Positions 1 through 40,826 of a stretch of 40,826 nucleotides of DNA are shown piece after piece. A program made the translations under genes and the position numbers. The notes under the pieces are model-generated. The model saw nothing but the letters and a program-made list of their open reading frames with translations. It had not been told where the DNA came from and did not search any database. Location: NCBI GenBank assembly GCA_944372055.1, contig CALVYF010000009.1, forward strand, positions 1-40,826, in the 5' to 3' direction. Positions within the stretch are counted from its first letter, which is position 1. Each line of letters starts with the position of its first letter. The DNA comes from an uncultured Bacilli bacterium. Its GTDB lineage: Bacteria; Bacillota_I; Bacilli_A; RF39; UBA660.

Positions 1-185
1 CTCTTTTTATGAGGTTTATCAGGTGTATAACCAGATTCATACATAGAATATAAAATACGTCTATGAACAGGCTTTAAACCATCCCTTAAGTCAGGTAAAG
101 CACGCGATACAATAACACTCATAGAATATTCAAGGAAAGAATCCCTTACTTCATTAACTATATTATTTTGTTCTAATTTATCCAT
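1..185 (-). CDS. gyrA: DNA gyrase subunit A (N-terminal fragment, runs off window)
   Basis: Only the first 61 or so codons are inside the window; the gene continues past base 1. The protein begins [20 protein letters not shown] and continues with the type IIA topoisomerase A-subunit signature [20 protein letters not shown] followed by [12 protein letters not shown]. The catalytic tyrosine lies outside the window. A strong ribosome-binding site (GGGAGGTAG on the minus strand) lies in the 14-base gap after the gyrB stop, so gyrB and gyrA form one unit. Sequence alone could also fit ParC, but the position after gyrB, in the recF-gyrB-gyrA order of Bacilli origins, favours GyrA. GyrA cuts and rejoins DNA during ATP-driven negative supercoiling with GyrB. 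Confidence 0.93.
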
Positions 186-199
186 CTCTTCCTACCTCC

Positions 200-2128
200 C
201 TAAATATCCAAATTCTGTACATAAACAGCATTTTCCTCAATAAATTCACGTCTAGGGCCAACCTCTTCTCCCATTAATTTAGAGAATGTTTCATCAGCAG
301 CCATAGTATCTTCAACAGTTATCTGACGTAACACACGTTTTTCAATATCCATAGTAGTCTCATTTAACTCTTCAGCATCCATCTCTCCTAAACCTTTCAT
401 ACGCATAATATCATACTTTGTATTTGGAGAAAGTGTTGCTAAATACTCATCTCTTTCTTGTTCATTAAGCACATACTTAATATTTTTACCATGTTTAATA
501 ACAAACAATGGTGGTTGAGCAGCATATACATGCCCTGCCTCAACAATTGGTCTAAAGAAACGATAGAATAAAGTAAGCAACAATACACGAATATGAGACC
601 CATCAACATCAGCATCTGTCATAATAATAATTTTGTCATATCTTAACTTACTTAAATCAAAATCATCGCCAATACCAGTTCCAAAAGCTGTAATAATAGT
701 ACGTATTTCTTCATTAGCAAGAGCTCTATCAAGTCTAGCTTTCTCAACATTCAAAATCTTACCACGTAAAGGTAAAATTGCCTGCCTCATACTATCTCTA
801 CCTTTAATAGCAGAACCACCTGCAGAATCTCCTTCGACTAAGAATATTTCACATTCAGAAGGATCCTTACTCTTACAATCAGAAAGTTTACCATAGAAAT
901 TAGTAATATCTAAATCTCCTTTTCTACGAGTTAACTCTCTAGCCCTTTTTGCTGCTACTCTAGCACGAGAAGCTGTCATACTTTTTTCAATAATAATCCT
1001 AGCTTGATCTGGATTTTCCATCAAAAATCTTTCAAAAGCAGCCGAGAAAATACGATCTGAAATACCTCTACACTCACTATTTCCAAGCTTTGTCTTTGTT
1101 TGACCTTCAAATTGAGGATTTGGATGTTTAATAGAAACTATCATAGTAAGACCTTCTTTAACATCATCCCCTGTTAAAGAATCATCATTATTTTTTAATA
1201 ATCCATTACTAGTAGCATATTTATTCAAAATACGTGTTAAAGCACGTCTTACCCCATCTTCATGAGTACCTCCTTCTGGAGTATTGATGTTATTAACAAA
1301 TGAATAAATACTAGAATTATAACTTTCATTATATTGCAAAGCAACTTCCAATGAAATATCATTTTCAATGCCCATACAATCAATAATAGTCTCATGAATA
1401 GGTTTCTTATCCTTATTTAACATCGCTACATATTCACTAATTCCTCCTTCATAACAGAAAGAATCAGATTTATCATCTTCTCTTAAATCATATAAACTAA
1501 TTCTCAAGCCACGATTTAAAAAAGCAAGTTCACGAAGTCTAGTTTTTAAAATCTCATAATCAAAAATAGTAGTTTCCTCAAAAATATCTGGATCAGGTTT
1601 AAAAGTAACGGTAGTACCTGTTCTATCATCATCACAACTATCAATTATCTTTAAATCTTCTTCTGCATGTCCTCCATTAACATAACGTTGATAATAAACA
1701 TTGCCATTCTTATAAACTCTAACTTCCATCCATTCAGATAAAGCATTTACAACACTAGCTCCTACTCCATGAAGACCACCGGATACCTTATATCCTCCTC
1801 CACCGAATTTTCCACCAGCATGTAATACTGTATATACTGTTTCTACAGTACTTTTTCCAGTTTTTGGATGGATTTCCACAGGTACTCCACGACCATTATC
1901 CTTAACTGTAATTGTATTTTCTTTACCAACTTCAACTTCAATATGAGTACAATATCCTGCTAATGCTTCATCAATCGCATTATCAACAATTTCCCATACT
2001 AAATGATGTAATCCTCTAGCACTAGTAGTACCAATATACATACCTGGTCTTTTTCGAACTGCCTCTAATCCTTCCAAAACTTGAATGGCTGAGGAATCAT
2101 ATTCTTTTTCTACTTTTTCTTCATTCAT
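200..2128 (-). CDS. gyrB: DNA gyrase subunit B
   Basis: ATPase subunit of gyrase, 642 residues, a normal length for Gram-positive GyrB. The GHKL ATPase signature [14 protein letters not shown] lies near residues 45-58 and the glycine-rich [14 protein letters not shown] near 120. The TOPRIM half carries EGDSAGGSA near residue 430, [13 protein letters not shown] near 451 and the metal-binding DADVDGSH near 505. The C-terminus has the [15 protein letters not shown] block shared by GyrB and ParE. The ATG start gives the typical opening with [20 protein letters not shown]. It starts 9 bases after the recF stop, which indicates a recF-gyrB-gyrA operon read from the promoter near 3316. GyrB rather than ParE is chosen from gene context. 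Confidence 0.97.
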
Positions 2129-2137
2129 ATATAATAC

Positions 2138-3247
2138 CTACTTTCTCTCAACTTTTCCATTTTTCACGTTGTATATATAAGCATCCGCTAAATACTTCTT
2201 ATTTATATTTTTTAAATCAGTAGTTGTAATAACACTCTGAATACCAGTATGAATTAACTTTAAAAGTCGATTTCTCTTTTTTAAATCCAATTCGCTAAAT
2301 ATATCATCCAAAAGAAGTACAGGTTTAGTTTTCAAAATATCTTCAAAAATTGGAATTTCAGCCAACTTATAAGCAAGTATAGCTGTTTTTTGCTGCCCTT
2401 GAGAGCCAAAATACTTCAAATCTTTACCACAAAAGACAAAAGAAAAATCATCACGATGCGGTCCTACAAGAGTCATGCCGTAATTCAATTCCTTCTTATA
2501 ATTCTTTTTATAATAATGTTTTAAACATTTACGAATACTTTCAGTATCATAAGAAGATAACTCTATATTTGGTTGATATTCTACTACTAATCCAACTTCT
2601 CCATTAATATCTTTATAATAAGTATTTATTGTTTGATTAACGAAATCTAAATATTCTTTTCTTTTTTGATAAATAAATACTGCTTTTTCTATTAATTTAT
2701 CAGTAATAATATCTAAATAACTAGAATCTGCTATAGAATTTTGAAATAATACTTTTAAATACTCATTTCTTGTTCTAAGTAACTTATTATACTCATTATA
2801 AACATTTAAATAAACTTTAGAAATTTGCGAAAGCTGTATGTTTAATAGGTTTCGACGTACACTTGGAGATCCCTTAATAATCTCCAAATCATCAGGTGAA
2901 AACACAATAATATTTAAATTAGAAATATAATCAGCAACTTTTCTAATTTCAGTTTGATTCACAAACAATTTCTTTTCATTTTCAGCCATATCTATTTCCA
3001 ACTTAGATATTATTTTATCTTTCTGAATAACTCCTTTAATTTTTGCTTTCTTTTTATCAAACATAATAACATTAGGATGAACACCTAATCGGTGAGATTT
3101 TGTAAGAGCTAAAAAAGTAATTGCCTCCAAAATATTTGTCTTTCCCTGTGCATTATCTCCGACAAAAATATTCATACCTTCACCTAATTTTATAGATAAA
3201 GTTGAATAATTTCTAAAATTTAATAGATTTAATTTAGTGATTTTCAA
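2138..3247 (-). CDS. recF: DNA replication and repair protein RecF
   Basis: SMC-like ATPase that helps load RecA at single-strand gaps, 369 residues. The opening MKITKLNLLNFRNYSTLSIK matches the family, with Walker A GDNAQGKTN near residue 30, the GSQGQQKTAILAYKLAE signature region near 285 and Walker B PVLLLDDIFSELD near 310. The start codon is TTG and has no Shine-Dalgarno sequence of its own. It overlaps the stop of a short upstream reading frame that does have one, so translation may be coupled. In Bacillus, yaaA (RlbA) sits between dnaN and recF; here comK and a kinase gene occupy that place. recF appears to have its own promoter near 3316. Confidence 0.95.
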   Translation of the reverse strand: MKITKLNLLNFRNYSTLSIKLGEGMNIFVGDNAQGKTNILEAITFLALTKSHRLGVHPNVIMFDKKKAKIKGVIQKDKIISKLEIDMAENEKKLFVNQTEIRKVADYISNLNIIVFSPDDLEIIKGSPSVRRNLLNIQLSQISKVYLNVYNEYNKLLRTRNEYLKVLFQNSIADSSYLDIITDKLIEKAVFIYQKRKEYLDFVNQTINTYYKDINGEVGLVVEYQPNIELSSYDTESIRKCLKHYYKKNYKKELNYGMTLVGPHRDDFSFVFCGKDLKYFGSQGQQKTAILAYKLAEIPIFEDILKTKPVLLLDDIFSELDLKKRNRLLKLIHTGIQSVITTTDLKNINKKYLADAYIYNVKNGKVERK

Positions 3248-3270
3248 TCAGACTTAAAAAAAAGACCCAT
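3244..3270 (-). CDS. Possible 8-codon leader peptide upstream of recF
   Basis: On the minus strand an ATG at 3270 follows a good Shine-Dalgarno sequence (AGGTGA, five bases upstream) and opens a frame reading MGLFFKSD. Its TGA stop overlaps the TTG start of recF by two bases. The frame includes a run of eight T. Because recF has no ribosome site of its own, the leader could deliver ribosomes by reinitiation. No single indel in the T run joins the two frames, because a stop arises at once. This is a reading of layout only; expression is not shown. Confidence 0.3.
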   Translation of the reverse strand: MGLFFKSD

Positions 3271-3315
3271 ATAATCACCTATCCCCTACTTCGGTATTCC
3301 TATACATACATATAT

Positions 3316-3324
3316 ATTATAGCA
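3316..3324 (-). promoter_or_regulatory. Extended -10 promoter for recF-gyrB-gyrA
   Basis: On the minus strand this reads TGCTATAAT, a consensus extended -10 element, about 70 bases upstream of recF. The -35 region is poor, as is common for extended -10 promoters. It separates recF-gyrB-gyrA from the upstream comK gene. Confidence 0.6.
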
Positions 3325-3370
3325 TAAAACAGCCAAATAAGATAGGAAAAAGTGATTTTATGGATACTTT

Positions 3371-3820
3371 TTATAAGTTGGATTTTCTCTTTCTCATCAT
3401 AAAGTCCAATCTAGATGCTCTAGATATCTGATTTTCTAAAGTACGATAAGAAACTGGTACTATAATTTCCCTATTATTATCAAATATAACCTTAGTATTA
3501 ATACTATCAATTTTTTCAAAAGATTTTACTCTCTTTAGAGAAATCCAAATACACTCTTCAGATTTTGGAGATGTCGTTGGAAAAACAATTAAATTATCTG
3601 TATCTTCAACGATAACAGGAACTTTATATTCCGCACCTAATATAGCTTTAGCGCTATCTTTTCTCCCTTCATAAGTACTACCAAAGTATTTGCAACTTTC
3701 TTCCATTATCTGAAATGGACTTTGATGAATCAGAAAACGCTCCTCATCTTCATAAATCAAACTTTCATCGATTTCATTAGGCACAATAGCTAATGTTCCT
3801 TTATTAATTTCATATTCCAT
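3371..3820 (-). CDS. comK: ComK-family competence transcription factor, short form
   Basis: 149 residues. It aligns with Bacillus subtilis ComK (as remembered, 192 residues) along most of its length: YEINKGTLAIVPNEID matches YEVNGATIAVLPEEID, PFQIMEESCKYFGSTYEGRK matches PLQIVDRSCRFFGSSYAGRK, and a FPT...WIS block near residue 85 is shared, as is SYRTLENQISR. ComK binds AT-rich K-boxes and turns on DNA-uptake genes. The ATG at 3820 is chosen because GGAGGGGG lies just upstream; an upstream in-frame ATG has no ribosome site. The protein ends in RKRKSNL, about 40 residues earlier than B. subtilis ComK, so the C-terminal segment used for MecA/ClpC recognition is missing. It lies between dnaN and recF, divergent from a kinase gene. 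Family membership is well supported; a role in competence is inference. Confidence 0.85.
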   Translation of the reverse strand: MEYEINKGTLAIVPNEIDESLIYEDEERFLIHQSPFQIMEESCKYFGSTYEGRKDSAKAILGAEYKVPVIVEDTDNLIVFPTTSPKSEECIWISLKRVKSFEKIDSINTKVIFDNNREIIVPVSYRTLENQISRASRLDFMMRKRKSNL

Positions 3821-3955
3821 AATATTCCCCCTCCTAAACATGAAATTGCTACTAGAATACCAAACTAAAATGTCTATTTTTGTCACAATTTAGATTGTAT
3901 TCTACTTGTATTATTAACAATAATTTTATAAAATTTAAAAAAAAGGAGAAAGTAA

Positions 3956-4516
3956 ATGACAAATATTTTTATTTTAGGAGTATCAAGAACTGGAAAAAGT
4001 ACTATTACAAAAAAAATAATGGAAGAATTTCCTTACTATAAAGTAATTCCATTAGATATAATCATAAATGCTTATAAAAAAACATTTAATGATAAACAAA
4101 TAGGATATAGTAAAGAATATATAAAAGAAAACAAGCTAGCATTATTTATAGAAAATATCATTAATCAATATTTTGATGAAAATGACCCACCATTTATAAT
4201 TGAGGGGGATTCTATTTTACCAGAAGAATATCATAAATATTTCGAACAAGGGGATAATCTATGCATTTTCCTAATAAATTCAAAAACATCTGAAGAAAAA
4301 GTGGCTGACTGTAGACAATATGATAATAAAAAAGACTGGTCCACTCGATGTACCGATCAAGAACTACTAAAACACTTTGAAGAAGATAACAAAATACAAG
4401 AAATAATTATAAAACAAGCAAAAAAGTATAATTATCCAATCATAGATGTATCAAAGAATAGACAAGAAAAATTAGAAGATACGTATCAAAAAATAAAATC
4501 AAAAATAAAAAAATAA
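3956..4516 (+). CDS. Small P-loop kinase-like NTPase, function unknown
   Basis: 186 residues starting MTNIFILGVSRTGKSTITKK, a clear Walker A motif (GVSRTGKST, residues 8-16) at the N-terminus, as in adenylate, shikimate and uridine kinase-like folds. A hydrophobic strand ending in an acidic residue, PPFIIEGDSIL near residue 80, may be the Walker B or substrate strand. A CRQYDNKKDWSTRC stretch near residue 120 may be a lid. No diagnostic substrate motif is recognised. The ribosome site AAAAGGAGAAAGTAA precedes the ATG. It is the only plus-strand gene left of the origin, so it faces the replication fork, and it shares a 135-base divergent region with comK. Its stop codon is inside a bidirectional terminator shared with dnaN. 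Confidence 0.75.
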   Translation: MTNIFILGVSRTGKSTITKKIMEEFPYYKVIPLDIIINAYKKTFNDKQIGYSKEYIKENKLALFIENIINQYFDENDPPFIIEGDSILPEEYHKYFEQGDNLCIFLINSKTSEEKVADCRQYDNKKDWSTRCTDQELLKHFEEDNKIQEIIIKQAKKYNYPIIDVSKNRQEKLEDTYQKIKSKIKK

Positions 4517-4544
4517 AGAATCCACAAAATCTGTGAATTCTTTT
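4515..4544. terminator. Bidirectional terminator between kinase gene and dnaN
   Basis: A 12-bp stem, AAAGAATCCACA (4515-4526) with TGTGAATTCTTT (4532-4543), closes a 5-base loop, with A runs on the left and T runs on the right. It overlaps the stop codons of both convergent genes. The arms also resemble weak DnaA boxes in inverted orientation. Confidence 0.75.
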
Positions 4545-5670
4545 AATATGTACGAATTGGTAAAACTAACTGCGTTAATGTTTCATCTTCACTGGATTTA
4601 ATTAAAATAGGCTTAATTTCACCAACAAAATGAATATCAACAGTTTCTGTGGAGAAACTCTTTAATGCTTCCATCATATATTTAGCACTAAATGAAATCT
4701 TGATATCTTCATTATTATTTTTAGTAATAGGCATCTTTTCTTCTACCCTACCAATTTCTACAGAAGAACTTTTTAATATTAACATATCCCCATTAGTTTC
4801 CAATGTAACGATATTTTTCTCTTTATCACTAGTTAATATACTAACACGATCAATTACGTCGTAGAAGGCATTTAAATTGGTGCTAACGACCAAGTAAGAA
4901 TCATCTGGTAATAAATTAGATGTATTAGGATATGTACCATTAATTAAACGAGATTCAAATTTTAAATTACCAGTCTTAAATAAAATCTTATTATTAAAGA
5001 TATGTAATTCAATATCCCCATCTTCTTCATCAATAATTCTAGAAAATTCTAAAATATTATGACTAGGAATAACAATATTATAATTTTCTTCACTAGCACT
5101 ATCTAATTTAACAACTTTTCTTGCCAAACGATAAGAGTCTGTAGAATTACACTCTAATACATCCCCTACTATATTAAAATTAATACCAGTAAGAACAGGT
5201 TTACTTTCTTCGTTAGAAGAAGCAAAAGCAGTTTGATTAACGATATCTTTAAATACAGAAGCTTTAATATGTACTTTCTTTTTACTTTCTTCTAATCCGA
5301 TATTAGGATATTCGCTTTCACTAATACCATTTAAATTAAATTCACTGTTCTCTGTATAAATTAATATTTTTAGTTCATCTACTACTTCTATATTAATATA
5401 TTTATCTGGTAATTTACGTACTATATCTAATATATATTTTCCTTGAATAATAATACTACCTTCATGTTCTACTTTAAAATCTTCTTCATTAGTAGATTCA
5501 ATCATAGTTTGTATAGTAATATCATTATCACTTGCTGTTAATGTTAACTTTTTCTTTTTTAATTCAAATTTTATACCTGCAAGTACAGGAATAAGATTTT
5601 TAGTAGAAATAGCTTTAGATACCTTATTAAGTGCATTTAATAATAAATCTTTTTTAATTGTTAATTTCAT
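4543..5670 (-). CDS. dnaN: DNA polymerase III beta subunit (sliding clamp)
   Basis: 375 residues, the usual clamp length. The opening MKLTIKKDLLLNALNKVSKA and the C-terminal LTQLVLPIRTY are typical of DnaN. Inside are the domain-2 block TGINFNIVGDVLECNSTDSY near residue 165 and the SRLINGTYPNTSNLLP segment near 240. The clamp encircles DNA and tethers the polymerase, ligase and mismatch-repair proteins. It follows dnaA on the same strand after a 133-base gap that holds DnaA boxes. The ribosome site AAGGAATATAA precedes the ATG. It ends on a shared terminator, so it is probably co-transcribed with dnaA and not with recF. Confidence 0.97.
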   Translation of the reverse strand: MKLTIKKDLLLNALNKVSKAISTKNLIPVLAGIKFELKKKKLTLTASDNDITIQTMIESTNEEDFKVEHEGSIIIQGKYILDIVRKLPDKYINIEVVDELKILIYTENSEFNLNGISESEYPNIGLEESKKKVHIKASVFKDIVNQTAFASSNEESKPVLTGINFNIVGDVLECNSTDSYRLARKVVKLDSASEENYNIVIPSHNILEFSRIIDEEDGDIELHIFNNKILFKTGNLKFESRLINGTYPNTSNLLPDDSYLVVSTNLNAFYDVIDRVSILTSDKEKNIVTLETNGDMLILKSSSVEIGRVEEKMPITKNNNEDIKISFSAKYMMEALKSFSTETVDIHFVGEIKPILIKSSEDETLTQLVLPIRTY

Positions 5671-5810
5671 TTATATTCCTTCTTTCTTTTTTTTGTTTTT
5701 ATTATTATTACTGTGGAAAAAGTGAAAAACTATAATTTTATCAAGTTCTACAATGATTTTATCATATTTTTCATTGTGGAAAAAGAAAAGTTTAGCACTT
5801 TTTTTACACA
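5671..5810. other. oriC: oriC, dnaA-dnaN part (DnaA boxes and AT-rich unwinding region)
   Basis: This gap holds two perfectly conserved TGTGGAAAA sites (5712-5720 and 5775-5783) in one orientation and TTTTACACA (5802-5810) in the other, all matching the relaxed DnaA-box pattern TTWTNCACA. The 63 bases between the first two are nearly pure A/T and contain ATTTTATCA twice (5735-5743 and 5756-5764), 21 bases apart, that is, two helical turns. Directly next to the 5712 box is an ATT trinucleotide run (5700-5711), which may be a DnaA-trio-like unwinding element. Position between dnaA and dnaN matches the unwinding site of B. subtilis. Confidence 0.8.
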
Positions 5811-7195
5811 ACCCCTATATCCTTTTTCAACTTTTCTATAATATTAGCTAAATCTTTATTAACTGCAATTTCTTTTTCAATTTTTTCTACTGAGTGCATT
5901 ACGGTAGTATGATCTTTTCCACCAAATTCTGTTCCTATTTTAGGAAAAGATTCATTTGTCATAGTTCTACAGAGGTACATTGCAATCTGCCGTGGAAAAG
6001 AAATATTAGAACTCCTCTTTTTACTTCTAATATCTTCAACAGAAATCTGGAAATATTCTGATACAATCTTTTGTATTCTTTGAATATCGTTCTTCTCACC
6101 CATTCCTTTACTAATAAAGTCTTTTAGCGCTTCAATTGCTAAATCCAAAGTGATTTCTGCACCACCCATAATAGTAGAATAGGCAATCAATCTAGTAATA
6201 GAGCCTTCTAATTGTCTAACATCAGTCCCAATATTCGAAGCAATATACTCTACTACATCATCTGGAATTTCTTTTTCAAAGTTACCAGCAATAATTTTTT
6301 TCTTTAAGATTTCAGTTCTAAGAGCAAAATCAGGTGGAAAGATATTGACTGTTAATCCCCAGCAAAACCTTGTTCTTAAACGATCTTCTAATAGTTTCAA
6401 ATCATCAGGAGACCTATCCGAAGATATAATTATCTGTTTGCTATCATTATAGAGACTATTAAATGTGTGGAAAAATTCTTGTTGTGTTTGTGTAGCTCCT
6501 CCTAAAAATTGTATATCATCAATAATAAGTACATCTATATTTCTATATTTATTCTTAAAGAAGTCAACATAATTAAAATTAGTCCCCTTCTCGTCTTTCT
6601 TATTAATTCCAATAAAATCTTGAATGAATTGATCAGAAGTAACATAGAGCACTCGTCGATTACTATTTTCCGTTATATAATTTCCAATTGCATGCATTAA
6701 ATGAGTTTTTCCTAATCCACTATTTCCATAAATAAATAACGGATTGTACATATTACCAGGATTTTCAGCAACAGATAGCGCGGCTGCATGTGCAAATTTA
6801 TTACTATTACCAACAATAAAGTTATCAAAAGTATATTTACTCTTTAAATTTGATTGAACTTGATTATGGGGAACCCCACTTACTTCTTCTATATTTTGTG
6901 GTAAATCTTCTTCTAGAACACTATTAGTTTTTTCCTCTTCTTCTTCAATTTCTTCTTTCAATAAGAAAATAAGTTCAAAATTTGTTCCAGTAATATTATT
7001 TAGATGATTAAGAATCAATTCTGAATAATTATCTGCCAAATGTTTTTTATGAATAGGCATTGGTACAATAATATAAGCCTTTCCATTATCTAATTTATAT
7101 AATTGTGTATCTTTAAACCAAGTATCAAAAGAAAGAGAGGTCAAATTATCTTTTACTTCAGTTAGAAATTTAGACCACAAAATATCCACATTCAT
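5804..7195 (-). CDS. dnaA: Chromosomal replication initiator protein DnaA
   Basis: 463 residues. Domain I starts at WSKFLTEVKDNLTSLSFDTW. An acidic linker (EEEIEEEEEKTN) is domain II. The AAA+ domain has Walker A GNSGLGKTH near residue 156 and Walker B DVLIIDDIQFL near 217. The DNA-binding domain IV ends with the GKDHTTVMHSVEKIE signature near 422. The ATG at 7195 is chosen over longer in-frame starts because it gives the family opening and has GGGGAG upstream; the upstream extension would be encoded by the A-rich origin. DnaA binds boxes on both sides of its gene, opens oriC and loads DnaB. A box-like TGTGAAAAA overlaps the promoter, so self-repression is likely. Confidence 0.97.
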   Translation of the reverse strand: MNVDILWSKFLTEVKDNLTSLSFDTWFKDTQLYKLDNGKAYIIVPMPIHKKHLADNYSELILNHLNNITGTNFELIFLLKEEIEEEEEKTNSVLEEDLPQNIEEVSGVPHNQVQSNLKSKYTFDNFIVGNSNKFAHAAALSVAENPGNMYNPLFIYGNSGLGKTHLMHAIGNYITENSNRRVLYVTSDQFIQDFIGINKKDEKGTNFNYVDFFKNKYRNIDVLIIDDIQFLGGATQTQQEFFHTFNSLYNDSKQIIISSDRSPDDLKLLEDRLRTRFCWGLTVNIFPPDFALRTEILKKKIIAGNFEKEIPDDVVEYIASNIGTDVRQLEGSITRLIAYSTIMGGAEITLDLAIEALKDFISKGMGEKNDIQRIQKIVSEYFQISVEDIRSKKRSSNISFPRQIAMYLCRTMTNESFPKIGTEFGGKDHTTVMHSVEKIEKEIAVNKDLANIIEKLKKDIGVV

Positions 7196-7219
7196 TCGAC
7201 CATCTCCCCACAAGTAAAA

Positions 7220-7228
7220 ATTATACCA
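7220..7228 (-). promoter_or_regulatory. Promoter of dnaA
   Basis: The minus strand reads TGGTATAAT, an extended -10 element about 25 bases upstream of the dnaA start. A DnaA-box-like site at 7245-7253 covers the -35 region, which would allow repression by DnaA itself. Confidence 0.55.
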
Positions 7229-7260
7229 ATAGTTTAGCTCAATTTGTGAAAAAAAGAAAG

Positions 7261-7279
7261 AAAAAAAAAAAAAAAAAAA
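7261..7279 (+). repeat. 19-base A homopolymer in oriC
   Basis: An uninterrupted run of 19 A, preceded by further A-rich sequence from 7249. Its length may be unreliable in short-read data. It lies between the dnaA promoter and the main DnaA-box cluster and should be strongly bent or stiff DNA. Confidence 0.9.
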
Positions 7280-7451
7280 GAAATCACAGAATATCCACAA
7301 AATAATTCACAACTAAAAATATTATAAAATAAAGAAAAAAAAAGTATTTCCACATTTTCCACAGATTTTTTATAACAACGGTGTAAAATCAAATCCACAG
7401 CATTGTGGAAAATGGGGAAACCATAAAAACCCTTAAATTTGTAAGTTATGA

Positions 7452-7481
7452 TTGACAAAATCACAATCTTATTATTATAAT
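7452..7481 (+). promoter_or_regulatory. Strong promoter of rpmH
   Basis: TTGACA (7452-7457), an 18-base spacer and TATAAT (7476-7481) give a consensus sigma-A promoter. It lies 33 bases before the rpmH start and about 40 bases from the nearest DnaA box. Confidence 0.85.
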
Positions 7482-7513
7482 AATGTAGATTTATGTCTGG
7501 AGGTGGAGAGAAG

Positions 7514-7636
7514 ATGAAAAGAACATATCAACCAAACAATCGTAAAAAATCAAAAAGATTAGGATTTTTCGCACGTAAGAAAACAAACATTTTAAATCGT
7601 CGTCGTCGCAAAGGACGTAAAAGACTTTGTAAATAA
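7514..7636 (+). CDS. rpmH: 50S ribosomal protein L34
   Basis: A 40-residue basic protein beginning MKRTYQPNNRKKSKRLGFFA and ending RRRRKGRKRLCK, the L34 pattern, encoded immediately right of the origin as in nearly all bacteria. The family is usually about 44 residues; here the segment between the GFxAR motif and the arginine run is three or four residues shorter. The ribosome site GGAGGTGGAGAG precedes the ATG. Expression should be high from the consensus promoter upstream, and a terminator follows that limits reading into rnpA. Confidence 0.95.
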   Translation: MKRTYQPNNRKKSKRLGFFARKKTNILNRRRRKGRKRLCK

Positions 7637-7639
7637 TTT

Positions 7640-7664
7640 ACCGCTGCTCAAACAGTGGTTTTTT
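7640..7664 (+). terminator. Terminator or attenuator between rpmH and rnpA
   Basis: ACCGCTG (7640-7646) pairs with CAGTGGT (7653-7659), one G-U pair, followed by six T. It probably lets only part of the rpmH transcription continue into rnpA, for which no separate promoter is visible. Confidence 0.75.
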
Positions 7665-7684
7665 AGTTATAAAGAGGTGATAAA

Positions 7685-8023
7685 GTGAAAAAGTTATTTA
7701 TAGTAAAACATAAATATGATTTCGATAGAATTATCAAAAAACGTAACAGAAAAAAGAATGATATCTTTATCATCTATTCTGAAGACAATAATTTACCATA
7801 TGCAAGATATGGAATTTCTGTAGGCAAAAAATTAGGAAATGCAGTATATAGAAATAAAAAGAAAAGACAAATACGTTCCATAATCGATAATTTAGAAAAA
7901 GACTATATTAAAAAGCAAGATTATATTATAATATTAAGAGAGAAGGGAAAGTATTTAGAATATCAAGAACTAAATCATAAATTAAAGACCCTTTTAATAA
8001 TAAAAGGAAAGGACCAAAGATGA
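7685..8023 (+). CDS. rnpA: Ribonuclease P protein component
   Basis: 112 residues, basic, with the family core ARYGISVGKKLGNAVYRNKKKR near residues 43-63; the KKRQIR helix and its preceding RN are the RNA-binding signature. The protein assists the RNase P RNA in cutting tRNA 5' leaders. The start is GTG at 7685, behind AAGAGGTGATAAA. The gene ends in TGA, and that stop overlaps the start of yidC by four bases (ATGA), which couples their translation. Use of TGA as a stop shows that the standard bacterial code applies. Confidence 0.95.
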   Translation: MKKLFIVKHKYDFDRIIKKRNRKKNDIFIIYSEDNNLPYARYGISVGKKLGNAVYRNKKKRQIRSIIDNLEKDYIKKQDYIIILREKGKYLEYQELNHKLKTLLIIKGKDQR

Positions 8024-8952
8024 AGAAGAAAAATAAATTTAAACTACTCGTTGTATTACTCCTATTATTAATCACAACCGGTTGTACAACGACATTAGTA
8101 GATGAGAACAAAAAACCAGTACAAAATGAAAGTACCGGCCAAAACTTAACAGAAAATATTATCTGCCAGCCAACAGATAAAGAAAACAGGAAATTATATA
8201 AAGAAAACGGTGTAAAAATAGAAAAACTACCAACTTGTGATGAATTTAAAATTACATCTGGAAAATATGAAGGTCTATGGACTAGTATCTTTGTAAAACC
8301 ATTAGCTTTCATTCTATTATGGTTAGGTAGAATTGTTGGAAACTATGCTATATCACTAATTATTATTAGTATTATTATTAGATTAATCAGTTTCCCATTG
8401 ACCAAAAAAACAGCTTTACAGTCTGAGATGATGAAAAAAGCTCAACCAGAGATAGAAAAAATAACAAAAAAATATAAAGATAAACAAGATCAAGAATCAA
8501 TGATGAGACAAAGTCAAGAAATGATGATGGTATATAAAAAATATAATATTAGCCCTATGTCTGGATGTATCTTTGCTATGTTACAATTCCCATTGTTTAT
8601 AGCATTCTTTGAAGCAGTACAAAGAACACCAGCAATATTTGAAGGGAAATTCCTAGGATTACAACTAGGGACAACACCAATGGTTGGTGTAACTTCTGGA
8701 ACTTTTATTGCTTATATTATCTTAATGCTATTAATTGCTGGAACCACATTTTATTCATTTAAAATGAATCTTTCTGGTGCTAACATGGATCCAAGTATGA
8801 AGATGATGCCAATCATGATGAGTGTAATAATTATAATCACAGCATTATTTATGCCATCTGCATTAGGAATTTACTGGGTAACATCAAACTTATTAACAAT
8901 TGCCCAAAATATAGTAGTAAAAAGGAGCAAAGAAGTACATGGAAAAGCATAG
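8020..8952 (+). CDS. yidC: Membrane protein insertase YidC (SpoIIIJ type)
   Basis: 310 residues. An N-terminal lipoprotein signal ends at LLLITTGC, with Cys22 as the lipidation site. The insertase core follows, with SIIIRLISFPLTKKTALQSE near residue 115, the cytoplasmic charged hairpin KAQPEIEKITKKYKDK, then MSGCIFAMLQFPLFIAFFEA near 180 and two further membrane segments ending in GIYWVTSNLLTIAQN. Gram-positive short form (five membrane spans, no large periplasmic domain). It inserts membrane proteins with or without SecYEG; its SpoIIIJ orthologue is needed in the forespore. It overlaps rnpA by 4 bases and jag by 14. Confidence 0.95.
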   Translation: MKKKNKFKLLVVLLLLLITTGCTTTLVDENKKPVQNESTGQNLTENIICQPTDKENRKLYKENGVKIEKLPTCDEFKITSGKYEGLWTSIFVKPLAFILLWLGRIVGNYAISLIIISIIIRLISFPLTKKTALQSEMMKKAQPEIEKITKKYKDKQDQESMMRQSQEMMMVYKKYNISPMSGCIFAMLQFPLFIAFFEAVQRTPAIFEGKFLGLQLGTTPMVGVTSGTFIAYIILMLLIAGTTFYSFKMNLSGANMDPSMKMMPIMMSVIIIITALFMPSALGIYWVTSNLLTIAQNIVVKRSKEVHGKA

Positions 8953-9553
8953 ATTTATAGGAAAAACGAAAGAAGAAGCAATTGAAAACGCAAAAATAGG
9001 GTTACAAGAATTAGAAGACAACCTTATAATAAAAGAATTAGAACCAATTAAAGGTGGATTATTTAAAAGCAAAAAAATAGAAATAGAAGTAATTGAAAAA
9101 AGAGAAGTAGTAAAAGACATAAAAAACTTCTTAAATAAACTATTAAAAGACCTAGGATTCAATGCAAATATTGAAGTAAAAATGAATGGAGAAGTACCAG
9201 CATATACAATATATTCAGATAATGATTCCTTATTAATCGGAAAGAGCGGAAAAAATCTTCAAGCTTTATCAATAGTTGCAAATCAATATGTAAAAAAAGA
9301 AGTTGGAGAAAGCTTCAAATTCTTAATAGATGTTAATGCTTATAAAGAAAAACATGAAAGATCATTAGTAAGATTAGCAAAGAAAATAGCAAGAGAGGTT
9401 GCAACTACAAAAATAGATGCTAAAATGGATTCTATGAATTCCTATGAAAGAAGAATTATTCATAATGCGTTAGCAAATAATAAAAAGGTATATACAGAAA
9501 GCGAAGGCGAAGAGCCAAATCGTTATGTAGTGATTAAATCAAAAGAAGAGTAA
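8939..9553 (+). CDS. jag: RNA-binding protein Jag/KhpB (SpoIIIJ-associated)
   Basis: 204 residues in the usual three parts: an N-terminal Jag domain (FIGKTKEEAIENA onward), a KH domain with the loop IGKSGKNLQALSIV near residue 98, and a C-terminal R3H domain with SYERRIIHNAL near 163. It binds RNA, partners with KhpA and affects cell division and elongation in other Gram-positives. The ATG lies inside the end of yidC behind AAAAGGAGCAAAG. The protein ends just before a short terminator. Confidence 0.93.
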   Translation: MEKHRFIGKTKEEAIENAKIGLQELEDNLIIKELEPIKGGLFKSKKIEIEVIEKREVVKDIKNFLNKLLKDLGFNANIEVKMNGEVPAYTIYSDNDSLLIGKSGKNLQALSIVANQYVKKEVGESFKFLIDVNAYKEKHERSLVRLAKKIAREVATTKIDAKMDSMNSYERRIIHNALANNKKVYTESEGEEPNRYVVIKSKEE

Positions 9554-9563
9554 TCTTCTTTTT
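9541..9563 (+). terminator. Terminator after jag
   Basis: AAAAGAAGA (9541-9549) pairs with TCTTCTTTT (9554-9562) around a GTAA loop, followed by more T. It overlaps the jag stop codon. The stem is AT-rich, so it may be leaky. Confidence 0.55.
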
Positions 9564-9570
9564 CTTTTTA

Positions 9571-9599
9571 TTAAACAAATGAAAATAATGTGCTATAAT
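9571..9599 (+). promoter_or_regulatory. Promoter of mnmE-mnmG-rsmG
   Basis: TTAAAC (9571), a 17-base spacer and TATAAT (9594-9599) with the extended TG motif (TGCTATAAT). Confidence 0.7.
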
Positions 9600-9625
9600 A
9601 TACGAAGAAAAAGGGAAGTGATACC

Positions 9626-10981
9626 ATGAATGATACTATTGTAGCAATCTCAACAGCTCTAGGAGTAGGAGCAATTTCAATTGTTAGATTAAGTGGAACA
9701 GAGGCAATCGAAGTAGTTAACAATTGTTTCAAAGGAAAAGATTTAACCAAAGTAAAAAGTCATACGATTAATTATGGACATATTGTAGATCAAGATGAAA
9801 TAATCGATGAGGTTCTTGTATCTATTATGAAAGCACCAAGAACTTATACCGCAGAAGATGTAGTAGAAATAAATTGTCATGGAGGAATAATTTCTACAAA
9901 ACGTATTTTAGAAACAATATTAACTCACGGAGCACGTTTAGCAGAACCAGGAGAATTTACAAAAAGAGCATTCTTAAATGGCAGAATCGATTTAGTAAAA
10001 AGTGAAGCAGTCATGGACATCATTGATAGTAAAAGTGAAGAAGCAAATAAATTAGCATTATCTCAATTAAGCGGTTCAACCTCAAATATGATAAAAAAAT
10101 TCAGAGAAAAATTAAAACAATTACTTGCCAGTATAGAAGTAAATATAGATTATCCAGAATACTATGATATAGAAGTAGTAACAAAAGAACAAATAAGTAA
10201 AGCAATCTCTGAAATGAAAAAAGAATTAGAAAAAGTAATTAAGGAGTCAAAAAACTCAACTTTAATTAAAGAAGGAATAAAAACCGTAATTGTAGGAAGA
10301 CCAAACGTAGGTAAAAGTAGTATTCTAAATAAATTATTAGAACAAGAAAAAGCAATTGTAACAGATATCGCTGGAACAACTCGTGATATTGTAGAGGGAG
10401 AAATTTATCTAGATGGTATCTTACTAAATATTATAGACACAGCTGGAATTCGTTCAACAGATGATATAGTAGAAAAAATAGGAGTAGAAAAGAGTCTTTC
10501 TATGATAGACGATGCTGATTTGGTAATCGTTGTATTAAATAACAATGAAAAGCTAACTAAAGAAGATGAAGAAATAATAGACAAAACAAAAGATAAACAA
10601 AGAATTATTGTAATAAATAAAAATGATTTAGAGAAAAAATTAGATATATCTAAAAGTAATTTAAAGAACATTGTAGAAACTAATGCTAATAGAGTAGAAG
10701 GAATAAAAGCACTAAAAGAAAAAATAATAGAGCTATTTCAATTAGAAACAATTAAATCAAAAGATTATACATACTTAACTAATGCAAGACAAATATCTCT
10801 TGCAAAACAAGCATATCAAAGTTTAATAGAAGCAGAATTAGGAATAAATAATGATTTACCAATTGATATGGTAGAAATAGATTTAAAAAATACTTTTGAA
10901 TATTTAGGAGAAATCATTGGAGAAACATATAGTGAAGAGATTCTAGATCATTTATTTGCAAATTTCTGCGTAGGAAAATAG
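9626..10981 (+). CDS. mnmE: tRNA modification GTPase MnmE (TrmE)
   Basis: 451 residues. The N-terminal folate-binding domain opens with DTIVAISTALGVGAISIVRL. The inserted G domain carries GRPNVGKSS near residue 223, the DTAG motif near 270 and NKND near 331. The C-terminus ends in FCVGK, which contains the conserved cysteine of the family. With MnmG it builds the carboxymethylaminomethyl group on wobble uridine 34 of certain tRNAs. It is preceded by its own promoter and followed by mnmG after ten bases, an arrangement kept across Bacilli. Confidence 0.97.
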   Translation: MNDTIVAISTALGVGAISIVRLSGTEAIEVVNNCFKGKDLTKVKSHTINYGHIVDQDEIIDEVLVSIMKAPRTYTAEDVVEINCHGGIISTKRILETILTHGARLAEPGEFTKRAFLNGRIDLVKSEAVMDIIDSKSEEANKLALSQLSGSTSNMIKKFREKLKQLLASIEVNIDYPEYYDIEVVTKEQISKAISEMKKELEKVIKESKNSTLIKEGIKTVIVGRPNVGKSSILNKLLEQEKAIVTDIAGTTRDIVEGEIYLDGILLNIIDTAGIRSTDDIVEKIGVEKSLSMIDDADLVIVVLNNNEKLTKEDEEIIDKTKDKQRIIVINKNDLEKKLDISKSNLKNIVETNANRVEGIKALKEKIIELFQLETIKSKDYTYLTNARQISLAKQAYQSLIEAELGINNDLPIDMVEIDLKNTFEYLGEIIGETYSEEILDHLFANFCVGK

Positions 10982-10991
10982 GAGTGATTTT

Positions 10992-12842
10992 ATGAAATAT
11001 GAAATAATAGTAGTAGGCGGAGGACATGCAGGATGTGAAGCAGCACTAGCCTCAGCAAGACTTGGTCATAAAACATTATTAGTAACATCTAATATAAAAA
11101 ATATAGCAGATATGCCTTGCAATCCATCAATAGGGGGACCAGCGAAAGGAATTGTTGTAAGAGAAATAGATGCTTTAGGTGGAGAAATGGGACGAAATGC
11201 CGATAAAGGAGCCTTACAAACAAAAATGTTAAATACAAAAAAAGGACCTGCAGTCCAAGCACTACGTTTCCAAGCCGATAAAATCACATATCCTAAAGAG
11301 ATGTTAAAAACATTAGAGGCTACTAATAATCTAGAGATAAAAGAAGCAATGGTTGAAAAATTAGCAGTAAATAATAAAAAAGTAACTGGAGTAGAACTAG
11401 AAGATGGAGAAAAAATAGAGTCAGATGCCGTTATTTTAACAACAGGAACTTACTTAAAAGCAGTTGTATTAGCAGGATCATCTCGTAAATCTAGTGGTCC
11501 ACATGGCGAAAAAGAGTCTAAATTTTTAAGTGACAACTTAAAAAAATTAGGATTTACAATAAAAAGATTAAAAACAGGAACTCCACAGCGAATTGATAAG
11601 AACACAATAGATTATTCAAAAACACAAGAAGAAAAAGGAGATGATATTCCTCGTACTTTTTCCTTTGATAACATTGTTTATAAAGAGCCAAAAGACCAAA
11701 TATCTTGTCATTTGATTTATACGACACCAAAGACACACGAGATAATAAAAGAACATTTAAATGAGTCTAGTATGTATGGTGGCTATGTAGAAGGTGTAGG
11801 TCCAAGATATTGTCCTTCTATAGAAGATAAAGTAGTAAGGTTTAGTGATAAAGAGCGCCATCAGCTGTTTTTAGAACCAGAGAGTCTTTATTATGATGAC
11901 ATTTATATTCAAGGTTTTTCAACTAGTATGCCAAATGAAATTCAAGATTTAATGGTACATAGTTTACCAGGTTTAGAAAAAGCTAAAATATTAAAATATG
12001 GTTATGCTATTGAATATGATGCTATTGACTCTAAACAACTAAAACGTTCATTAGAGACAAAGATAATAGAAAACCTATACACTGCTGGACAAATTAATGG
12101 AACTAGCGGATATGAAGAAGCGGCTGGACAAGGGTTAATCGCAGGTATTAATGCAGCATTAAAACTAGAAGGAAAAGATCCACTAATATTAAAAAGAAAC
12201 GAATCATATATTGGTGTATTAATTGATGACTTAGTAACAAAAGGAGTAAAAGATCCATATCGCTTACTAACATCTCGTGCGGAATATCGTTTACTATTAA
12301 GAAATGATAACGCAGACTTACGATTAAGAGACTATGGATATCAAGTGGGGTTAATCCCAGAAGAAAAATATCAAGCATTTAAAAAGAAAAAAGAAAATAT
12401 AAAAGAATTAACAACACTTCTTCAAAATACAAGAATAACACCTAAAAAAGAAACAAATGAATATATTGAAAAAATACCATCAACACCATTAAAAGATGGA
12501 ATTTCTCTATACGATTTCTTAAAAAGACCAGAAATTACAATAGAAAACATAAAACATTTTGTAAATATAAATTATAAAGAAGAACTAGAACAAGTAGAAA
12601 TCAATGCAAAATATGAAGGATACATAAAGAAAGCAAAGAAAGAAGCAGATAAAATGTTAGCCTTAGAAGAAAAAAAGATACCAGAAGATATAGATTATGA
12701 AAAAGTACCTAATCTGGCAAGTGAAGCGCGTCAAAAACTAGCAGAAATAAAACCAACAACGATAGGACAAGCATCTAGAATTAGTGGGGTAAATCCAGCA
12801 GACATTTCTATACTAATGGTGTATTTAAGAAGGAATGGATAA
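10992..12842 (+). CDS. mnmG: tRNA uridine-5-carboxymethylaminomethyl modification enzyme MnmG (GidA)
   Basis: 616 residues. The FAD-binding motif VVGGGHAGCEAALASARLG lies at the N-terminus. The family blocks CNPSIGGPAKGIVVREIDAL near 43, TGTYLKAVV near 152 and GQINGTSGYEEAAGQGLIAG near 367 are present, as is the C-terminal helical part that binds MnmE (IGQASRISGVNPADISILMV). Normal length. It works with MnmE in tRNA wobble modification. It overlaps rsmG slightly or abuts it, depending on the rsmG start chosen. Confidence 0.97.
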   Translation: MKYEIIVVGGGHAGCEAALASARLGHKTLLVTSNIKNIADMPCNPSIGGPAKGIVVREIDALGGEMGRNADKGALQTKMLNTKKGPAVQALRFQADKITYPKEMLKTLEATNNLEIKEAMVEKLAVNNKKVTGVELEDGEKIESDAVILTTGTYLKAVVLAGSSRKSSGPHGEKESKFLSDNLKKLGFTIKRLKTGTPQRIDKNTIDYSKTQEEKGDDIPRTFSFDNIVYKEPKDQISCHLIYTTPKTHEIIKEHLNESSMYGGYVEGVGPRYCPSIEDKVVRFSDKERHQLFLEPESLYYDDIYIQGFSTSMPNEIQDLMVHSLPGLEKAKILKYGYAIEYDAIDSKQLKRSLETKIIENLYTAGQINGTSGYEEAAGQGLIAGINAALKLEGKDPLILKRNESYIGVLIDDLVTKGVKDPYRLLTSRAEYRLLLRNDNADLRLRDYGYQVGLIPEEKYQAFKKKKENIKELTTLLQNTRITPKKETNEYIEKIPSTPLKDGISLYDFLKRPEITIENIKHFVNINYKEELEQVEINAKYEGYIKKAKKEADKMLALEEKKIPEDIDYEKVPNLASEARQKLAEIKPTTIGQASRISGVNPADISILMVYLRRNG

Positions 12843-12843
12843 T

Positions 12844-13485
12844 ATGACAGAAAAGGAATTTGTAGAAGAAATAAGAAAATTAGGTATCATACCTACAGAA
12901 GAACAACTAAAAAAACTAAATCAGTTCTATACATTACTAATTGAATGGAATAAAAAGATTAATCTTACAAGAATAACAGATAAAGAAGAAGTATATTTAA
13001 AACACTTCTATGATAGTCTAACAATCGTAAAAGAAGTGGAATTAAATAAAGTAGAGACTCTTTGTGATGTAGGAACTGGAGCTGGTTTTCCTGGAATTGT
13101 ACTAAAGATATTTTATCCAAACTTAAAAGTAACTTTAATAGATTCTCTATTAAAAAGAGTAAAATATTTACAAAATATAATAGAACAATTAAAATTAGAT
13201 GACATAGTTGCTATTCATACAAGAGGAGAAGATTATCAAGAGACCTTTGATATTGTAACAGCTCGTGCAGTAGCAAATATAGAAAAGTTATTGAAATATA
13301 CTATGCATCTAGTGAAAAAAGATGGAAAACTTATCGCGATGAAAGGAAATATTGAAGAAGAATTAACAGATAACATCAAAAAAGAGATAAATAAAAAATA
13401 TAAACTAGAAAAAATTAACAAATTTTATTTACCAAAAGAAAATAGTCATCGTAGTTTAGTAATAATAACTAAAAAAGGGCAATAG
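12844..13485 (+). CDS. rsmG: 16S rRNA (guanine-527-N7)-methyltransferase RsmG (GidB)
   Basis: 213 residues. The SAM-binding motif CDVGTGAGFPGIVLKIFYP lies near residue 70; VTARAVANIEKLLKY near 138 is the family motif around the catalytic region. The ATG at 12844 is preferred over the in-frame ATG at 12835 because AAGGA ends at 12834, which leaves no spacer for the earlier codon. Following mnmE and mnmG is the standard Bacilli order. A terminator follows. Confidence 0.95.
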   Translation: MTEKEFVEEIRKLGIIPTEEQLKKLNQFYTLLIEWNKKINLTRITDKEEVYLKHFYDSLTIVKEVELNKVETLCDVGTGAGFPGIVLKIFYPNLKVTLIDSLLKRVKYLQNIIEQLKLDDIVAIHTRGEDYQETFDIVTARAVANIEKLLKYTMHLVKKDGKLIAMKGNIEEELTDNIKKEINKKYKLEKINKFYLPKENSHRSLVIITKKGQ

Positions 13486-13494
13486 TCCTTTTTC
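13471..13494 (+). terminator. Terminator after rsmG
   Basis: AAAAAGGG (13472-13479) pairs with TCCTTTTT (13486-13493), one G-U pair, around CAATAG. It overlaps the rsmG stop. Confidence 0.7.
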
Positions 13495-13506
13495 TTTTGT
13501 TTTGTC

Positions 13507-13535
13507 TTGAAAGCACTTGGAAAATAGTCTATAAT
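13507..13535 (+). promoter_or_regulatory. Promoter of noc
   Basis: TTGAAA (13507-13512), a 17-base spacer and TATAAT (13530-13535). Confidence 0.8.
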
Positions 13536-13580
13536 GATAACATAGGATAACTATAAAAGAATAAAAAGTGAGGGATGAAA

Positions 13581-15035
13581 ATGCAAGATCAGAATAAAGA
13601 TGAAGTTGTATATCTATATCTAGATGATATTATACCAAACAGGTTTCAACCTCGCGAAGTATTTGATGAAAGAGCTTTAAAAGAACTCGCAGTATCCATT
13701 AAAGAACATGGTGTAATACAACCAATTATAGTGCGAAACGTAAACGGGAAATATGAAATTATTGCCGGAGAAAGAAGATATAAAGCATCAGCTATGGCAG
13801 GATTAACAAAAATACCTGCAATAATTAGAAACTTAGATGATAAAGAAAGTTCCAAAGTTGCTTTACTTGAAAATTTACAAAGAAGAAATTTAAATCCCAT
13901 TGAAGAAGCAAGAACTTATCAAAAAATATTAGAGTTAGATCAGATGACTCAAGAAGAATTAGCTAAGACCATGGGAAAGAGTCAATCAGCAGTAGCTAAT
14001 AAAATAAGACTATTAGGACTTTCAGATGAAGTACAAGATGCCCTACTAAAAGAACAGATATCTGAGCGACATGCAAGAACTTTATTAAATATTCCAGATG
14101 CAAAAAAACAAAAAGAAATGTTAAAAAAAGTAATAAATGAGAGAATGACAGTTCGTCAACTAGAAGCAGAAATAAAAAAAATGTACCCAAGGGAGGAGGG
14201 AGAGCCAATGAATGATACATCCACACCAATAACATCAACAGCTTTTGTGAATAGCAGTCCGTTAATGCCAACAGCAGACCTACCAGAAGATAAATCAGAT
14301 TATGGTCAAATAAAAATAGCTCCGCCAACCGAAACAGAAGGTGAACACCAGCCAAGATTTATAAATTATGGAGAAATAAAAGATGATGAAGAAGATGACG
14401 ATGAAACACCAGTAGGTGGTATAAATCTAAACAGTACACAGTCTATTCCTAATATCCAAAGTATTAAAGAAAATGCTGTTGACATTAATACACCACAGGC
14501 TCAACCAACAGCAGATTTAGACAGTCTTTTAAATATAACAGCAGCATCATCCAGTAATTCAAATCAAGAAGAAAATTATAGATTTATTACTCCAGCGGAA
14601 GAAATTGTAAAAACAGATGCAAGTAAAGCCAACAAAGTAAAAACAGAAGATTATTTTAAAACACCAGACTTAATTCCTGTAGATTTACCAAATGAAGTGC
14701 AATCTACAAAAGAGACAAACTCTGTTCCTATAGCAGAAATAGAAGCAAAATCCAAACAACAGCAAAAACCAACAGAATCAACGGTTCTACACGATTCAAG
14801 ATATGATCAAAAAACCTTAAATAATACAAATCTAAATACAACATTATTTGGTGATGTTCAAAGACCAGATTTTAACTCGAAAAAAAGTGATCAATTCACT
14901 GTTCAACAATCCATTGATATGGTAAGAAACTTAGTAGAAGAATTAAATAGACATGGAGTAAAAGCAGATATTGATGAAATGAATTTCTCAAAATCATATC
15001 AAATTATTATAAAATTAGATAAGACAGCAGAGTAA
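13581..15035 (+). CDS. noc: Noc-type nucleoid occlusion protein (ParB paralogue) with long disordered insert
   Basis: 484 residues, against about 283 in B. subtilis Noc. The N-terminal ParB/CTPase fold has DIIPNRFQPREVF near residue 16, IAGERRYKA near 56 and LLENLQRRNLNPIEEA near 94. The helix-turn-helix GKSQSAVANKIRLL near 133 resembles Noc (GKGQSTIANKLRLL) more than Spo0J. The last 45 residues (SIDMVRNLVEELNRHGVKAD and on) align with the Noc C-terminal dimer domain. Residues about 205-435 form an acidic, S/T/N/Q-rich, probably unfolded insert. The amphipathic N-terminal helix of B. subtilis Noc is absent: the protein begins directly at MQDQNKDEVVYLYLDD. The ATG at 13581 is chosen because GAGGG would abut the ATG at 13575. 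A promoter and a terminator make it a single-gene unit. Confidence 0.88.
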   Translation: MQDQNKDEVVYLYLDDIIPNRFQPREVFDERALKELAVSIKEHGVIQPIIVRNVNGKYEIIAGERRYKASAMAGLTKIPAIIRNLDDKESSKVALLENLQRRNLNPIEEARTYQKILELDQMTQEELAKTMGKSQSAVANKIRLLGLSDEVQDALLKEQISERHARTLLNIPDAKKQKEMLKKVINERMTVRQLEAEIKKMYPREEGEPMNDTSTPITSTAFVNSSPLMPTADLPEDKSDYGQIKIAPPTETEGEHQPRFINYGEIKDDEEDDDETPVGGINLNSTQSIPNIQSIKENAVDINTPQAQPTADLDSLLNITAASSSNSNQEENYRFITPAEEIVKTDASKANKVKTEDYFKTPDLIPVDLPNEVQSTKETNSVPIAEIEAKSKQQQKPTESTVLHDSRYDQKTLNNTNLNTTLFGDVQRPDFNSKKSDQFTVQQSIDMVRNLVEELNRHGVKADIDEMNFSKSYQIIIKLDKTAE

Positions 15036-15037
15036 TA

Positions 15038-15065
15038 AAAGGTAGATAAAAATCTACTTTTTTTT
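15038..15065 (+). terminator. Terminator after noc
   Basis: AAAGGTAGAT (15038-15047) pairs with ATCTACTTTT (15052-15061), one G-U pair, around AAAA and runs into a T tract (15058-15065). Confidence 0.85.
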
Positions 15066-15074
15066 CGAAAAGCA

Positions 15075-15103
15075 TTTCAAAAAGAATATTTCTTTGATAC
15101 AAT
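15075..15103 (+). promoter_or_regulatory. Promoter of soj-spo0J
   Basis: TTTCAA (15075-15080), a 17-base spacer and TACAAT (15098-15103) with the extended TGA motif upstream (TGATACAAT). Confidence 0.65.
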
Positions 15104-15134
15104 ATATTAGTAAAAATGGAAACAGGTGATAAAC

Positions 15135-15920
15135 ATGGGAAAGGTGATATCTTTAGTAAATCAAAAAGGTGGAGTAGGAAAGACAACAACTAGTATCAAT
15201 CTTTCTGCATCATTAGCAGTACTAGGAAAAAAAGTATTATTAATAGATTTAGATCCACAGGGAAACACAACTACAGGAGTAGGTATAAATAAAGGTGATA
15301 TTGAAAGAAGTGTCTATGATGTTTTAATTGGTGAATGTAAAATTTCAGAGGCTATGATTAAAACTAAATATAAAAATTTATATGTTTTACCAGCAACAAT
15401 TAATCTAGCAGGATTAGATATAGAATTAGTAGAAAAAAGTAAACAAGAGTCAGGATTTTTAAAAGGAGAACAATTAAAAATACATTTAACCGACATAAAA
15501 GATAGTTTTGACTATATTATTATAGATTGCCCTCCTTCTTTAGGAGTAATTACCACAAATGCTTTAACAGCTTCAAATTCAGTAATCATTCCTGTTCAAT
15601 GTGAATTCTTTGCATTAGAAGGTATTACCCAATTATTAAAAACAATTATGCTAGCTCAAAAAAGTCTAAATCCAACATTAGATATAGAAGGAGTACTATT
15701 AACAATGCTAGATTCTAGAACAAATCTAGGATTTGAAGTAGTAGAAGATATAAGAAAATTTTTCAAGGAAAAAGTTTATAATACAATAATTCCAAGACTA
15801 GTTCGGTTGACAGAGGCTCCTTCACATGGAGAACCCATTATTGCATATGATCCAAAAAGTCGTGGAAGTGAAGCTTACTTAAATCTAGCAAAGGAAGTGA
15901 TTGAAAGAAATGGAAAATAA
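15135..15920 (+). CDS. soj: Chromosome partitioning ATPase Soj (ParA)
   Basis: 261 residues. The deviant Walker A KGGVGKTTTS (residues 11-20) with a signature lysine, the DLDPQGNTTTGVG motif near 40 and IIIDCPPSLGVITTNAL near 121 define ParA. It binds DNA nonspecifically as an ATP dimer, moves origins and modulates DnaA. The ATG at 15135 follows CAGGTGAT; the GTG at 15126 is inside that ribosome site and is rejected. The gene overlaps spo0J by about 11 bases, so the two are coupled. Confidence 0.95.
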   Translation: MGKVISLVNQKGGVGKTTTSINLSASLAVLGKKVLLIDLDPQGNTTTGVGINKGDIERSVYDVLIGECKISEAMIKTKYKNLYVLPATINLAGLDIELVEKSKQESGFLKGEQLKIHLTDIKDSFDYIIIDCPPSLGVITTNALTASNSVIIPVQCEFFALEGITQLLKTIMLAQKSLNPTLDIEGVLLTMLDSRTNLGFEVVEDIRKFFKEKVYNTIIPRLVRLTEAPSHGEPIIAYDPKSRGSEAYLNLAKEVIERNGK

Positions 15921-16800
15921 TAAACGTAGGGCATTAGGAAGAGGATTGGAAGAACTGTTTTATAACGAACCAATAGCTTATGATAAAATGGAAGAAAAAA
16001 TCTTGACAGAAACACCAAAAGAAGAAATCACAAATGTAAAAATTTCTGAATTAAGAAGCAATCCATATCAACCAAGACAAGTATTTAAAAAAGAAGCTTT
16101 ACAAGAATTAGCAGATTCTATTAAAGAACATGGAGTCTTTCAACCAATTATTATTAAAAAAAGTATTAAAGGTTATGAAATTATTGCAGGTGAACGTCGT
16201 GTAAAAGCTTCTCAAATGGCTGGATTAGAAGAGATTCCTGCTATTATTAGAGATTTTACAGATGAGGAAATGATGGAAATTGCTCTTTTAGAAAACTTGC
16301 AGAGGGAAAACTTAAACCCTATTGAAGAATCACGTGCTTATAAAAAATTAATCGAAACCTTAAATATTACCCAAGAAGAATTAGCAAAGAAATTAGGAAA
16401 AAGTAGAAGTTATATAACAAATATGATAGGATTACAAACATTACCAGATTCAATTCAAGACCTGATATCAGATAACAAGATGAGCATGGGCCACGCAAGA
16501 GTATTAAGTAAGCTAGAAAATGAACACCAGCAAAAAGAATTAGCAGAAAAAATAATTAATGATGGAATGAGTGTTCGCGAGTTAGAAAATTTAACTAAAT
16601 CTACAGATGAATTTGAAAGAACTCATAAAATCAAAAAACATAATTCTCCAGTAAATCAATATCAATATTTGGAAGATGAATTGTGTGATAAACTAGGAAC
16701 AAAAGTAAAAATTAAAACTAACAAAATTGAAATTAGTTTTGTTAATGGAAATGATTTAAATCGTTTACTTGAAATTATGAATTTAGATACAAGGGGGTAA
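15910..16800 (+). CDS. parB: Chromosome partitioning protein Spo0J (ParB)
   Basis: 296 residues. It opens with the N-terminal motif RRALGRGLEELF, which stimulates ParA in relatives. It then has LRSNPYQPRQVF near 49, IAGERRVKASQMAG near 94, LLENLQRENLNPIEES near 132 and the ParB-type helix-turn-helix GKSRSYITNMIGLQTLP near 164. The C-terminal dimer domain ends NGNDLNRLLEIMNL. It is a CTP-dependent DNA clamp that loads at parS and recruits SMC. ATG at 15910 is used; TTG at 15901, closer to AAGGAAG, is possible and would add three residues. No parS site was seen in the window. Confidence 0.95.
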   Translation: MENNKRRALGRGLEELFYNEPIAYDKMEEKILTETPKEEITNVKISELRSNPYQPRQVFKKEALQELADSIKEHGVFQPIIIKKSIKGYEIIAGERRVKASQMAGLEEIPAIIRDFTDEEMMEIALLENLQRENLNPIEESRAYKKLIETLNITQEELAKKLGKSRSYITNMIGLQTLPDSIQDLISDNKMSMGHARVLSKLENEHQQKELAEKIINDGMSVRELENLTKSTDEFERTHKIKKHNSPVNQYQYLEDELCDKLGTKVKIKTNKIEISFVNGNDLNRLLEIMNLDTRG

Positions 16801-16806
16801 TGTTCA

Positions 16807-17619
16807 TTGAGATTATTTGATAGTATCACAATTGAAATAGAACAAATTATATTCCCAATTGTATATATTGTTATAGGGTTTATTATTTACAAATTATTAA
16901 AAAAATTAGTAAATAACATAATGCTAAAAACTCCAAAAATGAAAAAGCAATACTCACAAAGAGCTAATACTATAAGAATAGTAATCGTAAATGTTATAAA
17001 ATATTCTATTGTTGTCGTTGTATTACTAGCTATCCTTGCAAACTTTGGAGTGAATGTAAAATCAATTGTTGCCGGACTCGGAATCACAACAGCAATTTTA
17101 GGATTAGCATTTCAAGATTTAGCAAAGGACTTAATTGCAGGAATAGCAATTATCACAGAAAATCAATTTGAAGTGGGAGATATCATTGAATATGATGGAT
17201 TCATGGGAGAAGTTATTTTCTTAGGTTTAAAAACAACAAGAATAAAAGATTATCGAGGAGCTGTAAAAATCATTGCCAATCATAAGCTAGATACAGTAAT
17301 TAATTATAGTTTAAATAACTATCTAGCAATTGTTGATATAGGAGTCGCCTATGATGAAAATCCAGATAAAGTAGCGAAGGCTCTAGAAGAAATCAAAGAA
17401 GAATTAAATGGTAAAGTTCCAAATGCAACAGGAGATATACAAATCTGGGGACTAGATGATTTTGAGGACTCTAATATGAAATATAGAGTAGTCGTAGAAA
17501 CAAAATCACAAGAGCATTATGGCGCACAAAGATTTTTACGCAGTGAAATAAAAAAACGTCTAGATAAGAGAAACATAAAAGTAACATGTCAACAGATTGA
17601 GGTGACTCATGGAAAATAA
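16807..17619 (+). CDS. mscS: Small-conductance mechanosensitive channel (MscS family)
   Basis: 270 residues. Two N-terminal membrane helices are followed by the pore-lining third helix and beta domain, with GLGITTAILGLAFQDLAKDL near residue 91 and VGDIIEYDGFMGEV near 123, the MscS core. Such channels release solutes under hypo-osmotic stress. The start is TTG with AAGGGGG nine bases upstream. It follows spo0J by six bases and overlaps the yyzM-like gene by eleven, so it belongs to the soj-spo0J unit; this neighbourhood is common in Bacilli. Confidence 0.92.
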   Translation: MRLFDSITIEIEQIIFPIVYIVIGFIIYKLLKKLVNNIMLKTPKMKKQYSQRANTIRIVIVNVIKYSIVVVVLLAILANFGVNVKSIVAGLGITTAILGLAFQDLAKDLIAGIAIITENQFEVGDIIEYDGFMGEVIFLGLKTTRIKDYRGAVKIIANHKLDTVINYSLNNYLAIVDIGVAYDENPDKVAKALEEIKEELNGKVPNATGDIQIWGLDDFEDSNMKYRVVVETKSQEHYGAQRFLRSEIKKRLDKRNIKVTCQQIEVTHGK

Positions 17620-17803
17620 TAATTATACTATTGGAACCAGAGTAATAATGAAAAAACCTCATCCTTGTGGGACAAATGAATGGGAAATCACAAGGGTAGG
17701 TGCTGATATAAAAATAAAATGTGTAAATTGTGGTAGAACAGTGTTAATACCTAGAATAGAATTTAACAAAAAATTAAAAAAGATAATTACACAGGAAGGA
17801 TAA
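17609..17803 (+). CDS. yyzM: DUF951 family protein (YyzM-like)
   Basis: 64 residues with the family layout: IGTRVIMKKPHPCGTNEWEI followed by IKCVNCGRTVLIPRIEF. The cysteines at KPHPCG and CVNC could bind zinc, which is inference. The function is unknown. It lies next to mscS and close to ychF in many Bacilli, as here. It is translated from GAGGTGACTC inside the end of mscS. Confidence 0.9.
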   Translation: MENNNYTIGTRVIMKKPHPCGTNEWEITRVGADIKIKCVNCGRTVLIPRIEFNKKLKKIITQEG

Positions 17804-17807
17804 AAAT

Positions 17808-19403
17808 ATGAAAGAAAAGAGAAAATTAAAACTCAAAAAATTTTATTTTCATCCAATTACGGTATTTCTATTTTTAACTTTAGTAATAATTATATTAAGT
17901 GGTATTTTATCTGCATTTGAAATGCAAGCAACATACAATACTATTAATCCAAATACCAATGAATTAGAACCTACATTAGTAGCAGTAAAAAACTTATTTA
18001 GTTTTGATGGAATGAAATTTTTAATAGGGGATGCAACGACTAATTTTATTAGCTTTGCTCCATTAGGAACTTTGTTATTGGCTTTAATAGGAATAACTAT
18101 AGCAGAAGCGACAGGATTAATTGAAACAGTCTCAAAAAGATTTTTTAATAAGATGCCAAAAGAGGTATTCACTTTTATCATCATCTTTATAGCAACAATA
18201 TCATCATTAATTAATGAAGTAGGATATGCAATTTTAATCCCTTTAGCAGCTTTAATTTACTTCATGAATGGAAGAAATCCTATTTTAGGTATCGTAACCG
18301 CTTTTTGTGGAGTAGCCTTTGGATATGGAGTTACTATATTTGTAGGATCCATGGAAGTTGCATTAATGGATTATACGAAAACAGCTGCTTGGTTAGTAGA
18401 TGATACCATGCATATTTCGCTAACTTCAAATCTATTTTTTATAATTGCAACCTCAATTTTAATATCAATTATTGGAACGATAATTATTGAAAAGATTATT
18501 GCTCCAAAAATTGGAAAATATAAAAAAGAAGAAGAGTTTGCAAAAACAGAACAATATAGAGTAATCAATTTAGAAGAAGAAGAACAAAAAAGAATAGAAA
18601 AAGATAAATATGAAAGAAGAGGATTAAGATTTGCATTAATCACTAGTATCTTAGTAATTCTATTATTCATCTATATGTTGATACCAGATTTGCCATATTC
18701 AGGAATGCTTCTTGATATGAATGAAAATACATATCTAAACCAACTATTTGGAGATAATTCCTATTTTCAATCAGGTTTTACATATCTTATAACAATACTA
18801 TTAGTGGTTACAGGATTAGCTTATGGGATTGGCGCTAAAGCTATAAAAAGCGATAAAAATCTAATAGAAGAAGTAGGAAATAAATTCAGTAAAACAGCTT
18901 ATATTTTTGTTTTAATCTTTGTTGTATCTCAATTTATTGCAGTATTTAAAGAAACAAACATAGGATTAATTATCACAGCTTGGTTAGCCAATTTATTAGA
19001 ATATTTAGAGTTTAGTGGAATTCCATTAATTGTAGTAACATTAATTATTATTGCATTATCTAATTTATTATTAACAAGCCCTACAACAAAATGGATGATA
19101 TTATCTCCAATTGTTGTACCAATGTTTATGCAAGCCAATATTTCTCCACAGTTTGCTCAAATTGTTATGAGAGTTGGTAATTCAATGACAAATGGATTTA
19201 CCCCAATACTAGCATCTTTTGTAATTTATATAGGATATTTAAATATATATAATTTGAATAAAAACAAACCATATACTATCAGAAAATCTCTAAAAATAAT
19301 TACACCATATTTTTTAATTATTTTTGCAACATGGATTTTAATCGTAGTAGGATGGTATATTACAGGACTACCCATTGGACCAGGAGTATTTCCAACCCTA
19401 TAA
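17808..19403 (+). CDS. AbgT family transporter
   Basis: 531 residues with about eleven predicted membrane spans. Blocks typical of AbgT transporters are present: GTLLLALIGITIAEATGLIE near residue 88, SLINEVGYAILIPLAALIYF near 132, a charged cytoplasmic segment (EEEFAKTEQYRVINLEEEEQ) and LLTSPTTKWMILSPIVVPMF near 421. E. coli AbgT imports p-aminobenzoyl-glutamate; other members export sulfonamide-like compounds. The substrate here is unknown. It starts four bases after yyzM, so it shares the soj-spo0J-mscS transcript, and it ends at a strong terminator. Confidence 0.85.
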   Translation: MKEKRKLKLKKFYFHPITVFLFLTLVIIILSGILSAFEMQATYNTINPNTNELEPTLVAVKNLFSFDGMKFLIGDATTNFISFAPLGTLLLALIGITIAEATGLIETVSKRFFNKMPKEVFTFIIIFIATISSLINEVGYAILIPLAALIYFMNGRNPILGIVTAFCGVAFGYGVTIFVGSMEVALMDYTKTAAWLVDDTMHISLTSNLFFIIATSILISIIGTIIIEKIIAPKIGKYKKEEEFAKTEQYRVINLEEEEQKRIEKDKYERRGLRFALITSILVILLFIYMLIPDLPYSGMLLDMNENTYLNQLFGDNSYFQSGFTYLITILLVVTGLAYGIGAKAIKSDKNLIEEVGNKFSKTAYIFVLIFVVSQFIAVFKETNIGLIITAWLANLLEYLEFSGIPLIVVTLIIIALSNLLLTSPTTKWMILSPIVVPMFMQANISPQFAQIVMRVGNSMTNGFTPILASFVIYIGYLNIYNLNKNKPYTIRKSLKIITPYFLIIFATWILIVVGWYITGLPIGPGVFPTL

Positions 19404-19425
19404 AACACCTCGTGGTGTTTTTTTT
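19402..19425 (+). terminator. Terminator after the AbgT family gene
   Basis: AAAACACC (19402-19409) pairs perfectly with GGTGTTTT (19414-19421) around TCGT, followed by more T. Confidence 0.9.
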
Positions 19426-19426
19426 C

Positions 19427-19454
19427 TTGTAAAAATTTCTAAATTAAATATAAT
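19427..19454 (+). promoter_or_regulatory. Promoter of the GNAT gene
   Basis: TTGTAA (19427-19432), a 16-base spacer and TATAAT (19449-19454), directly after the preceding terminator. Confidence 0.7.
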
Positions 19455-19470
19455 ATAAACAGGTGGGATT

Positions 19471-20064
19471 ATGTTAGAAAGAAATATAATAATTAGAGAG
19501 ATAGAAGAAAAAGACAAAGCCTCATATTTAAACTTATTCAATAGTGAATCATTTGGTTGTATAGGTATAAACTCAAATCAAAAACCATCTATCTATGCAG
19601 AAGAACAGGTTTTAGATAGTGTAATAAGAGGAGAAAACATCGCTACCAAAATCTTAGTCATAGAGGATAATAATCAATTTGTAGGTTATGCCTTGATAGA
19701 GAAGAAAAATGACTGGCTATATCATATAGGAGAATTTGTAATTTGTAAGCCATTAAGAAATCAAGGGTATGGAAGTATATTAATAGAAAGAGTAAAATGT
19801 TACGCTGATATAGATGGTTGCAATATAGATTTAGAATGTTTGACTAGAGCAGAATCGTTTTTTCGTAACCACCAATTTACCAATAAAGATATATATTTTA
19901 AATATAGTTCACCCTACTATCAAAAACCAACAGGACAATCTCCAATATATATGGATTACAGTATAATAAGAGAAAGAGAAAAAAAAGAAGCAGAAAGACA
20001 AATAAAAAGTTACAAAAAGTTTTTAGAATCACCTTTAGCTAAAGATATATTTTCTATGCTATAA
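19471..20064 (+). CDS. GNAT family acetyltransferase
   Basis: 197 residues. The acetyl-CoA-binding motif RNQGYGSILIERVK near residue 97 and the preceding strand IGEFVICKPL are the GNAT motif A region; IIIREIEEKDKASYLNLFN at the N-terminus is the usual first strand and helix. The C-terminal 40 residues are charged (REREKKEAERQIKSYKKFLE) and probably helical. The target is unknown. It has its own promoter and no terminator before ychF, whose promoter overlaps its stop codon. Confidence 0.82.
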   Translation: MLERNIIIREIEEKDKASYLNLFNSESFGCIGINSNQKPSIYAEEQVLDSVIRGENIATKILVIEDNNQFVGYALIEKKNDWLYHIGEFVICKPLRNQGYGSILIERVKCYADIDGCNIDLECLTRAESFFRNHQFTNKDIYFKYSSPYYQKPTGQSPIYMDYSIIREREKKEAERQIKSYKKFLESPLAKDIFSML

Positions 20065-20065
20065 T
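20057..20065 (+). promoter_or_regulatory. Extended -10 promoter of ychF
   Basis: TGCTATAAT at the end of the GNAT gene, 25 bases upstream of the ychF start. Confidence 0.6.
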
Positions 20066-20089
20066 ATAAGAAGAAAAGAGGTAATAAGT

Positions 20090-21190
20090 ATGAGTTTAAC
20101 AGCAGGTATTGTAGGATTACCAAATGTAGGGAAATCTACATTATTTAATGCAATTACAAATCAAAAAATATTAGCAGAAAACTATCCATTTGCGACTATT
20201 GAGCCTAATGTAGGAGTAGTAACGGTACCAGATGAAAGAATGGATAAATTAAAAGCTATGTATGAGCCCAACAGATTTATACCAACCGCTTATGAATTCA
20301 CAGATATTGCAGGACTTGTAAAAGGAGCATCTCAAGGTGAAGGGTTAGGAAATAAATTCTTATCACATATTAGAGAAGTAGATGCTATAGTAGAAGTAGT
20401 ACGTTGTTTTGATGATGGAAAAATTATTCATGTTGATGGTAATATAGATCCAATTAGAGATATAGAAACAATAAATTTAGAACTTGCAATAGCAGATTTA
20501 GATGTAATTAATAACAGATTGGAACGAGTTTCAAAAAAAGCACGTACAACAAAAAACAAAGACGACTTGGTAGAAGTAGAAGCATTAGAAAAAGCAAAAC
20601 AAGCATTGGAAGAAAACAAAGCTTTAAGACAAGTGGAATTTACTGAAGATGAATTAAAATCCTTAAAATCATATAGTTTTCTAACGCTAAAGCCAATTAT
20701 TTATTTAGCAAATATAAAAGAAAGCGAATTAGGAAACCCAGATAATAAATATGTACAAGAAGTAAAACAGTATGCTTTAAAAGAAAATGCTCAAGTAGTA
20801 AGTCTATGTGCAAAAGTAGAAGAAGATTTAAGTGAATTAACAAAAGAAGAAAAACAGGAAATGTTAGAAGTACTAGGGTTAGAAAAATCTGGTTTAGATA
20901 AACTAATTCAAGCAACTTATGATATTCTAGGACTAGCAACATATTTTACGGTTGGAAAAGATGAAGTAAGAGCATGGACATTCAAAAAAGGTATGAATGC
21001 TAAACAATGTGCTGGAATTATTCATTCGGATTTTGAAAAAGGATTTATAAGAGCAGAAGTTATGTCATATGAGGATTTAGTAAAATACGGAAATGAGTTA
21101 AAGGTAAAAGAAGCAGGACGTGCAAGACTAGAGGGCAAGGATTATATTCTGCAAGATGGAGATATTTGTCATTTTAGATTTAATGTTTAA
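20090..21190 (+). CDS. ychF: Redox-regulated ATPase YchF (Obg-like)
   Basis: 366 residues. G1 is GLPNVGKST (residues 8-16), followed by YPFATIEPNVGVV and DIAGLVKGASQGEGLGNKFL (G3). The nucleotide-specificity motif reads NIKE near 205 instead of NKxD, in line with the ATP preference of this family. The C-terminal TGS domain includes FTVGKDEVRAWTFKKG near 285. It binds ribosomes and is linked to stress responses. In Bacilli it normally sits just before rpsF-ssb-rpsR, as here with one gene between. Confidence 0.96.
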   Translation: MSLTAGIVGLPNVGKSTLFNAITNQKILAENYPFATIEPNVGVVTVPDERMDKLKAMYEPNRFIPTAYEFTDIAGLVKGASQGEGLGNKFLSHIREVDAIVEVVRCFDDGKIIHVDGNIDPIRDIETINLELAIADLDVINNRLERVSKKARTTKNKDDLVEVEALEKAKQALEENKALRQVEFTEDELKSLKSYSFLTLKPIIYLANIKESELGNPDNKYVQEVKQYALKENAQVVSLCAKVEEDLSELTKEEKQEMLEVLGLEKSGLDKLIQATYDILGLATYFTVGKDEVRAWTFKKGMNAKQCAGIIHSDFEKGFIRAEVMSYEDLVKYGNELKVKEAGRARLEGKDYILQDGDICHFRFNV

Positions 21191-21208
21191 ATATATAAGG
21201 AAAGAATA

Positions 21209-22003
21209 ATGCAAAAATATCAATTAATCATATTTGAAACAAATAGAAAAGATGGATGTATGAGTTTAGCAGAGAAATTTTATCCTGAAAACTATACAGA
21301 ACAAGATAGAAGAAATGAATTATCGAAAGTTAAAGATAAGATTGGAAAAAAATACAATTTTAATGGAAAAAATATAACTCAACCACAACAAAAAGATGTA
21401 GAAAAAAATATAGAGTATCCAGATGGCACCTACATTAAAATACAAAAAGAAAATCTATTACAAGAAGATCATTGGTATGAAAAACTACCATGTGATATTC
21501 TTCTAATCGATAGTCAAAATCCTAACATCGTGATAGGACACAGAATGGCAGACTGTCCAATCGTAATTGCAGAAGATACAAAAAAACAAGTTGCAGCAGT
21601 TTCACACTGTGGTGCTAAACAAATTAATAGGGGAGTTCCAAGATGGACAGTAGAAGCTTTAAAGAAAGAAGTAAATAGTAACCCAGAAGATATACATATC
21701 TACATAGGAAGTTGTATAAAAAAAGAAAACTACCAATATGATAAATATCCAGCCTGGGCTACGAATCAAGAAGTGTGGAAAGAATGTATTACCAAAAAAG
21801 GAGATATTTATTATATAGATTTAATAAAGGCAATCAAAAAACAACTAGCTAAAGAAAAGATAAAAATAGAAAATATAAAAGAAAGCCCTATAGATACATA
21901 TACCAATAAAGATTATTATTCCCATACAGAGGAAGTACGAGATAAAACAAAAAATATAGGACAAAACTTTGTAGGATGTTTTTATCAAAGTATAGAAAAA
22001 TAA
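21209..22003 (+). CDS. Divergent laccase-domain protein (YfiH/PgeF-like)
   Basis: 264 residues. The middle part, IVIGHRMADCPIVIAEDTKK near residue 108 followed by QVAAVSHCGAKQINRG, and GSCIKKENYQY near 168, follow the order of the YfiH family (ADC, HAGWRG, then GPxIGxCCYE). Family members are peptidoglycan-editing factors or purine nucleoside-active zinc enzymes. Two ligand regions differ here: the usual QVHG motif appears as QKEN and HAGW as HCGA, so the metal site may be altered or lost. The first 80 residues do not match the family well. It follows ychF by 18 bases. Confidence 0.7.
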   Translation: MQKYQLIIFETNRKDGCMSLAEKFYPENYTEQDRRNELSKVKDKIGKKYNFNGKNITQPQQKDVEKNIEYPDGTYIKIQKENLLQEDHWYEKLPCDILLIDSQNPNIVIGHRMADCPIVIAEDTKKQVAAVSHCGAKQINRGVPRWTVEALKKEVNSNPEDIHIYIGSCIKKENYQYDKYPAWATNQEVWKECITKKGDIYYIDLIKAIKKQLAKEKIKIENIKESPIDTYTNKDYYSHTEEVRDKTKNIGQNFVGCFYQSIEK

Positions 22004-22023
22004 GAATTAGTATCAAAATAATC

Positions 22024-22052
22024 TAGACAAACATATAAAATATTGCTATAAT
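22024..22052 (+). promoter_or_regulatory. Promoter of rpsF-ssb-rpsR
   Basis: TAGACA (22024-22029), a 17-base spacer and TATAAT (22047-22052) with extended TGC upstream. Confidence 0.8.
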
Positions 22053-22057
22053 ACTAA

Positions 22058-22105
22058 CGAGTATTTTAAATACTCCTTGCTACTGATGTAGCCATTAGTC
22101 CAAAA
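22058..22105 (+). promoter_or_regulatory. Structured leader of rpsF, possible S6:S18 autoregulatory site
   Basis: The roughly 60-base leader contains GAGTAT pairing with ATACTC, then ACTGATG pairing with CATTAGT (one G-U) around TAGC, ending at the ribosome site AAAAGGAGGTG. S6:S18 leader elements that control this operon are known in many bacteria. The diagnostic bulge was not confirmed, so the assignment is tentative. Confidence 0.4.
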
Positions 22106-22118
22106 GGAGGTGTAAAAA

Positions 22119-22406
22119 ATGAGAAAGTATGAAATTATGTTCATCGTAAGACCTGATATGGAAGAAACAGAAATTCAAAAGACAGCAGAAAATTTAAAAA
22201 AGGTTTTAGAAGGTGGAAAAGCAAAAATGCTAGAAGAAAAGGCAATGGGTCCTAGAGAATTAGCTTACGAAATCAAAAAATTTAAAACTGGATATTATTA
22301 CTTATTCGTAGTAGAAGCAACTCCAGAAGCAGTTGCTGAATTCGACCGTGTTGTAAGAATCAATGAAAGCTTACTTCGTCACTTAATTGTAAAAGTAGAA
22401 GACTAA
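22119..22406 (+). CDS. rpsF: 30S ribosomal protein S6
   Basis: 95 residues with the family opening MRKYEIMFIVRPDMEETEIQ and the RELAYEIKKFKTGYYYLFV block near residue 46, then INESLLRHLIVKVE. S6 pairs with S18 in the 30S platform. It is first in the rpsF-ssb-rpsR operon, with a strong ribosome site (AAAGGAGGTG). Confidence 0.97.
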   Translation: MRKYEIMFIVRPDMEETEIQKTAENLKKVLEGGKAKMLEEKAMGPRELAYEIKKFKTGYYYLFVVEATPEAVAEFDRVVRINESLLRHLIVKVED

Positions 22407-22420
22407 AAAAGAGGTAGAAT

Positions 22421-22912
22421 ATGAATAAAGTATTTTTAATAGGAAGATTAACTAGAGACCCAGAATTAAGATATACAGGAAGTAACACTGCTGTTGCAAC
22501 TTTCTCTTTAGCAGTAAATAGAAATTTTACAAATGCTAGTGGAGAAAGAGAAGCAGACTTCATAAACATTGTCGTTTGGAGAAAGCAAGCAGAGAATGTA
22601 AAAAACTACTTATCACAAGGTAGTCAAGTTGCAATCGATGGCCGTATTCAAACCAGAAGCTATGATGATCAAAATGGTCAAAAACGTTATGTGACTGAAG
22701 TAGTAGCTGACAATGTAGAATTCTTAGGTTCAAAAGGGTCATCTAATAATATGAATGCTAATAGCAATGCACAAACTTCATCAGGTAGTGCAGAACCTAC
22801 ACCTTACGACTTTGGTCCAAGTAGTGAACCAAAGGGAACAGATGTAGATAGCAATCCTTTCGCTGATTTTGGATCTAGTATCGAAATAAGCGATGATGAA
22901 TTACCATTCTAA
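22421..22912 (+). CDS. ssb: Single-stranded DNA-binding protein
   Basis: 163 residues. The OB fold opens [20 protein letters not shown] and continues with FSLAVNRNF and [19 protein letters not shown] glycine-, serine- and asparagine-rich linker follows. The tail ends SDDELPF, the acidic peptide that recruits replication and repair partners. It sits between rpsF and rpsR as in B. subtilis. Confidence 0.97.
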
Positions 22913-22928
22913 AAAAGGAGGAATAAAA

Positions 22929-23144
22929 ATGGCAGAATTTGGACGCAGAAAGAAAAAAGTATGTATGATGTGTACTGGTGCAACAGTTGACTATAAAAAT
23001 CCTGAAACTTTAAAAAGATACGTAAATGAAAAAGGTAAAATTGTTTCAAGAAGAGTAACTGGTAACTGTGCTCGTCATCAAAGATATATTTCAACACAAA
23101 TTAAAAGAGCAAGAGCAATCGCTTTGATGCCTTATACAAGATAA
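22929..23144 (+). CDS. rpsR: 30S ribosomal protein S18, zinc-binding form
   Basis: 71 residues with the S18 core [20 protein letters not shown] followed by RRVTGNC and [20 protein letters not shown]. It keeps CMMC near the N-terminus and NCARH later, the cysteine/histidine set of zinc-containing (C+) S18. The ATG at 22929 follows AAAGGAGGAATAAAA; a longer in-frame start at 22893 inside ssb has no support. Confidence 0.96.
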
Positions 23145-23150
23145 TAAATT

Positions 23151-23175
23151 GAGTTCTTCTAGGAGCTCTTTTTTA
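23151..23175 (+). terminator. Terminator after rpsR
   Basis: GAGTTC (23151-23156) pairs with GAGCTC (23163-23168), one G-U pair, around TTCTAG, followed by a T run. Confidence 0.8.
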
Positions 23176-23176
23176 T

Positions 23177-23205
23177 TTTACAAACAATAGAAAGTATTAT
23201 ATAAT
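23177..23205 (+). promoter_or_regulatory. Promoter of the DHH gene-rplI-dnaB unit
   Basis: TTTACA (23177-23182), a 17-base spacer and TATAAT (23200-23205). Confidence 0.75.
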
Positions 23206-23231
23206 AAGAAAGAGGAATACAGGAGGAAAAG

Positions 23232-24221
23232 ATGAAAATTATAGAGCAAAGAAAAGAACTTAATAAACGGATTAAAAGAGCAAAAGTCATCTTTTTAATG
23301 GCACATAAAGACATAGATTTAGATGCTTTAGGAAGTTGTATAGGGTTAAGTTTGATTTTAAAAGAAAGAAAAAAAACTTGTTATATAATTATAGATGATA
23401 AAGAACACGAATTAGGTGTCGAAAAAATATTAAAAGAATTAGATGGATGTATTCCAATAATAAGAGGAGAAGATATTGATAAATATATTTATCCTAATAA
23501 TAAAAGAAATCTTTTAATAGTTTTAGATACAAATAAAACAGAACTAGTTCAAAACAAAGAAATTTTAAAGAAAATAGATCAAAAAGTAATTATTGATCAT
23601 CACGATTTAGGGAAAACAACTATCAAAGATGCATTTGTTATTCAAGATGATGAAGTATCAAGTACGTGTGAAATGATTACAGAATTAACAGAATTTTACG
23701 ATGTAGAACTAGATCCATATTATGCAACAGTACTATTATCAGGAATAGTATTAGATACTAATAATTTTACTTTAAAAACAAGTGCAGAAACTTATTATGC
23801 AGCATATTATTTGGCTAATTTAGGGGCTAGTGCTAAAAAAGTTCAATATTTATTAAAGCAGGAAGTAGAAGAATATACAGAAAGGCAGAAATTATTAACC
23901 GATATAGAAACAATTAATAAAAAAATAGCTTTTACAAAAGCCAGTCCATACACGATATATCGCCGAGAAGATTTAGCGAAAGTGGCAGATACACTCCTTT
24001 TCTTTAATAATATTGAGGCCTCTTTTGTAATAGGTAAAATTGGAAAAGATACTATAGGAATCAGTGCTAGAAGCTTAGGAAACTTTAATATATCAAAAAT
24101 TTTAGAAAGCTTAGGTGGCGGCGGTGATGACTATAACGGTGCTGCTAGGTTTGAAAAAACGACAATTAGTAAAGTAGAACAAGAATTAAAAAAGGTAATT
24201 GCAAAAGAAATGGGTGAATAA
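23232..24221 (+). CDS. DHH-DHHA1 phosphodiesterase in the gdpP position, without membrane, PAS or GGDEF domains
   Basis: 329 residues. DHH motifs are AHKDIDLDALGSCIGLSLIL near residue 24, LIVLDTNKTEL near 95, VIIDHHDLG (D122-H124) and LLSGIVLDTNNFTLKT near 172. The DHHA1 end has SARSLGNFNISKILESLGGG then GDDYNGAARF (295-305). GdpP, the c-di-AMP phosphodiesterase of Bacilli, lies between rpsR and rplI, as this gene does, but is about 650 residues with two membrane helices, PAS and GGDEF. Here only the catalytic part remains, as in Pde2 or NrnA. The GGGGH motif of GdpP reads GGGGD, so the conserved histidine is Asp299. Likely substrates are c-di-AMP or short linear dinucleotides; this is inference. 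Confidence 0.85.
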   Translation: MKIIEQRKELNKRIKRAKVIFLMAHKDIDLDALGSCIGLSLILKERKKTCYIIIDDKEHELGVEKILKELDGCIPIIRGEDIDKYIYPNNKRNLLIVLDTNKTELVQNKEILKKIDQKVIIDHHDLGKTTIKDAFVIQDDEVSSTCEMITELTEFYDVELDPYYATVLLSGIVLDTNNFTLKTSAETYYAAYYLANLGASAKKVQYLLKQEVEEYTERQKLLTDIETINKKIAFTKASPYTIYRREDLAKVADTLLFFNNIEASFVIGKIGKDTIGISARSLGNFNISKILESLGGGGDDYNGAARFEKTTISKVEQELKKVIAKEMGE

Positions 24222-24222
24222 A

Positions 24223-24663
24223 ATGGAAGTAATATTTATTAAAGATTTAAAAAACCAAGGAAAAAAAGGAGAAATAAAAAAAGTAAAGGATGGTTATGCA
24301 GAGAACTTTTTAATTAAAAATGGCTATGCAGTAATCAAAAATAAAGAAAATATGGCAAAACTAGAAAAAGAAAAGCAAGCAAAAGCAGCAAGTGATGCTA
24401 AAAACAAAAAAGAAGCAGAAGAATTAAAAAAAGAATTAGATAAGTTAGTATTAGAATTCAAAGTAAAAACTGGAGAAGGAGATAAAGTCTTCGGAAGTAT
24501 TAGTATCAAACAAGTAAAAGATGCTTTGGCTAAAGAAGGATATAAGATAGAAAAAAGCCAAATAGAATTAACAACATCTATGGCAAGTTTAGGGTTCCAT
24601 CGTGTAGATATTAACTTATACCCAGGTGTAAAAGCAACAATTAAAGCTCATATCATAAAATAG
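24223..24663 (+). CDS. rplI: 50S ribosomal protein L9
   Basis: 146 residues. The N-terminal RNA-binding domain reads MEVIFIKDLKNQGKKGEIKK followed by GYAENFLIKNGYAV. A long charged helix links to the C-terminal domain with GDKVFGSISIKQV near 88. The ATG at 24223 follows GGGTGAATAA one base after the preceding stop; an earlier in-frame TTG at 24199 lies inside the DHH gene and is rejected. Confidence 0.96.
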   Translation: MEVIFIKDLKNQGKKGEIKKVKDGYAENFLIKNGYAVIKNKENMAKLEKEKQAKAASDAKNKKEAEELKKELDKLVLEFKVKTGEGDKVFGSISIKQVKDALAKEGYKIEKSQIELTTSMASLGFHRVDINLYPGVKATIKAHIIK

Positions 24664-24673
24664 AGGTGAAATA

Positions 24674-26023
24674 ATGCCATTAAAAACATTACCAAACAAC
24701 ATCGAAGCAGAAGAATCTGTATTAGGAGCGTGTTTTTTATCGAAATATGCTCTTCAAAAAGCCTGTGAAAGTTTAACTCCAGACTCTTTTTATGATGAAA
24801 AAAATGGTAAGATATTTGCTGCTATGAATGCATTAGTTGATGAGAAAACACCAATCGATATTACAACAGTAACAGGATACTTAAAGAAAAACAATCAACT
24901 AACAGAAATCGGAGGAGTAGAATACTTAACTGAAGTATTAAACTTTGTTCCAACAGCAAGCAATATTGATTATTATATAAAAAATGTAGAAGATGCATCT
25001 ATTTTAAGAAAGCTAATAGAGACAGCCACTGATATTGCATCAGAAGGATATAGAACTGATGAAACAGTAAATGAGATTTTAGATAATTCAGAAAAAAAGA
25101 TTTTAAATATTGTAAAAAATAGAAAATCAAGTGAGTTTAGATCAATAAAAGATATATTACAAAAAACACAATCGGATTTAGAAAGATTATCAGAACATAA
25201 AGGAGAAGTAACTGGACTAGCAACAGGATGGTATGACATAGACAAATTAACAACAGGTCTTCATCCTAACGAACTAATAATTATTGCCGCTCGTCCTGCC
25301 ATGGGAAAAACAGTATTTGCTTTAAATCTTGCCACCCATGCAGCTATGACACAAGATAAGTCAGTAGCCCTTTTTAACCTAGAAATGAGTGCTGAACAAT
25401 TAGCTATGCGTATTATTTCCTCATTAGGTCAAGTAGATGGATTTAAATTACGTACGGGAAATTTAATGAATACAGACTGGAAAAGAATCAATGAAGCAGT
25501 GTCCCAATTATCAAATACCAATTTAGTAATGGATGATACTCCAGGTATTACCATTGGAGAAATTAGAGCAAAATGTCGTAGACTAGCATCTAGTGAAAAA
25601 GGTTTAGCACTGGTAGTAATTGACTATTTACAGCTAATATCAGGAGGAAAAAACTACGGTGCCAATAGACAGCAAGAGGTCTCTGATATTTCAAGAAGTC
25701 TAAAGACATTAGCAATGGAATTACAAGTACCAGTAATTGCTTTATCTCAATTATCTCGTAGTGTAGAATCTCGTGAAGATAAAAGACCAATTATGAGTGA
25801 TTTACGTGAATCTGGATCTATTGAGCAAGATGCTGATATTGTAGCTTTCTTATATAGAGATGATTATTATAAAAAAGAAGCAAGAAATGAAGATAATACA
25901 AGTATAGTAGAATTAATTATAGGAAAACATCGTAATGGACCAACAGCAACCGTAGAACTATTATTTAAAAAAGATACATCAACTATGCTAAATTTAAGTA
26001 AAGGAAATAGGGGTGAAGAATAA
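24674..26023 (+). CDS. dnaB: Replicative DNA helicase DnaB (DnaC in Bacillus naming)
   Basis: 449 residues. The N-terminal domain starts LPNNIEAEESVLGACFLS. The RecA-like domain has Walker A ARPAMGKTVFALNLA near residue 206, VVIDYLQLISGG near 313 and VIALSQLSRSVESREDKRP near 350, and SDLRESGSIEQDADIVAFLY near 374. It is a normal-length hexameric helicase. It follows rplI by ten bases, as in Bacilli. Its TAA stop shares one base with the next ATG (TAATG). Confidence 0.97.
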   Translation: MPLKTLPNNIEAEESVLGACFLSKYALQKACESLTPDSFYDEKNGKIFAAMNALVDEKTPIDITTVTGYLKKNNQLTEIGGVEYLTEVLNFVPTASNIDYYIKNVEDASILRKLIETATDIASEGYRTDETVNEILDNSEKKILNIVKNRKSSEFRSIKDILQKTQSDLERLSEHKGEVTGLATGWYDIDKLTTGLHPNELIIIAARPAMGKTVFALNLATHAAMTQDKSVALFNLEMSAEQLAMRIISSLGQVDGFKLRTGNLMNTDWKRINEAVSQLSNTNLVMDDTPGITIGEIRAKCRRLASSEKGLALVVIDYLQLISGGKNYGANRQQEVSDISRSLKTLAMELQVPVIALSQLSRSVESREDKRPIMSDLRESGSIEQDADIVAFLYRDDYYKKEARNEDNTSIVELIIGKHRNGPTATVELLFKKDTSTMLNLSKGNRGEE

Positions 26024-27510
26024 TGAAAAACAAACTGACTAAGTTATTGGTAATAATGGTTTTAGGACTTACTCTTCCTTTGTTATCGGCTTATTCAACA
26101 CCAGCACCTAAAACAAGGTATCGTGTTTATCTACATGGAGAATCTATTGGATTAATTAAATCGAAAACAGAGTTAGAAAAGTATATCGATAAGAAACAAA
26201 ATCAAATAAAAGAGAAATTTGGTGTAGATAAAGTATATCTACCAGAAGACCTAGATATAGAAAAAGAAGTAACTTTTGATAATAATATTTCTAGTGTTAA
26301 AAAGATTTATAACAAGATTAAAGACATATCTCCATTTACTATCAAAGGCTATGCAATTACTATTGGAGCTGTAGATTCGCAAGCGGTTGATGGTACAAAA
26401 GTAAAAGGTAAAAAACAAACCATTTATGTATTAGATAAAAAAGTATTTGAAGAGGCAGTTGATAATATAGTTCATTCTTTTGTAGCAGAAGAGGATTATA
26501 ATAACTATGCAAAGGATACACAAGAAGAAATAAAAGATACAGGAAAAAAAGTAGATGAAATCTACATAGAAAATAAGATAACAATCAGTAAGAAAAATAT
26601 CCCTGTAGATAAAACAATCTATCAAGATACAAGTTCATTAAGTCGATATCTAATGTTTGGTACTACAAAAAGTCAACAAAAATATACAGTACAGGCAGGA
26701 GATACAATAGAACAAATATCATTTAATAATAAAATTTCAACTGAAGAATTCTTGATTGCTAACCCTAAATTTTCTAGTGCAAATACATTACTATATGCTG
26801 GGCAGACAGTAACTTTAGGAATACTAAAGCCTCAAATTAGTATTGTAGAAATTGATCATGTTGTATTTGATGAAGAAACAAATTATCAAACAGAAACACA
26901 ATATGATAACAACAAAGAAGTTGGTTATAGTGAGGTAAAACAAGCAGGTGTTAAAGGTATTACAAGAAAAACACAAAAGGTAAAGAAAATCAATGGAGCA
27001 ACAGTAGACGTAACTCCTGTCGGAAATGGTGAGGTATTAAAAGAACCAATCAATGAAATAGTAGTAAAAGGTGGTAAAAAATCTAGCTATTATGGTTATG
27101 GAGAAGCTATTGCTACTGCTGGAGAATGGGGATGGCCAGCAACATGCTCATCTGTTTCAAGCCCTTTTGGATATAGATGGGGAGTATTACATGACGGAAC
27201 AGATATTGCAGGATGTGGATATGGTTCAAATATCTTCGCAGCCCGTTCAGGAACCGTAGTACAATCATCATATAAATACGACAATGGAGAATTTATCACG
27301 ATTGACCACCATGACGGATATTATTCAATGTATGCACATATGGTATCAGGTTCAAGAAGAGTTAGAGTTGGTGACTATGTAGAAAAAGGACAGGTTATAG
27401 GAAGTATGGGAAGAACAGGAGCAGCAACAGGTGTCCACTTACACTTCTCAATTTGGCGAGGTTACCCATACCGTGGAGGAAGAGCTCTAAACGCAATGAG
27501 CTTCTACTAA
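26023..27510 (+). CDS. Secreted or membrane-anchored M23 endopeptidase with LysM and G5 domains
   Basis: 495 residues. An N-terminal hydrophobic segment (LTKLLVIMVLGLTLPLLSAY) is a signal or anchor. A LysM domain begins at KYTVQAGDTIEQISFNNKIS near residue 223. A G5 domain covers about 280-355 (VVFDEETNYQTETQYDNN onward). The peptidase M23 domain follows, with zinc ligands in LHDGTD (His near 390) and HLHFS (near 472), so the active site looks intact. Such enzymes cut peptidoglycan cross-bridges during growth or sporulation. Its coupling to dnaB and walJ suggests growth-linked expression. Confidence 0.9.
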   Translation: MKNKLTKLLVIMVLGLTLPLLSAYSTPAPKTRYRVYLHGESIGLIKSKTELEKYIDKKQNQIKEKFGVDKVYLPEDLDIEKEVTFDNNISSVKKIYNKIKDISPFTIKGYAITIGAVDSQAVDGTKVKGKKQTIYVLDKKVFEEAVDNIVHSFVAEEDYNNYAKDTQEEIKDTGKKVDEIYIENKITISKKNIPVDKTIYQDTSSLSRYLMFGTTKSQQKYTVQAGDTIEQISFNNKISTEEFLIANPKFSSANTLLYAGQTVTLGILKPQISIVEIDHVVFDEETNYQTETQYDNNKEVGYSEVKQAGVKGITRKTQKVKKINGATVDVTPVGNGEVLKEPINEIVVKGGKKSSYYGYGEAIATAGEWGWPATCSSVSSPFGYRWGVLHDGTDIAGCGYGSNIFAARSGTVVQSSYKYDNGEFITIDHHDGYYSMYAHMVSGSRRVRVGDYVEKGQVIGSMGRTGAATGVHLHFSIWRGYPYRGGRALNAMSFY

Positions 27511-27511
27511 A

Positions 27512-28267
27512 ATGAAAGTAAAAACAATAGCCAGCGGTTCAAAAGGAAATTGTTCAATAGTATTATGTAACAATACAAATATAATCATAGATATGGGAAT
27601 TTCCTACTTAACTCTTAAAAGGAGTTTAGAAGAAAATTCCCTTTCTTTTGAACAATTTTCAGGAATTTTAATTACACATAGTCATAAAGATCATATTAAT
27701 GGGTTAAAATCATTAATAAAGCATACCAACTTAATCGTATATATTCCAGAGAAAATGTATGAAGAACTAGAAGAGTATGTTCCAAAATATCGTTGCTCGT
27801 TCATAGATGATAATTTTCAAATACAAGACGTAGAAATAGAACTTATACATACTTCACATGATGCACCCTGTTCAGTAGGTTACATTATAACTTATAATGA
27901 TAAATCTCTTGTTTATGTAACAGATACAGGCTATATAAATAGAAAGTATTTAGCAAAAATGACAGAGAAAGATATCTATGTAATAGAAGCTAATCATGAT
28001 GAAATAATGCTAATGGATGGTCCATATCCAAGATTTTTAAAAGAAAGAGTAATTAGTGATAAAGGGCATTTATCTAATAAAACAACAGCAAAATATTTAA
28101 AAAAAATAATAGGAAAAAATACTAAATACATAGTATTAGCCCATCTAAGTGAAAAGAACAATACAGAAGCCAAAGCTTTAGAAGCAGTACACGAAGAATT
28201 AGGAGAGACAAAAACGCAGATACTAATTGCTAGACAATCAGAAGAAAGTCCAATGTTAGAGGTGTAA
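27512..28267 (+). CDS. walJ: Metallo-beta-lactamase fold hydrolase WalJ (YycJ)
   Basis: 251 residues. The opening MKVKTIASGSKGNCSIVLC and the metal-binding ITHSHKDHINGLKSL near residue 55 are typical of YycJ. Other conserved parts are HTSHDAPCSVGYII near 114, VTDTGYI near 139, IEANHD near 158 and GHLSN near 185. The family is tied to the WalRK cell-wall regulon and to a 5'-3' exonuclease activity. Here walRK themselves are not in the window. rlmH follows after one base. Confidence 0.92.
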   Translation: MKVKTIASGSKGNCSIVLCNNTNIIIDMGISYLTLKRSLEENSLSFEQFSGILITHSHKDHINGLKSLIKHTNLIVYIPEKMYEELEEYVPKYRCSFIDDNFQIQDVEIELIHTSHDAPCSVGYIITYNDKSLVYVTDTGYINRKYLAKMTEKDIYVIEANHDEIMLMDGPYPRFLKERVISDKGHLSNKTTAKYLKKIIGKNTKYIVLAHLSEKNNTEAKALEAVHEELGETKTQILIARQSEESPMLEV

Positions 28268-28268
28268 T

Positions 28269-28724
28269 ATGATAAAAATAATTACTGTAGGATCGTTAAA
28301 AGAAAGATATTTAAAAGAAGCTATAGAAGAATATCAAAAAAGAATAAAAAAATATACAGATATAGAAATAATTGAAGTAAAAGATGAAGGTCTATTACCA
28401 CCTATGCAAGCAATGGAAAAAGAGTCAGAAAAAATTAAAAAGCATATATCAGAAAAAGAGTATATAATTACTTTAGAAATTGAAGGAAAACAATTTACTT
28501 CAGAAGAATTCTCGAGAAAAATAGAAGATATTCAAATGATTAATAGTAACATTACATTTATTATAGGTGGAAGTTATGGAATTGATCAAAATATAAAAGA
28601 AAAAGCAAAGACTCATCTTTCTTTTTCAAAAATGACTTTTCCACACCAATTATTTAGAGTATTATTGCTAGAACAAATATATAGAGCATTTAAAATAATG
28701 AATAACGAAAGTTATCATAAATAA
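28269..28724 (+). CDS. rlmH: 23S rRNA (pseudouridine-1915-N3)-methyltransferase RlmH
   Basis: 151 residues, SPOUT family. LKERYLKEAIEEYQKRIKKY near the N-terminus, ITFIIGGSYGID near 95 (usually GGxxG) and the end QIYRAFKIMNNESYHK match RlmH. It methylates helix 69 of 23S rRNA. It is in the walJ-rlmH pairing common in Bacilli. A single TTTTCCACA at 28637 is not near other DnaA boxes. Confidence 0.95.
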   Translation: MIKIITVGSLKERYLKEAIEEYQKRIKKYTDIEIIEVKDEGLLPPMQAMEKESEKIKKHISEKEYIITLEIEGKQFTSEEFSRKIEDIQMINSNITFIIGGSYGIDQNIKEKAKTHLSFSKMTFPHQLFRVLLLEQIYRAFKIMNNESYHK

Positions 28725-28742
28725 AAAGAAAAGAGGCAAAAT

Positions 28743-29405
28743 ATGATAGGTAATAGCTGGGATGAACTATTAAAACAAGAATATCAAAAAGAATACTTTA
28801 AGAATTTAATGGACTTTATTAAAGAAGAATATAAAACAAAAACTGTATACCCTAAACAAAGTGATGTTTTTAATGCCTTTCGTTATACAGATTTTGACAA
28901 TGTAAAAGTTGTAATATTAGGTCAAGATCCATATCATGGACCAAATCAAGCCGAAGGACTATCTTTTTCTGTAAGTAACGAAGTATTAAAACCACCATCT
29001 TTAAAAAACATTTTTAAGGAGCTAGAAAGTGATTTGGGAATACCATTTCCAAAACATAACTCACTTAAGCCCTGGGCAAAAGAAGGAGTCCTACTATTAA
29101 ATGCAGTATTAACAGTAGAAGCCCATACTCCAACATCTCATAAAGACCATGGCTGGGAACAATTCACTGATCAAGTAATCGAGATAATAAATAAAAAAAC
29201 TACCCCTGTAGTATTTATATTGTGGGGAAGTTATGCTAGAGCTAAGAAAAAATTAATAACCAATCCTATTCATTATGTAATTGAATCAGCCCATCCTTCA
29301 CCATTTTCAGCATATAATGGATTCTTCGGTAGTAAGCCATTTTCAAAGGCAAATGAATTTCTAAAAAGTAAAGGATTAAAAGAAATAAATTGGTGCATAG
29401 AATAA
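28743..29405 (+). CDS. ung: Uracil-DNA glycosylase (family 1)
   Basis: 220 residues. The water-activating motif GQDPYHGPNQAEGLSFSV lies near residue 60, with Asp62 as the catalytic acid. LLNAVLTVEAHTPTSHKDHG near 118 and HPSPFSAYNGFFG near 183 (leucine loop and catalytic histidine) are complete. It removes uracil from DNA. The gene ends the plus-strand run at a shared terminator with the convergent pta. Confidence 0.96.
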   Translation: MIGNSWDELLKQEYQKEYFKNLMDFIKEEYKTKTVYPKQSDVFNAFRYTDFDNVKVVILGQDPYHGPNQAEGLSFSVSNEVLKPPSLKNIFKELESDLGIPFPKHNSLKPWAKEGVLLLNAVLTVEAHTPTSHKDHGWEQFTDQVIEIINKKTTPVVFILWGSYARAKKKLITNPIHYVIESAHPSPFSAYNGFFGSKPFSKANEFLKSKGLKEINWCIE

Positions 29406-29438
29406 AAAAGAAGATTTAAAAAATTAAACCTTCTTTTT
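29405..29438. terminator. Bidirectional terminator between ung and pta
   Basis: AAAAAGAAG (29405-29413) pairs perfectly with CTTCTTTTT (29430-29438), with an inner TTTAA/TTAAA stem after one mismatch and an AAAA loop. It overlaps the end of both convergent genes. Confidence 0.8.
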
Positions 29439-30428
29439 ATTTTGTGCTTGAACAGCAGTGATAGCTACAACACCAACGATATCATCAGCAGAGCATCCAC
29501 GAGATAAATCATTGACTGGAGCAGCAATACCTTGTGTAACAGGTCCATAAGCTTCCGCTTTGGCAAGTCTTTGAACTAGTTTATATCCAATATTACCAGC
29601 ATCTAAATCAGGGAAAACTAATACGTTAGCACGTCCAGCAACTGGACTATGAGGCGCTTTAGAAGCTGCAACTTCTGGAACAATAGCAGCATCTAATTGT
29701 AATTCCCCATCAATTTTATATTGTGGATAATTTTCTTTTGCAATCTTTACAGCTTCAATCACTTTATCAACATCAGGATGAGAAGCACTTCCCATAGTAG
29801 AATGAGATAACATTGCAACAATAGGCTCTTTTTGAACTAATAATTGGAATGTTTCTGCACTAGATGCAGCAATAGCAGCCAATCTTTCTGGAGTAGGATT
29901 TTGCTCTAAACCACTATCTGCAAAAATAAAGGTTCCATGTTCACCATAATTACAATTTGGAACAACCATTAAGAAAAATGCTGAAACCAACATAGTACCT
30001 GGCTTAGTCTTTATAATTTGTAAAGCTGGTCTCAAAGTATTTGCAGTTGAATGACATGCTCCACTAACAACACCATCAGCTTTACCTGTTTTAACTAACA
30101 TACATGCATAATACATATAGTCTTCTAATAATAATTTCTTTGCCGCTTCATGGGTAAGCCCTTTGTTTTTACGAATTTCTACTAACTTTTCGATAAATTC
30201 ATCAGTGAGAGGAGAAGTAAAAGGATTAATAATAGTAGCTTTACTAATATCAAACCCTTTTCCTTTTTCTTCGATATCTTCCTCTTTACCAATTAGTATA
30301 ATATTTGCAATATCATCTTTTAATATTTTCTCTGTAGCCTCCATAATACGGCGATCCATTGTTTCTGGTAAAACAATCGTCTTTTTTTCTTTTTTTGCTC
30401 TTTCTTTTATATTATCAATAAATGACAT
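29424..30428 (-). CDS. pta: Phosphate acetyltransferase
   Basis: 334 residues, the short single-domain form. IVLPETMDRRIMEATEKIL near the N-terminus, KADGVVSGACHSTANTLRPA near 117, FADSGLEQNPTPERLAAIA near 168 and VFPDLDAGNIGYKLVQRLA near 270 are typical. It interconverts acetyl-CoA and acetyl phosphate and, with an acetate kinase not in this window, yields ATP in fermentation. It lies against the replication direction, 14 bases after the LemA-family gene and with AGAAGG before the ATG, so the two may be co-transcribed. Confidence 0.95.
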   Translation of the reverse strand: MSFIDNIKERAKKEKKTIVLPETMDRRIMEATEKILKDDIANIILIGKEEDIEEKGKGFDISKATIINPFTSPLTDEFIEKLVEIRKNKGLTHEAAKKLLLEDYMYYACMLVKTGKADGVVSGACHSTANTLRPALQIIKTKPGTMLVSAFFLMVVPNCNYGEHGTFIFADSGLEQNPTPERLAAIAASSAETFQLLVQKEPIVAMLSHSTMGSASHPDVDKVIEAVKIAKENYPQYKIDGELQLDAAIVPEVAASKAPHSPVAGRANVLVFPDLDAGNIGYKLVQRLAKAEAYGPVTQGIAAPVNDLSRGCSADDIVGVVAITAVQAQNKKKV

Positions 30429-30442
30429 ATTAAACCTTCTTT

Positions 30443-30976
30443 CTAATTATCTTTTAAAATTTCATAAACTTCTCTTTTTTCATGATTATAGAATTCCTTT
30501 TTCTTATATCCAAAAAATAATCGAATAATATTAGAAGGAAAAGATACAATAAGCTGATTAAATGTAACAACAGTATCATTATAAAATTTAATCGCAGCAA
30601 CTAAATCGATTTCATTAGTATTTAAATCTTCAATAATATGAACTAAAGATTCGCTTTTAAAAAGCTTTTCATTATCATCTAAAGTTTGAAATAATTCATT
30701 ATAGCCTTTTTTTAATAAATCGTTTAATTCAAAATGATTTAAATCTATGATAGTTTCGCTATCTAGCTGCTCTAAAAATTCTTCTAATTTTAATTCTTTA
30801 GCAATCACTTGTTTAGCTCTTTTAAGTAAATCTAATTTTCTCTGTAAAAATAAGTCTATATTATTTTCTGCTTCTTCCATTTTAATAATAGAAATTTGAA
30901 ATTTATTATGAAATAAAATAAAAATAATTCCAATCAAAGCAAGCACAATAACACCAGCCAAAACAACTTCTATCAT
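30443..30976 (-). CDS. LemA family membrane-anchored protein
   Basis: About 177 residues. One N-terminal membrane helix (VVLAGVIVLALIGIIFILF) is followed by helical segments. NNIDLFLQRKLDLLKRAKQ resembles the LemA NRIDVQLKRRxDLIP block, and FYNDTVVTFNQLIVSFPSN then IIRLFFGYKKKEFY matches the YNxxVxxYNxxIxxFPxN..FGFKxxxFF end. The role of the family is not settled. Two adjacent ATGs are possible; the second (30976) is better spaced from GAGGTG. Its own promoter is near 30997. Confidence 0.82.
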   Translation of the reverse strand: MIEVVLAGVIVLALIGIIFILFHNKFQISIIKMEEAENNIDLFLQRKLDLLKRAKQVIAKELKLEEFLEQLDSETIIDLNHFELNDLLKKGYNELFQTLDDNEKLFKSESLVHIIEDLNTNEIDLVAAIKFYNDTVVTFNQLIVSFPSNIIRLFFGYKKKEFYNHEKREVYEILKDN

Positions 30977-30996
30977 CATATCACCTCATTATTATC

Positions 30997-31005
30997 ATTA
31001 TATCA
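30997..31005 (-). promoter_or_regulatory. Extended -10 promoter of the LemA-family gene and pta
   Basis: The minus strand reads TGATATAAT about 20 bases upstream of the gene, with a T-rich upstream region and no clear -35. Confidence 0.5.
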
Positions 31006-31041
31006 AACAAAAGAATAAAAAGAAATAATACAATAATAAAA

Positions 31042-31057
31042 CCAAGAAAATTCTTGG
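31042..31057 (-). terminator. Terminator after the 574-residue gene
   Basis: CCAAGAA and TTCTTGG form a perfect 7-bp stem directly after the stop; on the minus strand it is followed by TTTTATT. It separates this gene from the LemA-family gene. Confidence 0.7.
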
Positions 31058-31059
31058 CT

Positions 31060-32784
31060 TTATTTTTTACAATATGTTTTAATTTTTTCTCTACTGTTTT
31101 CTATTTCTTGTTCAGTCATTACTCCTTGATATCTACTTTCTTCTTTAGAATAAATAGGTAAATCTTGAATGATTTGATTTTTCTTCAAACTATAAGTAGT
31201 ATTAGACGGAACACTTGGTGAAATAAAACCTAATTTAATTTGTGATGTTCTAATTTCATCTTCATCCATAACACCATGAAATCTACTAGGTTCCATCGAA
31301 TTGATTGGTAAATCTTGAATGATTTGATCTTTTGTTAAATGATAAATAAAAGGATTGGATTTAGTACTTTTATCTTCTAATAATTTTGTACCCTCTGTAT
31401 TAAAAAGCTTAGTAAAATCTTGTTTTGTTTGACCTTTACCATTATTTTTAGAAGTTTCTTTCTTGCTTTCTTTTTTGTTTTTTCTAGCAAAAAGTTTACT
31501 AAATAAAGATTTATCTTTCTTAGTCATACAAAAAGTAGTAGTATCTATTCCTTTTTCATCTGCCATCTTTAAAATTCCTTGTTGGAAAAAAGATTTAGTT
31601 TTTGGATAATTCTTCGTAATATTTTGTAATGTTTTAGATAAAGAACGCTCTAAATTTTGATGAGAAATAGTAAGTTCACCTTTATGAACATTTTTTCTCG
31701 AAAAGAATCTTCTCTTTCTCCCCGGAACAACAACATCATCAAATTTAAAACTTTTATTTTTTATTCCTTTTAGCAATTCCTCTTTTACACTAGAAAAGAT
31801 AGAATTTAAAAAATTTTTATTTTTTAAGTCACGAGGTTTAAGATTATAGTATTCTTTTAATTGTTTTCTACCAATTTTTGATAAGTAATCAATTTGGTTT
31901 TCAACAACATTAGAGCTTGCTAAATCAACAACACTTACTTTTTCTTTTTCATCATCATCTACTGGCAGTTCAGGTTGATTAGCAATCATTTTTTTAAACT
32001 CTTTTGAAAGAATAAGATGATTATACTGTTCAGTATCTCTACTCTTCGCTACCTCAGCAGATTCATATCCAATCCATCCGTCTACACTACCACAGAAAAC
32101 AGGAGGATGATAAATATGGGCTTTTAAATCTTTATCTTCTTTTATAATTTCTTGTAATATTTGATAATAGTCAAGAAGATGTTTAGAATCAGAACGAATA
32201 GTAAATGATTTATCATTTCTAAATCTAGTTTGCATTTCGAATAAATAAGGTAAATCTTTATCTTCACATTTATCTAAAAATTTACTAGCAAATTTATGAA
32301 GATATTCCAAATCTACATTCACATATAAAACATGTTCAACCTCAAAAGGTGTAGGATGCATGTTGCCATCTTCCTCATGAATATCAACAGAACTAATCTG
32401 TAGACTCTCTTTTGAAACATCAAGAAACTTATTTAGATATTCTGTTTTTCTTTTATGAGGAAAAGCAGCAACAGCATCTTTCCAAGTTGTAACATCACCG
32501 ATATTCTTAAAGTGTTGTTGTAAAGAATACAAAGGACTAGTATTAGAAATTTCTCTTGTAGTTAAATGTTTTTTCCAATAATTAAAAACTTTAGCATAAA
32601 ATTCATTCAAATCATCTGGAGTAAAAACATGACTTCCCTTTGCATAGACATTGCTGACATCACCTTGATAATTATTGTCTAAAAAGTTATGACTTGCATA
32701 AGCCTCAATCAATGAGTCAAAATTACTTTCATCAAGAATTGGATTTTGAATCTTTTTATAAAAATCTTCTAAATTAGTTATCAT
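31060..32784 (-). CDS. Uncharacterised 574-residue protein with duplicated C-terminal motif
   Basis: I do not recognise this protein. No signal peptide or membrane span is seen, so it is probably cytoplasmic. Residues about 150-260 (VLYVNVDLEYLHKFASKFLD ... FTIRSDSKHLLDYYQIL ... HPPVFCGSVDGWIGYESAEV) have the rhythm of HopA1-like effector domains, a weak resemblance only. A basic stretch KRRFFSRKN lies near 360 and a lysine-rich linker near 430-460. The C-terminus repeats a 40-residue unit, 482-521 and 532-571, sharing QIIQDLPI, then SR(F/Y)xGVM and a glutamate-rich helix. The strong promoter at 32812-32840 and flanking terminators make it a single-gene unit. GGGGG precedes the ATG. It lies against the replication direction between the PBP and LemA genes. 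Confidence 0.8.
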   Translation of the reverse strand: MITNLEDFYKKIQNPILDESNFDSLIEAYASHNFLDNNYQGDVSNVYAKGSHVFTPDDLNEFYAKVFNYWKKHLTTREISNTSPLYSLQQHFKNIGDVTTWKDAVAAFPHKRKTEYLNKFLDVSKESLQISSVDIHEEDGNMHPTPFEVEHVLYVNVDLEYLHKFASKFLDKCEDKDLPYLFEMQTRFRNDKSFTIRSDSKHLLDYYQILQEIIKEDKDLKAHIYHPPVFCGSVDGWIGYESAEVAKSRDTEQYNHLILSKEFKKMIANQPELPVDDDEKEKVSVVDLASSNVVENQIDYLSKIGRKQLKEYYNLKPRDLKNKNFLNSIFSSVKEELLKGIKNKSFKFDDVVVPGRKRRFFSRKNVHKGELTISHQNLERSLSKTLQNITKNYPKTKSFFQQGILKMADEKGIDTTTFCMTKKDKSLFSKLFARKNKKESKKETSKNNGKGQTKQDFTKLFNTEGTKLLEDKSTKSNPFIYHLTKDQIIQDLPINSMEPSRFHGVMDEDEIRTSQIKLGFISPSVPSNTTYSLKKNQIIQDLPIYSKEESRYQGVMTEQEIENSREKIKTYCKK

Positions 32785-32811
32785 AATAATCCCCCTATAA
32801 ATAACGCGTAT

Positions 32812-32840
32812 AGTATATCAAAAAAAAGAGAAAATGTCAA
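32812..32840 (-). promoter_or_regulatory. Strong promoter of the 574-residue gene, embedded in the upstream terminator
   Basis: On the minus strand TTGACA (32840-32835), a 17-base spacer and TATACT (32817-32812) with an extended TGA. The -35 hexamer is part of the downstream arm of the PBP terminator stem, and the spacer contains its T tract. Confidence 0.8.
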
Positions 32841-32866
32841 TCAATTAAGCCGGTTTGACATTTTCT
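32820..32866 (-). terminator. Terminator of the penicillin-binding protein gene
   Basis: On the minus strand AGAAAATGTCA (32866-32856, inside the last codons of the gene) pairs perfectly over 11 bp with TGACATTTTCT (32839-32829) and is followed by C and eight T. The stop codon lies in the loop. Confidence 0.85.
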
Positions 32867-34818
32867 ACTTTAGAATCAAATACTTCTTGCTCTGTATTCA
32901 CAGGTTCCGTACCCTTAATAAAATACATCATTTTCTTCTTTTTGTCTTGATCAGTTGCTAATCTTCCAGAAATTGGTTCAACTAATACAGCGGATACATT
33001 TTTAGGCATTTCATACCACTCATCACCAGAAGGAATATTTCTCTCATAGTATTCGATAGATTTATACCATATGTCTTGAGCATACTTATATTCACTAGTC
33101 TTTAGTGTCTGATTATCATCATAACCAACCCATACAGCACAGACAATATTATTATTAAAACCAATATCCCAATTATCGGTTTCAGTAGTACCACTTTTTA
33201 AGGCATATTTATGCGTAAGTTTAGGAGCAAGACCAATAGCAGTAGGATAGTTATAGTCTATATAATCGACATCATAGGTAGCAGTTAGTAAATTATTTAA
33301 AATAAAAGTAATACTAGGGTTCAATACTGCTTCCTTAGAATTTTTTGCTTCATATAAGACAGTACCATCAGAATCTTCAACTCTTTCAATAAAATGCGGA
33401 GTAACCTTGTTTCCTAAGTTTGCAAACGCAGAATATCCAGCAGCCATTTCCAATATATTGATTTCGTTAGTTCCCAAGGGAAGAGAAGGAACATTTTCTA
33501 GTTTTGCAGTAATACCTACACGCCTAGCTACATTGATTAAAGAATCCCCTCCTAAAAAAAGATGGGTTTTAACAGCATATATATTTTCAGAATATGCAAT
33601 CGCTGTCCCCATAGAGATAGGCTTATTTCCGTACGTTTTATTATAATTCTGTGGAGTATAGTCCTCTTGATCATTAAATACAAAAGTAGTCTCTTCACTA
33701 GTAAAAGAGGAGCTAGAAGTAAATCCATTCTCAAGGGCTGCATAGTATAGGTACGGTTTCATAGTAGATCCGACTTGCCTTAAAGAATCAGTTGCTCTAT
33801 TAAAAGAAGATTCATCATAATCTTTACCACCAACTAAAGCTAAAACACCACCTGTATTAGGATCCATTAACACAACAGACGTTTGTATTTCAGACTCTTC
33901 AGGAATGGATTCTTTGATATTTTCTTCTACTTTCTTTTGTAAATCCAAATCTAAATTAGTATAAATTTTTAGTCCACTAGTGTCAGAATAAGACTTAGGT
34001 ATACTATCAATAGATTCTAATTCATCCATAACTGCATCATGATAATACATTACTGTAGTTAATTCATCTCGTTCCTTTTCCCCTAGAAATTGCAACTCTT
34101 TTTGATAAGCATCTTCTTTTTCCTGTTCTGTAATAATACCATTCCCCACTAACAAATTTAAGATAAGTAACTGTCTTTCCTTTGCTGCTTCTAAATTTAC
34201 TAAGGGAGAGAAATTAGCTGGAGATTTAGGAATTCCTGTTAACATAGTAGCTTCTGCTAAGTCTAAATCCTTAGCACTTTTACCAAAATAATAATTACTA
34301 GCATTTTCAATTCCATACATTCCGTGCCCATAATTAATTGTGTTGAGATACCCCTCCAATATTTCATCTTTAGAATAAGTGGATTCAATTTTTATGGTAT
34401 ACCACATTTCATCCCATTTTCTTTTCCAAGTTTTATCAAAAGTTAAAAAAAGATTTTTTGCATATTGCTGTGTAATAGTAGAAGCACCTTGCTGAGTACT
34501 ACCACTAGTCAAATTAACATAAAATGCTTTTAAAATCCGCAAATAATCAAATCCGTGATGCTTATAAAAATTTTTATCCTCAGTATAAATAGTTGCGTCA
34601 ATAACATATGGAGAAATATCATCAAGAGATACCCATTCTTTTTCGTTATTTCCTTGAAAGAAAACCTCTTCATTTTTATCATATAAAAAAACACTATTTG
34701 TTGTATTAATAACAACTTTAGGAGATAGTTTAACATAAAGCTGAATACCTAAGTAACAAAAAAGAGCAATAACAATAAAAATCCCCAAAAGTTTTCCTAA
34801 CTTCTTCAACATGCGCAT
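32845..34818 (-). CDS. Class A penicillin-binding protein (bifunctional PBP1A/1B type)
   Basis: 657 residues. One N-terminal membrane anchor (LLGIFIVIALFCYLGIQLYV). The glycosyltransferase 51 domain has TEDKNFYKHHGFDYLRIL near residue 77, QQGASTITQQYAKNLFL near 110 and a YLNTINYGHGMYGIENA block near 160. The transpeptidase has SxxK as STMK near 353, SEN near 410 and KSGT near 543; all three active-site motifs are intact. It polymerises and cross-links peptidoglycan on the outer face of the membrane. There is no PASTA or other C-terminal addition. ATG follows AAAGGAATGATTCC. Confidence 0.95.
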   Translation of the reverse strand: MRMLKKLGKLLGIFIVIALFCYLGIQLYVKLSPKVVINTTNSVFLYDKNEEVFFQGNNEKEWVSLDDISPYVIDATIYTEDKNFYKHHGFDYLRILKAFYVNLTSGSTQQGASTITQQYAKNLFLTFDKTWKRKWDEMWYTIKIESTYSKDEILEGYLNTINYGHGMYGIENASNYYFGKSAKDLDLAEATMLTGIPKSPANFSPLVNLEAAKERQLLILNLLVGNGIITEQEKEDAYQKELQFLGEKERDELTTVMYYHDAVMDELESIDSIPKSYSDTSGLKIYTNLDLDLQKKVEENIKESIPEESEIQTSVVLMDPNTGGVLALVGGKDYDESSFNRATDSLRQVGSTMKPYLYYAALENGFTSSSSFTSEETTFVFNDQEDYTPQNYNKTYGNKPISMGTAIAYSENIYAVKTHLFLGGDSLINVARRVGITAKLENVPSLPLGTNEINILEMAAGYSAFANLGNKVTPHFIERVEDSDGTVLYEAKNSKEAVLNPSITFILNNLLTATYDVDYIDYNYPTAIGLAPKLTHKYALKSGTTETDNWDIGFNNNIVCAVWVGYDDNQTLKTSEYKYAQDIWYKSIEYYERNIPSGDEWYEMPKNVSAVLVEPISGRLATDQDKKKKMMYFIKGTEPVNTEQEVFDSKVENVKPA

Positions 34819-34912
34819 GGAATCATTCCTTTCTTTAGTATTATTGCAACTTAGAAAAAAAATATGTATGAAACCATATAAATTAAAAGTAATAGGAAAA
34901 TAAATATAATTA

Positions 34913-34921
34913 TGTTATAAT
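34913..34921 (+). promoter_or_regulatory. Extended -10 promoter of ywiB-argS
   Basis: TGTTATAAT 32 bases upstream of the ywiB-like start. No T-box leader is present. Confidence 0.6.
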
Positions 34922-34952
34922 CAAAACTAGAAATTGAAAAGAGGTGAAAAAT

Positions 34953-35309
34953 ATGCCAAAAATTAATATAAAAATTACTCTTAAAACCAAAGAGCAAACA
35001 ATAGAAAATAAATACAAAGCTATTTTTCATCCAGAAACAAATATAATAATATATCAAGAAGAAGACAAGACAAAAACCCAATTTGATTTACGAAATCTAA
35101 GACTCCGACGGGAAAATGAAAACTTATGTCTGGAATATTTATTTAATGAACAAAAAGAAACAAAAGGAATAATAAAAATAAAAGAATTAAATCAAAATTT
35201 ACAGGTAAATATTCAAACCAAAAAAATTATGCAACAAAATAAAAATATAGAAATAGAATATCAATTAGAAGATGAAAAATATAAATATAAATTAGAGGTG
35301 ATAGAATGA
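34953..35309 (+). CDS. ywiB: DUF1934 family protein (YwiB-like)
   Basis: 118 residues, highly charged, with alternating beta-strand pattern (INIKITLKTKEQ..., NIIIYQEEDKTKTQFDLRNL, LCLEYLFNEQKETKGIIKIK). DUF1934 proteins are calycin-like beta barrels of unknown function, and ywiB lies directly upstream of argS in Bacillus, as here with a four-base ATGA overlap. Sequence similarity alone is modest; context carries the call. ATG at 34953 follows GAGGTGAAAA; the GTG at 34944 is inside that site. Confidence 0.78.
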   Translation: MPKINIKITLKTKEQTIENKYKAIFHPETNIIIYQEEDKTKTQFDLRNLRLRRENENLCLEYLFNEQKETKGIIKIKELNQNLQVNIQTKKIMQQNKNIEIEYQLEDEKYKYKLEVIE

Positions 35310-37054
35310 GTATAATAAAGAAATTAAATAATGATATTGAAAAACTTGTAGAACAGGCAGGATATAAAGTAGAAAACCTAGCATTACAACCCTCTGGAAG
35401 AAGAGATTTAGGACAGTTTCAATTAAACGATGCTATGACCTTAGCTAGAACTTATAAAAAATCTCCTCGATTAATAGCAGAAGACATCATAAAAATCTTA
35501 CAACAGGATAGCAGATTTACCAATCTAAATATTGCTGGACCAGGATTTATCAATATTACATTAACAGATGCATATTTAGGAGAGTTATTAACTCAAATAT
35601 ATGAAGATAAAAATTTAAACATCGATAAGAGACCAAGAAAAAAAATTATTTTAGATTATGGTGGAGCCAATGTAGCAAAAGCATTACATGTAGGACATTT
35701 AAGAAGTGCCAATATCGGTGAAGCATTAAAAAGATTGGCGACTTTACTTGGTTATGAAGTAATAGGAGATGCCCATTTAGGAGACTACGGTAGACCTTTA
35801 GGACTTGTGGTATTAGAAATCAAAAAAAGATACCCCGAACTTCCTTATTTCGATGAATCTTACACGGGAGATTTTAGTGAAATAGAACCTCCCATTACTA
35901 ATAGTGATTTAGAAGAAATATATCCATATGCTTCTAGCAAGTCAAAAGAAGATGAAAAATATTTAGAAGAGGCAAGAGATATTACATTTAAAATCCAAAA
36001 TCATGAAAGAGGATATTATGATTTGTGGAAAAAAGTAGTAGAAATTTCGAAAAAGGATATTAAACAAGTATATGATATGCTAAATGTAAACTTTGAATTA
36101 TGGCTAGGAGAAAGTGATGCAGCAGAATACTTAGATGAACTAACAAAAATTTATGAAGAAAGTAACGTACTAATAGAAAGTGAAGGAGCACAAATCATAG
36201 AAGTAAAAGAAGATAGTGATACTTCTCCTATGCCACCATTACTATTTAAACGTTCCAATGGTACAGTATCTTACGAAACAACAGATTTAGCGACAATTCT
36301 TCAGCGTCAAAAAGAAATGAATCCAGATGAAATATGGTATTGTGTCGATGCTAGACAAGGTTTACATTTTGATCAAGTATTTCGTGCTGCCAGAAAAGTA
36401 AAACTAATAGAAGATAAGGTAATATTAGAACATATTGGATTTGGAACCATGAATGGAAAAGATGGAAAGCCATTCAAAACCAGAGACGGTGGTGTCATGA
36501 GTTTAAAAGGGTTAATTAATCTAGTAGAAGAAGAAACTAGAAAAAAAATTAATCCAGATACAGTAGAAGAAGATATGAGGGAAGAAGTTGCTAAAACCGT
36601 AGCAATCGCAGCACTAAAATATGCAGATTTACTACCATTTAGAGGAACTGATTATATCTTTGAACCAGAAAAATTTGCAGATTTAGAAGGAAAGACAGGT
36701 CCATATCTTTTATACTCAACAATTCGTATGAAATCACTTTTAACAAAAGGAGAAAGTTTAGAGATAGGAAAAATAACTCAGTTTAAAACCGAAACAGAAA
36801 AAGATATTGCTCTTACTATCTTAAGACTACCAACGACATTAAACAAAGCGCTAGATTCTAGAAGTCTAAATGACATTACAGAATATATTTATAAATTAAC
36901 ATCTTTATATAATAAATTTTATGCTGAAAATAAAATTTTAACAGAAGAAGATAAAGAACTTCAAAAATCTTGGTTAACTTTGACAAAAATCGTCTATGAT
37001 ATAAACATGACACTATTAGATGTTTTAGCAATAAAAGTTCCAGAAAAAATGTAA
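35306..37054 (+). CDS. argS: Arginine--tRNA ligase
   Basis: 582 residues. The N-terminal tRNA-recognition domain includes GRRDLGQFQLNDAM near residue 31. The HIGH motif is HVGHLRSANIGEAL near 129, preceded by LDYGGANVAKALHVG. TLATILQRQ-type active-site sequence appears as TDLATILQRQKEMNPDEIWY near 327, and GTMNGKDGKPFKTRDGG near 375 replaces a canonical KMSKS, as in many ArgRS. The C-terminal domain ends MTLLDVLAIKVPEKM. It charges tRNA-Arg. The final segment binds the anticodon. Confidence 0.96.
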   Translation: MSIIKKLNNDIEKLVEQAGYKVENLALQPSGRRDLGQFQLNDAMTLARTYKKSPRLIAEDIIKILQQDSRFTNLNIAGPGFINITLTDAYLGELLTQIYEDKNLNIDKRPRKKIILDYGGANVAKALHVGHLRSANIGEALKRLATLLGYEVIGDAHLGDYGRPLGLVVLEIKKRYPELPYFDESYTGDFSEIEPPITNSDLEEIYPYASSKSKEDEKYLEEARDITFKIQNHERGYYDLWKKVVEISKKDIKQVYDMLNVNFELWLGESDAAEYLDELTKIYEESNVLIESEGAQIIEVKEDSDTSPMPPLLFKRSNGTVSYETTDLATILQRQKEMNPDEIWYCVDARQGLHFDQVFRAARKVKLIEDKVILEHIGFGTMNGKDGKPFKTRDGGVMSLKGLINLVEEETRKKINPDTVEEDMREEVAKTVAIAALKYADLLPFRGTDYIFEPEKFADLEGKTGPYLLYSTIRMKSLLTKGESLEIGKITQFKTETEKDIALTILRLPTTLNKALDSRSLNDITEYIYKLTSLYNKFYAENKILTEEDKELQKSWLTLTKIVYDINMTLLDVLAIKVPEKM

Positions 37055-37061
37055 AAAAGTG

Positions 37062-37111
37062 TTGCATGTCTAATAGATATATGTTATAAGTTTATTGGTA
37101 ATTTTTTTACC
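37062..37111 (+). promoter_or_regulatory. Promoter and hairpin leader upstream of rpoE
   Basis: TTGCAT (37062-37067), a 17-base spacer and TATAAG (37085-37090) form a candidate promoter. It is followed by a hairpin GGTAA (37097-37101) with TTACC (37107-37111) around TTTTT, with no T tract after it. A second -10-like TATAAT lies at 37135-37140 with a weak -35, so the start point is uncertain. Confidence 0.4.
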
Positions 37112-37163
37112 ATAACAAATTATAAATTTTAGCATATAATGTTTTTGAATATAGGAGGGCATT

Positions 37164-37607
37164 ATGAGTCTTAGTAAAATGAGCAAAGAAGATTTAGAAT
37201 TATTATCAAATAAGGATATTACTAATTTGATTTTAGAAGAAAGTAAAAAACCTATCAATACAGCAGACTTGTTTAAAAAAATTATTAAATTATTAGAATT
37301 ACCAGATAGCGTTTTTGAAACTAAAATTGGAGATTACTATACGGCACTTTCTACAGATAAAAGATTTATTTTATTAGATGATGGAAAGTGGGACTTAAGA
37401 AGTCGTCATACGTCAGATAAGGTTGCTAAAGTAACAGAAGAAGATGAAGAAGATGATACTGATAGTGAACCAGAGAAAGAAGAAGAAATAGAAGAAATGG
37501 AAGAAGATAACTACGACGACACAGAAGAAGAATATGACGAAGATGCAAATGAAGAATTAAAAGATTTGGTAGTAATAGATGAAGATGAACTAGAACTAGA
37601 ACAATAA
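37164..37607 (+). CDS. rpoE: DNA-directed RNA polymerase delta subunit
   Basis: 147 residues in two parts. The N-terminal HARE-HTH domain (MSKEDLELLSNKDITNLILE ... VFETKIGDYYTALSTDKRFI ... GKWDLRSRH) covers residues 1-90. The rest is an unfolded, strongly acidic tail of Glu and Asp. Delta is specific to Gram-positives of the Bacillota; it displaces nucleic acid from RNA polymerase and tunes sensitivity to initiating NTPs. ATAGGAGGGC precedes the ATG. Its own promoter and a terminator make it a separate unit. Confidence 0.94.
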   Translation: MSLSKMSKEDLELLSNKDITNLILEESKKPINTADLFKKIIKLLELPDSVFETKIGDYYTALSTDKRFILLDDGKWDLRSRHTSDKVAKVTEEDEEDDTDSEPEKEEEIEEMEEDNYDDTEEEYDEDANEELKDLVVIDEDELELEQ

Positions 37608-37619
37608 TCTAGTTTTTTT
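37594..37619 (+). terminator. Weak terminator after rpoE
   Basis: AACTAG (37594-37599) pairs with CTAGTT (37609-37614) around nine bases, followed by T. The stem is short, so termination may be partial. Confidence 0.5.
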
Positions 37620-37632
37620 CTTCCTAAAACTG

Positions 37633-37641
37633 TGATATAAT
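37633..37641 (+). promoter_or_regulatory. Extended -10 promoter of prfA-prmC
   Basis: TGATATAAT (with TATAAT at 37636-37641), 30 bases upstream of the prfA start; the -35 region is a T run. Confidence 0.6.
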
Positions 37642-37671
37642 ACCAGTGATTACCAAGAAAGGGTGAAAGGC

Positions 37672-38739
37672 ATGATAGAAAGATTAGAAGCTACATTAGA
37701 AAAATATAATTATTTACAAGAAGAATTGACAAAGACAGAAGTTTTAAGCGATATAAAAAAGACAAGAGAATATTCCAAAGAAATGGCTTCGTTAGAGGAC
37801 GTTGTAAACTGTTATAAAAGATATAAAAAAGTCTTAGAAGAGATAGAAAGTACCAAAGAAATGACAAAAGACTCTGAATTAGGAGAAATGGCTAAAGAAG
37901 AATTAAAAGAACTAGAAGCAGAAAAAGAAAAATTAGATGGAGAACTAGAAGTTCTTTTAATTCCTAAAGATCCTAATGATGATAAAAATGTTGTTATCGA
38001 AATCCGTGGAGCAGCAGGTGGAGATGAAGCTAATATTTTTGCAGGAGACTTGTTTAGAATGTATACAAGATATGCCGAAAAAAAAGGTTTTTCTTATCAA
38101 GTATATAACTCAGTAGACGGTACTGCCGGAGGATTTAGTCAAATTGAATTTATTGTAAAAGGTGCAAATGCTTACTCTTTACTAAAATATGAAAGCGGTT
38201 CTCATAGAGTACAACGTGTCCCTGTAACGGAGGCAAATGGGAGACTTCAAACTTCCACAGCGACAGTCTTAGTAATGCCAGAAGCAGATGAAGATATAGA
38301 GATAGAAATTAATCCTAATGATTTAAGAATTGATATCTATCGATCTAGCGGTTGTGGAGGACAAGGAGTAAATACAACAGACTCTGCCGTAAGAATTACC
38401 CACTTACCAACCAATACAGTCGTTACATGTCAAAATGAAAGAAGTCAAATTCAAAATAAAGAACAAGCAATGAAAGTTTTAAAAACAAGACTTTACGAGA
38501 TGCAACTACGTGAGCAACAAGAAGCAGCAGGTGCCGAAAGAAGAAGCAAAATCGGTACAGGGGACCGTGCAGAAAAAATAAGAACGTATAACTATCCACA
38601 AAATCGTGTAACTGACCATAGAATTGGATTCACTACTAAAAACTTAGATCGTGTAATGGATGGAGATTTAGATGATATTATCAATGCGTTAATTCAAGAA
38701 GATCAAAAAAGAAAATTACAAGGAGAAACAGAAGCGTAA
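37672..38739 (+). CDS. prfA: Peptide chain release factor 1
   Basis: 355 residues. The catalytic GGQ is in SSGCGGQGVNTTDSAVRITH near residue 225. The stop-codon recognition tripeptide is PVT in RVQRVPVTEANGRLQ near 183, the RF1 (UAA/UAG) type. The C-terminal ERSQIQNKEQAMKVLKTRLY and RIGFTTKNL blocks are standard. ATG at 37672 follows AAAGGGTGAAAGG; GTG at 37663 lies inside the ribosome site. Its stop shares a base with the start of prmC (TAATG), so synthesis of the factor and its modifying enzyme is coupled. Confidence 0.97.
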   Translation: MIERLEATLEKYNYLQEELTKTEVLSDIKKTREYSKEMASLEDVVNCYKRYKKVLEEIESTKEMTKDSELGEMAKEELKELEAEKEKLDGELEVLLIPKDPNDDKNVVIEIRGAAGGDEANIFAGDLFRMYTRYAEKKGFSYQVYNSVDGTAGGFSQIEFIVKGANAYSLLKYESGSHRVQRVPVTEANGRLQTSTATVLVMPEADEDIEIEINPNDLRIDIYRSSGCGGQGVNTTDSAVRITHLPTNTVVTCQNERSQIQNKEQAMKVLKTRLYEMQLREQQEAAGAERRSKIGTGDRAEKIRTYNYPQNRVTDHRIGFTTKNLDRVMDGDLDDIINALIQEDQKRKLQGETEA

Positions 38740-39563
38740 TGACAGTAGAAGACCTTCTGTTTTTTGCTAAACAGCATATACACTCAGATCATGCTAAAAT
38801 ACTAATTGCAGAACTTCTAAACTGTAATCCATTAGAGTTATTAAATCATTTAGAAAAAAGAATCCCAGAAGAAAAAGTGGAGTTATTAAAAAGAGAAATA
38901 AAAGCCTTAGAAGAAAATAAACCACTACAGTATGTTTTAGGAAATGTAAATTTTTATGGAAATAAATTTTATGTAGATGAGAGAGTTTTAATTCCTAGGT
39001 TTGAAACGGAAGAACTTGTGGAAAATACCATTAAGTATATTAACAGATTTTTCACAGAACCTGTGGATATTATAGATTTAGGTTGTGGTAGTGGAGTAAT
39101 TGGATTAACATTAGAAAAAAAAGTTTCCACAAAAACTGTGGATTTAGTTGATATTAGTAGTAGTGCTCTAGAAGTAGCACGGAAAAACTGTGGAAAACTA
39201 AATTCTAAGGCTAATATAATTCAAAGTGATATGTTCAGTGCTGTGAATAAAAAATATGATGTCATTATCAGTAATCCACCATATATAAAAACTAATGAAG
39301 AAATAGAAGATATTGTTAAAGAAAATGAACCAAGTATAGCTTTGTATGCTGGTGAAGATGGATTAGATTGTTATAAAAAAATATTAGAAAATATAAAAGA
39401 ACATATCAAAGAAAAAAGTTTAATTGCCTTTGAAATTGGAATGAGGCAAGCAAATGACATACAAAAGCTAGTAAACAAATATTTACCAGATAGCAAAACA
39501 GAAGTAAAAAAGGATATGTCGGGTAAAGATAGAATGTTTTTTATATTTTTTGGAATAAATTAA
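38739..39563 (+). CDS. prmC: Release factor glutamine N5-methyltransferase PrmC
   Basis: 274 residues. The substrate-binding N-terminal domain includes KPLQYVLGNVNFYGNKFYVD near residue 66 and VLIPRFETEELVE near 85. The SAM motif is IIDLGCGSGVIGLTLEKKV near 110 and the catalytic NPPYI lies near 179. It methylates the glutamine of the GGQ motif in release factors, so its coupling to prfA makes sense. An unusual number of DnaA-box-like sequences lie within codons 93-171, several created by GTG valine codons. It ends at a terminator before spoIIR. Confidence 0.95.
   Translation: MTVEDLLFFAKQHIHSDHAKILIAELLNCNPLELLNHLEKRIPEEKVELLKREIKALEENKPLQYVLGNVNFYGNKFYVDERVLIPRFETEELVENTIKYINRFFTEPVDIIDLGCGSGVIGLTLEKKVSTKTVDLVDISSSALEVARKNCGKLNSKANIIQSDMFSAVNKKYDVIISNPPYIKTNEEIEDIVKENEPSIALYAGEDGLDCYKKILENIKEHIKEKSLIAFEIGMRQANDIQKLVNKYLPDSKTEVKKDMSGKDRMFFIFFGIN
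39017..39250. other. Cluster of seven DnaA-box-like sequences inside prmC
   Basis: Four sites match TTWTNCACA exactly: TGTGGAAAA (39017 and 39189), TTTTTCACA (39048) and TGTGAATAA (39242, the complement of consensus TTATTCACA). TGTGGATAT (39062) and GTTTCCACA (39123) differ by one base and TGTGGATTT (39137) by two. Two inverted pairs have a five-base gap between CACA and TGTG (39048/39062 and 39123/39137), like the inverted pair in oriC at 7391/7404. This may be a DnaA-titration or regulatory cluster; binding is not shown. Confidence 0.6.
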
Positions 39564-39590
39564 GTTTTTTTGAATAAAAAAAACTTTTTT
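39562..39590 (+). terminator. Terminator after prmC
   Basis: AAGTTTTTTT (39562-39571) pairs with AAAAAAACTT (39577-39586) around GAATA, with a T run to 39590. The AT-rich stem overlaps the prmC stop. Confidence 0.65.
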
Positions 39591-39611
39591 CTTTCACTAT
39601 ATAGTTGAAAG
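39591..39611 (+). promoter_or_regulatory. Palindrome immediately before the spoIIR ribosome site
   Basis: CTTTCACTAT (39591-39600) pairs with ATAGTGAAAG but for one extra T in the right arm (39601-39611). The right arm runs into AAGGAAGAG, the Shine-Dalgarno region. It could be an operator or an RNA hairpin that limits translation. No clear sigma-F promoter was found in the 58-base gap. Confidence 0.4.
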
Positions 39612-39621
39612 GAAGAGACAA

Positions 39622-40137
39622 ATGAAAAAACTAGTCATCGTATTAGCAATAATAACGGCAATATTAGTAATAAATAAAGAAGAAAAAATAATAATTCCCA
39701 AAGAAGCGATTCGTTTTAGAGTAATTGCAAATAGTAATAGTTACAAAGATCAAAAAATAAAAAAGAAAGTAGTAAATAATTTAAACCAAGAGATAAGAAA
39801 AATAACAACTTTAGATACATCATTACAAGCTTCTAGAAGAAATATAAATCAGGAAATACCATCCTTTTCTAGAGTAGTTGCCAAAACATTACAAGAACAG
39901 GAACCCAATCAAACGTTCTCGATAGATTATGGAATGCACTATTTTCCAGAAAAAGAATACAAAGGAATTGTCTATGAAGAAGGAGAATATGAATCTCTCG
40001 TAATTACATTGGGAAATGGTCTAGGAGAAAACTTTTGGTGTGTATTGTTTCCTCCACTATGTCTATTAGATACAGAAGAAGTAGAAGATGTAGAATATAC
40101 ATCTTTTGTAAAAGAGTTAATAGATAAGTATTTTTAA
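39622..40137 (+). CDS. spoIIR: Stage II sporulation protein R
   Basis: 171 residues. An N-terminal hydrophobic segment (LVIVLAIITAILVI) exports the protein. The family core begins AIRFRVIANSNSYKDQKIKK near residue 29, and later come an FSIDYGMHYFPEKEYKG block near 107 and GLGENFWCVLFPPLC near 133, whose cysteine-containing end is typical. In B. subtilis SpoIIR is made in the forespore under sigma-F, secreted into the intermembrane space and triggers SpoIIGA to process pro-sigma-E in the mother cell. prfA-prmC-spoIIR-mntP is also the Bacillus neighbourhood. Its presence suggests a sporulating organism or recent descent from one. Confidence 0.92.
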   Translation: MKKLVIVLAIITAILVINKEEKIIIPKEAIRFRVIANSNSYKDQKIKKKVVNNLNQEIRKITTLDTSLQASRRNINQEIPSFSRVVAKTLQEQEPNQTFSIDYGMHYFPEKEYKGIVYEEGEYESLVITLGNGLGENFWCVLFPPLCLLDTEEVEDVEYTSFVKELIDKYF

Positions 40138-40171
40138 ATAATATAACAAATAGAATATATAAGGTGATACT

Positions 40172-40705
40172 ATGAACAACATCCTTATATATTTTTTTAT
40201 GGCAGTGGGATTAAGTATGGATGCTTTTTCCTTAGCACTAGCATATGGAACAACTAAAATACCCATCACGAAAAAAATAATACTAAGCCTAACTGTTGGA
40301 ATATTTCATTTTTTTATGCCAAAACTTGGAGCTTTACTAGGAACAGAATTACTGTTAAATTACATAGCGAGAGCTAACTATTTAGTAGGGATAATTTTTA
40401 TCATCTTAGCGTTAGAGATGTTTCTTTCTAGAAAGGATAAAAAAACTGGAACAATCACTAATATAATCTCTATTATACTTTTTTCTTTCACAGTAAGTAT
40501 AGATAGTTTTTCTGTAGGAATAGCTTTATCCTTAACTACAAGGAATATTGATGTTGCTTGTTTAATATTTGCTATTGTAAGTGCCACTTTTACTTTTTTA
40601 GGAGTAGAGTTAGGAATGAAAATAGCTAAAAGGTTTGAAAACAAAGCGGAATATGTAGGGATTATAATTTTACTATCACTAGGAATAAAATACATATTAT
40701 TTTAA
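40172..40705 (+). CDS. mntP: Manganese efflux pump MntP family protein
   Basis: 177 residues with about six membrane helices. Two inverted halves each carry an acidic motif: GLSMDAFSLALAYGT near residue 13 and VSIDSFSVGIALSL near 109, the paired aspartates of MntP. GIFHFFMPKLGALLG near 44 is the family HFFM segment. B. subtilis mntP (ywlD) is also close to spoIIR. No yybP-ykoY manganese riboswitch precedes it; the upstream gap is only 34 bases and contains AAGGTGATACT as ribosome site. Confidence 0.9.
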   Translation: MNNILIYFFMAVGLSMDAFSLALAYGTTKIPITKKIILSLTVGIFHFFMPKLGALLGTELLLNYIARANYLVGIIFIILALEMFLSRKDKKTGTITNIISIILFSFTVSIDSFSVGIALSLTTRNIDVACLIFAIVSATFTFLGVELGMKIAKRFENKAEYVGIIILLSLGIKYILF

Positions 40706-40749
40706 TAAATAGAAAATAAGATAATAAAGAAAAAAAAAGAAAGCATTTC

Positions 40750-40826
40750 TGGACTTGTCAATAAAAAGTAGACAGTAAAAAAGAGTTATTTAAACCCTAG
40801 TTGAGTTCTATACTCAATTGGGGTTT
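40750..40826 (-). mobile_element. End of an IS3-family insertion sequence (runs off window)
   Basis: TGGACTTGTCAATAAAAAGT and GACA (40750-40774) look like the terminal inverted repeat of an IS3-family element; its inner strand reads from TGTC to TCCA. The C-terminus of the transposase lies just inside it. The other end is outside the window. Confidence 0.75.
40786..40826 (-). CDS. IS3-family transposase OrfB, C-terminal fragment
   Basis: On the minus strand the last codons read PIEYRTQLGFK then TAA. The S-P-(I/V)-E-Y-R-T-Q ending is characteristic of IS3-family DDE transposases. Only 12 full codons are inside the window, the rest lies beyond 40826. The same bases form a 15-bp hairpin (two G-U pairs) around TCTAT, which may help stop transcription at the element end. 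Confidence 0.8.
   Translation of the reverse strand, partial: TPIEYRTQLGFK

Follow-up and report, generated by a model that had tools for sequence, protein, structure and literature searches.

The window is a stretch of 40,826 nt from an uncultured Bacilli bacterium. Between rpsR and rplI, in the position usually taken by gdpP, it carries a gene for a protein of 329 aa. The features of this region are as follows.

22929–23144, + strand: rpsR, the upstream neighbour (ATG at 22929 by reading)
23151–23178, + strand: terminator-like hairpin (23151–23168) and T run after rpsR (consensus match only)
23177–23205, + strand: promoter-like site TTTACA-17-TATAAT ahead of the gdpP-place gene (11 of 12 matches; consensus match only)
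23232–24221, + strand: gdpP-place gene, ATG start, stand-alone GdpP-type DHH-DHHA1 protein, 329 aa
23289–23747, + strand: DHH domain, residues 20–172 (Pfam, over cut-off)
23595–23603, + strand: DHH triad, residues 122–124
23955–24200, + strand: DHHA1 domain, residues 242–323 (Pfam, over cut-off)
23961–23963, + strand: Arg244 codon, a candidate compensating charge (from alignment counts)
24114–24128, + strand: GGGGD motif, residues 295–299
24223–24663, + strand: rplI, the downstream neighbour, one base past the gdpP-place stop
24674–26023, + strand: next gene after rplI, which we take from its sequence to be the replicative helicase gene (dnaB/dnaC type)

The gap between rpsR and the gdpP-place gene is 87 bp. 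Consensus scans found one terminator-like hairpin in this gap (0.2 expected in shuffles) and 11 promoter-like sites in the region around it (7.1 expected). Given the hairpin after rpsR and the good promoter-like match in the gap, one transcription unit probably runs from the gdpP-place gene through rplI to the helicase gene; the gdpP-rplI-dnaB order is common across the taxonomic family. The stop-to-stop frame of the gdpP-place gene is only 337 aa, so that there is no missed N-terminal extension and no sensory part hidden upstream.

Other genes of the window were also recorded. A LysM-G5-M23 cell-wall peptidase gene (26023–27510) lies immediately 3′ of the helicase gene, as it does in relatives. 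A gene for a Cu-oxidase_4 (laccase-domain) protein (21209–22003) sits between ychF and rpsF; among the four fetched relatives' loci that reach ychF (L055–L058), only L057, from the same genus, has it. Two ParB-like genes (13575–15035 and 15901–16800) flank a ParA-like gene, the second ParB-like gene and the ParA-like gene being presumed such from their sequences. The first ParB-like protein (486 aa) has ParB_N and HTH_ParB within its first 203 residues, followed by a long remainder lacking a full Pfam match.

A GdpP-type core lacking the sensory half

Pfam found DHH and DHHA1 in the window protein and nothing else. Together with the 87-bp gap and the adjacency of rplI, this agrees with the sequence-only reading, which had placed the gene in the gdpP position, described it as DHH-DHHA1 only and noted that the membrane helices, PAS and GGDEF are missing. 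When the protein was compared with solved structures using phmmer, the best match was the catalytic domain of S. aureus GdpP (184 bits), followed by the 597-residue c-di-AMP phosphodiesterase chain 9n0l (127 bits), while NrnA chains scored 24 bits. The best NCBIfam match was the GdpP-L9 model NF011110 (PRK14538), with 185.8 bits over residues 9–326, compared to 57 bits for the NrnA model. The NF011110 score is far under the 707-bit cut-off of that model, as the window polypeptide contains neither the sensory part nor L9. An AlphaFold2 model built from 72 sequences (pLDDT 89.6, pTM 0.70) had GdpP catalytic domains as its first fold matches (Z 30.6 over 323 residues, compared to about 24 for the entries that follow), and the Foldseek TM was about 0.6. 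The overall rmsd was large (14.8) owing to a different placement of the two domains, such that the fold match probably holds per domain. In trees built with the motif column(s) omitted, the window protein grouped with GdpP, apart from NrnA. On sequence grounds, then, the window gene is a GdpP-type core, a gdpP orthologue reduced to its catalytic half.

Four DHH matches were found in the window genome, namely the gdpP-place gene, a second copy that we call paralogue B, a Mn-pyrophosphatase-like protein and NrnA, and there was no full-length GdpP among them. A full-length GdpP elsewhere in the genome, along with a place beside NrnA, would have spoken against the earlier assignment; we found neither. 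As the genome is 92.9% complete, relatives were also used to check for a full-length GdpP. Across the taxonomic family (58 genomes), strong GdpP-like matches had frames of about 315–407 aa. In the 117-genome sample two fell outside that range, one a 167-aa fragment and the other a 475-aa frame whose start-to-stop ORF is 318 aa. In other families, among the matches listed in a class-wide search, frames were 479–885 aa, the exception being a 321-aa frame in G218 that lies at the edge of its contig. GGDEF_GdpP scored over cut-off in none of the 58 family genomes; there were five weaker matches, none of them in the window genome.

Two other accounts of the short gene were considered. A split sensor encoded elsewhere is not borne out, as the GGDEF_GdpP search of the window genome was blank and the 58 genomes yielded only the five sub-cut-off matches. 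A private truncation or assembly error was rejected, since the relatives share both length and place, as do 80 loci of another collection. The recurrence of the same gene, length and place across the family means that the form of the window gene is not due to chance. Judged from these matches, the sensor-less architecture is a family-wide trait. Thus, the reduction to a catalytic core described earlier is real, but it is not special to the window gene. In a careful tree of 94 rows (columns 299–306 omitted), full-length GdpP branched between two sets of truncated rows, a placement that is weakly supported (84/21), and a tree constrained to unite the truncated rows was not significantly worse (AU p 0.52). 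The tree therefore allows a single truncation event. The open-licence PMC papers searched made no mention of GdpP truncation in this group, nor of GdpP proteins with an altered GGGH.

Loss of the motif histidine and a second paralogue

The change from GGGGH to GGGGD at residues 295–299, also read earlier from the sequence, stands: all 30 outgroup rows bearing the full-length GdpP label, a set that includes the shortened L095 (contig edge) and L102, end the motif in H. Of 68 distinct gdpP-place rows, recognised by their position beside rplI, 31 have the histidine and the rest have D (26), N (5), S (4), E (1) or V (1). In a second collection none of the nearest 80 loci has H (64 D, 8 N, 4 S, 2 G, 1 T, 1 V); the two samples overlap in lineages, and these 80 loci all come from the window's branch. 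On the careful tree, 25 gdpP-place rows and 17 paralogue B rows form one His-loss group (support 96/95). Two His-less rows, L120 and L045, lie outside it and represent separate losses, and the presence or absence of the histidine requires four changes in all on the whole tree. According to this tree, the histidine loss is a trait of one supported subclade, so that the changed histidine, although real, is clade-wide and not peculiar to the window gene. One genome (G051) has the two states swapped, with GGGGS in its gdpP-place copy (L045) and GGGH kept in its B paralogue (L039).

We looked for residues that changed along with the histidine. Arg or Lys is found at position 244 in 34/37 His-less gdpP-place rows, compared to 1/31 His-bearing rows, 0/30 full-length GdpP rows and 4/22 B rows. 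N101, K102 and Y243 also rise in the His-less gdpP-place copies, less sharply than R/K244. These four columns were chosen after viewing the alignment and serve as leads only; residue 244 is a candidate for compensating the lost histidine.

The catalytic site is otherwise intact. H25, D29, D31, D99, D122, H123, H124 and D175 (the last just beyond the Pfam DHH envelope) are all present in the window DHH domain. These eight metal/DHH residues are kept in 30/30 full-length rows, 31/31 His-bearing gdpP-place rows, 36/37 His-less rows, in which the single miss is a fragment, and 22/22 B rows. R280 is kept in 37/37 His-less gdpP-place rows and 22/22 B rows, and F/Y179 in 37/37 His-less gdpP-place rows. 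Against five near loci, dN/dS was 0.04–0.08 (Nei-Gojobori), a rough estimate given that about 0.6 of synonymous sites differ. The retention of the metal/DHH residues and the low dN/dS indicate that this is not decay.

Paralogue B of the window genome (G000:C51:6227-7432) has 402 aa and the motif GGGN. It adjoins a gene that we take to be of the rodA/ftsW type. The histidine is absent from 21 of 22 B rows, the sole exception being L039. B forms one clade (100/100) nested in the His-loss group, which places the duplication after, or together with, the histidine loss. A gdpP-place copy or B was found in 58 of 117 order-level genomes. B is present in 20 of these, accompanied by a His-less gdpP-place copy in 13 and a His-bearing one in three, and alone in four; the gdpP-place copy occurs without B in 19 His-less and 19 His-bearing genomes. 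B thus accompanies His-less copies (13/32) more often than His-bearing ones (3/22; Fisher p 0.039, kinship ignored). A search with a B profile found no further genomes. We rejected an obligate A/B pair, since B is missing from 19/32 genomes whose gdpP-place copy is His-less, which makes B optional.

c-di-AMP turnover and the possible substrate

c-di-AMP needs breakdown as well as synthesis, and in model firmicutes breakdown is tied to sensors. A diadenylate cyclase, which the sequence-only reading suggested looking for, was found in the window genome as a CdaA-type protein (DAC + CdaA_N) with an adjacent YbbR/CdaR protein. This CdaA (L053:1971-2798, G000:C39) reads LHDGGVII where, as we understand it, CdaA normally has DGA; its RHR is intact. 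The genome also carries a normal, separate NrnA with GGGH. Among 117 order-level genomes, 109 have a cyclase, 115 have NrnA and 58 have a GdpP core. Given the CdaA, the YbbR/CdaR protein and the near-ubiquity of the cyclase, c-di-AMP is very likely made. Of the 32 genomes whose gdpP-place copy is His-less, four gave no cyclase match (G054, G078, G111 and G112, which are 93–95% complete); G130, a genus-mate of G054 and G112, has a cyclase. PgpH was over cut-off in none of 58 genomes, the window genome included, and under strict filters the c-di-AMP (ydaO) riboswitch RF00379 was likewise found in 0/58, B. subtilis controls being positive in both searches. An AtaC-like search (Phosphodiest Pfam) returned mostly frames of about 500 and 650–700 aa, resembling other enzymes. 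The 59 of 117 genomes with no GdpP core at all, set beside the cyclase and NrnA counts, indicate that c-di-AMP turnover in this group need not rely on a GdpP-type protein. NrnA is the obvious candidate degrader in order members lacking the core, an uncertain role given that one study reports B. subtilis NrnA to be inactive on c-di-AMP (PMC9757072).

Studies of related enzymes bear on what the histidine does. H284 of B. subtilis NrnA, in GGGH, contacts the phosphodiester backbone (PMC5593865). For a D. radiodurans RecJ-like protein, H301A is listed with other alanine changes of substrate residues that reduce activity (PMC11229311), and for the P. yayanosii pApase, which has K287 at the histidine place, K287A is described as inactive in the assay, with Km up about threefold (PMC8268124). 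We found no studied members with Asp or Asn at this place in the open-licence PMC literature. As for substrates, it is reported that the stand-alone DHH-DHHA1 enzyme PdeM of M. pneumoniae degrades c-di-AMP (PMC5508000), that S. aureus Pde2 favours pApA over c-di-AMP (PMC5207132) and that M. bovis GdpP, which has no PAS, has extra nuclease activities, nanoRNase included (PMC10720645).

We put at about 0.5 the probability that the window protein is an active phosphodiesterase derived from GdpP, sensor-less and altered at its substrate site, with c-di-AMP as its default substrate. It would be a soluble two-metal phosphodiesterase in which DHH cuts and DHHA1 binds the substrate. Since it has neither membrane helices nor PAS and GGDEF domains, its activity would not be set by those inputs, and this loss of regulation would leave it dependent on expression and substrate level, likely with a transcription start of its own shared with rplI. 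The subclade has lost the GGGGH histidine, which touches the substrate backbone in related enzymes, while Arg/Lys244, Asn101, Lys102 and Tyr243 became common in its gdpP-place copies. Most likely, the protein would still cleave an adenine dinucleotide, gripping it differently; the default would be c-di-AMP, cut to pApA, which NrnA would then finish. Against this explanation, an acidic residue at the histidine place should repel phosphate, activity falls in relatives when this residue is changed (D. radiodurans H301A, P. yayanosii K287A), 59 of 117 order-level genomes do without a GdpP core, and a cyclase match is missing from four genomes that carry a His-less gdpP-place copy.

A doubtful though serious alternative is that the His-less subclade is active but has a main substrate other than c-di-AMP, for example a nucleotide or nucleotide conjugate without a phosphate where the histidine made contact, with NrnA handling both c-di-AMP and pApA. 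The confinement of the loss largely to one group (25 gdpP-place and 17 B rows, 96/95) with a duplication inside, the near-fixation of N101, K102, Y192, Q210, Y243 and R244 in the His-less gdpP-place copies, and the half of the order that has a cyclase and no GdpP core all fit such a change. However, D, N, S, G, T, V or E now stands where the histidine was, which resembles released constraint more than a newly gained contact of a specific kind; R280 and F/Y179 persist in 37/37; and the neighbours are ribosomal and replication genes, with no genomic partner hinting at another nucleotide. More speculative still is a wider scenario in which a GdpP lineage lost its sensor half, then its histidine, and duplicated to give two-paralogue phosphodiesterases whose nucleotide signal is not c-di-AMP, within an order half of which has no GdpP core.

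The sequence-only reading had also raised a shift to short linear nucleotides, which would make the protein an NrnA/Pde2-like enzyme acting on pApA and short RNA. It does share the stand-alone architecture of NrnA, and the nanoRNase activity described for M. bovis GdpP (PMC10720645) makes such a shift conceivable, but the trees place it with GdpP, and a separate NrnA exists in 115/117 genomes, including this one. Moreover, NrnA enzymes retain GGGH (PMC5593865; 3/3 NrnA rows in our alignment), and the NrnA of the window genome is normal, so that the histidine loss lends nothing to this idea, which we consider improbable. That both paralogues have lost a residue contacting the substrate, and that B is commoner alongside His-less copies (a comparison ignoring kinship), would suit a catalytically dead or purely regulatory protein, such as a c-di-AMP binder or a partner of B. 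With all metal ligands retained, dN/dS of 0.04–0.08 and 19/32 His-less genomes doing without B, we regard this as very improbable. An active phosphodiesterase, by default on c-di-AMP, is the reading that we prefer.

These observations concern a large uncultured group with a cyclase in 109/117 genomes, PgpH in 0/58, no full-length GdpP found and a GdpP core in 58/117, and they raise the question of which enzyme degrades c-di-AMP in the order members without the core. The subclade also offers a natural series of GGGGH, GGGGD, GGGGN and GGGGS motifs, along with two paralogues, on intact metal sites, so that the part played by the GGGH histidine in choosing the substrate can be put to a direct test.

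Among known systems, GdpP (YybT) is the closest: it shares the DHH-DHHA1 core, the best sequence and fold match, the place beside rplI and all metal/DHH residues. It differs in having about 650 aa, transmembrane helices, PAS, GGDEF and GGGGH, whereas the window protein has 329 aa, none of those parts and GGGGD. Frames of about 810–885 aa in related families fit, by length alone, GdpP-L9 fusions of the NF011110 kind. PdeM of M. pneumoniae and Pde2 of S. pneumoniae are, like the window protein, stand-alone cores, and are linked to c-di-AMP/pApA turnover; the M. pneumoniae proteins are described as Pde2-like rather than GdpP-like in PMC5508000, while the window protein resembles GdpP. Mycoplasma bovis GdpP has a reduced sensory part too, lacking PAS, but unlike the window protein it has 666 aa and retains a membrane part and a GGDEF-like region (PMC10720645). 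The archaeal pApase of P. yayanosii also carries a natural replacement of the GGGH histidine, but by Lys, which is still positive (PMC8268124).
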